From NCBI GenBank assembly GCA_029820295.1, contig JALGVA010000036.1:1-54717 (forward strand): a stretch of 54,717 nucleotides of DNA, given 5' to 3'. Within the stretch, counting starts at the first letter, position 1. The number at the start of each line of letters is the position of its first letter. Below, piece after piece: positions 1 to 54,717 of the stretch. The notes under the pieces are model-generated. The model saw only the letters and a program-made list of their open reading frames with translations, made no database searches and was not told the origin of the DNA. The translations under genes were made by a program, and so were the position numbers. Source of the DNA: Candidatus Zipacnadia bacterium (GTDB lineage: Bacteria; Armatimonadota; Zipacnadia; Zipacnadales; UBA5352).

Positions 1-2
1 GG

Positions 3-392
3 CCGCCGGCGCCCGGCGAGCCGCCTCTCCCGCTGGAGCTGCGGTTGGAGTGGCGCGAGGGCCGCGGCGAGCTGCCCGGGCTGACCGTGCGCGCGCTGCT
101 GGAGGGCCAGGAGGTCGGCGTGTGCGAGAACCTGTCACTGGGCGAGTTCACCGACGCCGCGGACGCGCAGGACCACTTCCTCACGAAGTGGCTGGGCGTC
201 GAGGAGCCGGTGCAGGGACGGGGCCTGGGGCGCTTCCTGCTGGCGACCGCGCTGGGCGAGCTGCACGGCAGGGGCTACCGGCACGCGGTGATCTCGACGA
301 GCTGGACCAACCACCGCGCGTGCCTGTTCTACAGCAACTTCGGCTACCGCGCCAACGACTGGACCTACGCGCTGTCACGCGAATTCGCCTGA
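3..392 (+). CDS. GNAT family N-acetyltransferase (5' truncated)
   Basis: The reading frame is open to the left edge of the window, so only the C-terminal part is present. It shows the acetyl-CoA-binding motif A of GNAT enzymes (V-Q-G-R-G-L-G-R-F-L-L, a form of Q/RxxGxG/A), followed by strand and helix segments ending in FYSNFGYR, the usual motif B region (ac-cysteine of the thiol acyl-CoA passes here in known structures). These enzymes transfer an acetyl group from acetyl-CoA to an amine; the substrate cannot be told. A TTG at 45 could be read as a start, but the frame continues upstream and a full GNAT domain needs more N-terminal sequence, so truncation by the window edge is the better reading. 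Confidence 0.8.
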   Translation, partial: PPAPGEPPLPLELRLEWREGRGELPGLTVRALLEGQEVGVCENLSLGEFTDAADAQDHFLTKWLGVEEPVQGRGLGRFLLATALGELHGRGYRHAVISTSWTNHRACLFYSNFGYRANDWTYALSREFA

Positions 393-419
393 GCGGGGAT
401 TGAGTGGGAGGTCAGAAGC

Positions 420-443
420 GGCGCCCTCGCAGATGAGGGCGCC
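420..443. terminator. Hairpin between the GNAT gene and tRNA-Ser
   Basis: A perfect 9-bp stem (GGCGCCCTC/GAGGGCGCC) with a 6-base loop lies between two convergent transcription units. No T-tract follows on either strand, so intrinsic termination would be weak; the role is inferred from position. Confidence 0.4.
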
Positions 444-459
444 GTCGCGCACGCGTCAC

Positions 460-547
460 TGGCGGAGGGGGAGGGATTCGAACCCCCGGTGCCCGAAGGC
501 ACAACGGTTTTCAAGACCGTCACCTTAAGCCGCTCGGTCACCCCTCC
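460..547 (-). tRNA. tRNA-Ser (anticodon UGA)
   Basis: On the minus strand the sequence folds as a class II tRNA. The acceptor stem GGAGGGG/CCCCTCC is followed by discriminator G and an encoded CCA (460-462). The anticodon stem ACGGT/ACCGT closes a CTTGAAA loop giving anticodon TGA, the long variable arm is TGTGCC-TTCG-GGCACC, and the T-loop is TTCGAAT. The long variable arm and G73 are serine identity features. It sits 52 bases downstream of the YhaN-like gene but has a promoter of its own. Confidence 0.97.
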
Positions 548-556
548 GCGCCCACA

Positions 557-586
557 ATCATACACACAACCGGCCCCGCGCGGCAA
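557..586 (-). promoter_or_regulatory. Promoter of tRNA-Ser
   Basis: TTGCCG (581-586) and TATGAT (557-562) are separated by 18 bases on the minus strand and end 10 bases before the mature tRNA 5' end, the expected geometry for a sigma70-type tRNA promoter. Confidence 0.6.
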
Positions 587-599
587 GGGCTTAGCTGCG

Positions 600-3035
600 T
601 CAGTCGCACTCGAGGATGATCAGGTGATCGGCGGCGTGGTCGTAGCTGTCGTCGCAGGTGAACAGCAGCACCTGCGCGTCCGCGGCCAGCTCGCGGATTA
701 TGCCCAGCGCCTGCTGCCGACGCTGCGCGTCGAAGTTGACCAGCGGGTCGTCGAGCATGATGGGCGGGCAGACCTCCGGCCACAAGAGCCGCGTCAGCGC
801 CAGCCGCGCGGCGAGGTAGACCTGCTCGCGCGTGGCGCAGCTCAGCTCCTCGTCCGGGTCCACTGCGTCGCCCTTCTCCGCTGAGTAGACCGACGGGGCC
901 AGGGTGGTCCGGTCGAAGCTGATGCGCTGGTAGCGTCCGCAGGTGAGGCCCGACAGTAGCTCCGCGCTGCGTGGTTCCAGCACCTCGATGGCCCTGGTCA
1001 ACGTCTCCCGGTAGGCCTGCTCCAACAGCTCGTGCGCCAGCCGGAGCGCATCCAGGCGCTCGCGCAGACGCTCAAGGCGTTCCTGCGCAGCCGCCCGGCG
1101 TTCCTCCAGGGAGCGCAGGCGCTCGGGATCGGCTTCGGGATGGGAGGCCGCCGCGCGCGCCTCGGCGATCTGCTTGGCGAGCGTCTCCTGCTCGCGGGCA
1201 AGGTCGCGCACGCGCGCGGTTAGCTTCCCGAACTCCTCCGCGTCCATCGCCGCCAGGGCCATCTCGGGCTTCTCCAGCTCGGTCTGCAGGCCCAGGCGGT
1301 CGGCGTTGAGGCGCGCGAACTCCGCATCCAACTCCGCGACCGTCCGGTCTCCCAGCAGGCCACGCAGCGTCGCGCGCGCGTCTCCGAGGTCTCCGCGCAC
1401 AGCGGCGACCTCGTTCGCGGCTGCCAGCAGATCGTCCGGCGACTCGAAGCCGAGGTCGGCGAGGCGCTTCTCGAGACGGGCCTGCGCGATCTCCAGCCGC
1501 TGCCGCGCATGGTCGGCGGACCGCGCCGCGCCGGCAGCCGAGGTTCTCGCCGCGGTGAGTTCGTCGCGCGCCTGCTGCAGCGCCGACGCCCCCGCCTCCA
1601 GCCGCTCGCGCAGCGTGCGGACATCGGTGTCATCGCCGAGCAGCGCCTCCAGCTCTCCGGTCATCGCCTCGGCCGCCGTCTGCAGCTCGTGCGCGCGTAC
1701 CTCGGCCTGGGCGCGGCGTTCTGCCAGCTCGCCCATGGCGGGCACGCGGAACACGAGGGCGCTGTAAAGGCCGGCGAGCACGCCCGCGACGGCAATCGCC
1801 CACGTCCAGGTCGCGGAGGTCGCCAGCGCCAGCCCCGCGCCTGTCACAACCGCGACGACCGCCGCGATCAGCAGGCTGCGCCGGGAGCGCGCAATGCTCT
1901 CGGCCGCGGACAGCTCGACTCCGGCCGTCAGCGCAGCTTCGCGGGCGATTGCCAGCTCCTTCTCGGCCTGGGCGATCTCCCGGTCCAATTCCTCGGCGTG
2001 GCGCACGCGCGCGGCGTCGGGCAGATCGCTCTGCGCGGCCCGCAGCGCCTCCTCGGCGGCGCAGGCGGCGGCGGCCAGCTCCTCGGCGCGCTCGACTTCT
2101 GCCGGCAGCGCCTGCTCGGCCTGCGCACGGTCGGCCTCCAGCTCGCGCATCGCCTGCACCTGCTCATCGGTCAGATCGGGCAGTTCCGTGAGGCGTCCTT
2201 CGAGGACGCCCACCTCGTGCTCCAGCTCCCGAGCGCGGCGCAGCGTGGCCTCGAGCTTCGCACACTGCGCGCTGAGGTCGTCGAAGCGTCGCTGCAGCTC
2301 CGTGCGGCGCTCCACGCGCTCGAGCAGCTCGTTCGCCTGCTCCAGCTCGCGCGCGACCTCCGCCTGCCGCTCAACGCCGAGTTCCAGGTGGCGGCGCGCG
2401 TCCTCGGCCTGGACCACTATCGGGCGCAGGCGCTCGATCTCGGCGTCGAGACGCGCGATCTCCTCGATGGTCGCCTGCACCTGGCCGGGGCGCTTCGCCG
2501 GGCGGTCCAGGCCGCGCGCCAGCGAGGAGACTTGGCCGCTCAGGTCCTCAATCACATCCTGCACGCCCGCCTGCGCGCCCGGTCCCGCCAGCGTCTGCTG
2601 GAGCAGATCGCTGACCTCGCTGCCGGCCTCGAGGGCCGCGAACTCCGCCTGCCGCACACACGCCGTGGTCTCGTAGACCTCACGCGAGTGCAGGCGCTCG
2701 TTGACCAGGCCGAAGTCCGTCAGCACGCGGTCACCCTCGCACAGCTCGATGTTGTCCGCCTCGAAGTCCTTGGTCAGCTCGAACGTGTTGCCGCCTATGC
2801 TGACGGTCCCGCTGAGCACGAAGTCCCGGGTCTCACCCCACGTGCGCAAGCCGAGGAACTTCCCACTGCTGGTGCCGATGATGGTGCGGTCAAAGAGCAG
2901 GCGCACGATGGCCTCGCGCATGGTGGACTTGCCCGCCTCGTTGGACCCGCGGATCACGTTCAGGCCCGGCTCGAACTCCCAGGAGGCGTCGGCGAAGCGC
3001 CCGAATCGCTGCAGGCGAAGGCTCCGGAGGATCAT
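600..3035 (-). CDS. YhaN-like AAA ATPase (SbcC/RecN-type), DNA repair
   Basis: This 811-residue SMC-like ATPase has a Walker A at residues 30-38 (GSNEAGKST), long Leu/Glu/Arg-rich coiled coils (about 190-370 and 435-690), an ABC-signature-like region near 730-745, and a Walker B near 759-763 (IMLDD) with a following D-loop. Two hydrophobic helices (about 387-405 and 410-428) interrupt the coiled coil. That layout is known for Bacillus YhaN-type proteins but not for classical SbcC. Its start overlaps the stop of the nuclease gene by 4 bases (ATGA), as expected for partners of one complex: the ATPase opens or bridges DNA ends for the SbcD-like nuclease. Assignment to the YhaN branch rests on the membrane helices and the short length compared with SbcC (about 1000 residues). 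Confidence 0.85.
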   Translation of the reverse strand: MILRSLRLQRFGRFADASWEFEPGLNVIRGSNEAGKSTMREAIVRLLFDRTIIGTSSGKFLGLRTWGETRDFVLSGTVSIGGNTFELTKDFEADNIELCEGDRVLTDFGLVNERLHSREVYETTACVRQAEFAALEAGSEVSDLLQQTLAGPGAQAGVQDVIEDLSGQVSSLARGLDRPAKRPGQVQATIEEIARLDAEIERLRPIVVQAEDARRHLELGVERQAEVARELEQANELLERVERRTELQRRFDDLSAQCAKLEATLRRARELEHEVGVLEGRLTELPDLTDEQVQAMRELEADRAQAEQALPAEVERAEELAAAACAAEEALRAAQSDLPDAARVRHAEELDREIAQAEKELAIAREAALTAGVELSAAESIARSRRSLLIAAVVAVVTGAGLALATSATWTWAIAVAGVLAGLYSALVFRVPAMGELAERRAQAEVRAHELQTAAEAMTGELEALLGDDTDVRTLRERLEAGASALQQARDELTAARTSAAGAARSADHARQRLEIAQARLEKRLADLGFESPDDLLAAANEVAAVRGDLGDARATLRGLLGDRTVAELDAEFARLNADRLGLQTELEKPEMALAAMDAEEFGKLTARVRDLAREQETLAKQIAEARAAASHPEADPERLRSLEERRAAAQERLERLRERLDALRLAHELLEQAYRETLTRAIEVLEPRSAELLSGLTCGRYQRISFDRTTLAPSVYSAEKGDAVDPDEELSCATREQVYLAARLALTRLLWPEVCPPIMLDDPLVNFDAQRRQQALGIIRELAADAQVLLFTCDDSYDHAADHLIILECD

Positions 3036-4171
3036 TCGCGTCCCCCCTCGTGGTCGGCGAGCATGGCGACGCCGATGTGCAGCGCGCGCTCGGCGACACG
3101 CCGCTCGCGGTCATCGTCGGCGGCCTCGATGCGCTGACGGGCCAGCTTCACGAACTTGCCCAGCGTGAGGCGGTCGTCGAAGGCCTCGGCGTCGAGGCCC
3201 TCGAGCGCCGGGTGCGACTCATCGCGGATGCGTAGCGCGAAGAAGTCGTCGGCCAGCCGCTCCCGCAGCGTGTCGGTCTCCACGAGCACGCCTGGCGGCG
3301 CGAGGCCGGTGAGCGTGAGTTCTAACAGACAGTCGGGATCGGCGTGCTCCGACACACGCGCAACGAGGTCCTCGGTGCCGCCGAGGTCGCCGGCCTCGAT
3401 CTCCAGGGAGACTGCGCGCAGGCGGCCGATGGGCACGCGCTCGACGCGCGCCGGGCCGTCGCCGAGCGTGACCAGCGCGACCGCTCCGGGCTCCCGCTCG
3501 CCGAAGCCCGCGACTTCGGGGCTGCCGGGGTTGACGGCAACGGCGTCGCCGACGGAGTGCTCCTCCCACGAATGCCAGTGCCCGAGCGCCAGGTAGTCGA
3601 GGCCGGTGGCGGCGATCTCCGCAGCATCGAACATGCTGTCATCCTTCACATCGCCGCGCTCGAACGAGGCGTGGGCGACGCCGACGTTGATGCCTGCGTC
3701 GTCGCTCGCGCGCAGGACGCCCACCGGCCGTTGGCCACCCCGCCCGCACAGATGCGGGCATCCGTGCAGCGCGAGATCAAAGTCCGGCACCACGGCCGTC
3801 GCCCCCTCGGGGTCGGCGAGGACGTGGACCGTGTGCGGCAGACCGGTGATGCGCGGCGAGTCCCACAGCCCGCCCTCGGCGCGGCAGTCGTGAGTGCCGG
3901 GCAGCAGCGCGACGTGGATCGCAGGCGAGGCGCCTGAGAGCCGGCCGAGTTGCGTCAGCGCGAAGTCGAGCGTGGCGCCGGCGGGCGTACGCGTGTCGAA
4001 GAGGTCGCCGGCGATGATGACGAGCTGCACCTCGCGCTCGAGTGCCGCATCGATGACGCGCACAAAGGCCTCACGCACCAGGGCACGCAGCCTCGATCCC
4101 TGCTCGCCCAACGCGCCCAGCGGCGCGTCCAGGTGTACGTCCGCGGTGTGCAGCAGTTGGATCACAGCCAT
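3032..4171 (-). CDS. YhaO/SbcD-like metallophosphoesterase nuclease
   Basis: A 379-residue calcineurin-like phosphoesterase. The metal-binding motifs occur in order: D11-x-H13 (TADVHLD), G-D56 (IIAGDLFDT), G-T-H94-D95 (the usual GNHD), H168 and GHWH (197-200). This is the SbcD/Mre11/YhaO nuclease core, followed by the C-terminal capping region typical of the family. It would cut DNA ends or hairpins with the downstream ATPase, to which it is translationally coupled. A GAGGAG Shine-Dalgarno lies 8 bases before the ATG. The gene is divergent from the thioredoxin-TPR gene, with 131 bases between the start codons. Confidence 0.88.
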   Translation of the reverse strand: MAVIQLLHTADVHLDAPLGALGEQGSRLRALVREAFVRVIDAALEREVQLVIIAGDLFDTRTPAGATLDFALTQLGRLSGASPAIHVALLPGTHDCRAEGGLWDSPRITGLPHTVHVLADPEGATAVVPDFDLALHGCPHLCGRGGQRPVGVLRASDDAGINVGVAHASFERGDVKDDSMFDAAEIAATGLDYLALGHWHSWEEHSVGDAVAVNPGSPEVAGFGEREPGAVALVTLGDGPARVERVPIGRLRAVSLEIEAGDLGGTEDLVARVSEHADPDCLLELTLTGLAPPGVLVETDTLRERLADDFFALRIRDESHPALEGLDAEAFDDRLTLGKFVKLARQRIEAADDDRERRVAERALHIGVAMLADHEGGRE

Positions 4172-4302
4172 CGCTGATGCTCCTCGCGCGGCAACGCCTC
4201 AGTTTGCGCTCGACACTTCGGCCCCCGGGTGGCGAATCCTCTGCGCAACCGCGCGCGGGGGAACTTCCGGGCCCGCGCGGACGTCTGCGTGACTGTGATG
4301 CT

Positions 4303-5163
4303 ATGCGACCATCCAACAGACCCTTGAAGGCAGCCATCATCCTGTGCGCACTCGCCACCGGCGCCGCCGGATGGGCGGAACGTGCGCTCACGTGGCACGA
4401 GAGCTTCGAAGCGGCGCAGGCGGCTGCCGCCGCGAGCGGCCGCCCGATCATGGTGGTCTTCCGCGGGGAGGGCTGCGGGCCGTGTGAGGAGTTCGAGAAC
4501 GAGACGCTTACCGACCCGGTAGTGACCGACCTTGCCTCGCGCTTCCAGTCAGTGCACGTCGATGCGTTCGTCAAGCGCGAGATCGCGACCCGTTACCTCG
4601 TGTCCAGCTTCCCCTCGGTGAAGTTCCTCGCGGCCGACGGCACGGTGGTCCATGACGCGGAGGGGCTGCTGTCGCCGGAGCGCTTCGTGCAGGTGATGCA
4701 GCGGGCCCTCGACGCTCATGCGGCCCTGCTGCGCGCCCGGGAGGCCGTGGCCGAGACGGATGACCGGCCTTCGGCGCACGTGGCGCTCGCCGTCGCGCGC
4801 GACTTCGCCCTCGCCAGGCAGCACGCCGACGCGGTGGCGTGGGCCGCGCGGGCGCTGGAGGCGGCCGACCAGGGCGCCGCGGACCTGCAGGCAGAGGCCC
4901 TGCTTGTCCGCGGCACGTCGCTCGTGGAGATCGGCGAGCCCTACGACGCGATCGAGGCTTTGATGGCCTACCTGCAGATCGCGCCCTGGGGGGACGGCGT
5001 CTGGCGCGCACGCGTGGCCCTGGGCTACGCCTGGGTGCAGACCGGCGAGAACCAGGCCGGCGCCCAGCTCCTGCAGGCGGTGGTCGATGCCGGGGACGCG
5101 CCGATCTCCGCACGCGCTGAAGCCGAGCGTCTCCTGTACTGGGCGGGCGCCGAGGCAAACTGA
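4303..5163 (+). CDS. Exported thioredoxin-fold protein with TPR-like C-terminus
   Basis: This 286-residue protein has an N-terminal signal peptide (Lys-Ala start, hydrophobic AAIILCALATGAA, cleavage near GWA-E). A thioredoxin-like domain follows with the redox motif C58-G-P-C61 in the context FRGEGCGPCEEF, as in TlpA/DsbD-gamma-like or DUF255-type domains. From about residue 140 onward Ala-rich paired helices look like TPR repeats. It probably reduces or oxidises disulfides in the periplasm or acts as a scaffolded thiol-disulfide protein. The frame extends upstream to 4177, but the signal peptide starts at the ATG at 4303, so that start was chosen. No partner gene identifies the substrate. 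Confidence 0.75.
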   Translation: MRPSNRPLKAAIILCALATGAAGWAERALTWHESFEAAQAAAAASGRPIMVVFRGEGCGPCEEFENETLTDPVVTDLASRFQSVHVDAFVKREIATRYLVSSFPSVKFLAADGTVVHDAEGLLSPERFVQVMQRALDAHAALLRAREAVAETDDRPSAHVALAVARDFALARQHADAVAWAARALEAADQGAADLQAEALLVRGTSLVEIGEPYDAIEALMAYLQIAPWGDGVWRARVALGYAWVQTGENQAGAQLLQAVVDAGDAPISARAEAERLLYWAGAEAN

Positions 5164-5183
5164 CGCCTTTCCGTGGTAAGGGC

Positions 5184-5224
5184 GGAACGCGGCGGGCCGG
5201 ACGTCCCCAGGCCGGCCGCGCTCC
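5184..5224. terminator. Hairpin between convergent thioredoxin-TPR and oxidoreductase genes
   Basis: A long, nearly complementary GC stem (CGCGGC-g-GGCC against GGCC-g-GCCGCG, extended by GGA/TCC) lies 20 bases after the stop codon and is followed by GTTCTCTC. It could serve both converging genes. Confidence 0.45.
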
Positions 5225-5249
5225 GTTCTCTCATGCTCGGCACCCGCCC

Positions 5250-6398
5250 TCAGACCTCCGGCACCTGCTCCCAGGCCCCGCTCTCGTGGGAGCGATGCAC
5301 AGCGTGGTCCACCGCCTGAGTGATCGCGCCATCCTCGAGGGTCGCGGTGCGCGGCGCGCCGTCGCGTACGCCACATAGGAAGTCGTAGACCGAGTGCATA
5401 TGGAAGCGCGTCCAGCCCACGGGCAGCTTGGGCGAGGGCAGGGCGCTCGGCTCGGGATAGCGCTGCACGGTCGCAATGCGCGTGAAGCCCTGCATGCCGC
5501 CGAACTCCCCGCCCGGCGCCGTGGCGTCGTAGGCGTCAAGGTAGTTCGGGTCCATCATGTTCCAGCGCAGCGCACCCTTCTCGCCGAAGATCTCGAACGA
5601 CACCCCGTCCTGGGTACCGGTGGCGAAGCGCGAGGACTCGATGAACCCGAGCGCCCCGGACGCCATGCGCGCCTGCAGGCAGGCGTAGTCATCGACGGTG
5701 ACCGGCGCCATGGTGGACGGATCGTCGGCCAGCGGGCGCTCGTCGATCCAGCGCTCGAGCGTGCCGCGCACGCTGTCGTAGTCGCCCAGCAGGTAGCGCA
5801 TCAGGTCGATGATGTGCGAGCCCAGGTCGGCGAGACAGCCGCCGAACGGTCCGACCCGCCAGCTCATCGGCCGCTTCGGGTCGGTGTACCCCGCGTGCAG
5901 GTACGCGGCGCGGAAGTGGTAGACCTCGCCCAGGAAACCGTCGGCGATAAGCTGACGCGCGTGCATGGTCGCGGGGGCAAAGCGACACTGGAACGCCATC
6001 CCGTGCACCAGCTCCGGATGCGCACGCGCCGCCGCGATGATCGCGCGCGCGTCGTCCAACGTGACTGTCAACGGCTTGTCACAGTACACATGCTTGCCGG
6101 CCTCCAGGGCCGCAATCACCTGCTCACGGTGGAGGTTGTTCGGCGTGGCGATGACGATTGCGTGGATGTCGTCGCGCTCCAGCAGATCGCCATAGCGCGA
6201 CGTGCCGAACTCAAAGCCGCCGATCTCCCGCGCGCGGTCGGCGGTCTCCGGCCGCGATGTACACACGCCTACCATGCGCGGTATCGCGGGCGGTGGATCA
6301 TAAAACAGCGAGACGTTGCGGAAGCCGTAGGCGTGGATCTTGCCGATGAAGCCGAAGCCGACGATCCCGACGCCAACCATCGGTGGACGACCTGCCAT
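5250..6398 (-). CDS. Gfo/Idh/MocA family NAD(P)-dependent oxidoreductase
   Basis: A 382-residue protein with an N-terminal Rossmann fold (GIVGFGFIGKIHAYGF, dinucleotide GxGxxG near residues 12-17). The family motif CDKPL (usual EKP) supplies the catalytic Lys, and GSHIIDL in the C-terminal alpha/beta domain holds the conserved His and Asp near the substrate. Members oxidise or reduce sugars and cyclitols; the substrate is not predictable here. The open frame starts at 6518, but the ATG at 6398 has an AAGGGAG Shine-Dalgarno about 11 bases upstream and begins exactly at the Rossmann strand, so the 40-residue extension was dropped. Confidence 0.9.
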   Translation of the reverse strand: MAGRPPMVGVGIVGFGFIGKIHAYGFRNVSLFYDPPPAIPRMVGVCTSRPETADRAREIGGFEFGTSRYGDLLERDDIHAIVIATPNNLHREQVIAALEAGKHVYCDKPLTVTLDDARAIIAAARAHPELVHGMAFQCRFAPATMHARQLIADGFLGEVYHFRAAYLHAGYTDPKRPMSWRVGPFGGCLADLGSHIIDLMRYLLGDYDSVRGTLERWIDERPLADDPSTMAPVTVDDYACLQARMASGALGFIESSRFATGTQDGVSFEIFGEKGALRWNMMDPNYLDAYDATAPGGEFGGMQGFTRIATVQRYPEPSALPSPKLPVGWTRFHMHSVYDFLCGVRDGAPRTATLEDGAITQAVDHAVHRSHESGAWEQVPEV

Positions 6399-6708
6399 GA
6401 GGAACGCTCCCTTCGAACGCGAGCCATGGGCGTCTACGTGACATTCCGTCCCCGCACGGCGTGCACCTGCGCGCCGCTGAGGGGAGGGGACGTCGCAGGA
6501 ACCCATTGAGGAGATCATGCGGAAACACTGAGGCGACGAAGAGCGAATTCCGCCGGCATTGGGTTACACTATTGCCGCTGGTTCACGATTGCGAGACAAT
6601 TGTCGGTGTCGTGGGCCCCGGCTGGGCGGATCAGGTGTTGCGAAGTTGCGTCGTGGACGCAATGTCGTAGCGCATCTGTTCACAAGTCCGGCATGGGGAG
6701 CGACAGCG
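6399..6708. other. Intergenic region between divergent genes
   Basis: A 310-base region between the divergent oxidoreductase and TadE-like genes. It holds a 10-base palindrome GACAATTGTC (6595-6604) and a relatively AT-rich patch near 6560-6605, but no promoter pair that I can defend and no convincing small gene. Confidence 0.4.
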
Positions 6709-7245
6709 ATGGGCGTGACGGGCACTCGATGCCCGGACATGAAGGCGGCGTCCGCCATGGGCGGGCGGCGGCTTTGTGCGTGTACGCCTCATGCCCGGCC
6801 GGACGCTTCCGGGGCGTGGACCTGCCGCGGGTCGGTCAGCGTCGAGATGGCGCTGGCGCTTCCCTTCCTCCTGCTGCTCCCTTTCTCCATCATCGAGTGG
6901 GGCCTGATCTCCCGCGACGCCGTCGCGCTGGGCGCGGCCGCTCGCGGCCTCTCACGCGACCTGGCGCTCGGCAAGATCCCCGGGCCCGAGGAGGTGGGCG
7001 TCTCGGGCATCGGGGCAGACCACCTCACCATCACCTACGAACTCAGCCCGTGGGACGAGAACACGCGAACCTGCGGAGACTGGGGGCCGCTGCCCGCCGA
7101 AGGCGCGGAGAGCGGCGACCGGATCAGGGCGACGCTGACCTACGAACATTCGGTCATCTTCGGCCGGTTCTGTGTGCCGGCCTGGCACTTGACTGAGGAC
7201 GAGACCATCATCCTGACCGCGAAGGGGATGACTACTCGTGAGTAG
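6709..7245 (+). CDS. TadE-like pilus assembly / pseudopilin-type protein
   Basis: A 178-residue protein with the TadE-like signature: a Cys-Arg-Gly-Ser-Val-Ser-Val-Glu sequence with the conserved Glu directly before a hydrophobic helix (MALALPFLLLLPFSIIEWG), then a polar C-terminal domain. TadE proteins are minor pseudopilins of Tad/Flp pili, processed at such a Gly/Glu site. The ATG at 6709 follows GGGGAG by 8 bases. It is the first of three consecutive Tad-type genes; no TadA ATPase, TadBC platform or secretin gene is in the window. Cysteines C-x(n)-C in the C-terminal part are shared with the next gene. Confidence 0.75.
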   Translation: MGVTGTRCPDMKAASAMGGRRLCACTPHARPDASGAWTCRGSVSVEMALALPFLLLLPFSIIEWGLISRDAVALGAAARGLSRDLALGKIPGPEEVGVSGIGADHLTITYELSPWDENTRTCGDWGPLPAEGAESGDRIRATLTYEHSVIFGRFCVPAWHLTEDETIILTAKGMTTRE

Positions 7246-7306
7246 GACACGGCGAGTGTGGACCATGCGTGCGTCGAGACGATCAGATGGCCGGGAGGAC
7301 ACGGCG

Positions 7307-7807
7307 ATGCTGACGAGCCACGGTATCCGGGTGGGAGAGGCCGGCGCACCCGTGGGGAACATACGGGGCACGGTCACGCTGGAGCTGGCGGTGCTCGCCC
7401 CCCTGCTGGTCATTGTGTTGTTCGGCTGCATGGAGGCCGGCCTGCTCGGCGCGGACATGCTCACCCTCAACGACCTCGGCCGGCAGGCCGCCCGCATCGC
7501 GGCGAAGGGCGCAACCCCTGAGGAGATCGACGCCACCATCGATGCCGCCGAGACCCGGCTCGACCCGCTACGCCTGGGCCGAAGCTACGAGTACGCGCCC
7601 TACAACCCCGAGACCTGCACCTGGGGCGAGTGGCGGCCGCTGGGCTCGAACGGGACCTTCAACAACGCCACCGACCGTGACCGCGTACGGGTCTGCCTGA
7701 GCTACGCACATCACCCGGTCGGAGGATATCTGTTCGGCCTGCTGAGCGACGACTCGGAAGGCGACAGCGTCGTGCTGCGCAGTCGCGTGGTCATGCGGCG
7801 TGAGTAG
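7307..7807 (+). CDS. TadE-like pilus assembly protein (second copy)
   Basis: A 166-residue paralogue-like protein. GTVTLELAVLAPLLVIVLFG again places a conserved Glu before a single membrane helix, and a soluble domain of similar length with a similar E-T-C-T-W-G-E-W segment follows (compare T-R-T-C-G-D-W-G in the previous gene). The frame opens at a GTG at 7238 that overlaps the previous stop, but the ATG at 7307 has GGGAGG 8 bases upstream and is preferred. It is probably a minor pseudopilin exported with its neighbour. Confidence 0.72.
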   Translation: MLTSHGIRVGEAGAPVGNIRGTVTLELAVLAPLLVIVLFGCMEAGLLGADMLTLNDLGRQAARIAAKGATPEEIDATIDAAETRLDPLRLGRSYEYAPYNPETCTWGEWRPLGSNGTFNNATDRDRVRVCLSYAHHPVGGYLFGLLSDDSEGDSVVLRSRVVMRRE

Positions 7808-7885
7808 GGCGGGCGGGGGAGAGGGAGCGGTCGTGCGAACGGTCGGCGGGAGGGGAGCGGATGGCGGACGGGTGTTGCCTTTGCC

Positions 7886-8703
7886 ATGAGCTACGCACAG
7901 CGTCGGAGACTGAGCAGCGTGACCGGACGGCGAGACGGCGTTGCCTCAAGCATGGTTATCATTGCGCTGACCGCGCTGGTGGGCATGCTGGCGCTTACGG
8001 TCGATGTGGCGACGCTGCATCTTGCGCGCCAGCAGCTTCAGAACGCGGCCGACGTTGCGGCCCTGGCGGGCGCGGCCGAGCTGCGCCACAGCGCCGATGC
8101 CGCTGCCGTGGCCGCCGAGGCCATGGCCACGGCCAACGCCAACGTCGTACTGGGGCAGCAGCAGATCATGCTGGAACCTGATGACGTCCAGATCGGCTAC
8201 GAGGCCGAGGATGGGACGTGGGTGACCGGCTGGCCGACGGTAGGACTGCCGTCGGTGCGCGTGACCGCCCGGCGCACCGCGTCCTCGGCGGGCGGACCGG
8301 TGAAGATGACCTTCGCGCGCCTGTTCGGCATCGAGAGCGTGGACGTCAGCGCCAGCGCGACCGCGCAGGTCTCAGGCGGGCAGACCGGGCGCGCACCGGT
8401 GGAGATCGCCATGTCATCGTCCTGGTCAGCGACGGCATGCCCAACGGCAGTGCGCAGTACGCCTGGGACGCAACACTGCGCCGCTGCGTGCTGGTGCGCA
8501 CCGCCGAAGACGTCACCGCCGACCTGCGCGACGCCGCCATCGAGGCCGCCGATGCGGCCGCCGCGGCAGGGATCACCATCCACACGGTCACCTTCATCCA
8601 GGACGACGCCGGCGGCGATGCTGAGCCAAATGCCTCCCTCGCGCGTAACGGGGGATTCGCGTTCCACACGCCGGAGCCAGAGGATCTGGCGAGCATTCTT
8701 TAA
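7886..8703 (+). pseudogene. TadG-like protein with von Willebrand A domain, frame-disrupted
   Basis: The first frame (7886 to about 8411) encodes a Tad-type N-terminus (membrane helix SMVIIALTALVGMLALTVDVA, then the TadG/Flp signature ARQQLQNAADVAALAGA) and leads up to RAPVEIA, where a vWA domain should begin. From about 8412 the sequence matches the second half of a vWA domain in another frame (HVIVLVSDGMPNGS to the stop at 8703). The DxSxS metal site and the central strands are missing. A deletion of a length not divisible by three has joined the two halves. This is either a real inactivating deletion or an assembly error in this window. Confidence 0.7.
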
Positions 8704-8773
8704 ACGGTGGGACACATCGAGGTGGGGCACCCGATCCTGGTCGACTGGCGCGGGGTCGCCCAAGCCGGTGCAC

Positions 8774-8813
8774 GACAAGGGGGCGATGTTGCGGCCATCG
8801 TGCCCCTGTTGTC
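8774..8813. terminator. Hairpin between convergent TadG-like and methyltransferase genes
   Basis: An interrupted stem (GACAA, GGGG and CGATG against CATCG, CCCC and TTGTC, with small bulges) around a 7-base loop overlaps the end of the methyltransferase gene. It is probably a bidirectional terminator. Confidence 0.5.
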
Positions 8814-9600
8814 ATTCCAGGACGACGTACTGCACGCTGCTGCCGCTGCCGGACACGATCTCGGCAACGGGCGGCTCGGTGGCCCGGGCGCCGGCGCGCT
8901 GCTTGACCACCACGCGGCGGCGGGCCACGCGCCGCGCCTCCTCGAAGGCCTTCGCCGGGATGGGCCGATGCACGCCCAGACGCCGCAACGGTTGCATGGC
9001 CTGCGAATCGTTCACGGGCTCGTGGAAGAACGGGTCGAAGTAGACCACGTCGAAGCTGTCATCCGCGAGCGCCGGCAGCACCTCCACGCAGTCCCCCTGC
9101 ATGGCATCAATGCGCCGCATGGCCTCCTGCACGCCCGCGCCCTCGATCTCGTAGCTGGCGAGCCCCTCGATGGTGAGCGCCGCGATCAGCGGATCGGCCT
9201 CGTAGCCGACCACGCGCCCCCCTGCGCCGACTACCCACGCGGCCACGATGGCATCGCTGGCGCGCCCGAGCGTGCAGTCGAGGACGCTGTCGCCGGGCTG
9301 CAGAGCCATCGCGGTGACCATCGGGTCGCCCTTGCCGTCGCGCAGGTTGCTGATACGCGTGCGCGCCATGCTCGGGTGGTAGAAGTACTCGACGCCCTCG
9401 GCGGGGATCACCAGTCCGACGCGCACCGGGGTGACCGTCAGCCCGGCCTCGACACCCTCCTCACGGCAGAGCCTGGACAGGCTGCGATCCGCACGCGCCA
9501 CGAAACGCACGCCCAGCCGCTCAGCCCACCGGCGTGCGCGTGCGACCAACTCGGGATCACTGCGGCGCGAGGTCGTGACAACGTAGGAGAGATCAGGCAT
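8812..9600 (-). CDS. RsmJ/YpiP-like class I SAM-dependent methyltransferase
   Basis: A 262-residue protein. Motif I of class I methyltransferases appears as SVLDCTLGRASDAIVAA near residue 105, an acidic SAM-binding residue ends the next strand (VVGYEAD), and the catalytic-type motif VYFDPFFHEP sits near residue 189. The N-terminal region with TVTPVRVGL and FYHPSMARTRI, and DPFF in place of DPMFP, place it near the DUF548 family, in which RsmJ methylates G1516 of 16S rRNA. The exact target is not proven. Its ATG overlaps the stop of a possible upstream micro-ORF (ATGCCTGA). Confidence 0.75.
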   Translation of the reverse strand: MPDLSYVVTTSRRSDPELVARARRWAERLGVRFVARADRSLSRLCREEGVEAGLTVTPVRVGLVIPAEGVEYFYHPSMARTRISNLRDGKGDPMVTAMALQPGDSVLDCTLGRASDAIVAAWVVGAGGRVVGYEADPLIAALTIEGLASYEIEGAGVQEAMRRIDAMQGDCVEVLPALADDSFDVVYFDPFFHEPVNDSQAMQPLRRLGVHRPIPAKAFEEARRVARRRVVVKQRAGARATEPPVAEIVSGSGSSVQYVVLE

Positions 9601-9733
9601 GGAGATCGGGATCGACCTCGGACTTCGCGTCCTTTCCGGCCTCCGAGGGCGCGCAGACGGGCCTTTCGGACAGCGCCCACGCGCGCTCGGGCAGATCGAT
9701 CAGCGGTCTGCAGGCATCGGCATTGATCGTCAC
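9593..9733 (-). CDS. Possible 46-residue micro-ORF coupled to the methyltransferase gene
   Basis: This GTG-started frame runs into the methyltransferase start with an ATGCCTGA overlap and begins inside the stop of another small frame (GTGA). Its codons end mostly in G or C, like real genes here, and the product (TINADACRPLIDLPERAW near the start) resembles nothing I recognise. No Shine-Dalgarno is seen, so it would depend on coupling. It and the next entry could also be one small gene split by a frameshift. Low confidence. Confidence 0.3.
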   Translation of the reverse strand: MTINADACRPLIDLPERAWALSERPVCAPSEAGKDAKSEVDPDLHA

Positions 9734-9825
9734 ATCGAGACCACGACTTGTACCATGCCCGACTTCTCACGGGCCTTGCAGGCGATCCGGCGAATCTGCT
9801 CCCCGACAGCTTCCAACCGGGTCAC
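9730..9825 (-). CDS. Possible 31-residue micro-ORF
   Basis: A GTG with GAGG 5 bases upstream opens a 31-codon frame (TRLEAVGEQIRRIACKAREK near its start, probably one amphipathic helix) ending at a TGA that overlaps the next GTG start. Third codon positions are mostly G/C. It would be the first member of a three-gene coupled unit ending in the methyltransferase. Not recognised. Confidence 0.28.
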   Translation of the reverse strand: MTRLEAVGEQIRRIACKAREKSGMVQVVVSM

Positions 9826-9946
9826 GCGCACCTCGTGTGCTGAGCCCCCGGGGCGATTGTAGTCACGGGGGTACGGCGTGTCAACGCCGACGCGGGCGGG
9901 ATGGCCGTCGATCCTCCCCGCGTGGTTGTGTCGCAGTCGCTCGCCT

Positions 9947-11542
9947 TCATGCCTCGTGGCAGCGCTCGCGCTTCTCGCGCGCGGTGATGATGCCGTAGAC
10001 GATGCTGTCGGTCAGCGCCTGCCAGCTCGCCTCGATGATGTTCTCGTGCACGCCCACGGTGCCCCAAGTGCCGCCGTTGTTGCGCATCTGCAGCAGCACG
10101 CGCACCGCCCCGCTGGTGCCTTCGGTGGCGTCGAGCACGCGTACCTTATAGTCCACCAGGTGCATCTCGGCGATCTCCGGGTAGTGCTCACGCAGGGCCT
10201 TGCGCAGCGCCACGTCCAGCGCGTTCACCGGCCCGTCGCCCATCGCGGCGGTGTGCGTGGACTGACCGGCGATGTCGAGCTGCACGGTGGCCTCGGCGAA
10301 GGGCTCCTCGTCCTCGCTGTGCTTGCCCATGATGACGCGGAAGCCGTGCAGCTCAAAGAGCCGCGAGTCTTCGCCGAACACGCGGCGCGCCAGCAGCTCG
10401 AAGCTGGCCTCGGCGGCCTCGTACTCGTAGCCCGCGTGCTCGCGCTCCTTGACCAGCGCCAGCACCTCGCGCAGGCGCGGGTCCTTGCGGTCGAGGTCGG
10501 GGTAGACGTGCCGGAGCTTGTGCAGGATGGTGCTGCCGCCCGAGTAGTCCGAGACCAGCACACGCCGCTCGTTGCCGACGGTCTCCGGCTCGACATGCTC
10601 GAAGGAGGCGGGCGTCTTGAGCACCGCGTTGACGTGCATGCCGCCCTTGTGGGCGAAGGCCGCCGCGCCCACGTAGGGCGCGCGCTCGTCGTGCGGCACC
10701 AGGGCGACCTCATCGACCCAGCGCGACAGCTCGGTCAACTCCGCGAGCTGGCCCTCGGGCAGTGCGCGCACGCCCGCCTTGAGTTCGAGGTTGGGGATGA
10801 GCGTGCACAGGTTGGCGTTGCCGGTGCGTTCGCCGTAACCGTTGATGGTGCCCTGCACCTGCACCGCACCCAGCTCGACCGCGATCTGCGAGTTGGCCAC
10901 CGCCATACCCGCGTCGTTGTGGCAGTGGATGCCGATGGGGGCGTCCATCAGCTCGACCGCTTCGGCCACCACGTCGCGCACGAACATGGGCATGGAGCCG
11001 CCATTGGTGTCGCACAGGATCAGGCACTCGGCGCCACCGCGCCGGGCCGCGCGTAGCGTCTCCAGGGCGTACTCTCGGTCGGCGCGATGGCCGTCGAAGT
11101 AGTGCTCTGCGTCGAAGAACACCTGCGCGCCGCTGGCCTTGAGGAAGGCGACGCTGTCCTCGATCATCGCCAGGTTCTCGTCGAGCGTGGTTCCCAGCAC
11201 CTCGGTGACATGCAGGTCCCAGCTCTTGCCGAAGATGGTGATGACCGGCGCGCCGCTGGCGACCAGATAGCCGAGCTGGCCGTCGTCCTCGGGCGCGATG
11301 CCCGCCCGACGGGTGCTGCCGAAGGCGGCGAACTTCGCGTGCCGCCAGTCGGTATCGCGCGCGCGCTCGAAGACCTCGCGGTCGCGGGGCGCGGTCTCGT
11401 TGGGCCAGCCGCCCTCGATGTAGTCGAAGCCCATCTCGTCCAGCCGTGCGGCGATGCGCAGCTTGTCGTCCACGCTGAGCGAGATCTTCTCGGCCTGGCA
11501 GCCGTCGCGGAGCGTCGTGTCGTAGACGTAAACCTTACGCAT
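9947..11542 (-). CDS. cimA: (R)-citramalate synthase
   Basis: A 531-residue enzyme of the isopropylmalate/homocitrate synthase superfamily. The TIM-barrel active site shows DTTLRDG (R12-D13-G14) and the metal ligands H206-x-H208 (IGIHCHND), then GTINGYGERTGNANL. The C-terminal LeuA-type regulatory domain (about 400-520) contains VLDATEGTSGAVRVL. The length, the missing long LeuA N-terminal motif pattern and the GSTRRAG and FGKSWDLHV motifs fit CimA. It condenses pyruvate with acetyl-CoA to citramalate, entering the threonine-independent route to isoleucine. Transcription is controlled by the isoleucine T-box upstream. The C-terminal domain is normally the site of feedback inhibition by isoleucine. 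Confidence 0.93.
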   Translation of the reverse strand: MRKVYVYDTTLRDGCQAEKISLSVDDKLRIAARLDEMGFDYIEGGWPNETAPRDREVFERARDTDWRHAKFAAFGSTRRAGIAPEDDGQLGYLVASGAPVITIFGKSWDLHVTEVLGTTLDENLAMIEDSVAFLKASGAQVFFDAEHYFDGHRADREYALETLRAARRGGAECLILCDTNGGSMPMFVRDVVAEAVELMDAPIGIHCHNDAGMAVANSQIAVELGAVQVQGTINGYGERTGNANLCTLIPNLELKAGVRALPEGQLAELTELSRWVDEVALVPHDERAPYVGAAAFAHKGGMHVNAVLKTPASFEHVEPETVGNERRVLVSDYSGGSTILHKLRHVYPDLDRKDPRLREVLALVKEREHAGYEYEAAEASFELLARRVFGEDSRLFELHGFRVIMGKHSEDEEPFAEATVQLDIAGQSTHTAAMGDGPVNALDVALRKALREHYPEIAEMHLVDYKVRVLDATEGTSGAVRVLLQMRNNGGTWGTVGVHENIIEASWQALTDSIVYGIITAREKRERCHEA

Positions 11543-11597
11543 AGGTCCTCACCCTCAATGTGCACGGGCGCGTTCGGGATCCGCGGGCAGAGCCGGT

Positions 11598-11632
11598 ACA
11601 CAAGAGGGCCCGCCTCGCTCAGAGGCGGACCC
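11598..11632 (-). terminator. Regulated intrinsic terminator of the cimA T-box
   Basis: On the minus strand an 11-bp stem (GGGTCCGCCTC/GAGGCGGGCCC, with one G-T pair) with loop TGAGC is followed by TCTTGTGT. It lies directly after the T-box motif and about 60 bases before the cimA start, the standard arrangement. Confidence 0.88.
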
Positions 11633-11921
11633 GGCAGGTCCGTGGTACCACTCTGATTGACCTCGCGCGCGTGCGTCGAGGCCCGCTCTGCAGGCACGGG
11701 CTACCCGGAGGCGCCGATGCCGTCTACCCGATAACGGAGGTGACCCGGCGGAGCCTACTGGACGGGCGCGCACGCCCGCGTTGGGTCCGCGGCTCGGGGG
11801 TGATTTTCGCCGCCATCAGGGCCCGCCGGGCTTGCACCGCCCCCGGCTCGCTCAGGAGACCGCACCGCGGTCTCAGGGATGATCGGCAGCTACTCGTCCC
11901 CGTCAACGCCTGTGCTCTGTT
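11602..11921 (-). promoter_or_regulatory. T-box leader of cimA, Ile (ATC) specifier
   Basis: On the minus strand the roughly 320-base leader has Stem I with GACGAGTAG (K-turn/AGTA side) and the distal GCGAGCC...GGTG elements. The specifier bulge reads GAAAATCA with codon ATC at 11804-11802. The T-box sequence GAGTGGTACCACGG is at 11653-11640, with TGGT ready to pair with an ACCA tRNA end. A GGACC/GGTCC antiterminator pairing overlaps the terminator that follows. The ATC specifier and the A73-compatible TGGT both point to tRNA-Ile, matching the isoleucine pathway gene. The switch is read as: uncharged tRNA-Ile binds and prevents termination. Confidence 0.9.
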
Positions 11922-11927
11922 GCGGCG

Positions 11928-11956
11928 AGTATAGCAGAACCGTGACGCGGCTGCAA
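11928..11956 (-). promoter_or_regulatory. Promoter of the T-box/cimA transcript
   Basis: TTGCAG (11951-11956) and TATACT (11928-11933) are spaced by exactly 17 bases on the minus strand, just upstream of Stem I. Confidence 0.8.
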
Positions 11957-12051
11957 GCGGTTGGGGTGCCACTTGTAAGAGCACAGTAGTGATGTCCCGT
12001 TGGTGCACGATAGAAGTGTCCTCCCCGCACCGGTGTGCCCGACCACTTCCG

Positions 12052-12588
12052 CTATTGGATGATGACGGTCCGCCTCGCCGAGCGCAGCATGAGCGCGTGG
12101 TAGATGGTAAGCGCGCCGCTCATGAGGAGGTAGAGCCCGACCAGCAGCGAGGCCGCTACGATGCCCACTCGCGGGTCAACGAGCAGCAGCGCCCCGAGCG
12201 CCACCGTCACGAGGCCGATGCCCATGGCCACGGCGCGCAGCATCTCCCCACCCGGCAGCAGGGCGCCGGCCAGGATCTCCACCACTCCGAAGACCAGCGC
12301 CCACACGGCGACCAGCCATACCAGTACCGTCGCCGTGATCCCCGGCCCCAGGAAGGCCAGCAGCCCGATGAGCAAGGTCAGGATGCCGCCGGTGAAAGAC
12401 AGGCCCCAGACATGGTGGCGGGCCCAGATCGCGCCGACGATGCTGAGCAGCCCCGCCAGGATGGCGAAGAGGCCGAACAGCATGACGAACGCCTCGACGC
12501 TCTTCTCGGGCCACGCGAACAGCATGACTCCGAGGATGACGCCCAGGATCCCCCGCACCAGCATCAGGTCCCACATCTGACTGCGCAT
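12052..12588 (-). CDS. HdeD/DUF308-like integral membrane protein
   Basis: A 178-residue protein made almost entirely of six hydrophobic helices with the repeated DUF308 pattern (RGILGVILGVMLFAWP, then FGLFAILAGLLSIVGA, and a second round near LVAVWALVFGVVEILAGALL). HdeD of E. coli is linked to acid resistance, but most family members are uncharacterised, so only membrane location is firm. GGAGGG lies 6 bases before the ATG at 12588; the open frame extends further upstream without support. It is divergent from the fluoride-riboswitch gene. Confidence 0.82.
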   Translation of the reverse strand: MRSQMWDLMLVRGILGVILGVMLFAWPEKSVEAFVMLFGLFAILAGLLSIVGAIWARHHVWGLSFTGGILTLLIGLLAFLGPGITATVLVWLVAVWALVFGVVEILAGALLPGGEMLRAVAMGIGLVTVALGALLLVDPRVGIVAASLLVGLYLLMSGALTIYHALMLRSARRTVIIQ

Positions 12589-12683
12589 GACGATCCCTCC
12601 GCTCGATCCGCGCGAACCAACGTGCTGCCGGTCGGCCGCATAGGGTTTCGCCGTCTGGCCCGGAGACTCCCCCCTCGCTCCGC

Positions 12684-12713
12684 TTGACGCAACACGTGCC
12701 GGTTTGCTACGCT
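12684..12713 (+). promoter_or_regulatory. Promoter of the first fluoride-riboswitch transcript
   Basis: TTGACG (12684-12689) and TACGCT (12708-12713) are separated by 18 bases, placing the transcription start just before the aptamer. Confidence 0.6.
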
Positions 12714-12719
12714 TCACCT

Positions 12720-12827
12720 GGCGATGGAGTTCGCCGGGGCGAGCCGGAGTGCTCGCTGCAACCATCGGGCGCAGCTCGCGCCGATTGATGACTCCTGCCC
12801 GGACCAGTGGCAGGAGTCTCTGTGTGT
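12720..12827 (+). promoter_or_regulatory. Fluoride riboswitch 1 with terminator
   Basis: The aptamer has the crcB-motif elements: GGCGATGGAGTTCGCC at the 5' end, an inserted variable hairpin, GCAACC, then CCGATTGATGACTCCTGCC at the 3' end. The GACTCC that completes the aptamer is also the left arm of a 10-bp terminator (GACTCCTGCC at 12790-12799 with GGCAGGAGTC at 12809-12818) followed by TCTGTGTGT. Fluoride binding would stabilise the aptamer and block the terminator, so the gene is switched on. It precedes an unrecognised gene, not a known fluoride exporter. Confidence 0.9.
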
Positions 12828-12862
12828 ACGCCCCCTGCCTGTGGATGGATGGGAGGTCCGCT

Positions 12863-13342
12863 GTGCAACAGGATGGTGCAGAGCGCGAAGGCCTCAATCG
12901 GCTGCTTGCCGGCCAGCGGCGGCGGCACATCGTCGCCCGGTACATGACGGCGCGACGCTGGGCCGATGCTTTCGAGCGTGCCGTGGTGAGCGGCGTGTCA
13001 CCGACCGGCTACGGGCCCCCGTTGACTCCACTGGCACCGGACGTCGCGCAGGGGTTACTCGAGCCCGTGGCCGCGATCATCGAGCGCCTTCGCGCCTTCG
13101 CAGCCGAGCAGGCGCCGGCCGAACTCTCCGCGGCTGAGGCCCCCCGATCAGAGCGGCATACCGTCCTATGGGCGCGGAACCTGCTCGAACGCCTTGCCGA
13201 GGCCGTCGAAGGGCCGGCGCACCAGGCGAGCGCGCGGGCCGAGGTGAAGGGACTACGGGAGGGCGCGCAATGCCTTGCCGACGATGTGCGCCCCCTGATC
13301 GCGCGGGCACGCACTGCGCTGGCGGCCCTGGAGGACCGGTAG
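12863..13342 (+). CDS. Unrecognised helical protein under a fluoride riboswitch
   Basis: This 159-residue soluble protein has no signal peptide or membrane helix. It is rich in Ala, Arg, Glu and Leu, and looks all-helical (segments such as LLEPVAAIIERLRAFAAEQ and LLERLAEAVEG), with a Gly/Pro loop SPTGYGPPLTPLAPD near the middle. There is one Cys and no motif I can tie to a family. The GTG at 12863 has GGGAGG 6 bases upstream; an ATG at 12845 is in frame but lies before the Shine-Dalgarno. Control by a fluoride riboswitch and the adjacent crcB suggest a job in fluoride tolerance. Direct channel activity is unlikely for a soluble protein; sensing, protection of a fluoride-sensitive enzyme, or a regulatory role are open possibilities. 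Confidence 0.7.
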   Translation: MQQDGAEREGLNRLLAGQRRRHIVARYMTARRWADAFERAVVSGVSPTGYGPPLTPLAPDVAQGLLEPVAAIIERLRAFAAEQAPAELSAAEAPRSERHTVLWARNLLERLAEAVEGPAHQASARAEVKGLREGAQCLADDVRPLIARARTALAALEDR

Positions 13343-13413
13343 GCGCGGAGGCGTCCTCGCGCGCGTGAACTCCGGCGGTATGCGGGCGCCCCCGGCTCAC
13401 GCACCGGCGGCGC

Positions 13414-13442
13414 TTGACGCGCCGGGGCCGCTCTGCTATCAT
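13414..13442 (+). promoter_or_regulatory. Promoter of the crcB transcript
   Basis: TTGACG (13414-13419) and TATCAT (13437-13442) are exactly 17 bases apart, just before the second fluoride aptamer. Confidence 0.8.
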
Positions 13443-13452
13443 CGCCGGCGTT

Positions 13453-13556
13453 GGCGATGGAGTTCGCCTGAGCGGGCACGAGTGCCCGCCGCAACCATCG
13501 GACGCGTGTCGCGCCGATTGATGACTCCTGCCTGAGATCGGCGGCAGGGGTCCTTC
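13453..13556 (+). promoter_or_regulatory. Fluoride riboswitch 2 (crcB leader) with terminator
   Basis: Same layout and nearly the same sequence as the first copy: GGCGATGGAGTTCGCC, a GGGCAC/GTGCCC insert hairpin, GCAACCATCGG, CGCCGATTGATGACTCCTGCC, then a terminator with arms GACTCCTGCC (13523-13532) and GGCAGGGGTC (13543-13552) followed by CTTCT. Its place directly before crcB confirms the identification. Confidence 0.95.
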
Positions 13557-13608
13557 TATGTACCTCCCCATGGCTCGCCGCACCCGCACGTCTACAGGAG
13601 TGACGCGC

Positions 13609-13980
13609 GTGTATAGACTGGTCGCCATCGCCCTGGGCGGCGCCGTGGGCGCCATACTCAGGGCCTCCGCATGCAGCCTTACCGAACGGCACTTCGGCCC
13701 GGGCTTCCCCATCGGCACCCTGCTGGTCAACGTCACCGGCGGCTTTCTCGTCGGCCTGATCGCGGGCGCGGGCGCGCAGATGAACCTGTCGCCACTGGCG
13801 CGCGAGGCCATCGTCGTCGGCGGCCTCGGCGCGCTGACCACCTTCTCCGCGTTCTCCCTGGACACGCTCTCGCTGGCGGGTTCCTCGGGCCTGCTGCAGG
13901 CGGTCGGCAACATCGCAGCCAACGTTGTGCTGGCGCTGCTCGCGACCGTCGGCGGCGTGCTGATCGGCCGGGCGCTCTAG
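13609..13980 (+). CDS. crcB: Fluoride ion channel CrcB/Fluc
   Basis: A 123-residue protein with four membrane helices and the Fluc signatures GTLLVNVTGGFLVG (pore Asn region) and GGLGALTTFSAFSLD (TTFSxF with the pore Phe residues). Fluc proteins form dual-topology dimers that let fluoride leave the cytoplasm. The GTG at 13609 has AGGAG 8 bases upstream; an ATG at 13558 lies inside the riboswitch terminator tail and is rejected. Only one crcB copy is present, consistent with a homodimer. Its TAG stop overlaps the stop of the convergent DUF4962 gene. Confidence 0.95.
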   Translation: MYRLVAIALGGAVGAILRASACSLTERHFGPGFPIGTLLVNVTGGFLVGLIAGAGAQMNLSPLAREAIVVGGLGALTTFSAFSLDTLSLAGSSGLLQAVGNIAANVVLALLATVGGVLIGRAL

Positions 13981-16900
13981 CCGCCGTGGTGCACAAACGC
14001 CTCCGGGTCCACCACGATCGTCGCCCCGGGCGCGGCCGCTGATGCCGGGTCGAAGCAGATCACGTCCTCGCCCACGCGCACCGTACGGTCATCGATGCGC
14101 TCGATGACCGGGATTTCGCCACCGGGGGGCTGCGGATAGATCACCGCGAGGAAGCCCCACTGCGCGAGGGGCTCGCGCGTGCTCACCCACAGGTTGTGTC
14201 CCTCGATGATGTCGCCTCTGAGTTGGGCGCGGTAGTCCTCGCCGGTGATCGGGTTCGTCCGTCCCTCCAGGCCCTGCCGGTCATCGAGCACCAGCGCATC
14301 GGGCCGGAAGATATGCTGCAGGCGCACCGCCACGTCGCCCACCGTGTAGTCGATGGCGAAGCGCTCCGCGTCGAAGCTCAGCGGATCGTCGGGCAGGATG
14401 TGCCACAGCCAGGTGAAGGTCGCGGGCTCCGAACAGCGCAGATCGTCGTAGATGACGAAGTAGTGCTCGCGCACGAACAGCACGTGACGAATGTAGCTCT
14501 CGAGGTAGGGGAGAGCGCGTTGCGTGTAGACCTCGTGCAGCGGCAGGCTCCAGCGGCTGAAGTTCCCCGGCTCGTGCGGATAGCACAGCGTCGGGTCGGC
14601 GGCGAAATACACGAAGTCATCGCCCGGCGGCAGCTCGCCACGCGCGTAGCCGGCAATATGGCCGTATGTCGGATAGCGCATTCCGCTTCCCGGCTGCGCC
14701 TGCCCGAGGCCGTCGATGAGCACCACGTTGTGGCTCATGGTGTGGTAGGCGTAGGCGTCACCGTTGGCAGAGGTGCCGCCCCCGTGGTTGATCATCTGGC
14801 CGTAGGCGTGGAGCTGCACCGAGCCGTCGGAGTTGAACGAGTGTGAGTAGCCGCCGCGCGGCCGGCACTGCAGGATGACGCCCGTGCCCTCCAGGTAGGT
14901 CGCGGGGTCGCTGGGCGGCCCGCTGGCGGCCATGGCCCAGCCGCCGATGTCGAAGACCTCGACCGAATCGCTCTCGGGGACGGGCGCGGGCTCGTCGTAG
15001 TAGGCGGGCAGCGCGTACTCGATCCACGGCCGCCACGTGCCCGCAAGCTCGCCGCCGTAGCTCTGCCAGTTGTACAGGAATCGACCGTCGCCGGTCAGAT
15101 AGGCGAGCTTGCGGAAGGCCGCCAGGTGATTGCCGCGCGAGGCGTTGGCCTGGTTGCCCCAGGCGTGATGGTTCATGCCCACCGGGATGATCCGGCGCAG
15201 CCAGCTCCCCAGCCGCGAGTAGAACGGGTTGCGACCCAGGTCCGCGTCGGGCAGCGCGGTGTCGAAATAGAGCGACGCGTTGGTCAGCCACTTGTTCTTG
15301 GAGGAGCCGTAGCCCGCCCCCTCGTTCCACTGCTCGTCGAAGCCGTAGCCGCAGGTGACGCCGATGAGGTAGTTGAGCATCAATTCGAACCACTCGCGAC
15401 CGATGGCGGAGTGCTCGTAGAGCACCAACCCACACACCGCGGTGTCCATGCTCGCCTCGAACTGGTGGCTGGAGATCATCCCCGACAGCGAGGTCCCGCG
15501 CACCGGGGCCGTCGTCATCGCCTCATCGGTGCGGTACCAGCCGCGCACATAGTAGGTGCCCGGCTCGTCGATGGTCAGCGTCTGCTGCCACGAACCGCGA
15601 TCGCTGGCGTCCGGGCAGACGATGCCGACCGCGCCGGTGCCTTCGCGCCCGCCGGCGGCCTCGTAGCCCGGTTCGGACTCGGTGCGGTAGCGGTTGAAGC
15701 GCCAGCCCGCGGGCGCCTCGCCCTCGGCGGCGGAGAAGTCGGCGTTCGCCAGCAGGTTCGGGCTGTCGGGAGTGCGGCTGAGCGACAGTGAGTCCCACCA
15801 CACCTCGCCGCCGGCATAGTAGTTGAACAGTTCAACCGTGAGCGCCGTGCCCTGTTCGGGGGCGTGCACCTCCCAGGTGAAGGGCGTCCACTCGGCGGCG
15901 CGCCCCAGCCGCAGGCGCTGGTCACCGGCGACATCCACCCGCACCCGGTCGATGCGCACGCCCACCTCGCTGGGCGTGATGGTGATGGTGTGCTCGCCCG
16001 CGGCCTCGACCACCACGGTCACGGACGCCTCGCCCCAGTCGGCCACAAAGGTGCGCTGCGGCCGGTCGCCGTCCAGCGTCACGAAGAACGCGTCCCTGTC
16101 GCCCGCCGGGCCGTGGGCGGCGACCTCCACCACGTACTGCCCGCGATCGAGCGGCAGCGTCAGGGCGATGGCGGCGTCCTCGCCCGCCAGCTCGACCAGC
16201 CGGCCGCCGGAGGCGCGCTCGTCATCGACCACGCGCACGGCACCCGACAGCGCCAGCGCCTCGGCCTCGAAGGTCGCCGCCTCGCGGTCGGTGCGGAAGG
16301 TCATGCGCACCATTGGCCCGCTCGAACGCCCGGCGCGCCAGGCGAAGTTGTTCATGACGTGATCGACGCGCCACTCCAGCGACTGGATCATCACCTGCCG
16401 CTGCGCGTCGGTCATGTCCTGGTAGAGCCAGTCGAAGAGCAGCGCCAGGAACTCGTTGCCCTGGGTGGCGTCCTCAGCGCCGTCGCCGCCCAGGCCCTCC
16501 GGCGAAGCGCGGCCTCCCGGCGGATAGCTCGCCCAGGTCACCGCGCGCTCGACCACGCCGGCGTAGCGCTCATCGCCGGTGAGCTTCCAGACGAAGGCCA
16601 CGGTCGCGAGGTCCTCGGCGATGCGGTAGAAGTCGCGCTGGGGCTCGTCGCCGCGGTCGCTCTGCGGGAAGTCGGCCCACCACGGCTGCTCGATGATGCC
16701 GTCGGCCAGGCGCTGCATGCGCGCGAAGGCGGCCCGCGAGCCCGGATCGGTCTGCGCCAGCGCGCGCAGCTCGGCCATCTTCTCCGAGCGCAGCAGCACG
16801 CGCGGATGGCCCATGGCCGCGAGGTCGGGCTCGGCCAGCGCCGTGCGGTCCCACACGGTCGCGCCATCGGCGATGGTGAACGCGCGCGTTGCGCTCCACT

Positions 16901-17291
16901 TCTCGGCCTGCGTGCCCACGTCGTAGCCCACGCGCCAGTACCAGGTGCGCGCCGGGCCCAGCGCCGGCAGCGTGTTGTAGAAGTTGAACTCGCAGGTCAC
17001 ATCCACCGCCGGGTTGGCGAACTCCGGGTCGTCGGCTATCTGCAGCGTGAAGCTGTGCAGCGCGTCGCCGAAGTCCTCGGGGAAGTCGGCGTTGTACGGC
17101 CAGCTCATGCGCGGCGGATTGAGGTCCACGACCTCCCCGTCTGCGGGTCGCCAGTTGACATACCGACACCACTCGCTGCGGGGGTTGACCGGCAACACCG
17201 ATTCGGCGCCAATCACGATCGGCTCACCTCCCGCGGGTGCCAGGACGATCGAGAGCAGGACGATGGCGGCTGCTGCACGCAGGGCGATCAC
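13977..17291 (-). CDS. Secreted DUF4962/heparinase II-III-like polysaccharide lyase
   Basis: A 1104-residue protein. The signal peptide (IALRAAAAIVLLSIVLAPAGG) is followed by the DUF4962 opening, with VDLNPPRMSWPY near residue 55. An alpha-toroid-like domain follows (about 150-330, with NEFLALLFDWLYQDMT). A beta-sandwich or carbohydrate-binding-like insert (about 340-560) carries the segment LANADFSAAEGEAPAGWRF. The second half has the heparinase II/III fold, with NHHAWGNQANASRGNHLAAF, DGSVQLHAYGQMINHGGGTSANGDAY and YHTMSHNVVLIDG. These enzymes eliminate uronic-acid-containing polysaccharides outside the cytoplasm; the substrate is unknown. CAGGAG lies 8 bases before the GTG at 17291. The frame extends to 17627, but that part overlaps the upstream gene and lacks a signal peptide. 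Confidence 0.82.
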   Translation of the reverse strand: MIALRAAAAIVLLSIVLAPAGGEPIVIGAESVLPVNPRSEWCRYVNWRPADGEVVDLNPPRMSWPYNADFPEDFGDALHSFTLQIADDPEFANPAVDVTCEFNFYNTLPALGPARTWYWRVGYDVGTQAEKWSATRAFTIADGATVWDRTALAEPDLAAMGHPRVLLRSEKMAELRALAQTDPGSRAAFARMQRLADGIIEQPWWADFPQSDRGDEPQRDFYRIAEDLATVAFVWKLTGDERYAGVVERAVTWASYPPGGRASPEGLGGDGAEDATQGNEFLALLFDWLYQDMTDAQRQVMIQSLEWRVDHVMNNFAWRAGRSSGPMVRMTFRTDREAATFEAEALALSGAVRVVDDERASGGRLVELAGEDAAIALTLPLDRGQYVVEVAAHGPAGDRDAFFVTLDGDRPQRTFVADWGEASVTVVVEAAGEHTITITPSEVGVRIDRVRVDVAGDQRLRLGRAAEWTPFTWEVHAPEQGTALTVELFNYYAGGEVWWDSLSLSRTPDSPNLLANADFSAAEGEAPAGWRFNRYRTESEPGYEAAGGREGTGAVGIVCPDASDRGSWQQTLTIDEPGTYYVRGWYRTDEAMTTAPVRGTSLSGMISSHQFEASMDTAVCGLVLYEHSAIGREWFELMLNYLIGVTCGYGFDEQWNEGAGYGSSKNKWLTNASLYFDTALPDADLGRNPFYSRLGSWLRRIIPVGMNHHAWGNQANASRGNHLAAFRKLAYLTGDGRFLYNWQSYGGELAGTWRPWIEYALPAYYDEPAPVPESDSVEVFDIGGWAMAASGPPSDPATYLEGTGVILQCRPRGGYSHSFNSDGSVQLHAYGQMINHGGGTSANGDAYAYHTMSHNVVLIDGLGQAQPGSGMRYPTYGHIAGYARGELPPGDDFVYFAADPTLCYPHEPGNFSRWSLPLHEVYTQRALPYLESYIRHVLFVREHYFVIYDDLRCSEPATFTWLWHILPDDPLSFDAERFAIDYTVGDVAVRLQHIFRPDALVLDDRQGLEGRTNPITGEDYRAQLRGDIIEGHNLWVSTREPLAQWGFLAVIYPQPPGGEIPVIERIDDRTVRVGEDVICFDPASAAAPGATIVVDPEAFVHHGG

Positions 17292-17296
17292 GACGC

Positions 17297-17734
17297 TCAC
17301 TCCTGTTCGGTGGGTCGGGCGTCTACGGACGATTCCAGGACGGCACGAATCCCATCGGCCCCCGCCGCGGACCGGGCGCAGAAGACCGACAGCACCGGGC
17401 GCGCCGGCGGCTGCGTGTGCACCAGCATGCGCACACAGCGGCCGCGCCCGCTGACGTCGTCGATATCCGAGCGCTGGATAGTAACGGACGATGGGCGCGG
17501 GAAGATCAGGTTGGTGACGATCCATATCGCCGCCGCGCCCAGCCACGCATTGATGTACACGGGCAGCAGGAACGAGAGCCCAAGCAGGACGACAAGCGCA
17601 ATCAGGGCCTTGAGCAGCACCGGCCACTGCCGACGACCGGTCAGCGTGATCACATCATCCGCGACCTCGACCTCGCCGCGGCCCGCGAAGCCGAAGCACG
17701 GCGGTTCACCTCCACATGGCGAGTGCGCTCCCAA
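17297..17734 (-). CDS. Small membrane protein of unknown function
   Basis: A frame of 145 residues with two adjacent hydrophobic helices (about residues 40-60 and 64-80: LLKALIALVVLLGLSFLLPVY, then AWLGAAAIWIVTNLIF) after a short VEVADDVITLTGRRQ strand segment. The soluble C-terminal part has two Cys. It ends 5 bases before the DUF4962 gene starts, so the two are probably co-transcribed. The TTG at 17734 is the first start in frame but has no clear Shine-Dalgarno; the true start may be nearer residue 20. No family recognised. Confidence 0.5.
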   Translation of the reverse strand: MGAHSPCGGEPPCFGFAGRGEVEVADDVITLTGRRQWPVLLKALIALVVLLGLSFLLPVYINAWLGAAAIWIVTNLIFPRPSSVTIQRSDIDDVSGRGRCVRMLVHTQPPARPVLSVFCARSAAGADGIRAVLESSVDARPTEQE

Positions 17735-17864
17735 CGCATCACTTCCGCCCAGGCTGACAGATTCCTGCGGGGATCAGGGCCGCCCGTCCCCCTGTCTTCA
17801 TGTCGTCTGGCAAACGTGCGCGCGGGTTGCCTTCAACCCGGGCCGCGTGCACCGCGCCTCGGAG

Positions 17865-17893
17865 TTGACGCCCCGTCGGAGGGCTGTTAGTAT
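17865..17893 (+). promoter_or_regulatory. Promoter of the MoxR-Nudix operon
   Basis: TTGACG (17865-17870) and TAGTAT (17888-17893) are 17 bases apart, about 40 bases upstream of the start codon. Confidence 0.7.
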
Positions 17894-17933
17894 TCCGGCC
17901 CGACCCCATCGGTGACGTGTAAGGCGGCGGCTC

Positions 17934-18947
17934 ATGCCCGGCGATCAGACCCCGGAGATTCGGCCGGAGATCGATCCCGTCGAGGAACTGGCGCGCGCAC
18001 GCCTGGCGATCCTCGAGCAGGTGTCGCGCGTCATCGTCGGCCAGGAGCGCGTGATTGAGGACCTGCTGATCGCGCTGTTCGCGCAGGGCCACTGCCTGTT
18101 CATCGGCGTGCCGGGCCTGGGCAAGACGCTGCTGGTACACACCGTCGCCCGGGCGCTGCACCTGCAGTTCGCGCGCGTGCAATTCACTCCCGACCTGATG
18201 CCGTCCGACATCACCGGCACCGACATCCTCGACACCGACCCCGAGACCGGCCAGCGCTGCTACCGATTCGAACGCGGTCCGGTGTTCACCAACGTGCTGC
18301 TCTCCGACGAGATCAACCGCGCGCCCCCCAAGACCCAGAGCGCGCTGCTGCAGGCCATGCAGGAGCGGCAGGTGAGCGCCGGCGGCCACACGTGGCCGCT
18401 GCCCGTCCCGTTCTTCGTGCTGGCCACGCAGAACCCCATCGAGCAGGAGGGCACCTACCCGCTCCCCGAGGCGCAGCTCGACCGCTTCCTGCTGAGCGTC
18501 CACGTCGGCTACCCCAGTCACGCGGACGAGAAGCGCATCGTCGAGGAGACCACCTCGGCCTACCAGCCGGAGGTCGAGGCGACGCTGAACGCGCAGGAGA
18601 TCGTGGCGCTGCAGCACGCGGTGCGCGAGGTCCCGGTGGCCGATCATGTGCTCGACTACGCGGTGCGGCTCGCGCGCGCCAGCCGGCCGGAGGAGCCCGA
18701 AGCGCCCGAGTTCGTGCGCCGTTGGGTGGCGTGGGGCGCGGGGCCGCGCGCATCGCAGACGCTCATCCTGACCGCCAAGGCGCGCGCCCTGCTCTACGGC
18801 CGCCCGGTGCCCTCCATCGAGGACGTGCGTGAGATGGCACTGCCGGCCCTGCGGCACCGTGTCATCACCAGCTTCGCCGCGGAGGCCGACGACATCACCA
18901 GCGAGCAGGTGGTTGAGAGCCTGCTGGACGCGATCCCGGAGCCGTGA
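17934..18947 (+). CDS. MoxR-family AAA+ ATPase
   Basis: A 337-residue ATPase with Walker A GVPGLGKTLL near residue 58. FTPDLMPSDITGTDIL, the Walker B LLSDEINRAPPKTQSALLQAMQE, sensor 1 ATQNPIEQEGTYPLPEAQLDRFL and a C-terminal lid GAGPRASQTLILTAKARAL follow. All are MoxR (AAA_3) hallmarks. MoxR proteins act as chaperone-like ATPases on vWA partners, but no vWA gene follows here; a Nudix gene overlaps its stop by 4 bases. A second MoxR gene heads the Bat operon at 25.2 kb, so the two paralogues probably serve different clients. Confidence 0.93.
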   Translation: MPGDQTPEIRPEIDPVEELARARLAILEQVSRVIVGQERVIEDLLIALFAQGHCLFIGVPGLGKTLLVHTVARALHLQFARVQFTPDLMPSDITGTDILDTDPETGQRCYRFERGPVFTNVLLSDEINRAPPKTQSALLQAMQERQVSAGGHTWPLPVPFFVLATQNPIEQEGTYPLPEAQLDRFLLSVHVGYPSHADEKRIVEETTSAYQPEVEATLNAQEIVALQHAVREVPVADHVLDYAVRLARASRPEEPEAPEFVRRWVAWGAGPRASQTLILTAKARALLYGRPVPSIEDVREMALPALRHRVITSFAAEADDITSEQVVESLLDAIPEP

Positions 18948-19366
18948 AGATCGTGGAGCAGCTTCTGTCGGCGGGAGGCGTGGTCGTGCGACGCGACCGC
19001 CACGGCACGCGCGTGCTGGTGCTGCACCACGCCGAGACCGACGAGTGGCGCCTGCCCAAGGGCAAGCTCAAGGCGGGCGAGAGCGCGGCGGACGCCGCCC
19101 GGCGCGAGGTCTTCGAGGAGACCGGCCTGGCGCTGGAGGTCGGGCGCTACCTCGGCGTCACGCACTACTTCTATCCCAGCCCCACGGGCGCGGGCTGCAT
19201 CAGCAAATTCGTGTTCTTCTTCGAGATGGACCCCGGCGACGGCGCGGTGCGCTTCGAGGAGCCGACCTTCGACGATGCCGAGTGGCTGCCGCCTGCAGCG
19301 GCGATGGAGCGCCTGTCCTGGGAGAACGAGGCCGAGATGGTCGAACGCGCGACGCAGTGGCGCTAG
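18944..19366 (+). CDS. Nudix hydrolase
   Basis: A 140-residue protein with a complete Nudix box at about residues 41-63 (GKLKAGES-x5-ARREVFEETGLAL, matching Gx5Ex7REUxEExGU), the divalent-metal and pyrophosphatase motif. The size and the RLPKGKLKAGE lead-in resemble Ap4A hydrolase or MutT-like house-cleaning enzymes, but the substrate cannot be chosen from sequence alone. The GTG start overlaps the MoxR stop (GTGA), so the two are translationally coupled. Confidence 0.9.
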   Translation: MKIVEQLLSAGGVVVRRDRHGTRVLVLHHAETDEWRLPKGKLKAGESAADAARREVFEETGLALEVGRYLGVTHYFYPSPTGAGCISKFVFFFEMDPGDGAVRFEEPTFDDAEWLPPAAAMERLSWENEAEMVERATQWR

Positions 19367-19403
19367 CACGAGGCAGTCGCGACGACGGGGCGTACACGCG
19401 AGA

Positions 19404-19430
19404 AGGCGCCGGGCGGATGGCCCGGCGCCT
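19404..19430. terminator. Bidirectional terminator between Nudix gene and rpsR
   Basis: A perfect 10-bp stem (AGGCGCCGGG/CCCGGCGCCT) with a 7-base loop lies between two convergent genes. There is little T-tract. Confidence 0.6.
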
Positions 19431-19456
19431 CATCATATCCACCCGCGGCGCTCAGC

Positions 19457-19729
19457 TCACTCGGGGACGAAGGGGAGCAGCGCGATCTCGCGGGCGCGCT
19501 TGATGGCGCTGGCGAGCTGCGCCTGGTGCTTCCGGCAGGTGCCCGTCTGACGGGCCTTGCGGATCTGCCACTCGTCGTCGAGGTAGCGCTTGAGCAGCGG
19601 GACGTTCTTGTAGTCGATGATGTTCTCGCGCGGCGCCGCGCAGAAGCGGCAGACCTTCTTGCGCCGCCCGCCGCGTCCGCCCCCGCCCCGGCGGCCGCCG
19701 CCGCGGTAATCTCTGTCCTGTCGAGCCAC
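19457..19729 (-). CDS. rpsR: 30S ribosomal protein bS18
   Basis: A 90-residue protein with the bS18 core KVCRFC, IDYKNVPLLKRYL, TGTCRKHQ and AIKRAREIALLPFVPE. C27, C30, C65 and H68 form a complete Cys-type zinc site, so this is the zinc-binding version. The N-terminus has an unusual Gly/Arg-rich extension (residues 8-25). It binds 16S rRNA with bS6 at the platform of the small subunit. It is not next to rpsF/ssb as is common, but follows rsmE and has its own promoter. AGGAGG lies upstream of the start. Confidence 0.95.
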   Translation of the reverse strand: MARQDRDYRGGGRRGGGGRGGRRKKVCRFCAAPRENIIDYKNVPLLKRYLDDEWQIRKARQTGTCRKHQAQLASAIKRAREIALLPFVPE

Positions 19730-19763
19730 GATCGGGTCCTCCTGAGTGTGCGCTGCGTGTGGG

Positions 19764-20576
19764 TCAGTGAGGTCGCATAATACCGCAGCCGCCCCGCGCC
19801 GTCAAGCCTGCCTCCCCGCCCAACTCGCCCAGCCGGTCGAGGCACAGCGCGGCGGCGACGACCGCAGCCGTCTCGGTGCGCAGGATGCGCGGGCCCATGG
19901 TCACCAGCGCGATGCCCGCCTCCTGCGCCGACGCTTCCTCCCGGAGGTCGAAGCCGCTCTCCGGGCCGATGAACAGCGCCAGGTCGGTGGGCGGGCGCTC
20001 CGCGGCCAGCGCCGCGACGTGCTCGCCCAGCGAGGGCGCGTCGCTCCCCGCCAGGCCGGCCGAGGGCATCACGCCCGGCGCCTCCAGGGAGCGGAAGTGC
20101 TCCAGCGCCTCCCGCCAACCCATCGCCTCGGTCACCAGCGCGGGCCTCGTACGCCCGCTCTGCCTGGCCGCCTCATCCACGATGCGCTGCCAGCGCGAGA
20201 GCTTGCGCCCCATCGCGTTCGCATCGAGGCGAACTACGGACCGCGCGGACAGGACCGGGACGAAGCCGCGCACCCCCAGCTCAGTGCACATGCGCAACGC
20301 CGTCTCGTGGCGCGACGCCCGCGGCAGGCCATGGTAGAGCCACAGGCTCGCCGCGGGCTCGATCTGCGCCGCGCGCGGGGGGCCGAGGCGCACCTCGATC
20401 GTGTCCGGCTCAGCCGAGACAATGGTCGCCTCGCGCTCGGCGCCGCGCTCATCGACCACCGTGAAGCGGTCGCCCTCGCCCATGCGCAGGACGGTGTGCA
20501 GGTGGTGCGCGTCGCCGCCGGTGACGACCGCGCGGTCGCCGCGCATGGCCCGGTCGTCGAGGAACACGCGGGTCAT
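19764..20576 (-). CDS. rsmE: 16S rRNA (uracil-1498-N3)-methyltransferase
   Basis: A 270-residue SPOUT methyltransferase. The N-terminal PUA-like part (VTGGDAHHLHTVLRMGEGD) is followed by the trefoil-knot domain with LALFIGPESGFDLREE and the SAM-binding loop MGPRILRTETAAVVAA, all typical of RsmE, which methylates U1498 of 16S rRNA. The last 20 or so residues are a Gly-rich tail beyond the usual end and overlap the rpsR promoter. The ATG at 20576 overlaps the prmA stop by 4 bases, the common prmA-rsmE coupling. Confidence 0.93.
   Translation of the reverse strand: MTRVFLDDRAMRGDRAVVTGGDAHHLHTVLRMGEGDRFTVVDERGAEREATIVSAEPDTIEVRLGPPRAAQIEPAASLWLYHGLPRASRHETALRMCTELGVRGFVPVLSARSVVRLDANAMGRKLSRWQRIVDEAARQSGRTRPALVTEAMGWREALEHFRSLEAPGVMPSAGLAGSDAPSLGEHVAALAAERPPTDLALFIGPESGFDLREEASAQEAGIALVTMGPRILRTETAAVVAAALCLDRLGELGGEAGLTARGGCGIMRPH
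19777..19805 (-). promoter_or_regulatory. Promoter of rpsR
   Basis: On the minus strand TTGACG (19800-19805) and TATTAT (19777-19782) are 17 bases apart. The pair lies inside the last codons of rsmE, so rpsR can be transcribed independently of the rpoZ-rsmE operon. Confidence 0.75.
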
Positions 20577-21493
20577 CGACCGCCCCCCCCGCCCGGGGCG
20601 ACGCAGATGAAAGCGACCCACTCGCCCTCGATGCGCGGCAGGATGCCCGCGAAGCCGACCGCGCGCAGCGCCGCGAGCACCTGCGCCTCGCGGCTGATGG
20701 GTATGCCGGCACAGACGTAGGCGCCATCAGGGCCCAGGGCCGCCAGCGCCGCGCGGGCCTCGCGCACGATGATCGGCGGGTTGATGTTCGCGAGAACCAT
20801 GTCCCAGCCCGTGCCTACGTCCGCGAGGCTGTCGCCGACGCGGACGGTCACGCGATCGTCCACGGCGTTCCCGGCCACGTTCTGGCGCGCCACGTCAACC
20901 GCGGCCGGGTCGAGATCGATGCCCAGCACTTCGCCCGCGCCCAGCTTCGCGGCCACGATCCCCAGGATCCCTGAGCCGCAGCCGAAGTCGATGACGCGCG
21001 CGCCACGGCGCAGCCGGTCCTGCACCTCGCGCACGCAACCGGCGGTGGTCGGATGCAGGCCCGTGCCGAAGGCCAGCCCGGGGTCGATCTCGATGACCAT
21101 GTCATCGGCGCGCGGCTCCAGCATGGGACTCGGCCACGGCTCCCAGGTCGGCTTGATGACGATGCGACCGATGCGCACCGGGCGGTGCTGCGCGCGGAAG
21201 ACCTCGATCCAGTTCTCCTCCGGGACCGGGACGATCTCGATGGGCGGCGGCCCCGGCAGCAGATCGTCGGGGATCGCGGCCAGGAGCTCGCGGATGACCG
21301 CCTCCGCCTCACGATGTGCCGGAGGGGACGTATACGGGCCAGGCCACGCGGTGATGCGCACGGGTGCTTCGCCATCGATGGTGACGCCGTTGGGGGAGAG
21401 GGGCAGCAGCGCGACGGTCACAGCATCGGCGGCATCGGGCGGGCAGGTGACCGTCACGCGCAGCCAGGTGCGCTTGCCGCCCGCGGCGGGCAT
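20573..21493 (-). CDS. prmA: Ribosomal protein L11 methyltransferase
   Basis: A 306-residue protein with PrmA landmarks: DPGLAFGTGLHPTTAGCV, motif I VIDFGCGSGILGIVAAKLGA, GIDLDPAAVDVARQNV and the catalytic-type NINPP segment. PrmA trimethylates L11 on lysines and the N-terminus. The N-terminal substrate-recognition domain (about 1-80) is present. The ATG at 21493 lies one base after the dnaJ stop; the frame is open further upstream but only as an overlap with dnaJ. It stands in the classical dnaJ-prmA-rsmE order. Confidence 0.92.
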   Translation of the reverse strand: MPAAGGKRTWLRVTVTCPPDAADAVTVALLPLSPNGVTIDGEAPVRITAWPGPYTSPPAHREAEAVIRELLAAIPDDLLPGPPPIEIVPVPEENWIEVFRAQHRPVRIGRIVIKPTWEPWPSPMLEPRADDMVIEIDPGLAFGTGLHPTTAGCVREVQDRLRRGARVIDFGCGSGILGIVAAKLGAGEVLGIDLDPAAVDVARQNVAGNAVDDRVTVRVGDSLADVGTGWDMVLANINPPIIVREARAALAALGPDGAYVCAGIPISREAQVLAALRAVGFAGILPRIEGEWVAFICVAPGGGGGR

Positions 21494-21494
21494 C

Positions 21495-22601
21495 TCAGGA
21501 GTCCCCGCTGAAGACATTGCGGATGCGCTGGAAAAGCCCCTCGTGTTCGGGCGGGTCGATCTTCTCGCCGCGACTGAGGGCCAGCTCCATGAGCAGCCGC
21601 CGCTGCTCATCGTCAAGGTCGCGCGGAGTGACCACCCGCAGGCCGACGATCTGTCGCCCGCGCCGCCCGCCGCGCAGGGGCGGCAGGCCGTGGCCGGGCA
21701 GGTTGATGGTGTCGCCGCTCTGCGTACCGGGGCGGATGGTGATCTCGGCCTCGCCATCGATGGTGGGGACGGTCACGCGGTCGCCCAGCGCCGCCTGGGA
21801 GAAGGAGATGTCCAGCGACATGTGCAGGTCGCGTTCGCGGCGTGTGAAGAGCGGATGGGGCTCGACGCGCACGCCGATGATGAGGTCGCCGGGGATGCCA
21901 CCGCCGGCGGGGACGTCACCGTGGCCCGCCATGCGCAGGCGCTGACCATCCTGGATGCCCGGCGGGATCGACACCAGCACCCTCTGCCGCGCACGGGTCA
22001 CGCCTTGGCCGCCGCAGTCCGCGCACGGATCGTCTACGCGCGTGCCGCGTCCGTGGCAGTCCGGACAGGGGCTGGTGGTCGCCATGACCCCGAGCAGCGT
22101 CGAGCGCTGCTGCGTGATCATGCCTCGGCCGCCGCACCTGGCACAGGTCACCGGCGAGGAGCCGGGCGCGGCGCCGCTGCCGCCGCAGGTCTCGCACTCG
22201 GCCTGGCGCGACACCTCGACCTCGGCCTCGAAGCCCTCGACGACGGCCTGCAGGTCGATGGTCACCTCGTAGTGCAGGTCGGCGCCGCGGGCCTCGGCCT
22301 GGAAGCCGAAGGGGCCGCCCATGCCGCCGCCGAAAACGTGGTTGAACAGGTCGAAGAGGTCAACGGGGGCGCCGAAGCCCGGCCCGGCGGCGTCCTCGCC
22401 GTACATGTCGTAGCGCCGGCGCTTCTCGGGATCGGACAGCACGGCGTAGGCGGTGCCGATCTCCTTGAAGCGCTCTTCGGCGCCGTCTTCGTTGCACACG
22501 TCGGGGTGGTATCGGCGGGCCAGGCGACGGTACGCCTGCTTGATCTCCTGCTGCGTGCAGTCGCGGCTGATGCCGAGCACCTGGTAGTAATCGCGGGGCA
22601 C
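21495..22601 (-). CDS. dnaJ: Chaperone protein DnaJ
   Basis: A 368-residue type I J-protein. The J domain (1-70) has the HPD tripeptide. A short Gly/Phe-rich stretch follows (FGGGMGGPFGF), then four CxxCxGxG zinc motifs (CETCGGSG, CARCGGRG, CPDCHGRG, CADCGGQG) and the two beta-sandwich client-binding domains. It stimulates the ATPase of DnaK and delivers clients. dnaK and grpE are not in this window; instead rpoZ lies 32 bases upstream. Confidence 0.97.
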   Translation of the reverse strand: MPRDYYQVLGISRDCTQQEIKQAYRRLARRYHPDVCNEDGAEERFKEIGTAYAVLSDPEKRRRYDMYGEDAAGPGFGAPVDLFDLFNHVFGGGMGGPFGFQAEARGADLHYEVTIDLQAVVEGFEAEVEVSRQAECETCGGSGAAPGSSPVTCARCGGRGMITQQRSTLLGVMATTSPCPDCHGRGTRVDDPCADCGGQGVTRARQRVLVSIPPGIQDGQRLRMAGHGDVPAGGGIPGDLIIGVRVEPHPLFTRRERDLHMSLDISFSQAALGDRVTVPTIDGEAEITIRPGTQSGDTINLPGHGLPPLRGGRRGRQIVGLRVVTPRDLDDEQRRLLMELALSRGEKIDPPEHEGLFQRIRNVFSGDS

Positions 22602-22633
22602 GGGCGTGCGGCCTCCCGGGCGCTGTGCGCGCG

Positions 22634-23017
22634 CTACAGCTCGAACTCGGGGTCCTCTTCGTCGTCGATCTCCTCGTCGAGATCGCTGTCGTCCTCTTCG
22701 CAGTCCTCGCCGATCTCGTCATCAGCGGCGATGCCGAAGAGGTCGCCGCCCAGCAGGTCCTCCTCGGTCAGCCGCGGCTCCTCGCGCTTCGCGCCGGGCA
22801 TGATCTCGGGCTCATCACCGGCCTCACCGGGCGCCTTGACGACGACCTTGCCCGCCTGAATCTCGGCGAGGGCAACGGTCAGGAGGTTGGGCGAACTGAT
22901 CTTCACCAGCGGCACGGCTCCGTCCTGGAGCTGCCGTGCGCGCTTGGCTGCGGCAACGACCAGCGCGTAGCGACCACCGACGCGGTCGGACAACTGCTCG
23001 ATCGAGAACCTCTCCAC
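22634..23017 (-). CDS. rpoZ: RNA polymerase omega subunit with acidic tail
   Basis: The first 65 residues (RFSIEQLSDRVGGRYALVVAAAKRARQL and LTVALAEIQAGKV) match omega, which clamps the beta-prime C-terminus and helps polymerase assembly. The 127-residue product is longer than usual because of a very acidic tail (about residues 80-127, mostly Asp and Glu with one Cys). AGGAGG precedes the start and a near-consensus promoter lies about 145 bases upstream. It heads the rpoZ-dnaJ-prmA-rsmE unit. Confidence 0.88.
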   Translation of the reverse strand: MERFSIEQLSDRVGGRYALVVAAAKRARQLQDGAVPLVKISSPNLLTVALAEIQAGKVVVKAPGEAGDEPEIMPGAKREEPRLTEEDLLGGDLFGIAADDEIGEDCEEDDSDLDEEIDDEEDPEFEL

Positions 23018-23093
23018 TTGTGCAGGCCTCCTGTGGTGCTTGTCAGCGCGGCGTCATGGCCGCGAACCCTCAGCGTGGACGTACACCAACACA

Positions 23094-23129
23094 GCCCGCT
23101 CCGGATGCGCGCATCAAGCGGGAGCGGGC
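23094..23129 (-). promoter_or_regulatory. Stem-loop in the rpoZ leader
   Basis: GCCCGCTCC and GGAGCGGGC form a 9-bp stem enclosing a self-complementary GATGCGCGCATC. On the minus strand it is followed by TGTGTTGGTG. It could be an attenuator or a leader structure; only the pairing is seen. Confidence 0.35.
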
Positions 23130-23159
23130 GGGATCAGGCCATTGCTCCGTCACGATCAT

Positions 23160-23188
23160 AGTATACGTCCGCGCGCGGCGAATGTCAA
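23160..23188 (-). promoter_or_regulatory. Promoter of the rpoZ-dnaJ operon
   Basis: On the minus strand TTGACA (23183-23188) and TATACT (23160-23165) are separated by 17 bases, an almost perfect sigma70-type promoter. Confidence 0.88.
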
Positions 23189-23229
23189 ATGCCCCCTGGC
23201 GGCTTGCGTGCCGGCCGGGTGGGCGTCGC

Positions 23230-23258
23230 TTGACAATCGTACCGTCAGCCGCTACCCT
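23230..23258 (+). promoter_or_regulatory. Promoter of the ABC exporter operon
   Basis: TTGACA (23230-23235) and TACCCT (23253-23258) are 17 bases apart, about 55 bases before the start codon and divergent from the rpoZ promoter. Confidence 0.7.
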
Positions 23259-23314
23259 GCCGATGGGGCCGCCGGCACTCGTGCCCATCATCGCAGCCGA
23301 GACAGACCATCGCC

Positions 23315-24250
23315 ATGACCGTCATCGAAGCCATCGACCTGACCAAGCGTTTCGGCGGCCCCTCAGCGCCTCCTGTGCTGGATGCCATCAACCTGAGCAT
23401 CCAGGCCGGCGAGGTGTTCGGCTACCTGGGCCCCAACGGCGCCGGCAAGACCACGACCATCCGCGTCCTCCTCGGCCTGCTCAACCCGACGAGGGGCACC
23501 GTGCGTGTCTTCGGCGAGGTGCCCGGCGAGCGCGACGCCGCACGCGCCCGCCTGGGCGTACTGCTCGAAAACAGCGGGCTCGACGATCGCATGACCGCCT
23601 TCCAGAGCCTCGATTACCATGCGCGGCTCTACGGTGTCTCCAACCGCACACGCCGCATCGAGCGACTGCTGGGCTTCGTCGGGCTGGCGGACCAGCGCGA
23701 CCTCAAGGTCGGCACCTTCTCTACCGGAATGAAGCGGAAACTCGGGCTGGCGCGCGCGATCGTGCACGACCCCGAACTGCTCTTCCTCGACGAGCCCTCG
23801 GCCGGGCTCGACCCCGAGGCTCAGCGCATGGTGCGCGAGCTGCTCCAGGAGCTGGCGCGCACCCGCAACATCACCGTGTTCATCAACTCCCACCATCTCG
23901 ACGAGGTCCAGCGACTGTGCAGCCGCATCGCCATCCTGCACCGCGGACGCATCCGGGCCTGCGACAGCGTGGACGCGCTGCGCCGCGGCGCGGGGGGCGA
24001 TCGCATTGAAGTGCGCTTCTCCGACGCCGGCCAGGCCGCGCGCGGCGCGCAGGCGCTGCGCGCGCTGGGCAGGCTGCCCGAGGTGACCGTAGAGGGCGAT
24101 CGCCTGGCCACCTCCGTCGATGGCATGACCGCGCCCGAGATCGTCGCGACGCTGGTGGGGGAGGGCCTGGGGATCGAGGAGGTCGTGCGGCCGGTCAAGT
24201 CGCTGGAGGACGTCTACTTCGAGATCATGCGCGAGGAGGAGGCGGCGTGA
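23315..24250 (+). CDS. ABC transporter ATP-binding protein (ABC-2 exporter type)
   Basis: A 311-residue ATPase with Walker A at residues 39-47 (GPNGAGKTT), a signature FSTGMKRKLGLARA near 140, Walker B ELLFLDEPSAGLDP and a H-loop INSHHLDE. A C-terminal extension of about 80 residues of the CcmA/NatA type follows. It powers the permease encoded next, whose GTG overlaps this stop by 4 bases. The substrate is unknown; such pairs export drugs, lipids, ions or proteins. Confidence 0.92.
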   Translation: MTVIEAIDLTKRFGGPSAPPVLDAINLSIQAGEVFGYLGPNGAGKTTTIRVLLGLLNPTRGTVRVFGEVPGERDAARARLGVLLENSGLDDRMTAFQSLDYHARLYGVSNRTRRIERLLGFVGLADQRDLKVGTFSTGMKRKLGLARAIVHDPELLFLDEPSAGLDPEAQRMVRELLQELARTRNITVFINSHHLDEVQRLCSRIAILHRGRIRACDSVDALRRGAGGDRIEVRFSDAGQAARGAQALRALGRLPEVTVEGDRLATSVDGMTAPEIVATLVGEGLGIEEVVRPVKSLEDVYFEIMREEEAA

Positions 24251-24957
24251 GCGCGCTGGACCACGTCCGGACCATCGCGTCCAAGGAGCTGCGCGAGATC
24301 GTCACCAACCGCGGCCTGCTGTTTTCGGGCTTCTTTTTCGCCGGCTGGTTCGCCATCATGACCGGCCTGGGCATCAGCGGCGAGGACATCTCGCGCGCCA
24401 ATGAGTTGGACAACTCTCTGTTCTACATGGCCGCGCTGATCGGTCTGTTCGTGGCTTACATCTACTCCGGGCAGACCTACCTGCGTGAGAAGCAGACCGG
24501 CGTGGTCGAGACACTGCTGTGCGCACCGGTGTCGCTGCGCAGCCTGTGGATCGGCAAGGCTGTCGGCGTGGCGGCGCCGGCGTGGTTCATGTCGCTGCTG
24601 GCTGCCGGGGCGATCATGGGCATCGCCGGCTGGCGGGCGGGCGAGACGCTCCTCCCGGGCATCACCGTGACCGTGCACCTGCTGATCGTCGTGCCGACAT
24701 TCATCATCGCCGCCGTGGCGCTGATGGGCTTCTCGCAGCTCATGCTGGGCATGCGCGAGAATATGATCGTGAACATGCTCACCATCATGGTCCTCTTCGG
24801 CGCCCTCGCGACTACGCGCTACGTGGTGCAGAAGGCGCAGCTCGTGACCTGGACCGCGGTGCTGGGGCTGCTGGGGGCGTCATTGGGGCTGCTGCTCATT
24901 ACCTCGCTGCTCGGCCGCTTCCTCAGCCGGGAACGCATCGTGCGCACCATCTCGTAG
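24247..24957 (+). CDS. ABC-2 type transporter permease
   Basis: A 236-residue membrane protein with six hydrophobic helices and the ABC-2 pattern: an N-terminal IASKELREIVTNRGLL segment, then YSGQTYLREKQTGVVETLLCAPVSLRSLWIGKAV, a cytoplasmic motif of ABC-2 permeases before the third helix. It forms the channel for the ATPase encoded immediately upstream. Confidence 0.88.
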   Translation: MSALDHVRTIASKELREIVTNRGLLFSGFFFAGWFAIMTGLGISGEDISRANELDNSLFYMAALIGLFVAYIYSGQTYLREKQTGVVETLLCAPVSLRSLWIGKAVGVAAPAWFMSLLAAGAIMGIAGWRAGETLLPGITVTVHLLIVVPTFIIAAVALMGFSQLMLGMRENMIVNMLTIMVLFGALATTRYVVQKAQLVTWTAVLGLLGASLGLLLITSLLGRFLSRERIVRTIS

Positions 24958-25059
24958 ATCACAGCCGCGAACCGCCGAACCCCGGGCGGGGCCGATATGT
25001 GGTGAACGCTGCGACGCGCGGGCACGTCTGAGTGCACGAGTCCCCTGGCCGCCCCGAGA

Positions 25060-25088
25060 TTCACACGGCCGGCCCTTTGTGCTATCAT
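25060..25088 (+). promoter_or_regulatory. Promoter of the Bat operon
   Basis: TTCACA (25060-25065) and TATCAT (25083-25088) are 17 bases apart, about 75 bases upstream of the second moxR gene. No later promoter is obvious before 37.5 kb, so this one may drive the whole run. Confidence 0.6.
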
Positions 25089-25163
25089 CGACCCGTGGCG
25101 GGCGCCGTCCGTCGGCGGCCGCGTGTTCGTGACTGTCCGCGCCCGATGGGCGCCAGGTGAGTG

Positions 25164-26159
<996 letters not shown>

Positions 26160-26160
26160 C

Positions 26161-27075
26161 GTGCCGCTGGACGAGGAGCACGACGGCGAGGCCGCGGCCC
26201 TGACCGCGCACCTGCTGCGGCAGGTGCGGCGGCTGGAAATCCGCGCCCGCCACCTCGCCGAGGACCTCTTCGCGGGCAGCTACCGCTCGGTCTTCAAGGG
26301 CTCCGGCATCGAGTTCTCGGAGGTGCGCCGTTACTACCCCGGCGACGCGATCGGCAACATCGACTGGAACGTGACCGCGCGCACCGGCTACCCGCACGTC
26401 AAGCAGCACGTGGACGAGCGCCAGCTCACGGTGCTGCTGGCGGTGGACATCTCCGGCTCGGTGGCATACGGCAGCCTCGACCGGCGCAAGCAGGATGTGG
26501 CCGCGGAGGTCGCCGGGCTGCTGGCGTTCTCGGCGATCCGTAACAACGACAACGTCGGACTGCTGATGTTCGCCACCGAGGTCGAGAAGTACATCCCGCC
26601 CGACAGCGGCCGGCGTCAGGGCCTGCGCGTCATCCGTGAGATGCTCCATCACACCCCCGAGGGCCGCGGCACCGACATCGGCGAGGCGCTGGAGTTCATC
26701 AGCCGGGTGCTGACGCGCCGAGCGATCGTGTTCTTGATATCCGACTTCCATGATGAGGATTACTGGCGTGCGATGTCGGTGGCGGCGAAGCGCCATGACC
26801 TGATCACGGTGCGAATCATCGATCCGCGCGAGCGCGAGCTGCCGGACGCCGGGCTGGTCGAGCTGATTGACGCCGAGCGCGACTGGCACGTGCTGGTGGA
26901 CACCTCCTCGCGTGAGTACCGCCGGAGGCTTGCCGAGCTGATGGCTCAGCGGCGGGCCGAGCAGAACGAGCAGATGATGCGCCGTGGGGTGGACGTGATC
27001 GAGGTGCCGACTGACGGCAGCGCCATCGATCCGCTGCTGCGCTTCTTCGACCGGCGCCGGAGGCGCCTGCGATGA
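26161..27075 (+). CDS. DUF58 domain protein with vWA-like fold
   Basis: A 304-residue protein. GSGIEFSEVRRYYPGDAIGNIDWNVTARTGYPHVKQ is the DUF58 core (here residues 47-82), followed by a vWA-type metal site at D96-I-S-G-S100. Partner strands follow, with VGLLMFATEVEKYIPP and AIVFLISDFHD. No signal peptide or membrane helix is present, so it is cytoplasmic. DUF58 proteins are standard partners of MoxR. The GTG lies one base after the moxR stop. Confidence 0.9.
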   Translation: MPLDEEHDGEAAALTAHLLRQVRRLEIRARHLAEDLFAGSYRSVFKGSGIEFSEVRRYYPGDAIGNIDWNVTARTGYPHVKQHVDERQLTVLLAVDISGSVAYGSLDRRKQDVAAEVAGLLAFSAIRNNDNVGLLMFATEVEKYIPPDSGRRQGLRVIREMLHHTPEGRGTDIGEALEFISRVLTRRAIVFLISDFHDEDYWRAMSVAAKRHDLITVRIIDPRERELPDAGLVELIDAERDWHVLVDTSSREYRRRLAELMAQRRAEQNEQMMRRGVDVIEVPTDGSAIDPLLRFFDRRRRRLR

Positions 27076-28058
27076 GGGGCGCGCTCGCGTGCGGCCTGGT
27101 CACGCTGGCCGTCCTGGCCCCTGCCTGGGCGCAGGATGCGCCCACCGTCACGCTGTCGGTCGAGCCGTCCGAAGGGCTGATCGGGCAGGTCTTCACGGCG
27201 ACGGTGCGAGTCACGGCTCCGGCGGGCGTCTCGCTGGTGCTGCCCGAGGAGGACGCGGACCTGGGCGAGGCCGAGGTGCTGGGCCTGCAGGTGGATGACC
27301 AGGCCGACGCGGACGGCACGCGCACGGTGACGCTGTGCTACAAGCTGACCTTCTGGGAGGTGGGGGAGAGGACGGTCAGCGCGCCGCCCATCGCCTGGCG
27401 CACGCGCGACGGCGAGGCGCAGCAGGCCGAGCGCCCGGAGGCGACGGTGACTATCAGCAGCGTGCTGCCCGAGGGCGCTGAGGAGATCAGGGACATCCGC
27501 CCTCCGCGGGAGATACCGCTGCGCTGGTGGCACTACGGGCTCGCGGCGGTGCCGCTGGTCTTGTTCGTCGGCCTCGCGGCGCTTGGAGTCAGGTGGCTGG
27601 TGCGCCGGCGGACCGTTGAGGAGGCGGAGACGATCGCCCCGCCGCCGAGCCCGCATGAAGAGGCGCTGCGCGCGCTCGACGAGCTGGCGGCGGAGGACCT
27701 GCCCGGGCGTGACCGTGTCGAGGAGCACTACGTACGCCTGAGCTGGATCGTGCGCCGCTACGTCGAGCGGCGCTGGGAGCTGCCGGCGCTCGAGGCGACC
27801 ACGGGCATGCTGGCGGAGGTCATGCGCGGCTCCGGGCGCGTGCCCGCCGAGGTGGCGATGGCCATCGTGGCGCTGCTGCGGCGTTCGGACCTGGCGAAGT
27901 TCGCCAGGCATCGCCCGGCATCGGACGTGGCCCGCGAGGACGTGGACGAGGCGCGCGAGATCGTGCGCCGTACGCGACCCGCCCTTCCCGTAGAGGCGCC
28001 CGAGGCCGGCGAGCCCACCGCACCCGGTGAGCCGGCCCAACCGGGGGGTGAGGACTGA
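27072..28058 (+). CDS. BatD/DUF4381-like exported membrane protein
   Basis: A 328-residue protein: signal peptide (MRGALACGLVTLAVLAPAWAQ), an Ig-like beta domain (about 22-150), a membrane helix (about 157-180, YGLAAVPLVLFVGLAALGVRWLV), then a cytoplasmic helical domain with LSWIVRRYVERRWELPALEATTGML as found in BatD tails and DUF4381. It overlaps the DUF58 gene by 4 bases. It is shorter than the full BatD at 31.6 kb, and the two together bracket the vWA genes. It probably links periplasm and cytoplasm in the Bat complex. Confidence 0.75.
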   Translation: MRGALACGLVTLAVLAPAWAQDAPTVTLSVEPSEGLIGQVFTATVRVTAPAGVSLVLPEEDADLGEAEVLGLQVDDQADADGTRTVTLCYKLTFWEVGERTVSAPPIAWRTRDGEAQQAERPEATVTISSVLPEGAEEIRDIRPPREIPLRWWHYGLAAVPLVLFVGLAALGVRWLVRRRTVEEAETIAPPPSPHEEALRALDELAAEDLPGRDRVEEHYVRLSWIVRRYVERRWELPALEATTGMLAEVMRGSGRVPAEVAMAIVALLRRSDLAKFARHRPASDVAREDVDEAREIVRRTRPALPVEAPEAGEPTAPGEPAQPGGED

Positions 28059-29065
28059 TGGAATTCGCCAGCCCCTGGTGGCTCGTGCTGCTGGTGGGGC
28101 TTCCCTTCGTCGCGCGACGGCTGCGACGGCCCGGGCGGCCGGACGCCGGGGCGATGCTCTACCCGGAGGTGTGGGCGCTGCGCTGGCGGCGGACGGTGCG
28201 CACCGCCGCGGCGCGCGTGCTGCCCTGGCTGTCGATGCTGGCGCTGGCACTGCTGATCGTGGCGCTGGCGCGGCCGCGACGGCTGCAGGACGTGGTCACG
28301 GTCTCCTCGGAGGGCATCGACATCGTCCTCGCGCTCGACATCTCGGGCAGCATGCAGGCCGAGGACTTCCAGCCGCGCAACCGCTTCACCGTCGCGCGTG
28401 AGGTGCTCCAGCGCTTCATCGAGGGCACCGAAGGCGACCGGCTGGCGCTGGTGGTGTTCGCCGCCAAGGCGTTCACGCAGTGCCCGCTGACGCTCGACTA
28501 CCGCATGCTCGAGCAGCTCCTCGACCAGGTCGAGATCGGGATGGTCGATGAGACCGCGACCGCCATCGGCATGGCCATCGCCACCGGCGCGGCGCGGCTG
28601 GAGACCTCGGACGCCGCCAGCCGCATCATCATCCTGCTGACCGACGGGATGAACAACGCCGGGGCGATCGACCCGATGACGGCGGCGAAGGCGGCCGGTG
28701 CGATCGGCGTGAAGATCTACGCTGTGGGCGTGGGCAGCGAGGAGGGGGCGCTGGTGCCCATCGACGACCCGGTGTTCGGACGCACGTACGCGCGCAACCC
28801 CGACGGCAGCTATCAGCGCACCGAGATGGACGAGGAAGCGTTGCGCAAGATCGCCGAGGTCAGTGGCGGGAAGTACTTCCGCGCGGCCGATCCCGATGCG
28901 CTGCGCGCGATCTACGAGGAGATCCGCCAGCTCGAGAAGAGCAGGTTCGAGACCACCGAGTATCGGCGCTACCGCGAGATGGCGGCCGTGTTCCTGTGGC
29001 CGGCGGCGCTGCTGCTGGCGCTGCAGGTGCTGCTGTCATGCACGTGGCTGCGCAAGGTGCCGTGA
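28058..29065 (+). CDS. BatA-like von Willebrand A membrane protein
   Basis: A 335-residue protein. The N-terminal helix FASPWWLVLLVGLPFVARR is typical of BatA (DUF1550-like). A second helix (about 55-72) is followed by a vWA domain with intact MIDAS D94-I-S-G-S98-M, the conserved Thr in DETATAIG, and LLTDGMNN. A C-terminal helix near 310-330 anchors the end. It is expected to sit in the inner membrane with the vWA domain on the side reached by MoxR. Its start shares one base with the previous stop. Confidence 0.92.
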   Translation: MEFASPWWLVLLVGLPFVARRLRRPGRPDAGAMLYPEVWALRWRRTVRTAAARVLPWLSMLALALLIVALARPRRLQDVVTVSSEGIDIVLALDISGSMQAEDFQPRNRFTVAREVLQRFIEGTEGDRLALVVFAAKAFTQCPLTLDYRMLEQLLDQVEIGMVDETATAIGMAIATGAARLETSDAASRIIILLTDGMNNAGAIDPMTAAKAAGAIGVKIYAVGVGSEEGALVPIDDPVFGRTYARNPDGSYQRTEMDEEALRKIAEVSGGKYFRAADPDALRAIYEEIRQLEKSRFETTEYRRYREMAAVFLWPAALLLALQVLLSCTWLRKVP

Positions 29066-29078
29066 GCGGAGGTATACG

Positions 29079-29786
29079 GTGAACCGTGAGCCGTGGGGCG
29101 CAAGCTGGAGTGGGGGCAAGGACAGTTGCCTGGCGTGCTGGCGGGCGCTCCAGGCCGGCGCGCGGGTGCGCTGGCTGGTAAACTTCAGCTCCGAGACCTA
29201 CGGGCGCGTGCGCTTCCACGGCGTCACCGAGGCGCTGATCGCGCGGCAGGCGGCGGCCACCGGGATCGAGCTGTTCCTGAAGCCCACGCGCGACGCCATG
29301 GACGGCTATGAGCAGGGCTTTCGCGAGGGCGTCGGCGCGCTGCGCGAGCGCGGCATGACGCACATGGTATTCGGCGACGTCCACCTCGACGAGCATCGCG
29401 AGTGGGTCGAGCGCGTCTGCGGAGAGCTGGGCGTGATCGCAGTCGAGCCGCTGTGGGGCGACGACCCGGTTGCGCTGCTGCACGAGTTCGTGGACGCGGG
29501 CTTCCGCGCACTGGTGGTCAGCGCGATGGCGGAGCACTTCGGCCCGGAGTTCCTCGGGCGGATGGTCGATCACGCGCTGATCGATGGGCTGGTGGCGCGC
29601 GGAGATATCGACCCCTGCGGGGAGAACGGGGAGTACCACACCTTCGTGTTCGACGGGCCGATCTTCGAGCGGCCGGTGGAATTCGAGCGGCACGGGCCGG
29701 TGCGGAGGAACGGGCACTGGTTCCTCGACATCCGCGACGAGGCTACGGGAACGATCAGGGAGGCAGGCGCACGGGCTCATGCATGA
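29079..29786 (+). CDS. Dph6-like ATP pyrophosphatase (diphthine-ammonia ligase family)
   Basis: A 235-residue PP-loop enzyme with SGGKDS at residues 11-16 (adenylation site), FGDVHLDEHREWVERVC, a LWGDDPVALLHEFVDAGFRALV segment and the family motif GENGEYHTFVFDGPIF near 185-200, all of the DUF71/Dph6 type. In archaea and eukaryotes Dph6 amidates diphthine; bacteria lack diphthamide, so the bacterial substrate is unknown. GGAGG lies 6 bases before the GTG. It is inserted between two vWA genes and overlaps the next start by 8 bases (ATGCATGA), so it belongs to the Bat operon physically. Confidence 0.88.
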   Translation: MNREPWGASWSGGKDSCLACWRALQAGARVRWLVNFSSETYGRVRFHGVTEALIARQAAATGIELFLKPTRDAMDGYEQGFREGVGALRERGMTHMVFGDVHLDEHREWVERVCGELGVIAVEPLWGDDPVALLHEFVDAGFRALVVSAMAEHFGPEFLGRMVDHALIDGLVARGDIDPCGENGEYHTFVFDGPIFERPVEFERHGPVRRNGHWFLDIRDEATGTIREAGARAHA

Positions 29787-30798
29787 GTACCTGCGCTGGG
29801 GTAATCCAAGCGCGCTGGCGTTACTGTGGCTAACTCCGCTGCTGGTGGGGCTCTACGTCCACGCGGCGCGGGCCCGGCAGCGGGCCCTGCTGGCGTTGGC
29901 CACGCCGCGTGCCCTCGAGCGCATCGCGACGGCGGACATCCGCCGCCGCCGGCGCCTGCGCGCGGTGCTGATGATTGCGGCGCTGGTGCTGCTGGTGGTG
30001 GCGGGCGCGCGGCCTCAGCTCGGCACGAAGATGGCGCGAGTGGAGCGGCGTGGCGTCGATGTGCTCTTTGCGGTGGACACCAGCAATAGTATGCTGGCGC
30101 GCGACGTGCCGCCCGATCGCCTCAGCGCCGCCAAGGACGCGGTGCGCGCCATCATCGGGCGCATGGATGGCGACCGCGTCGGCATCGTGGCCTTCGCCGG
30201 TGACGCCTTCCTGTACTGCCCGCTGACCATCGACTACGGCGCGGCGCTGATGTTCCTGGACGCGATGGACACCTCGGTGGTCGGCGACCCCGGCACCGGG
30301 CTGGCGGACGCCATCCGGCAGGCCGGCCGCGGCTTCGAGGCCGCGGAACACTCGTACCGCCATCTCGTCATACTCAGTGACGGCGAGGACCACGAGGGCG
30401 GGGCCGTCGATGCCGCGCGCGAGGCGCACGAGGCGGGCGTGACCATCCACGTGGTCGGCGTCGGAGGCACCGCCGGCGAGCCGATCCCGGCGGTGGACTC
30501 CGAGGGCCAGGTGGTCGGCCACAAGCGCGACCGGGACGGGCAGGTGATCCTCACGCGCCTCGACGAAGAGGGCCTGCGGGCCATCGCGGACGCCGGCGGG
30601 GGTATCTACGTCTCGGCCGCGGACGGCACGATCCCGGTGCAGCGCATCGTTGGCGAACTGCAGCGCGCGGAGGGCCGGCTCGTCGGCACCTATCAGTTCA
30701 CCGAGTACCAGGAGCGCTTCCAGGTGCCGCTGGGGCTTGCCATCGTGCTGATCGCGATCCACGCCGTGATGGGCGATGTGAGGCGACGAGAGCCATGA
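29779..30798 (+). CDS. BatB-like von Willebrand A membrane protein
   Basis: A 339-residue protein with two N-terminal membrane helices (about 10-28 and 60-77) and a vWA domain. The MIDAS is D100-T-S-N-S-M, with VGIVAFAGDAFLYCPLT, GTGLADAI and LVILSDGEDHEGG following, then a C-terminal helix (about 310-330). It is paralogous to BatA in layout but diverged in sequence. The pair is normal for Bat operons; here a Dph6-like gene separates them. Confidence 0.92.
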   Translation: MHEYLRWGNPSALALLWLTPLLVGLYVHAARARQRALLALATPRALERIATADIRRRRRLRAVLMIAALVLLVVAGARPQLGTKMARVERRGVDVLFAVDTSNSMLARDVPPDRLSAAKDAVRAIIGRMDGDRVGIVAFAGDAFLYCPLTIDYGAALMFLDAMDTSVVGDPGTGLADAIRQAGRGFEAAEHSYRHLVILSDGEDHEGGAVDAAREAHEAGVTIHVVGVGGTAGEPIPAVDSEGQVVGHKRDRDGQVILTRLDEEGLRAIADAGGGIYVSAADGTIPVQRIVGELQRAEGRLVGTYQFTEYQERFQVPLGLAIVLIAIHAVMGDVRRREP

Positions 30799-31580
30799 CG
30801 CGCAGAGGAGTGAGCTGGACGGTCGTGCTGGCGCTGCCGGCGCTGCTGGGCTTCGCGTGGCCCGGCACGGTGGAGTGGCTGTGCACGCGCGGCGTGCGAC
30901 AGTACCGCGCGCAGCGCTACGACCAGGCGGCCGACAGCTTCGCCGGGGGCCTGGCGGTCGATCCGGGCAATGCCACGCTTCTGTATAATCGTGGCACGGC
31001 GCTCTATCGGACCGGTGACTTCGCCGGGGCCGAGGAGAGCCTCTCCCGGGCAACAGAGGTGGGGGATGGCAGCCTGCGCCGGGATGCGGCGTATAACCTG
31101 GGCAACGCGCGCTTCAGCGCGGGAGACTTCGAAGGTGCCATCGACGCCTACAAGCAGGTGCTCCGCCAGGATCCCGCGGACGGAGACGCGCGGTACAACC
31201 TGGAGCTGGCGCAGCGCATGCTCGAGGAGCAGCAGAACCAGCAACAGCAGCAGGATCAGGACCAGCAACAGCAGGACGAGCAGCAGGATCAGCAGGACGA
31301 GAGCCAGGCCCAACAGCAGGAGAATCAGGAGGAGCAGCAGGGCCGGGACGAGCGGGATCAAGAGGGACAACAGCAGTCCGATGAGGGCGAGCAGGCCCAT
31401 CCGCAGAGCGGCGAGGAGGGCCAGGGCCAACAGGCCGAGGAGACTGAGGAGGGTGAGCTGAGCGCGGCCCAGGCGCGACGGCTGCTGCGCGCGCTGGCCG
31501 CCGAGGATGCTGAAATGCAGGAGATCGTGCGGCGTTCGCCGCGTCAAACGGCGCCGCGACCGGGGGAGAAGGACTGGTGA
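30795..31580 (+). CDS. BatC-like TPR protein with Gln-rich region
   Basis: A 261-residue protein: a signal-anchor (about 9-22), three TPR units (about 33-140, e.g. ATLLYNRGTALYRTGDFAGAEESL and AAYNLGNARFSAGDFEGAIDAY), then a low-complexity stretch from about 145 to 220 made mostly of Gln, Glu and Asp, and a short helical end ARRLLRALAAEDAEMQEIVRR. Such Gln/Glu-rich tails are usual in BatC. It probably works as a periplasmic scaffold. ATGA overlap with batB and GTGA-type overlap with batD. Confidence 0.85.
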   Translation: MTRRGVSWTVVLALPALLGFAWPGTVEWLCTRGVRQYRAQRYDQAADSFAGGLAVDPGNATLLYNRGTALYRTGDFAGAEESLSRATEVGDGSLRRDAAYNLGNARFSAGDFEGAIDAYKQVLRQDPADGDARYNLELAQRMLEEQQNQQQQQDQDQQQQDEQQDQQDESQAQQQENQEEQQGRDERDQEGQQQSDEGEQAHPQSGEEGQGQQAEETEEGELSAAQARRLLRALAAEDAEMQEIVRRSPRQTAPRPGEKDW

Positions 31581-33325
31581 ACGCGCTGCGAGGCGTCGTG
31601 TGCGTGATGCTGCTCTGCGCTCTCGCCGCTGACGCGCGGGCGGAGGTGGACGTGCACGCCTCGCTCTCGCGCGACACGGCAGCGGTGGGCGAGTCGGTGG
31701 AGCTGACCATCGCGGTCAGCGGCGCCGTGGGCCGGGTCGCCACGCCCGAGATCCCGCCGGTGGACTACCTGCAGGTGGTCTCGTCAGGCTCGCAGCAGAA
31801 CATCACCTTCGTCAACGGACAGATGACCTCGACCAGCACGTACACCTTCCGCCTGGTCGCCAGCCGCGAGGGCACGTACACCATCCCCGGCATCGAGGTG
31901 CGCGCGGCCGGACAGGTCTTCACGACGCAGCCGCTGACGCTCACAGTCACCGGGCGTTCGAGCGCGCCACCGCCTCCTCAGCCCGGCCCGTTCACGTCCC
32001 GGCCGCCGGCGCCCGATGACACGGCCCCCGGCGAGGAGCCGCCGACCGAGGACGTCTTCGTGGAACTCGTCGTGGACGACGACCGGCCGTGGGTGGGCGA
32101 GCAGGTGACCATGAGCCTGCGCTTCTATCAGTCGACGGCGGTGCGGCTGATGGGCTCGGCCGAGTACTCCCCGCCGTCAACGGAGGGCCTGGTGGCCGAG
32201 CCGCTGCCCGACCCGCCCACGACGCGGGTCGAACTCGGCGGCCTGCCCTACCAGCTCATCGAGCGCCGAACCGCACTCTTCGCGCCCGCCCCGGGCGAGT
32301 ACACCATCGGCGCGGCCTCGATCACGCTGATCCGGAGCTACCTCTCGGGCGAGGAGACCATCACCACCGACCCGGTGACGCTGCACGTGCGCCCGCTCCC
32401 TGAGGCGGGGCGCACCGACGCCTTCAGCGGCGTGGTCGGTCGGCTGCACGCGACGCTGAACGCCACCTCTGAGGCGGTGCGCGTGGGGGATGCGGTGACC
32501 GTGCGCCTTGAGGTGACCGGCACCGGAGACATCCGCCAGCTCGAGGCGCCGGAGTTGCAGTGCGGTGAGGCCCGGGTCTACCCCAGCGGCCGGCAGCCCA
32601 GGGTCGGGCCGCAGACGACTGGCGCCGGTGACGTCATCGGCGGCTCGGTGGTTTTTGAGTACCTGGTGATGCCGGCACAGGCGGGCGAGCTGATCGTGCG
32701 GCCGGTCGAGATCCAGTACTTCAACCCCCAGACCGAGCGCTACGAAATGGCACGCACGTCGCCGTTGTCGCTGCAGGTACTGCCCGGCGAGGGCGGCGAG
32801 ACCTCCCTGCGGTCCGAGGGCGGCGAGATCCGCTACCTCAAAGAGAACGGACTCGGCATGCGCAGCCGAGCGCCGATCACGTCAAGCACCTGGTTCTGGC
32901 TGATGCAGCTCGCGCCGCTCGCCGCCCTGGGGTGGGCGCTGGCGCGGCGCGTCGAGTTGCTGCGGCGCGCCGCCGATCCGCGCTACCGGCGCTTTACCGA
33001 GGCCGCCGCCGTGGCGCGGCGGCAGTTGCCGGCCATCGCCACCGCCGGCGATCCCCGCGAAACTTACAGGTTGGCCGACGCCACGCTCGCGCAGTACCTG
33101 GCGGCCAAGACGAACGCAGCGGCCGCGAGCCTGTCGCCCGACGACGCCCGGGAGCTGCTGGTGCGCGCGGGCTGCTCGGAGGAGCTGGCGGGCGAGGCGC
33201 GAGATACGCTCGCCGTGCTGCGCGCGGGTGTTTACGCGCCCGGCGCGTACGCGCGACTTCCAGCGGACGAGGTGCCGGCGCGCGTGCGGACGCTCATCGA
33301 CGAGATCGAGGCGGCGCTGCGATGA
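31577..33325 (+). CDS. BatD, oxygen-tolerance family membrane protein
   Basis: A 582-residue protein: signal peptide, then repeated Ig-like beta domains (DRDTAAVGESVELTIAVSG-type openings near residues 30 and 155, and a third near 290), a Pro-rich linker near 120-150, one membrane helix (about 435-455) and a cytoplasmic helical tail (FTEAAAVARRQLPAIATAGDPRETYRLADATL). The order and length match BatD. The periplasmic part probably organises BatA and BatB. Overlaps both neighbours by 4 bases. Confidence 0.9.
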   Translation: MNALRGVVCVMLLCALAADARAEVDVHASLSRDTAAVGESVELTIAVSGAVGRVATPEIPPVDYLQVVSSGSQQNITFVNGQMTSTSTYTFRLVASREGTYTIPGIEVRAAGQVFTTQPLTLTVTGRSSAPPPPQPGPFTSRPPAPDDTAPGEEPPTEDVFVELVVDDDRPWVGEQVTMSLRFYQSTAVRLMGSAEYSPPSTEGLVAEPLPDPPTTRVELGGLPYQLIERRTALFAPAPGEYTIGAASITLIRSYLSGEETITTDPVTLHVRPLPEAGRTDAFSGVVGRLHATLNATSEAVRVGDAVTVRLEVTGTGDIRQLEAPELQCGEARVYPSGRQPRVGPQTTGAGDVIGGSVVFEYLVMPAQAGELIVRPVEIQYFNPQTERYEMARTSPLSLQVLPGEGGETSLRSEGGEIRYLKENGLGMRSRAPITSSTWFWLMQLAPLAALGWALARRVELLRRAADPRYRRFTEAAAVARRQLPAIATAGDPRETYRLADATLAQYLAAKTNAAAASLSPDDARELLVRAGCSEELAGEARDTLAVLRAGVYAPGAYARLPADEVPARVRTLIDEIEAALR

Positions 33326-34116
33326 GCGCGCACCGATGGTCGCTGATGGCGGCGCTGGCGCTGCTGGCCTCCCTGGTCTGCGCGCAGGATACCGCCGACC
33401 CGCTCGCGAAGGGCGAGGAACGCTACCGTCTGGGCGACTTCGAGGGCGCCGTCGCGGCCTACCGGGAGGCGCTGGCGTCCGGCCTCGATGGCGCGCGCGT
33501 GCAGTACAACCTGGGCAATGCGCTCTACCGCGCGGGGAAGCCGGGCGAGGCAATCGCTCACTGGCTGGCGGCGCGAACGCTGGCGCCACGTGATGCCGAC
33601 ATCCGGGCGAACCTGCAGCGCGCGCTGCTGGAACGTCCGCAGGGCCCGCCGGCGCCATCGCCGTCGTGGCTCCATGCGCTGGTGTCGTGGGCCATCGACG
33701 CCCTGACGCTCAGCGAACTCGCCGGCGCCGCCGCGGTGCTCTACTGGCTGGCCGTGGTGGTGGGGATTGCGCTGCTGGTGCGCCTCCGGCCGTCGCGCTC
33801 GCTGCGCCGGGCGCTGATCGCGCTGGCGGTGCTCGCCGGTATCACGACCGCGCTGGGCATCGGGCGCTGGTGGCGCTATCATCAGGTACGGCGGGCGGTC
33901 GTGGTCGCCGAATCGACGACCATCAACACCGGGCCGGGCGAAAGCTTCGGCGCGGCGCAGACCGTGAGCGAGGGCTGCATCCTGCGCATCGTCGGCGAGG
34001 ACAGCGGCTGGACGAAGGTGGTCGCGGAGGGCGGCGCACGGGGATGGGTGAGAGACGAGGCCGTCGCGCGGGTGCCCGGGCCGGGCGTCCCTGAGGAGTT
34101 GGCTGGGTCTGAGTGA
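33322..34116 (+). CDS. BatE-like TPR and SH3 domain protein
   Basis: A 264-residue protein: signal peptide (WSLMAALALLASLVCAQ), TPR repeats (about 28-95, GEERYRLGDFEGAVAAYREAL, then NLGNALYRAGKPGEAIAHW), two membrane helices (about 130-175), and a bacterial SH3 domain (about 193-245, ESTTINTGPGESFGAAQTVSEGCILRIVGEDSGWTKV). This is the BatE layout. The ATG overlaps the batD stop (ATGA). Confidence 0.88.
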   Translation: MSAHRWSLMAALALLASLVCAQDTADPLAKGEERYRLGDFEGAVAAYREALASGLDGARVQYNLGNALYRAGKPGEAIAHWLAARTLAPRDADIRANLQRALLERPQGPPAPSPSWLHALVSWAIDALTLSELAGAAAVLYWLAVVVGIALLVRLRPSRSLRRALIALAVLAGITTALGIGRWWRYHQVRRAVVVAESTTINTGPGESFGAAQTVSEGCILRIVGEDSGWTKVVAEGGARGWVRDEAVARVPGPGVPEELAGSE

Positions 34117-34168
34117 GCCGCAGGAGATCGACCGCGGGCCGAGCGGGGCCGAGCAGGCCGACGCCCCG

Positions 34169-36367
34169 GTGAACCTGCGCCCGTACGCCTACGTGCTCGC
34201 CGCGGTGATGCTCGGCGGTCTGTCCCCGGTCTTCACCAAGCTCCTGCTGCTGCAGAACGTCGAGGGCCCGACCATCGTCGCCGCCCGCTACCTGCTGACT
34301 GTCCTGCTGCTGATCCCCTTCGGCATCCCCCAGCGCAGAAAGGACGCGCCGCCCCCGGACCGCAAGGCGTGGCTGACGCTGATCCTCGTCGGCGTCTTCG
34401 GCTCGGGCTTCGGGGCGCTGCTCTTCACCGCCGCCGTGGACCTGGGCTCGGCGGGCGTGGTCAACGCCATCTCCAAGACCGCCCCGATCTTCGTCGCGCT
34501 CTTCTCGTACTTCACGCTGCGCGAGCGCGTCACCTACCTGCGCCTCCTGCTGGTCGCCGTCATGGTCGCCGCCGACGTGCTGATCGCTGCCGGCGAGCTG
34601 ACCTTCACCGGGGAGCTGGCCCGCACCCGCCTGATCGCCGACCTCCTCGCGCTCGGCGCGGGGATGACGCGCGCCGCCGCCGAGATCCTCGGCAAGAGCG
34701 CGCTGCGCCGCTTCCGCCCGACGGCCGTCGCCCTGTGGCGCTTCGGCATCGGCCTCATCGTAGCCGCCACTGTCTCCGTAGGCACGGGCGGCTGGGCGTC
34801 GCTCATCGGCCTGAGCGTGCGCGGCTGGGTAATCCTGGTCGCGCTCGCGGGCGTGAGCACCGCGCTCTACATGGCGCTCTACTACCGCGGCCTGTCGGAG
34901 ATCCCCGCGCACGTGGCCGTCAGCCTCAAGCTGCTGGGCGCCATCGTCACCGTCATCGTCTCGTGGATCGTGTTGGCCGAGGCGCTCACGCCCTATCACA
35001 TCGCGGGCATCGCGGTGCTCATCTCCGGCGCGTATCTGCTGGTCATGCGCACGGCACGGCCTCCCGCCGCGCACGGCCCCCTGCCCGGACGCAGGCCCTG
35101 GGCGCGGCTGCGTCCGCGGCTGGTCGGGCTCGTGGTGCTGCTGGTGCTCTCGTCCGTGGGCGTCGTATGGTACCTGTCGGTGCGCCACAGCGTGCAGCTC
35201 CTTCAGCAGCAGGTGCAGCTCACGGTGGGGGAGATCGCGGCCATCCTGGTCGAATTCGGCGGCCTCGAGGAGCGGCCCTCGTGGCAGAGCTACCAGCAGT
35301 ACCTCCAGCGCGTGGTCGGGCATCGCGTCGAGGGGCGGCTCTACGCGCTTGAGGTCGTCTACGTCGCGGCCCTCGATGAGCGCGGCAACGTCGGCGCCTT
35401 CGCCACCACGCCGGAGCTGACGGTGGTCGGTGAGGACGGTCAGCCCTATTCGGTGCGCGACCGTGAATCGATGCGCCAACTGCTGGTGGCGATGGAGAAT
35501 CCGGCGCGCCGCCGCGGCCTGATCATCGCCAGCGCGCGGCTCATCAGCGAGGGCCGCATGGTCGGCACGCTGAAGATGGGGTGCAAGCGCGAGATGTCCG
35601 AGGGCATGGTGGGAGAGATTGTGGGGCGCAGCGCCATGGCTGCGCTCACCGTGCTGCTGCTCGCTGCGGCCATCACGGCGCTGGTGGTGGGCGGGATGGT
35701 GGAGCCGATCGAGCGGCTCGCAGCCGAGCTGTACTCGCGCCGGAGCCGGGGAGTGGCCGCCTCCGCGGACGTGGATGAGGTCGAGCAGATCCGGCGGGCG
35801 CTGGCCGTCGTGGGGGAGGCCGTGGGCCTCGAGCGCCGCACCACCGCCGCGGTGAGCCTCGGCCTGGCCGAGCGTGCTCTGACGGGGCCCGAGCTGTCGC
35901 CGCCGCGCGAGGCGACCTGGCTGCTGGTCAGGTTGCCCGACGCCGACGCCGCCGCGCTCGCCGTCGCCATCGAGACGGTCGCGCGCGAGGCGGCGCGCCA
36001 GGACGGGGTGCTGGAGGGTGTCGGCGCCGGGCATGTGCTCGGGAAGTGGGTTGGCGAGCGCGACGACGCCCTGCGCGCCGGGCTGGCGGCGCTGGCGGTG
36101 GTCGATGATCTCAGCGCCGCCCTGCGCCGCCCCGTAACTATCGCGGTGGGCGCGGGCAATGATGCAGAGAAGTGGCCGGACGCGCGCCAGGCGCTGGCCG
36201 AGCCGGGCGACCGTCCCGCAGACGTGCTCATCGGGCCGCAGGCGCGGCTCGACGTCGCCGATCATCTCGTGGTCGAGCCCGCGGAGGGCTTGGGAGGTTT
36301 TGCACTGCTGATCGGCCGCGCCGGCCCGGACGCGCTCACCGCCGTGGCCCGCGAGACTGAGGACTGA
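34169..36367 (+). CDS. EamA transporter fused to an extracytoplasmic sensor and cyclase-like domain
   Basis: This 732-residue fusion starts with two EamA/DMT repeats (about 6-140 and 155-292, ten helices, with SAGVVNAISKTAPIFVALFSYFTLRE and the second-repeat LLGAIVTVIVSWIVLAEALTP). A further helix (about 318-337) is followed by an extracytoplasmic segment (340-485) of CACHE-like type, another helix (488-510), a HAMP-like linker with VEPIERLAAEL, and a C-terminal domain (about 582-715) that follows the strand order of class III cyclases but lacks the metal Asp residues (GHV where GDA is expected). It may be a transporter with its own sensing module. The GTG at 34169 lacks a clear Shine-Dalgarno and the frame is open upstream; an earlier non-standard start is possible. 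Confidence 0.75.
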   Translation: MNLRPYAYVLAAVMLGGLSPVFTKLLLLQNVEGPTIVAARYLLTVLLLIPFGIPQRRKDAPPPDRKAWLTLILVGVFGSGFGALLFTAAVDLGSAGVVNAISKTAPIFVALFSYFTLRERVTYLRLLLVAVMVAADVLIAAGELTFTGELARTRLIADLLALGAGMTRAAAEILGKSALRRFRPTAVALWRFGIGLIVAATVSVGTGGWASLIGLSVRGWVILVALAGVSTALYMALYYRGLSEIPAHVAVSLKLLGAIVTVIVSWIVLAEALTPYHIAGIAVLISGAYLLVMRTARPPAAHGPLPGRRPWARLRPRLVGLVVLLVLSSVGVVWYLSVRHSVQLLQQQVQLTVGEIAAILVEFGGLEERPSWQSYQQYLQRVVGHRVEGRLYALEVVYVAALDERGNVGAFATTPELTVVGEDGQPYSVRDRESMRQLLVAMENPARRRGLIIASARLISEGRMVGTLKMGCKREMSEGMVGEIVGRSAMAALTVLLLAAAITALVVGGMVEPIERLAAELYSRRSRGVAASADVDEVEQIRRALAVVGEAVGLERRTTAAVSLGLAERALTGPELSPPREATWLLVRLPDADAAALAVAIETVAREAARQDGVLEGVGAGHVLGKWVGERDDALRAGLAALAVVDDLSAALRRPVTIAVGAGNDAEKWPDARQALAEPGDRPADVLIGPQARLDVADHLVVEPAEGLGGFALLIGRAGPDALTAVARETED

Positions 36368-37518
36368 TGAAGCGAGGGATCAGGCACCACGTGAACTCGA
36401 GCGCCATCGCACGTACGTTCGCGTCTGCACCGCGGGCCGTGACGGCCGCCGCGCTGGCGGCGCTGGCCCTCGCGTTGGCCGGCTGCCCACCGCCCGGAGA
36501 CAATGAGATCCGCGTCACCGTCTCCGGCACGGGCGACAACTCCGCCGACCTGACGCGGGAGGAGATCGTCTCGCTCGCCCGGCGCGAGGCGAAGCTGTGG
36601 TGGTACACTTCGCTGCCTGAGAGCGAGGCCCGGGAGTTCCTGCGGCGCTTCCAGGTTCAGCACCCTTACATCACGGTGCACCTGGTGCGCGGTAGCACCT
36701 TCGAGATCGTGCGCCGCATTGACCGCGAGCTCGCACGGGGGCAGGTGCAGGCGGACGTGGTGCACGTCCTCGACCCCGGGGTCTTCGATGACCTGCGCCG
36801 ACGCGGCGAGCTGTACGCGTATGAATCGCCCGACGCCCCCGCGATCCCGGCGCAGTACCAGGAGCCCGGCCAGTGGGCGGCCATGCGCGCCGTGACCGTG
36901 TGCATCGCCTTCGACACCCGACGGCTGACCCTCGAGGAGGTACCGCAGACCTGGCCCGAACTGCTGGAGGAGAGGTGGCGTGGCCGCATCGGCCTCAAGG
37001 ACGCGCAGACCGGCGGCTCGGCCTACGCCCAGTACTACCTGTTGCGCGAAGAGTACGGCGCGTCGTTCTGGCGGAGCATGGCCGCTCAGAACCCGCATCT
37101 GTTCCGCTCCTCGGCCGACACCCTGCGTGCGCTGGAGGCGGGCGACATCGATCTCGCGGGCGGCATCCTCGGCTACAGCGTCTACCAGGCCGCCCTGGAG
37201 GGACAGCCCGTCCAGGCGGTATGGCCGCGCGACGGCGTGCCCATGACCATCGGGCCGCTTGCCGTGCTCAGCCGCGCCCCACACCCACATGCCGCGATCC
37301 TGTTCGTGGACTACGCGCTGTCACGCGCGGGGCAGCAGGCCATCGTGGAGATCAGCAGTTGCTTCTCGCTGCGCGCCGACGTCAGCCCGCCACCGGGCCG
37401 CCCTCCCCTGTCGGAGCTGAACATCCTGACTCAAGAGGGCTCGTGGTCCGAGTACCGCACCCGCCAGGAGCGCCTGCAGTCAGAGTACAGCCGGCTGTTC
37501 CATCCCGAGTCGGAGTAG
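36367..37518 (+). CDS. Iron-type ABC transporter substrate-binding lipoprotein
   Basis: A 383-residue protein. A long N-terminus ends in the lipobox LALAGC with C40 as lipid site. A periplasmic binding-protein fold of the Fe3+/AfuA-SbpA type follows (LWWYTSLPESEAREFLRRFQ, DVVHVLDPGVFDDLRRRGEL, YSVYQAALEG). It would capture iron or a small anion or organic substrate and deliver it to a permease, but no permease or ATPase gene follows. It overlaps the previous stop by one base (TGATG), so it is the last member of the Bat-operon run. Confidence 0.82.
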   Translation: MKRGIRHHVNSSAIARTFASAPRAVTAAALAALALALAGCPPPGDNEIRVTVSGTGDNSADLTREEIVSLARREAKLWWYTSLPESEAREFLRRFQVQHPYITVHLVRGSTFEIVRRIDRELARGQVQADVVHVLDPGVFDDLRRRGELYAYESPDAPAIPAQYQEPGQWAAMRAVTVCIAFDTRRLTLEEVPQTWPELLEERWRGRIGLKDAQTGGSAYAQYYLLREEYGASFWRSMAAQNPHLFRSSADTLRALEAGDIDLAGGILGYSVYQAALEGQPVQAVWPRDGVPMTIGPLAVLSRAPHPHAAILFVDYALSRAGQQAIVEISSCFSLRADVSPPPGRPPLSELNILTQEGSWSEYRTRQERLQSEYSRLFHPESE

Positions 37519-37672
37519 CGACCATACAATGCAGGTCTGACGCCGGCGGCGGCGAAGACAGCACAGTTGAGCGTGGATCACGTCGGTTGCCGCGCGGCGT
37601 CGCACCGGCATGGGCCTGAGCGGGCCGGCCGGGACTGGACAACGAGCGACAGGACGACAGGAGGCCGAGGCG

Positions 37673-38527
37673 ATGAGGAAAGCGACAATGCTGGTGATGG
37701 TGATGGCGCTGCTCACGCTGATGTGCGCCGCGGCGCACGCGTCTGGCGGCGGCTTCAGGGATGCCCGTGTGCTGGGCATGGGCCTGACGCGAGTCGGGCT
37801 GCCGGGCAGCTCAACGACCTTCAGTGACAACCCGGGCGCTCTGCCCACAGTCCAGACGTGGGGCCTGAGTCTGTCTCCGTGGCCGGCGCGCGTCTCCGGG
37901 ACAGCGACGGTCGACTCCGAGTCCGACGGCGACCGCTATGGCATCGCCGGCAGCGCGCGCAACGCCGCCGCCACCCGGGGCTTCGGCGCCGGCTGGGCGA
38001 CCTTCGACGGCACCTACATTGATGAGGACCTCTTCGGCATCGGCTACGGCTGCGTGTGTTGCTGCGGGATCATGGGCGGCGTGTCGCTCTATCACCGGAC
38101 GTGGGAGACGTCGGACCAGATGAGCACCGAGCAGAACGGCAGCGGTGACAACACCTGGTTCGATGTGGGCTTCTTCCACCAGTTCGACCTGCCGCTCAAC
38201 ACCTGGTCGGTCGGCGTGGTGGCGCGTGATGTGACCGACGAGTTCGGCAGCGGTCCCACGTGGGACCTCGGCGTCTCCGTGGAGTTGCCCACAGCGCTGC
38301 TCATCGGTGCCGATCTCGTTGACGTCACCGACGAGACCAACTCCGTACTCAATGTAGGGGCCGAGTGGCCGATCCCGCTCTCGCCCGTGGTCGTGCGCGC
38401 GGGCCTGGCCGATGGCGACTTCACCGCCGGCGCCGGCTACCGCATCGGCAACTGGGAGATCGGCGCCGCCTGGGCCGACTTCGAGTTCGGCGACGAGGCC
38501 GTGGTAGGCGCCACCGGATGCTTCTGA
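37673..38527 (+). CDS. Small outer-membrane beta-barrel-like protein, copy 1
   Basis: A 284-residue protein: signal peptide (VMVMALLTLMCAAAHA), alternating hydrophobic/aromatic strands (WFDVGFFHQFDLPLNTWSVGVV, GAGYRIGNWEIGAAWADFEF) and a C-terminal Phe, the assembly signal of outer-membrane barrels. The motif FSDNPGALP is a variant of the NPAGLP motif in the two copies downstream and resembles PorV/UPF0164-type proteins. It alone has a Cys cluster (GCVCCCG) near residue 127. AGGAGG lies 8 bases before the ATG. Confidence 0.72.
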   Translation: MRKATMLVMVMALLTLMCAAAHASGGGFRDARVLGMGLTRVGLPGSSTTFSDNPGALPTVQTWGLSLSPWPARVSGTATVDSESDGDRYGIAGSARNAAATRGFGAGWATFDGTYIDEDLFGIGYGCVCCCGIMGGVSLYHRTWETSDQMSTEQNGSGDNTWFDVGFFHQFDLPLNTWSVGVVARDVTDEFGSGPTWDLGVSVELPTALLIGADLVDVTDETNSVLNVGAEWPIPLSPVVVRAGLADGDFTAGAGYRIGNWEIGAAWADFEFGDEAVVGATGCF

Positions 38528-38712
38528 CCCGGAGGGTAGTCGTTGCCCTCTCGTCCGTGCAGGGAGGAATCGGCGCCCCCGCGGGGAACGAGGCGGACGG
38601 GCGGGGTCCACGACCTCGTCTGCCGCTACCGTGGCACGTGCGGCGCGGGGGCGTCGTCGTGCCGAAGACCCGTACCGAGGACGCCGCACTACCACCAATG
38701 GGAGGCAGTACT

Positions 38713-39573
38713 ATGAGGAGCCTGACGTTGCTTGCTGTGACGCTGGGGCTGATCGCCCTGGTCGCCGCGCCGGCGCTGGCGCAGAACGTGCGCACGACCG
38801 CGATGGGTGAGACCTCGGTCGGTCTCGCCGACGACTCCGACGCGCTGTTCTACAACCCCGCGGGGCTGCCGTGGGTCAACACCGAGGGCCTGGATGACTA
38901 CGATGGCTACGATGGCTACGACGGCTCGTGGGAGAGCGCAGCCTCCGTCGTGGGCTCGGTTGACGCCGACTGGGACCGCTTCGGCATCTCATACGCGGGC
39001 CACGACGCGGACATGCGCCAGGGCATCGGCGCGGGCTATGACTTCTGGGACTTCGACGGGTCCGAGACCAGCACCTTCGGCGCCGGCTACGGCATGCAGA
39101 TCGGCGAGAGCGCGTTCGCCGTGGGCGTCGCGGTGCTGTTCGAGACCCACGAATTCGACATGACCGCCGAGCAGACCGGCGTCGATGACGACCTCACCTT
39201 CATCAACCTCGGCCTGATGTACCGCAACGTGGACGAGAACATGAATGAATGGCGCGCCGGCTTCCTGGTCAATGACATCGCCGAAGACAGCTCGCCCGCG
39301 CCGATCTACGACCTGGGCGCGTCGGTCCGCACCCCCGACGGCCTGATCCTCGCGCTGGATGTCAACGACGTCAGCGACGAGATCGACACCTGGGTCAATG
39401 TCGGTGCGGAGTACCCCATCCCGGAGACCGACGCCATCGTCCGCGCCGGCCTGCTCGATGGTGACTTCACCGCGGGCGTCGGCTATCGCTTCGACACCTG
39501 GGAGGTCGGCGTGGCCTACCAGGATCTCGACGCGACCGAGGAGACCTCGATCGGCGTCGCCGGCGTGTTCTAA
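38713..39573 (+). CDS. Small outer-membrane beta-barrel-like protein, copy 2
   Basis: A 286-residue paralogue: signal peptide (LLAVTLGLIALVAAPALAQ), TAMGETSVGLADDSDALFYNPAGLP, barrel-type strands and a C-terminal Phe. Near residues 61-70 it contains a short tandem repeat of Asp-Gly-Tyr triplets (bases about 38896-38925). Conserved features shared with copies 1 and 3 include VNVGAEYPIP, VRAGLLDGDFTAGVGYR and a final Gly/Ala-x-Phe. GGAGG precedes the start by 7 bases. The order and similarity show tandem duplication. Confidence 0.75.
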   Translation: MRSLTLLAVTLGLIALVAAPALAQNVRTTAMGETSVGLADDSDALFYNPAGLPWVNTEGLDDYDGYDGYDGSWESAASVVGSVDADWDRFGISYAGHDADMRQGIGAGYDFWDFDGSETSTFGAGYGMQIGESAFAVGVAVLFETHEFDMTAEQTGVDDDLTFINLGLMYRNVDENMNEWRAGFLVNDIAEDSSPAPIYDLGASVRTPDGLILALDVNDVSDEIDTWVNVGAEYPIPETDAIVRAGLLDGDFTAGVGYRFDTWEVGVAYQDLDATEETSIGVAGVF

Positions 39574-39599
39574 ACTCAGACCCACGCGCACACGCTTGC

Positions 39600-39627
39600 G
39601 GGGCCCCCGACGTTCGTCGGGGGCCCC
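39600..39627 (+). terminator. Terminator after barrel copy 2
   Basis: A perfect 12-bp stem (GGGGCCCCCGAC/GTCGGGGGCCCC) with loop GTTC lies 27 bases after the stop. No T-tract follows, but the stem is very stable. Confidence 0.65.
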
Positions 39628-39773
39628 GTCAGGTGAAATGGGGGAGTGCGGCGTGCCCCTCGCGCAACGTCGCCATCGTACCCCTGTCTAACCCACACAG
39701 AGCAATACAGAGAATCAACCAGCCAAGCGCGTGTAGTGAGGAATATACCTACCGACCTTAGGAGGTAACGTAA

Positions 39774-40610
39774 ATGCGCATCGCAGTTCTTCTGACAGTG
39801 GCCGCATTGGTCTGCATACTGGCCGCGATGCCCGCCGTGGCCCAGACCGCCCGCAACTCGGCCATGGGCGAGATCGGCGTTGGACTGGCCGACGATTCGA
39901 CGGCGTTCATCAGCAACCCGGCCGGCCTGCCGGGCGTTACGACCTTCGGCCAGACGTTCTCTCCGTGGCCCAGCCGCGTCGGCGTGGTGGCCTCGGTGGA
40001 GGCCGACTGGGACCGCTGCGGGGCGTGGTACACCGCGCGCAACGTGGATCAGGCCCTGGGCTGGGGCGCCGGCTACTGGCGCCACGACTTCGGCGGCCTC
40101 GAGATCGACACGCTTGGCGGTGGCTTCGGCATGGCGATCGGGGACAGTGGCTTCAGTGCCGGCGTCAACGTCATCAACGAGAACCAGGATGTCGGCATGA
40201 CGGCGACGCAGAACGGCGCGGACCTCGACAGCACCTTCTTCGACATCGGTGTCATGTATCAGCGCGCGGACGCGCTGGCGAATCGCTGGCGAGTGGGCGC
40301 GGTCGCGCGCGACATCTCGGACGAGAGCGGCGTGGGCCCGTGGTACGACGTGGGCGCGTCGGTGACGATGCCGAGCGGCCTGATCGTCGGCGTGGATCTG
40401 CTGGACGTGACCGAGGAGATCGACGCGGTGGTCAACATCGGGGCTGAGTTCCCGATCCCGATGACCGACTTCCTGGTACGCGCGGGCGCGGTGGACGGCG
40501 ACCTGACCGCCGGCTTCGGCTACCGCCGCGACAACTGGGAGTTCGCGGCGTCCTATCAGAACCTGGACGCGGGCGACGAGACGGCGATCGGCCTGAGCGC
40601 CTGCTTCTGA
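39774..40610 (+). CDS. Small outer-membrane beta-barrel-like protein, copy 3
   Basis: A 278-residue paralogue: signal peptide (VLLTVAALVCILAAMPAVAQ), NSAMGEIGVGLADDSTAFISNPAGLPG, strands such as AGFGYRRDNWEFAASYQNLD and C-terminal Phe. The Shine-Dalgarno AGGAGGT 8 bases before the ATG is the strongest of the three copies. It is separated from copy 2 by a terminator and about 145 bases of unusually AT-containing sequence, so it is probably expressed separately. Confidence 0.75.
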   Translation: MRIAVLLTVAALVCILAAMPAVAQTARNSAMGEIGVGLADDSTAFISNPAGLPGVTTFGQTFSPWPSRVGVVASVEADWDRCGAWYTARNVDQALGWGAGYWRHDFGGLEIDTLGGGFGMAIGDSGFSAGVNVINENQDVGMTATQNGADLDSTFFDIGVMYQRADALANRWRVGAVARDISDESGVGPWYDVGASVTMPSGLIVGVDLLDVTEEIDAVVNIGAEFPIPMTDFLVRAGAVDGDLTAGFGYRRDNWEFAASYQNLDAGDETAIGLSACF

Positions 40611-40638
40611 TCCACGCGTTCTATCCGTGACCACGGAT

Positions 40639-40663
40639 GGCTCCCGGCCACGCGTCGGGGGCC
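40639..40663 (+). terminator. Hairpin after barrel copy 3
   Basis: GGCTCCCGG pairs with TCGGGGGCC (two G-T pairs) around a 7-base loop, 28 bases after the stop codon, followed by GTGTGCTTCC. Confidence 0.45.
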
Positions 40664-41127
40664 GTGTGCTTCCTCCGGGCGCACGGAAGCGGCGGGCACG
40701 GCTACGGGCGGGGGCCGCGCGGCCTCTGGAGCCTGCGTCTGATACGGTAATACGTGTAACATACATTATGTCGTCTATGACTGGGCACTCAAGTCGGCAC
40801 CGGCGAGCCTGACCGGCGGCCTGCCCCCCCGCGTCTCTCCCGTCCCGAAACGGCGCACGCGCGCCTCGCGCGTGCCATGAGACGGCAACCTCGATGCGGT
40901 GGAGCCGGACGGCACCACGTGGGCGAGCACCTTCTGCCGGGCATGGATGGCGACACCGGCGGCTCTGAAAGCGCCGCCCTGCGCATGACAAGTGCGTGCG
41001 CGTGCAGACACGGGAGAGCGCAGTCTCGGTTCGGGAACACGGGGACGCTCAGCCAGAGGCCGCGCGCAGCTTGCGTGGGTGACGCGAGCGGGCCTCTCTC
41101 CCCCACCTTCCGGCGCGTGGCACGCGC
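40664..41127. other. Long convergent intergenic region with an AT-rich island
   Basis: About 460 bases between two convergent genes without a coding frame I can support. Most is ordinary GC-rich sequence. At 40741-40795 there is an AT-rich island with an imperfect palindrome (40748-40768, TAAT-x3-TGTAACA-x3-ATTA). On the minus strand it also has a TTGAGT (40787-40792)/CATAAT (40765-40770) pair spaced 16 bases, which could start a short leftward transcript. Confidence 0.35.
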
Positions 41128-42801
41128 TCACATGTACCCCAGGCTGCGCAGGCGCTGCTCGACCGCATCACGCTCTGTGTCGCTGTAGCTGTCGGCCTCA
41201 GGACGCTCCGGTTCGGGCCACGGCCCGCAGGTCTCCGGTTCGGCGCCGACGACCGAACCGTCCAGCGCCTCCAACAGCACTCGTCCGTCCATATCCCGCG
41301 GTACCGGCCGCCCGAGCAGGTGCAACGCGGTCGGCGTCAGGTCCTCCACCGACGCGCTCTCTACCTCCGCGCCGGAGTTGACGCCCCGCCCGGCGAGCAT
41401 GATGATGCCGACGGAGGAGTGGACGCCCCAGCCGGGGTCAAGCGCCACCACCGGCTCCGGTTGCACGTCGATGAGGGGCAGCATCCCCATGCCCGACCGC
41501 GCGCTCACGGTCAGATAGCGCTCCTGCACGGGCACGCCGTAGAGGTCAGGTCCCAGATGCCCCCAGGGACCGTCATAGAGCTGCTCGTTGCGCAGGACCT
41601 GCGTGTAGATCGCCTCACCGGAGAGCGGGTCACGCAGCGACTGCAGCAGCGCCGTGACGTCATCCGCCAGGCCGGGCACATCCTCCGGGGCGACGATTCC
41701 CTCCGCGTCGCGCCCCAGCAGGTTGAGCCGTACCTGCGCGTATTTCCCCCAGGGAGCCGCGCGCGTGCGCGACCAGTCGATGGCCACATCTTCCTGGTAG
41801 GTCGAGAGGCGCCCGCGCATCCGGCGCGCCAGCGGGGCCATCAGTCGCGCCAGCGGCGGCAGCGCGCGCTTGAGGCCCATCCACAGGCGCAGCGCCGAGG
41901 CCGCCCGCGAGCGACGGCCCTCCAGCTCCGCGGCCTGACCCCCGCTCTTCGACGCGTAGGCCAGCAGCCCGTGCTCGAGGAAGAGCTTCTCGAGGTTCAC
42001 CAGTCGGTCCGCGGAGGTGCCGCCGTGATCGGAGAGCACGATGATCGTGGTGTCGTCGCCCATCCACTCCGCGAGCAGCGCACCTACGCGCTCGTCCACG
42101 AGCCGGTAGGCCTCGATGACCTGGCCGTCCGCGGGCAGCGTTTCCGGGCGCATGGGCGCCATCTCGCGCCCAAGGTGGCCGTGGTGCACCCAGTCCACGA
42201 TCTGAAAGGATGTCATGTACACGTCGCACGGCCACTCCCGCAGCAGCGCCCTCGTGCCCAGCAGCGGCACGTCGGCATGCTGCACGAGCGCGGCGCGGTC
42301 GCCCTCGGGGTCCTGGATCGTGAACGGGCACAGCTCGTAGTCCCCGACCGCGTCGCGCAGCACCTTGAAGGCCTCGCGCGGCCGGGCCATCGACGGCTCA
42401 TAGCCCGCTGCGTCGAAGCCCGAGACCTGGAAGCCGCTGAGGGGCTCGGGCGGGTAGGTCGCCGGCAGGTTGAAGGTGCCCACGCGCAGCCCGGAGTCGC
42501 TGAGGGCGCGCCACAGCGTCATGGCGCGCCGTCGCGAGGCGATCGGCGAGTCCATGGCATCGCCGGCCATGGGCAGGAAGTCGAAGACGCCGTGCCGCCC
42601 GGGGCCCTTGCCGGTCATGATCGAGGTCCACGCGGGCGGCGTGGTCGGCGGCGTGGTCGAGCGCGCCGGCCCCCACGCCCCGTCGCGCGCCAGGGCCGCC
42701 AGGTTGGGCAGCTCCCCGGCGTCCATCAGGTGACGGGTGATGAGCCAGTCTGCCCCGTCAATACCGATAACCAGCAGTCGCGGCCTGGTCGTATCGCTCA
42801 T
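41128..42801 (-). CDS. Alkaline phosphatase superfamily phosphodiesterase
   Basis: A 557-residue protein of the type I phosphodiesterase/nucleotide pyrophosphatase group. The N-terminal metal site is VIGIDGADW, STTPPTTPPAWTSIMTGKGPGRHGVFDF holds the catalytic Thr/Ser and the GxHG motif, VDWVHHGHLG and LSDHGGTS give further metal ligands, and a late HSSVGIIMLAG completes the set. Members cleave phosphodiesters or transfer phospho groups of lipids and glycans. The ATG at 42801 is in frame at the motif start; the open frame upstream overlaps the divergent GT2 gene and is not real. Neighbouring polysaccharide genes suggest a surface-glycan role. Confidence 0.85.
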   Translation of the reverse strand: MSDTTRPRLLVIGIDGADWLITRHLMDAGELPNLAALARDGAWGPARSTTPPTTPPAWTSIMTGKGPGRHGVFDFLPMAGDAMDSPIASRRRAMTLWRALSDSGLRVGTFNLPATYPPEPLSGFQVSGFDAAGYEPSMARPREAFKVLRDAVGDYELCPFTIQDPEGDRAALVQHADVPLLGTRALLREWPCDVYMTSFQIVDWVHHGHLGREMAPMRPETLPADGQVIEAYRLVDERVGALLAEWMGDDTTIIVLSDHGGTSADRLVNLEKLFLEHGLLAYASKSGGQAAELEGRRSRAASALRLWMGLKRALPPLARLMAPLARRMRGRLSTYQEDVAIDWSRTRAAPWGKYAQVRLNLLGRDAEGIVAPEDVPGLADDVTALLQSLRDPLSGEAIYTQVLRNEQLYDGPWGHLGPDLYGVPVQERYLTVSARSGMGMLPLIDVQPEPVVALDPGWGVHSSVGIIMLAGRGVNSGAEVESASVEDLTPTALHLLGRPVPRDMDGRVLLEALDGSVVGAEPETCGPWPEPERPEADSYSDTERDAVEQRLRSLGYM

Positions 42802-42882
42802 GGGGTCATCCTCTCCGTGCGGCCAGGCGCATGTTCGTGGCCGGACGTACGCCGGCCTGCATGCGCGACACACTTCCGCTTC

Positions 42883-42911
42883 TTGCTCCGGGCGCGCCGA
42901 TGGCGTAGACT
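42883..42911 (+). promoter_or_regulatory. Promoter of the glycan export operon
   Basis: TTGCTC (42883-42888) and TAGACT (42906-42911) are 17 bases apart, about 40 bases upstream of the GT2 start. Confidence 0.5.
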
Positions 42912-42954
42912 GTGCCGGTGAGCGAACGACGCCTCCGGAGCGCAGCATACTGCC

Positions 42955-43926
42955 ATGGCAGCCGCCTACAGCGCCGTCATCCCGACCTACAACCGCCGCG
43001 GGACGCTGCTCGTGGCGCTGCGCGCCCTGGCGGCCCAGGATGCGCCGGAGCTGCTGGGCGAGGTCGTTGTGGTCGATGACGGCTCGATTGATGGGACCGC
43101 CGAGGCCGTGCGCGCGCTTGACATCGGCCTGCCGCTCACGCTGCTCGAGGGCAGGCGCGGCGGGCCGGGGGCGGCGCGTAATGCGGGCGTCGCAGCGGCG
43201 TCCTGTGAGCGCGTGCTCTTCCTGTGCGATGACATCGAGGCCACGCCGACGCTGCTGCGCCGCCACGAGGAGCGTCGCGCGGGGGTGACCGCGCCCCACG
43301 CGGTGGTCGGCAGAGTCGCGTGGCCGCCGGGCAAGCGGGTGTCGCTCTTCGAGCGCTTCGCGATGGAGCGTTACCACTTCGGCTACGGGGCACTGGAGGG
43401 CCTTGACGATCTGCCCTTCCACGCCTTCATCACCGCCAACCTGTCGATCGACCGCGCGCTGCTGCTGGGTCTGGGCGGCTTCGATGAGGGCTTCAGCTAC
43501 GGTTGGGAGGACACCGACCTGGGCCTGCGGGCGACGGAGGCCGGCGTGGCGCTGCTGTATGCGCCTGGGGCGATCGGGTATCACCATCACAGGATCGCGC
43601 CCGCGTCCTACTGCCGCCGCCAGGAGGCCGTCGGGCGCTCGGCCGCGCATTTCATCGCGAAGCACCCGGCGCGCGGCGAAGTGGTGGGCGCGGATCGACT
43701 GCCGCGTCCCTGGAGCGCGCGCTGGCTGCTCAAGGGGGCGCTCTTCAATCGTTGCACGCTGGGCGGCTGGCGGGCGGTTGCGGCGGCGCTGGCGGGCCTG
43801 GGCGCGACGCGCGCCGCAGAACTGGTGTGGAGCCAGGTGCTGGCCGCCTGTTACTACCGCGGCATGGCGCGGGCACTGGCTGACGCTGAGGCGGCCGGGA
43901 ACCGGCGGGGCGGTCGCGAAGGTTAA
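42955..43926 (+). CDS. Glycosyltransferase family 2
   Basis: A 323-residue GT-A fold enzyme: SAVIPTYNRRGTL, the nucleotide-binding VVVVDDGSIDGT near residues 38-49, GPGAARNAGVAAA, a DDIE motif in place of DxD near residue 93, and FDEGFSYGWEDTDLGLR in the acceptor region. It transfers a sugar from a nucleotide-sugar to a lipid- or glycan-bound acceptor. It lies 44 bases before an O-antigen-type exporter, so it probably builds the exported glycan. Confidence 0.9.
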   Translation: MAAAYSAVIPTYNRRGTLLVALRALAAQDAPELLGEVVVVDDGSIDGTAEAVRALDIGLPLTLLEGRRGGPGAARNAGVAAASCERVLFLCDDIEATPTLLRRHEERRAGVTAPHAVVGRVAWPPGKRVSLFERFAMERYHFGYGALEGLDDLPFHAFITANLSIDRALLLGLGGFDEGFSYGWEDTDLGLRATEAGVALLYAPGAIGYHHHRIAPASYCRRQEAVGRSAAHFIAKHPARGEVVGADRLPRPWSARWLLKGALFNRCTLGGWRAVAAALAGLGATRAAELVWSQVLAACYYRGMARALADAEAAGNRRGGREG

Positions 43927-43970
43927 TGAGCGGGGCATCACCTGCAGGGCAGTGAGGACGAGAGGGCCAC

Positions 43971-44777
43971 GTGGCAGCGGAAGCGACGGTCGAGCGCGAG
44001 GAGCTGGTCCCCCGCGGGCGCTGGCGGCAGTGGTACGAGCTGCTGGCGATCATGACCGTGGCCCAGCTCAAGGCGCGCTACCGGCGCTCCTTCCTGGGCT
44101 TCCTGTGGTCGCTGATCATGCCGCTGTTCCAGATCGTAGTCATCGGCTTCGTCTTCCAGGGCCTGCTGCAGCACCGCATCCCCAACTACACGATGGTCTT
44201 CCTGACCGCGCTGGTGCCGTGGATCTACTTCAACGACGCGATGCTTGCCTCATGCCCGGTGTTCTTGCGCTTCCGCGACGTGGTGAAGAAGATCTACTTC
44301 CCGCGCTGGGCGCTGCCCATGTCCATCGTCAGCAGCTCATTCGTGCACTTTCTGCTGTCGGTGGTCATCCTGTTCGCAGTGTTCGCGGCCGTGCGGGTGC
44401 GCTTCACGCCTGCGTTCTGGGCGTTCATCCCGATGACGCTCATGCTCACGGTGATGCTGGCGGGGCTGTCGCTGATCTTCTCCACGCTGCACACCTACTA
44501 CCAGGACGTCGAGTACGTGCTGACCGCTTTCACGCGCATGCTGTTCTTCGTGACACCGGTGATGTACCCCACCGCCCAGATCCCGGAGCACTACCGGTTC
44601 TGGTTCCTGTTCAATCCGCTGGCGGCAATCTGCGAGGGCTACCGCTCGGTGCTGCCGGGCTACGAGCTTCCCTCGACCGTGCACCTGCTGTCGGCGGCGG
44701 GGTTCTCGGTGGTGATGCTGCTCATCGGCATCCTCGTGTATCGACGCATGAACCCGCAACTGCCGGAGGTGCTGTGA
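43971..44777 (+). CDS. Wzm-like ABC-2 permease for polysaccharide export
   Basis: A 268-residue membrane protein with six helices and the Wzm/TagG signature: LLAIMTVAQLKARYRRSFLGFLWSLIMPLFQ at the first helix, FFVTPVMYPTAQIPEHYRFWFLFNPLAAICEGYRSVL near the end. It exports lipid-linked O-antigen or teichoic-acid-like glycan with the ATPase encoded next. GTG start; GAGAGG lies 5 bases upstream. Confidence 0.92.
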   Translation: MAAEATVEREELVPRGRWRQWYELLAIMTVAQLKARYRRSFLGFLWSLIMPLFQIVVIGFVFQGLLQHRIPNYTMVFLTALVPWIYFNDAMLASCPVFLRFRDVVKKIYFPRWALPMSIVSSSFVHFLLSVVILFAVFAAVRVRFTPAFWAFIPMTLMLTVMLAGLSLIFSTLHTYYQDVEYVLTAFTRMLFFVTPVMYPTAQIPEHYRFWFLFNPLAAICEGYRSVLPGYELPSTVHLLSAAGFSVVMLLIGILVYRRMNPQLPEVL

Positions 44778-44796
44778 GCCGACCCGGCCGCATGCC

Positions 44797-45573
44797 ATGG
44801 CCACCGACACGCCGCTGGTAGACATCGAGGGCCTGTGGAAGGCGTACCGCAGGCATCATGACCGCCCCGCGCGCCTCAAGGACGCCTTCCTGGCGCGCGT
44901 GCTCGGTCACGTCCACCAGGTGGAGGCGACGTGGGCGGTGCAGGACTTCACCATGCGCGCCGACCCGGGAGAGGTGGTCGGCCTGGTCGGCCCGAATGGC
45001 TGCGGCAAGACCACGGTGCTGGCGGTGGTCGCGGGGGTGCTGCGGCCCACAAGAGGCGCCGTGCGTGTGCGCGGGCGGGTCTGCCCGATGCTGCAGGCGG
45101 GGGCGGGCTTCCATCGGGACCTGACGGGCCTGGAGAACATCTACCTCTCGGGCGCGATTCTGGGCATGCCGCGACGGCAGATCGACAGTAAGCTCGACGA
45201 TATCATCGCCTGGGCCGAGGCTGCGAAGTGGGTGGACACGCCCGTGCGCACCTTCTCTTCGGGCATGCTCATGCGCCTGGGCTTCTCGGTCGCGGCGCAC
45301 ATGGAGCCGGATGTGCTGATCGTGGACGAGATCCTCTCCACGGGTGATGAAGCCTTCCGCGCGCGCGTCCGCGGCCGCCTGCGCCATGAGGCCGAGTGCG
45401 GACGCATTGTGTTGTTCGTGTCGCACTACATGGCGGAGGTGCGCGCGGTGTGCGACCGGGTCATCTGGATGCGCGACGGTGGCATCGTGCGCACCGGCCC
45501 GACCGATGAGGTGGTGGACGAGTACATGGCGGCCACCGGGGCGCCGCTTGAGCCCGGAGCGTGCGAACTGTGA
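44797..45573 (+). CDS. Wzt-like ABC transporter ATP-binding protein
   Basis: A 258-residue ATPase with the insertion RHHDRPARLKDAFLARVLG ahead of the Walker A (residues 65-73, GPNGCGKTT), a pattern of Wzt/TagH exporters. It also has the signature FSSGMLMRLGFSVAAHMEPDVLIVDEILSTGD. It stops right after the nucleotide-binding domain, so the C-terminal glycan-recognition domain of E. coli O9a-type Wzt is absent. This suggests export of a lipid-linked chain without end-cap recognition. Confidence 0.9.
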   Translation: MATDTPLVDIEGLWKAYRRHHDRPARLKDAFLARVLGHVHQVEATWAVQDFTMRADPGEVVGLVGPNGCGKTTVLAVVAGVLRPTRGAVRVRGRVCPMLQAGAGFHRDLTGLENIYLSGAILGMPRRQIDSKLDDIIAWAEAAKWVDTPVRTFSSGMLMRLGFSVAAHMEPDVLIVDEILSTGDEAFRARVRGRLRHEAECGRIVLFVSHYMAEVRAVCDRVIWMRDGGIVRTGPTDEVVDEYMAATGAPLEPGACEL

Positions 45574-46583
45574 CCCGGCGCACGGCGGCGGCCGTCGCGC
45601 TGAGCGTGTGGGCGATGCCGCTCGCGCCCGTGTCCGCGCGTGCGCAGGCGACGACCTCTGAGCCGCAACTGACTCCGGCTCCCCAGGGCGCCTCCGACGC
45701 CGAGGTGATCGCCCACGTGCTGACTGAGGAGATCGGCTCGTGGCGGCGCGCCGAGCCGGTGATTCCCCAGGCGCCAGCGCGCATCGAGGCGCTTTCCGGG
45801 CAGACAGACGCGCTGGCACTCTACGGCGCGCAGCTCGGCGGCCACGCGCGCTACCGGGAGAGCGAGAGTGGGATCGCGGCCGACGTGACGCTGGTGGGCT
45901 TCCCGAGCTACCTCGACGGCCTTGGCTTCTTCTCAGCGCTGCGCACGGGCGAGGCGAGGCGCGTGCTGCTGGCGTCGAACGCCTACCGCCAGGACGGCGT
46001 ACTACACGCGTGGTCGGGTCGGTGGTACATGCGCGTGCACGCCGAGGGAGTGAAGGCCGACGGGCTTCCGCCCGACCAGCAGCTCGCGGGCGAACTCGAG
46101 CGCGGGCTGCCGCCCGTCGGCGAGGACGAGGTGCCACGTCTGGTGGATCTGCTGCTACGGGAGTGGATCACCTCGGTGTCGATCAGCTACCGGCCCACGG
46201 AACTCCTGGGGGACGGTCAGCCCCCGATGGCATTGATCGTCAGCCACGACATCGGGCTGGAGCCGGTCTCGGTGCAGGTCATCGACGCAGGTGATCCCGA
46301 GCGGGCGCGGCGGTGGTACACAGACATCCTGGCGCGGGTGATCGAGCGCACCGGGGCGTTCGCCATCGCGGGGCTGGGCGAGGAGGGCTTCGGGGCGCGG
46401 CTCGAGTCGGGCTGGGCCGCAGGGATCGTGCAGGACCAGTATGTCGGCTATGTGTCCGGCGCGTCGGACAGGAACGATGCTGAGGCGCTGGCGCGGCTGG
46501 TCGGGGTGGCGATCCGCACCACGCGCCCTCTCCCCCGCGTCTCCTCCGGAGATGACGTGGACCAGAACCAGGAGGGCGACTGA
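45570..46583 (+). CDS. Secreted DUF6599-like protein
   Basis: A 337-residue protein with an N-terminal signal peptide (AAAVALSVWAMPLAPVSARAQ). It is related in pattern to DUF6599: an N-terminal domain with LYGAQLGGHARYRESESGIAADVTLVGFPSYLDGLGFFSALRT and a C-terminal half with FGARLESGWAAGIVQDQYVGYVSG. Function unknown; it probably works outside the membrane near the exported glycan. GTG at 45570 overlaps the upstream stop as GTGA and has GGAG about 10 bases upstream; a GTG at 45561 is too close to that Shine-Dalgarno. Confidence 0.65.
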   Translation: MTRRTAAAVALSVWAMPLAPVSARAQATTSEPQLTPAPQGASDAEVIAHVLTEEIGSWRRAEPVIPQAPARIEALSGQTDALALYGAQLGGHARYRESESGIAADVTLVGFPSYLDGLGFFSALRTGEARRVLLASNAYRQDGVLHAWSGRWYMRVHAEGVKADGLPPDQQLAGELERGLPPVGEDEVPRLVDLLLREWITSVSISYRPTELLGDGQPPMALIVSHDIGLEPVSVQVIDAGDPERARRWYTDILARVIERTGAFAIAGLGEEGFGARLESGWAAGIVQDQYVGYVSGASDRNDAEALARLVGVAIRTTRPLPRVSSGDDVDQNQEGD

Positions 46584-46602
46584 CGTCGCCGCCAGTCGCC
46601 CT
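46573..46602. terminator. Hairpin between two convergent genes
   Basis: AGGGCGACT and AGTCGCCCT form a perfect 9-bp stem over a 12-base loop, overlapping the stop codon of the DUF6599-like gene. Confidence 0.5.
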
Positions 46603-46627
46603 GTCGTCTGCCGGATGACCCGAAGCC

Positions 46628-46927
46628 TCAGCCGCTGTCGATCACCCGGGCGTCCTCTCGCGGTTTGCCGGTCTGCTCGCCGATAAGCTCCGCCAGACGT
46701 TGGCGCGCCTCGCGTGGCGCACCATCGTTCCATGGCGGTCCCGCCTGCGCGCGCCGGTCGAGATACTGGACGGTCTCCTCCGGCGTCCCGACCAGGCCAT
46801 GGGCGGCTTCCCGATGGTTGCGGAAGTGCAGCGCCACGCGATTCGTGTAGGGCTCCCACACTACACGAAAGGTGCGGAAGGCGTCGTGTCGGTCCGCGAC
46901 GTGCTCGAACACGATCTCATGTGGCAT
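46628..46927 (-). CDS. Small hypothetical protein
   Basis: A 99-residue soluble protein without recognised family. It has a beta-type N-terminal half (EIVFEHVADRHDAFRTFRVVWEPYTNRVALHF) followed by charged helical sequence. GGGAGG lies 8 bases before the ATG at 46927. It is divergent from the DUF3604 gene. Confidence 0.65.
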   Translation of the reverse strand: MPHEIVFEHVADRHDAFRTFRVVWEPYTNRVALHFRNHREAAHGLVGTPEETVQYLDRRAQAGPPWNDGAPREARQRLAELIGEQTGKPREDARVIDSG

Positions 46928-47140
46928 GCCCCACACCTCCCTTGCCTGTCGCTGTGGCGACCCCTCGCGCCAACCCTTCCCGAGCCTAGATATACCCCTC
47001 AACAGTGCGGACATAACCCACCTTAAGGATATGGCGCGATTGCGGCGAAGACCGCCCGGGGTCCGATGCCGGGAGGAATTGCGGCCGTGCCGGGCGCATA
47101 TCATGTGCGGATGCGCAGACCGTCGAGGAGGACGACCGCC

Positions 47141-48925
47141 ATGCTGCAGGTGAAGGGCGACGGACAGGGGCGGCGCACCGCAGAGGAGATCCGCGAGGAA
47201 GTGCTCAGACGGCACAACGCCGACCTTGTGGCCGGATTCGGTGAAATCTCCGAGTGGGGCCGCGCCCATCGGGAGCGCGGCTGGGTGGCCTCGTTCACCG
47301 ATGCCCGGAGCGCCTACTACGCCCACCAGGACGGTCGCCACCACCTGCAGATCTGGACGGAGGCGATCCCGGCGGGAACCGGTGCCGATTCTGTGATGTT
47401 CATCTTCTCCGCGGGCACCGGTATGGGCTCGATGCTGCCCCAGCCATCCGGGCGATTCGATGTTCGACTGAACGTTCCCCCCGGCGTGAGCACCGACCTC
47501 GTCTCGTTCTGTGTCACCAAGGAGAGCCGTGTGTGGCGGAAGGGCGACATCACCCTCGCGTATGACGTGCGGCGACGCGAATGGGCCCCCGGCTACGCGC
47601 CGCTGAAGCTCGACGCGCACATCACTGAGGAGAGCGCGGCGACCTTCGGCGTCATGGCCCTGCGCGTGCCCAAGAGCATGCTCGCCGAAGGCAAGCCGAC
47701 GCGCATCGACTTCGTGCCCTTCAACCGCCAGCCCTCGACCCGCTGGCTGAAGATCGACGTGGACATGTTCGCGCGCCCGATCTTCAAGTGCGGCATCGAC
47801 GCCGCGGTGGAGGGTGCGATGGCGGGGCCGACTGCTCCCCGCGTGGGCGACTGGAACGTGTACTTCGGCGATCTGCACGCTCACAGCGGCGAGGAGCACG
47901 GCTCCGGGCGCAGTTGCGGCACCGGCACCCTGAACGAGAACTACGAATACGGGCGGGACGTTGCGGGCCTGGACTTCATCGCCATCGCCGACCACGACTG
48001 GCAGTTCGCCGGGCAGGACGACTGGAACGGGCGCATGGCGCAGATGGACGAGTGGAACGAGGACGGTCGCTACGTGGTCATCCCGGCCTATGAGTGGACG
48101 TCGGCGAAATTCGGGCACCGCAACGTCTATTACCGCGACACGGGATGGCCGTACTTCGACAACAATCCCGGCCCCGGACACAACGCCATCTCCGATGACT
48201 GCCGCACGCCCGCGGAGCTGTGGGCGGCGTTGCGCGACTGCGGCGCCCAGGCCCTGACCATCGCCCACCACCCGAGCGTGGGCTTCTTCCCGGTGGACTG
48301 GTCATACGTGGACCCCGAGTTCGACCGCCTGGTCGAGGTGTACTCGACCTGGGGCAACTCGGAGTACTACGGCGCGCCCTTCGCCGGGCAGGCGGCGGAT
48401 CGGTTGGAGGGCATCGGGGCGCTCGACGCGCTTATGATGGGCCACCGGCTGGGCCTGATGGCCTCCAGCGACGGCCATGACGGCAATCCGGGCAACGCCA
48501 ACTGGTCGTTCCGCCAGCCGCACATCCACCATCGCCTCGGCAGCGGCTTCATCGCCGTGCTGGCCGACGAGCTGACACGGGCAAGCGTCTGGGACGCCAT
48601 GTACGCGCGGCGCTGCTATGCGACCACCGGCACCCGCATCGTGCTCGACTTCCGCGTCAACGGGGCGGTCATGGGCAGCGAGATCTCCGCCCCGGCCGGG
48701 ACGCCGCGGGTCATCGAAGCGGCCGTGACCGGCACGGCGCCGCTGCAGCGCCTGGAATTGGTGTGCAACGGAGAGGTGGTGGCGTCGGTGCAGTGCAGCG
48801 GCTTGACCCAGGAGCTGGAGATCGAGGACGCGGATGCGGACGGGCCCGCGTTCTACTACCTGCGCGCGTACCAGACCGACGGCGAGATGGCGTGGTCGAG
48901 CCCGGTGTGGGTCGATCCCGCGTAG
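47141..48925 (+). CDS. DUF3604 domain protein (PHP-like metal-dependent fold)
   Basis: A 594-residue protein. After an N-terminal beta-rich part, WNVYFGDLHAHSGEEHGSG gives the HxH metal motif, FIAIADHDWQF the second site, YEWTSAKFGHRNVYY and ALTIAHHPS further His ligands, and LMASSDGHDGNPGN the last one. This is the DUF3604/PHP-type metal site seen in putative hydrolases. A C-terminal beta domain (about 490-590) follows. No signal peptide is evident. GAGGAGG lies 9 bases before the ATG at 47141, which is why the longer upstream frame was rejected. Substrate unknown. Confidence 0.83.
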   Translation: MLQVKGDGQGRRTAEEIREEVLRRHNADLVAGFGEISEWGRAHRERGWVASFTDARSAYYAHQDGRHHLQIWTEAIPAGTGADSVMFIFSAGTGMGSMLPQPSGRFDVRLNVPPGVSTDLVSFCVTKESRVWRKGDITLAYDVRRREWAPGYAPLKLDAHITEESAATFGVMALRVPKSMLAEGKPTRIDFVPFNRQPSTRWLKIDVDMFARPIFKCGIDAAVEGAMAGPTAPRVGDWNVYFGDLHAHSGEEHGSGRSCGTGTLNENYEYGRDVAGLDFIAIADHDWQFAGQDDWNGRMAQMDEWNEDGRYVVIPAYEWTSAKFGHRNVYYRDTGWPYFDNNPGPGHNAISDDCRTPAELWAALRDCGAQALTIAHHPSVGFFPVDWSYVDPEFDRLVEVYSTWGNSEYYGAPFAGQAADRLEGIGALDALMMGHRLGLMASSDGHDGNPGNANWSFRQPHIHHRLGSGFIAVLADELTRASVWDAMYARRCYATTGTRIVLDFRVNGAVMGSEISAPAGTPRVIEAAVTGTAPLQRLELVCNGEVVASVQCSGLTQELEIEDADADGPAFYYLRAYQTDGEMAWSSPVWVDPA

Positions 48926-49003
48926 CGCCATCTGCGAGTGCCCCTGAGCGGCCGACGCATGTGAAGATGCGCCGCTCCGAAGGGCAACGACTTACGCCGA
49001 GGG

Positions 49004-49032
49004 GACGGGAGGTCAAGCGACCTCCCGCCGTC
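49004..49032. terminator. Hairpin between DUF3604 and glycosidase-like genes
   Basis: CGGGAGGTC pairs perfectly with GACCTCCCG around AAGC, extended by GAC/GTC with a one-base bulge. It lies between convergent genes. Confidence 0.6.
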
Positions 49033-49073
49033 CATGGTTTCGCGCGGAACGCATGTTCGACGGAGCCTCTCCC

Positions 49074-50951
49074 CTACTCCCCGTGTTCCGCGCGCCAGGC
49101 CGCCTCCATGACGTCGAGCGTCGGGAAGTACCAGTCGGTGAACAGGGCGTCGCGCTCGGGGTTGGTGCCTGGATAGGGCCAGCGCGCGCGACCGTTGAGG
49201 TCGAGCATGACCTGGAGTTGCTGGCGTTCGTCGGCGCCCTCCATGCGGTCACCCTTCAGCGTAGCGATGGCGTTGCTGATGTTGAAGGCGCCCACGACGT
49301 AACGCAGGTAGGGATCGTCCGGCCCGGTGATGGTCTGCCCCTCGCCGCGCAGCAGGAAGTCGCTCCAGGCGTCGATGAACGGGCAGTAGATCGTGGTTGC
49401 GTTGATCGGCGGATTGAGGGTGCAGTGGGTGTAGATGACCGCATCGCCGACCATCTCGCGCACGGTGCGGATGAACTCGTAGGACCACGGCCACTCCTCG
49501 CCGCGGCCGAGGCCGTCGAAGTAAAAGCCGTCGGTGCCGTAGCGCTCGCGGTGCTCGCGCAGCAACGCGATCTGGTGGTCGAGGTCCTTGTCGGTGTAGG
49601 CGCCGGGGTTGAAGTACGGGAGCACCTGCATGCCCGCGTCGTGCGCGGTGGCGATCACCCGCGCGTACTCGGCGTCGTCCTCGATGATGTAGGGCCCACT
49701 GCTTGACCCGCCGGCGTAGATGTTCTGGTGCAGCACCAGCACGTTGCAGTACCCGGCCATCCAGCGGATCTGCTCGTCGGCCGGGTAACGGTTCGAGTGC
49801 GCGATACGCGTGTCGAAGGACTTCGCCCACGGGAAGGGCCGCGGCGGAAAGACGCCCAGTGCGACGAGCTTGCGCGCGCCTGCCGACAGCGTCGCGGTCC
49901 AGCCCGGCTGCGAGGTGTCCTCGGGAAGCTGGGTGAACACCGACGCCTCGGTGTCGTACTCCAGGCGCTGCTCGGGATAGACGCAGAAGCCGCCCTGCTC
50001 ATCGACCGCGAGCAGGTTGTCGCTCATCTGCACGTAGTGTTCGGGCACGATGTACGAGGTCGCCGTGACCTGTATGGGCCGGTTGACGCCCAGGGCGATG
50101 AGGCCGTCGGCGTTGATGCTGAAGGCGGCCTCATCGTTGCCCAGCACGTAGGCGTCCGACCTCGACCCCAGCACGTGCATCTCGCCCAGCGGCGGGTCGA
50201 AGTCGAAGCGCACCAGGTCACGCTCCTCCGGGATGCGTTGCCGCACCAGGATGCGGTCGCCGGTCATGGGCACCTGGACTTTCGCTCCGGTCGTGACCAC
50301 CGTCACCAGCTCCGCCTGCTCGTCGAGGACCTCCTCGAGGCGCATGCCCAGCACGAATCCGGGACTGCGCGGCCAGAGGACGTCCTCGGGGAGTTCGAGC
50401 CGGGGCGCTTCGGGGCGCGTGACGTGCCGGACCGCGACGTCATCGACGTAGATGGTGTCCACGCCGTCGCGCAGGATGATGCGGAAGGCCAGCCCCGCGG
50501 CGTCGGTGCGGTTGGTGATGAACTCGCCGGTGTACTCGTGCCAGTCGCCGCGGCCCTCGCCGGTCTGCAGGCTGATGGGGTAGGCGCCCAGGGACCAGTC
50601 GCCGCGCTTGAGGCCGGCGCCCTCGGCATCGATGAAGCCGCCGCCGACGCGCAGGGCCCCCGCGCCGGTGTCACGGCGAAGCTTCAGGGTGATGCGATAG
50701 AGCGTGCGCGGCTCGATGGGGACGTTCGGCCCGGCGATGGCGAAGTAGTACTGCGCCTCCTCGCAGTTCATCATCAGCACGTGTGTGCCGCTGGGGGCGT
50801 CGGGCAGCTCGATGACGTGGCGCTGGTCGTTGAAGCTCCAGCCGTCCTCACCCTCAAAGTCACCGTTGACCACCAGGTTCGGCCCCGGCTCCTGCGCGGC
50901 GGCTCCCGCGGCGCTCAGCACGGCGGCGATCATGCAGATGCGCGGCGTCAT
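49074..50951 (-). CDS. Secreted TIM-barrel glycoside-hydrolase-like protein
   Basis: A 625-residue protein: signal peptide (MIAAVLSAAGAAAQ), a jelly-roll carbohydrate-binding-like domain (about 25-175, LVVNGDFEGEDGWSFNDQR, with DDVAVRHV at its end), a central beta domain, and a C-terminal TIM barrel (about 365-600). In the barrel, GMQVLPYFNPGAYTD and GTDGFYFDGLGRGEEWPWSYEFIR place an Asp at the end of strand 4, as in GH-D-like and DUF6259 enzymes. A family cannot be fixed by eye. The ATG at 50951 is preceded by GGGAG. Together with the DUF4962 gene it points to use of exotic polysaccharides. Confidence 0.7.
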   Translation of the reverse strand: MTPRICMIAAVLSAAGAAAQEPGPNLVVNGDFEGEDGWSFNDQRHVIELPDAPSGTHVLMMNCEEAQYYFAIAGPNVPIEPRTLYRITLKLRRDTGAGALRVGGGFIDAEGAGLKRGDWSLGAYPISLQTGEGRGDWHEYTGEFITNRTDAAGLAFRIILRDGVDTIYVDDVAVRHVTRPEAPRLELPEDVLWPRSPGFVLGMRLEEVLDEQAELVTVVTTGAKVQVPMTGDRILVRQRIPEERDLVRFDFDPPLGEMHVLGSRSDAYVLGNDEAAFSINADGLIALGVNRPIQVTATSYIVPEHYVQMSDNLLAVDEQGGFCVYPEQRLEYDTEASVFTQLPEDTSQPGWTATLSAGARKLVALGVFPPRPFPWAKSFDTRIAHSNRYPADEQIRWMAGYCNVLVLHQNIYAGGSSSGPYIIEDDAEYARVIATAHDAGMQVLPYFNPGAYTDKDLDHQIALLREHRERYGTDGFYFDGLGRGEEWPWSYEFIRTVREMVGDAVIYTHCTLNPPINATTIYCPFIDAWSDFLLRGEGQTITGPDDPYLRYVVGAFNISNAIATLKGDRMEGADERQQLQVMLDLNGRARWPYPGTNPERDALFTDWYFPTLDVMEAAWRAEHGE

Positions 50952-51036
50952 GGCGTTCACTCTCCCGGCGTAAGTCGCGTGTGGGCTGCTTCGCGGGAAC
51001 ACGGCGGCCGACCTTCGCCGGCGAGGTGATGACGCC

Positions 51037-52386
51037 TCACTGCGGCGCCTCGTCGTGCGCGATCGGCGGCTCGCGGAACTCGTCGAGGTCGGCGTCAGCC
51101 AGCTCATCGCGCGGCTCCGGCAGCTTGCCGGCGAAGACGAGGGAGGCGAGCGCCAGCACGAGGCCGGTGACGAAGACGGCCCGGAAGCCGATGGCGTCGG
51201 CTGCCCACCCGTAGACCACCGGGGCGACGGCGAGCGGCACCGTGAAGGCGCTGGCGAAGGCCTGGTAGGATGGGCGCAGGCGCTGCGGGGCGATGTCGAG
51301 CATGTAGTTTTGCGTACCGATGACGTAGCCGGTCAGGAAGAGGCCGCCGAAGACGAAGGCCATGCCCAATACTAGGATGCGCAGGTCCAGCGCGCCCCCG
51401 GCCACCGGCCAGGCCGCGGGCCACCGGACGAAGGCCGCGGCGACGGCGAGCGCGGCGGAGCCGGACAAGGTGACGGCCGTGGCGATGAGCACGCGGCGGT
51501 TGCCGTGGCGGTCGGACATACGGCCGGAGATGATCGAGCCGACAATCTCCGCGCCGAGCTGCAGGGCGAGGAAGGTGGCCGCCGCCTGGTCGCTCAGCCC
51601 CCAGACCTTGGAGCCGAAGACCACGAAGAACGGACGGATGCCCGCGGCGAGCCCGAGCAGCAGACGGGTACGTATCAGCCGTCGGTAGTGCTTGTCGCGC
51701 CGGACGAGGCGCACGCCGCGCGTGAGATGCATGGCCACGCCCAGCCTGCGGCTGGACGGGCGCGAGGGCGGCTCGTGGACGCGCGAGAACAGAATCCAGG
51801 CGATGATGAAGGCGCCGGTGCCGATGAAGAACAGCACGGCGTAGTTGCGCGGGAACTCGAACGGCCCGCCCGGGCCGATCATGTAGCTGACGAAGGGCGC
51901 GACCGCCACCAGGGCGATGCCCAAGCCGAGCATGCGCCGCCACATCCACAGGCTGCCGCGCTTCGTGGTCGGTACCGACTTGGCGAGGACATCGGTGAAG
52001 CCCAGCATCCCCCACGCCCCGCCCGCGGCGCGCGCCGCCGACGCCAGCGCGACGATCGCCACGACCACCGCGCCGGGCAACAGACGCGCGTACCAGAGCA
52101 CCGCCGCGGTCACTATCCCGAAGGTGCCACGGAACCACGCCGATGCAACGTAGTCGGGCAGCTTGTACTCCAGCGTGTCCATGCGCCGGGAGATCACGAT
52201 CTGCATGAGCGCGCGCGCGACCGTGCAGGCGCCCAGCGTCAGCCCAACCACCCACGCCAGGCCGGAGAGCTTGTGCACGAGCAGGGGCAGGATCGTGGAC
52301 TCGTCGGCGAGGCGGATGGCCGCCATCGAGATGATGCCGTTGACGATGGCGATGCGGTATGTGCGCACGTTGAGCGGCACGAGCAT
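51037..52386 (-). CDS. MFS transporter
   Basis: A 449-residue protein with about twelve membrane helices. The inter-helix loops carry MFS-type basic/acidic motifs (GSIISGRMSDRHGNRRVLIATA between helices of the second half, a GxLxDRxGRR-like motif A). The C-terminal tail is acidic. Substrate unknown; it starts 86 bases upstream of the glycosidase-like gene on the same strand and could import breakdown products. The ATG at 52386 was chosen because upstream codons are not membrane-protein-like. Confidence 0.88.
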   Translation of the reverse strand: MLVPLNVRTYRIAIVNGIISMAAIRLADESTILPLLVHKLSGLAWVVGLTLGACTVARALMQIVISRRMDTLEYKLPDYVASAWFRGTFGIVTAAVLWYARLLPGAVVVAIVALASAARAAGGAWGMLGFTDVLAKSVPTTKRGSLWMWRRMLGLGIALVAVAPFVSYMIGPGGPFEFPRNYAVLFFIGTGAFIIAWILFSRVHEPPSRPSSRRLGVAMHLTRGVRLVRRDKHYRRLIRTRLLLGLAAGIRPFFVVFGSKVWGLSDQAAATFLALQLGAEIVGSIISGRMSDRHGNRRVLIATAVTLSGSAALAVAAAFVRWPAAWPVAGGALDLRILVLGMAFVFGGLFLTGYVIGTQNYMLDIAPQRLRPSYQAFASAFTVPLAVAPVVYGWAADAIGFRAVFVTGLVLALASLVFAGKLPEPRDELADADLDEFREPPIAHDEAPQ

Positions 52387-52525
52387 CTCACGCCCGTGCC
52401 GGCGCCGGTCGTGATCCACTGTGCGGAGACTCCCCCACCATGTCGGATTGCGGCGTCGGTGGTGCGACCGGTGCCTGTTCGTCATCGACCGACGCAGGCC
52501 TCCGCAAACCCGAAGTGCTCCACCC

Positions 52526-52554
52526 TTGACAGATATTAGCGACTTGGCTAATAT
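52526..52554 (+). promoter_or_regulatory. Promoter of the arsR-type operon
   Basis: TTGACA (52526-52531) and TAATAT (52549-52554) are spaced by 17 bases, close to the sigma70 consensus. It drives the ArsR-permease operon and contains the operator in the next entry. Confidence 0.88.
52533..52554 (+). promoter_or_regulatory. ArsR operator inside the promoter
   Basis: A perfect 8-bp inverted repeat ATATTAGC-GACTTG-GCTAATAT fills the spacer and the -10 element. A repressor bound here would block RNA polymerase directly, the usual autoregulation of ArsR/SmtB proteins. Confidence 0.85.
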
Positions 52555-52610
52555 GCGCAGCGTGCAAAGACGCAGGTCCGGCACGCAACACGTTTGCGGA
52601 GGCGAGAACA

Positions 52611-52958
52611 CTGGCGACAGAGGTCTATCAACGTAGAGCCAAGGTCATGAAGGCGCTGGCGCACCCGTCGAGGCTGATGATGCTCGACGCGCTGGCCGAT
52701 GGCGAGCGGTGCGTGTGCGAGCTGCAGGAGGTCGTGGGCTCCAGCATGCCCACGGTGTCGCGGCACCTGGCACAGATGAGGAATGCGGGCATAGTGAACG
52801 CCCGCCGAGATGGCAATCAGGTCTTCTATCATCTCACCTGTCCATGTGTGATGCGCATGTTCCCCTGCCTCGACGCGGTGACGCGGTCGGAGGCCGAGCG
52901 AATGGCGCAGACCGTTGAGTTGGCGGAGGCCGCCGCGGATAGCGGCACTGCCGCGTAA
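52611..52958 (+). CDS. ArsR/SmtB-family transcriptional repressor
   Basis: A 115-residue winged-helix protein when started at CTG 52611. KALAHPSRLMMLDAL is the family entry motif, CVCELQEVVG (C34, C36) is the alpha3 metal-type motif, SSMPTVSRHLAQMRNAGIV is the recognition helix and RDGNQVFYHL the wing. A Cys-rich end (C77, C79, C86) adds further possible ligands. The first ATG (52647) would cut off the helix that normally precedes KALAHP, while CTG has GGAGG exactly 8 bases upstream. It is expected to release its operator when the metalloid or metal binds the cysteines. Confidence 0.9.
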   Translation: MATEVYQRRAKVMKALAHPSRLMMLDALADGERCVCELQEVVGSSMPTVSRHLAQMRNAGIVNARRDGNQVFYHLTCPCVMRMFPCLDAVTRSEAERMAQTVELAEAAADSGTAA

Positions 52959-53013
52959 GTATTGAAGCCGGCGCGGTACACGTGCGCACGCCTGGAAGGT
53001 GGACGACGCCTGG

Positions 53014-54189
53014 ATGTCGGATCGAGCCAAGCTGCTGTTGATCACCGTCGTGTTCCTGGTCGCGTACTTCATCCCCCTGCAGCATCCGCGCGTGCAAAGC
53101 GCCATCAAGGACACCTTCGTGATGCTGCAGGATTACGCGCAGAAGCACGTGCTGTTCTGCCTGGTCCCGGCCTTCTTCATCGCGGGCGCCATCGCCGTCT
53201 TCATCAGCCAGGCAGCGGTCATGAAGTACTTCGGCCCCAGGGCCAATCGCGTCCTCTCCTACGGCGTCTCGTCGGTCTCGGGCATCATCCTCGCGGTGTG
53301 CTCGTGCACCGTGCTGCCGCTGTTTGCGGGGATCTACAAGCGCGGCGCGGGCATCGGCCCGGCCTGCTGCTTCCTGTACTCGGGCCCGGCCATCAACATC
53401 CTCGCGATTATTCTCACCGCGCGCGTGCTGGGCCTTGAGCTGGGGCTGGCGCGAGCCATCGGCGCGGTCATCTTCGCGGTCTTGACCGGGTTGCTGATGT
53501 CGTACTTCTTCCACGAGTCCGAGCAGGAGCGGGCGACCGAGTCGGCGGGCTTCGATGCGAACGCCACGCAGGAGCAGGCCCTGCCGCTGCCCAGGATGGC
53601 CTCTTACGTGGGTGTCATGGTGCTGATCCTCATCTTCGCGGCGTGGGCCAGGCCCGAGGAGCAGACCGGTCTGTGGTGGGCGGTCTACCAGGTCAAGTGG
53701 TTCATCGTGATGCCCCTGCTGGGCGTCCTGGCGATCATGCTGTGGCGCTGGTTCACCTCCGAGCAAATCAGCGAGTGGCTCCAGGCGACCAACAGCTTCG
53801 TGCTGCAGATCATGCCGCTTCTGTTCGCGGGCGTGCTGGCCGCGGGCTTCCTGCTGGGGATGCCCGGGACCGACAACGGGATCATCCCCAACACCTGGGT
53901 CGCGCGGGTGGTGGGCGGCAACTCGGTCTGGGCGAACCTGGGGGCGGCGGTCGTCGGGGCCTTCATGTACTTCGCCACGTTGACCGAGGTGCCGATCCTG
54001 CAGTCCCTGCTCGGCAGCGGCATGGGCAAGGGCCCCGCGCTGACGCTGCTGCTGGCCGGACCGGCGCTGTCGCTGCCCAACATGCTGGTGATCCGCAGCG
54101 TGCTGGGGACGCGCAAGACCGCCGTGTTCGTCGCGATCATCGTCGTGCTGTCCACCATCACTGGGCTCATCTACGGAAGTCTGTTCTGA
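53014..54189 (+). CDS. YraQ/ArsP-type (DUF318) permease
   Basis: A 391-residue integral membrane protein with about eight to ten helices. SGIILAVCSCTVLPLFAGI carries the CxC motif of this family, GPACCFLYSGPAINI and GPALSLPNMLVIRSVLG are its paired substrate-channel loops. Relatives export organoarsenicals such as methylarsenite (ArsP) or remain unassigned. The neighbouring ArsR and thioredoxin-like genes are standard partners. A GTG at 52999 is in frame; ATG at 53014 begins closer to the first helix. Confidence 0.85.
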   Translation: MSDRAKLLLITVVFLVAYFIPLQHPRVQSAIKDTFVMLQDYAQKHVLFCLVPAFFIAGAIAVFISQAAVMKYFGPRANRVLSYGVSSVSGIILAVCSCTVLPLFAGIYKRGAGIGPACCFLYSGPAINILAIILTARVLGLELGLARAIGAVIFAVLTGLLMSYFFHESEQERATESAGFDANATQEQALPLPRMASYVGVMVLILIFAAWARPEEQTGLWWAVYQVKWFIVMPLLGVLAIMLWRWFTSEQISEWLQATNSFVLQIMPLLFAGVLAAGFLLGMPGTDNGIIPNTWVARVVGGNSVWANLGAAVVGAFMYFATLTEVPILQSLLGSGMGKGPALTLLLAGPALSLPNMLVIRSVLGTRKTAVFVAIIVVLSTITGLIYGSLF

Positions 54190-54214
54190 ACGCAGACCAG
54201 AGGAGGTAGCCGCC

Positions 54215-54451
54215 GTGAAGTTGCAGATACTGGGCACCGGCTGCCCCAAGTGCAAGGCCCTGGCCGCCAACGCCGAAGAGGCGGTCAAGCAGTCGGGCGT
54301 GGATGCGGAGATCGTGAAGATAGAGAAGCTGCCGGAGATCATGGAGTTCGGCGTCATGATGACGCCGGCGCTGGCCATCGACGGCGAGGTGAAGGCGTCG
54401 GGCAAGGTGTTGTCGGTCGCGGAGATCACTCAGATGCTGGAAGGGGCGTAG
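54215..54451 (+). CDS. Thioredoxin-like redox-active disulfide protein
   Basis: A 78-residue small thioredoxin-fold protein with C10-P-K-C13 (GTGCPKCKAL) and the cis-Pro in MMTPALAIDG, typical of the thioredoxin_3 family that sits beside ArsP-like permeases. It may keep the permease cysteines or the substrate reduced. AGAGGAGG lies upstream of the GTG at 54215. Confidence 0.9.
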   Translation: MKLQILGTGCPKCKALAANAEEAVKQSGVDAEIVKIEKLPEIMEFGVMMTPALAIDGEVKASGKVLSVAEITQMLEGA

Positions 54452-54454
54452 ACA

Positions 54455-54717
54455 ATGGAGAGCGGTAAGTCCGGATGTTGCGGCGGGACCATCACGATGA
54501 TCTTCCCGTGTTCGGGAGGGTCGAACGTCGGGCAGATCTCGAATGAGGTCGGGCGCAGACTGACTGTGGACAACAAGGGCGTCATGTTCTGTCTCGCGGG
54601 TCTGGGCGGGGATGTCGAGGCGCTGGTGGAGCGCGCGAAGAGCGCCGAGCGGATTCTGGTCATCGACGGCTGCCCGGTGGCGTGCGCCAAGAAGGTCCTC
54701 GATCGCCACGGCATCGC
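54455..54717 (+). CDS. DGC-domain putative zinc-binding protein (3' truncated)
   Basis: The frame starts at ATG 54455, three bases after the previous stop, and runs off the window. The 87 visible residues show a Cys-rich start (GCCGG, IFPCSGGSNVGQISNEV), FCLAGLGG and the name-giving DGCPVACAKK, which are conserved Cys positions of this family. It is commonly found with ArsR and DUF318 permeases; a metal-binding or redox role is inferred. Confidence 0.8.
   Translation, partial: MESGKSGCCGGTITMIFPCSGGSNVGQISNEVGRRLTVDNKGVMFCLAGLGGDVEALVERAKSAERILVIDGCPVACAKKVLDRHGI

Follow-up and report, generated by a model that had tools for sequence, protein, structure and literature searches.

A family of helical proteins associated with fluoride riboswitches in Armatimonadota and its possible link with dynamin-like GTPases

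Two fluoride riboswitches follow each other in the genome of a Candidatus Zipacnadia bacterium. The second one precedes crcB, and the first one precedes a gene whose product resembles no fluoride-response protein. Does this gene belong to the fluoride response, and what might its product do there? The window (the whole stretch of DNA that was analysed, 54,717 nucleotides of genome G000) contains the following features, all on the + strand:

12684 to 12713, + strand: probable promoter of leader 1 (TTGACG, 18 nt, TACGCT), assigned by eye, with a weak -10
12711 to 12804, + strand: fluoride riboswitch aptamer 1, full length (RF01734, 39.4 bits, E 1.7e-7)
12790 to 12818, + strand: terminator-like hairpin GACTCCTGCC/GGCAGGAGTC formed with the 3' end of aptamer 1 (dG -21.6 kcal/mol, z -3.3), with a weak T tract
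12851 to 12856, + strand: Shine-Dalgarno-like GGGAGG in the sequence, 6 nt before the GTG start
12863 to 13342, + strand: gene of the 159-residue helical protein, an open reading frame with a GTG start at 12863, purifying selection, homologues in 49 genomes and a model pLDDT of 94.9
13414 to 13442, + strand: promoter-like site of the crcB leader (TTGACG, 17 nt, TATCAT, extended -10), from a consensus scan
13444 to 13537, + strand: fluoride riboswitch aptamer 2, full length (RF01734, 38.5 bits, E 3.5e-7)
13523 to 13552, + strand: terminator-like hairpin of leader 2 (dG -18.7, z -2.2), with a weak T tract
13609 to 13980, + strand: crcB, fluoride channel (Fluc), from the CrcB NCBIfam models and PF02537 (73.9 bits)

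The two leaders and the congener

In the fluoride riboswitch class, the binding of fluoride and Mg to the aptamer favours transcription of the downstream gene. Both aptamers of the window retain GGCGAUGGAGUUCGCC, AACC and UGAUGACUCCU as intact core elements. The initial annotation had proposed a complete fluoride aptamer and an overlapping terminator before the first gene, followed by crcB behind a near-identical riboswitch of its own. The RF01734 search bears out the complete aptamer, which is above the Rfam gathering score of 34 bits, and the CrcB models together with the match of aptamer 2 do the same for crcB and its own switch. The other two elements stand only in part. Each hairpin does overlap the 3' strand of its aptamer; both are followed by poor T tracts, however, and the consensus scan called no intrinsic terminator in either leader, so that they are likely but unproven terminators. 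The near identity of the riboswitches is limited to the aptamer core, whereas the leaders with their promoter region are 74% identical over 191 aligned bases, so that, on this comparison alone, they seem to stem from an old duplication instead of being near-identical. The probable promoter of leader 1 aligns with the promoter-like site of leader 2 and is not called by the consensus scan. The GTG start of crcB, located behind AGGAG, was also picked by eye.

The locus was compared with that of a congener (G001), whose flanking regions are syntenic and about 85% identical to the window. The congener keeps leader 1 and the helical-protein gene; leader 2 and crcB are missing at the same syntenic place (window 13343-13990 versus contig 721, L074), and no CrcB was found anywhere in this genome, which is 86% complete. 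In G001, no gene other than that of the helical protein was found behind a fluoride switch. Since this leader and gene are kept without crcB in a genome with no full-length dynamin either, neither CrcB nor dynamin seems necessary for the helical protein to be of use in the lineage of the window. In the window genome itself, neither a full-length dynamin nor DUF6062 nor DUF190 was detected. The known extent of its fluoride regulon is the helical-protein gene and crcB; one CLC gene is located elsewhere without a riboswitch. The DNA identity to the congener decreases to about 64-67% within the helical-protein gene (window 12901-13340 versus L074), against about 85% in the flanks, which could reflect fast evolution or gene replacement.

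The helical protein and its family in Armatimonadota

The frame of 159 residues given by the initial annotation runs from the GTG at 12863 to a stop ending at 13342, with the Shine-Dalgarno-like site in front, and it was retained. The protein of the congener is 60% identical, and the nucleotide changes between the two genes are concentrated at third codon positions (dN 0.31, dS 1.48, dN/dS about 0.21); judged by this substitution pattern, the open reading frame is real and under purifying selection. The structure computed with AlphaFold from 34 family members (pLDDT 94.9) contains helices at residues 3-43, 59-83, 85-92, 97-124 and 129-158 and no strand. The model of a second member is similar (pLDDT 95.9). 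The pTM of the models is of about 0.73-0.74, which leaves the packing of the helices less certain than the local structure. That the protein is soluble and all-helical, as had been proposed, is thus a confident prediction.

The protein had also been placed outside the known fluoride-response families, and the profile and structure searches agree. No Pfam or NCBIfam family was matched at E values up to 10, which covers CrcB/Fluc, CLC-F, enolase, pyrophosphatase, Usp, DUF190 and DUF1706. The PDB gave no match to the window protein by sequence, and none by fold with the models of two members (Foldseek; best E values of 5.4 and 2.9). From the alignment of the family, we observe that the conserved residues are the G, P and L of an SPTG-x-G-x-x-LTPL loop, the T and W of a T-x-x-W motif in helix 3 and an RYG motif after helix 3. 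The window protein carries the loop motif at residues 46-57 (SPTGYGPPLTPL) and the helix motif at T100 and W103, and the RYG motif is replaced in it and in the congener. No catalytic-looking polar set was seen among the conserved residues of 28-34 aligned members.

The family profile and, independently, RF01734 were run over the same 291 Armatimonadota genomes. The profile recovered 46 standalone homologue loci, divided among 23 families, and three fused genes; RF01734 recovered 112 fluoride riboswitches in 88 genomes. That homologues in other genomes would also follow fluoride riboswitches had been set beforehand as a test, and it was passed: 31 of the 46 standalone homologues (15 of the 23 families) have a same-strand riboswitch no more than 6 kb upstream, against about 0.05 expected by chance, and for none of the 46 is one found on the opposite strand. 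The number expected by chance was simply estimated from the density of riboswitches, shared ancestry is accounted for only by counting families, and contigs of metagenome-assembled genomes are often short. At the level of genomes, the switch is present in 28 of the 35 that contain the gene versus 60 of the 256 that do not (Fisher P 1e-10). Nine genomes have the switch directly before the gene (G000, G001, G002, G004, G010, G090, G113, G231 and G252); at the other linked loci, DUF6062 or further operon genes lie in between. Twelve more distant members were reported only with a second profile, and eight of them are linked (G042, G045, G118, G231, G269, G270, G277 and G278). This result is only a partial out-of-sample check, because three of the eight (G231, G269 and G278) were added to the second profile after they had been seen in riboswitch operons; the other five were not. 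No upstream riboswitch was found for 15 of the 46 homologues. Contig ends cut some of these loci (G008, G077), and permissive Rfam searches detected no riboswitch near ten of the 15; the loci of G019, G023, G035, G041, G081 and G111 remain without a nearby switch even under such lenient thresholds.

Beyond this set of genomes, a scan of GTDB contigs with the single window sequence found no relative, and a scan based on the alignment found seven, all Armatimonadota, from WS1 or Zipacnadia. The plasmid records gave no match to the family with tblastn. As the thorough search covered one phylum only, the occurrence of the family outside Armatimonadota is untested rather than excluded. The member of G004 (L076:1821-2183) is short, with 121 residues and an odd C-terminus, perhaps by a frameshift or an assembly error.

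CrcB, enolase, Usp and Na+/H+ exchangers are established fluoride genes. With this linkage, and with such genes in the operons, the proposal of a new fluoride-response protein is supported, and there is very little doubt in our view that the window gene is a fluoride-regulon member belonging to an Armatimonadota family of soluble all-helical proteins of about 150 residues. This assignment is comparative, its induction by fluoride being unmeasured. The sensing role that had been suggested as an alternative finds no support beyond the riboswitch itself, and the role inferred here is that of an effector or adaptor.

Operon partners and the dynamin-like GTPases

Pfam scans and labelling by homology show that the riboswitch operons draw on a common module: DUF6062, the helical family, a CPA-type Na+/H+ exchanger, Usp and a dynamin-like GTPase, to which are added DUF190, CrcB, enolase, a cytidylate-kinase-like protein (Cytidylate_kin2) and an MFS-like transporter, the latter named from its sequence without a Pfam scan. 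The operon of G241 (L158) contains on one strand the riboswitch, DUF6062, the helical-protein gene, the antiporter, Usp, the dynamin and the MFS-like gene. Of the 46 loci, 20 have DUF6062 and nine have a full-length dynamin within 6 kb on the same strand. DUF6062 is present in one to three copies per fluoride operon and displays two repeats of an invariant CxxC...GxC..H (L103:4453-5079, L079:5787-6401, L093, L153, L155, L161). On the strength of these repeats, it probably acts in the fluoride response as a protein with two zinc-binding units.

The exporters are less constant. Among 32 genomes screened for it, almost all of them with a member of the helical family, 22 lack crcB. Of the 23 screened genomes that possess the helical-protein gene together with a fluoride switch, G000, G019 and G023 being excluded, 13 yielded neither CrcB nor CLC. 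The 13 genomes are G008, G010, G017, G028, G045, G048, G231, G236, G241, G252, G269, G278 and G002. The riboswitch-controlled CPA-type antiporter, found in many of these 13, may be their fluoride exporter. The third fluoride riboswitch of G113 (L046, G113:C48) precedes a gene that was read from its sequence as a NuoH/hydrogenase-like membrane subunit.

A domain of the helical family is fused to the C-terminus of a dynamin in G019, G023 and G026. These three proteins have 750-760 residues: residues 597-740 approximately match the helical family, and residues 20-590 approximately share 35-41% identity with the standalone dynamins that riboswitches control in G008, G017 and G028. The size of the fusion is the sum of a standalone dynamin (about 600 residues) and a helical protein (about 150 residues). 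None of the three fused genes is behind a riboswitch. G019 and G023 (L080, L081) contain, in addition to the fusion, a second standalone copy without a riboswitch and in a non-fluoride context. The possibility that the helical domain is homologous to a part of the dynamin itself was rejected (hhalign probability of 0.2%).

By sequence, a riboswitch-controlled operon dynamin matches the Nostoc BDLP (2j68), the Campylobacter DLP pair (5owv) and IniA (6j72). Among the strongest 52 Dynamin_N loci, 16 have a riboswitch on the same strand at most 5 kb upstream, 12 of them within 1 kb. Dynamin-like GTPases located directly behind fluoride riboswitches were observed at L111 (G008), L148 (G278), L149 (G116), L150 (G269), L151 (G264), L152 (G066), L153 (G231) and L096 (G113), and several lineages with such a locus have no helical protein next door. 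In the literature searched, no paper joins a fluoride riboswitch with a dynamin or with DUF6062, a search that did not cover the full published list of fluoride-riboswitch genes. Riboswitch-controlled dynamins are apparently unreported and arguably represent a larger finding than the helical protein. The links with dynamin and DUF6062 lay outside the initial annotation and are the more surprising part.

Because the same domain is fused to its C-terminus, the dynamin is our proposed partner of the helical protein. It is not an obligatory one, since no full-length dynamin is present in G000, G001, G002, G004 and G010, which all have the gene directly behind the switch. The contigs of G000 gave no PF00350 match, and the window protein has no GTPase domain and carries the accessory domain only. 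The dynamin link is the best clue to the mechanism and an incomplete answer, given that the helical protein appears useful without dynamin in the lineage of the window.

The role of the helical protein

The invariant residues of the family are Gly, Pro and Leu (loop, RYG turn), without a catalytic-looking set, and we therefore infer a non-enzymatic adaptor or scaffold, an inference that falls slightly short of even confidence. A partnership with the dynamin where both occur is somewhat more tentative. In the proposed mechanism, fluoride would bind the aptamer and the helical-protein gene would be switched on; the protein, neither an enzyme nor a transporter, would then assist in the assembly or control of partner proteins, which shield the cell envelope and the metabolism from fluoride (HF) stress. 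The partner would be the fluoride-induced dynamin-like GTPase in lineages that possess one. In the organism of the window, where no dynamin was detected, the protein might have another partner or act alone, alongside CrcB. Taken as a whole, this explanation (a new fluoride-regulon family of helical adaptors, with dynamin as partner where present) has in our estimation an even chance of being correct.

Two other roles have to be weighed. The protein could act like a chaperone or protector for a partner, either a fluoride-sensitive enzyme or an exporter (enolase, pyrophosphatase, CrcB or the CPA antiporter). Its gene overlaps crcB by 4 nt in G004, despite the shortened member, and in G112, it adjoins the antiporter in the f13 family and in G278, and it lies next to enolase operons in G089. 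However, none of these neighbours is constant: the crcB gene is missing from the 22 genomes mentioned above, and enolase and the antiporter belong to some operons only, which leaves this role unlikely without removing it. The protein could also serve inside the cell as a buffer or a second sensor by binding a ligand itself, either fluoride, a metal fluoride (MgF, AlF) or a divalent cation. Riboswitch control is compatible with such a function, the near-invariant Gly/Pro/Ser/Thr loop could hold an anion, and the protein may suffice alone, because its gene is the only riboswitch-controlled one found in G001. The 28-34 aligned members nevertheless display no conserved acidic, His or Cys cluster, their invariant residues being G, P and L, and we consider such binding quite improbable.

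The DUF1706/DinB-like proteins are small and helical, and their fold is already known near fluoride genes. A diverged DinB/DUF1706 (DfsB-like) four-helix protein would have a similar length, and two members of the family gave sub-threshold DinB_2 matches (E values of 2e-4 and 0.1). These weak matches are overruled by hhalign, which gives a probability of 13% over 47 columns against the armatimonad DinB_2, and by Foldseek, where no DinB structure is among the matches of the two confident models; the invariant DinB histidines are also lacking. With no significant profile or fold match, this kinship is disfavoured and very improbable. Finally, leader 1 lies only 0.65 kb from the crcB leader and the hairpins are imperfect terminators, so the frame might be imagined as a spurious or unrelated bystander between two leaders that both serve crcB, a reading that is hardly credible for a conserved protein whose purifying selection and homologues rule out a spurious frame, whose linkage to riboswitches is repeated across 15 families, in most cases with no crcB in the vicinity, and whose leader and gene are kept without crcB in G001.

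The adaptor reading can be extended to the operons. As far as is known, fluoride is tolerated by export through CrcB or CLC-F, by substituting the enzymes that it inhibits and by general stress proteins. We propose, as a possibility that is on balance doubtful, that Armatimonadota possess a fluoride-induced membrane-remodelling system in which the riboswitch-controlled dynamin, the helical adaptor (separate or fused) and DUF6062 as putative zinc-binding partner guard or repair the membrane against HF. HF reaches the cell interior through the membrane and lowers the pH of the cytoplasm (PMC11139923), and surveillance of the membrane is among the roles of bacterial dynamins (PMC8844932); a membrane-protection module induced by fluoride is for these reasons plausible, and it is untested. 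A 2024 review lists exporters, antiporters, glycolytic enzymes and membrane changes among the responses to fluoride (PMC11139923). That a riboswitch controls a conserved family with no recognised relatives and with ties to a GTPase that remodels membranes suggests a defence or rebuilding of the membrane itself when fluoride is present. If true, membrane protection or repair would be a route to fluoride tolerance distinct from export and enzyme replacement.

The locus of the window resembles the known fluoride riboswitch regulons (crcB motif RNA, RF01734) by the same aptamer, the hairpin over its 3' end and crcB next door, and the operons of the relatives hold the usual enolase, Usp, antiporter and DUF190. 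It differs from them by a controlled gene whose family is absent from Pfam and NCBIfam, and the operons of its relatives differ by the partners DUF6062 and dynamin-like GTPase, which are not mentioned alongside fluoride riboswitches in the literature searched. The fluoride-resistance operon of Enterobacter cloacae FRM contains ppaC, uspA, eno, gpmA, crcB and orf5249 (PMC5533749). It is likewise a multi-gene unit driven by a riboswitch that combines an exporter, Usp and fluoride-sensitive enzymes; no relative of the helical protein, DUF6062 or dynamin is named in the description consulted (PMC5533749).

To our knowledge, the physiological triggers of bacterial dynamins are mostly unknown, and the Armatimonadota operons offer a clean handle on them, with the trigger written in the leader. 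Several known bacterial dynamins respond to envelope stress or drugs, as DynA (PMC8844932) and IniA (PMC6715688), and none was found under a fluoride riboswitch in the literature. Unlike the known ones, the Armatimonadota dynamin is fused to a distinct helical domain, or shares an operon with it, and profile comparison shows no relation between the two.

Elsewhere in the window, the frames at 7886-9043 and 8218-8703 display a TadG-like N-terminus and a VWA-like segment that continues in the other frame, and they may represent a Tad-pilus-type gene with a frameshift.
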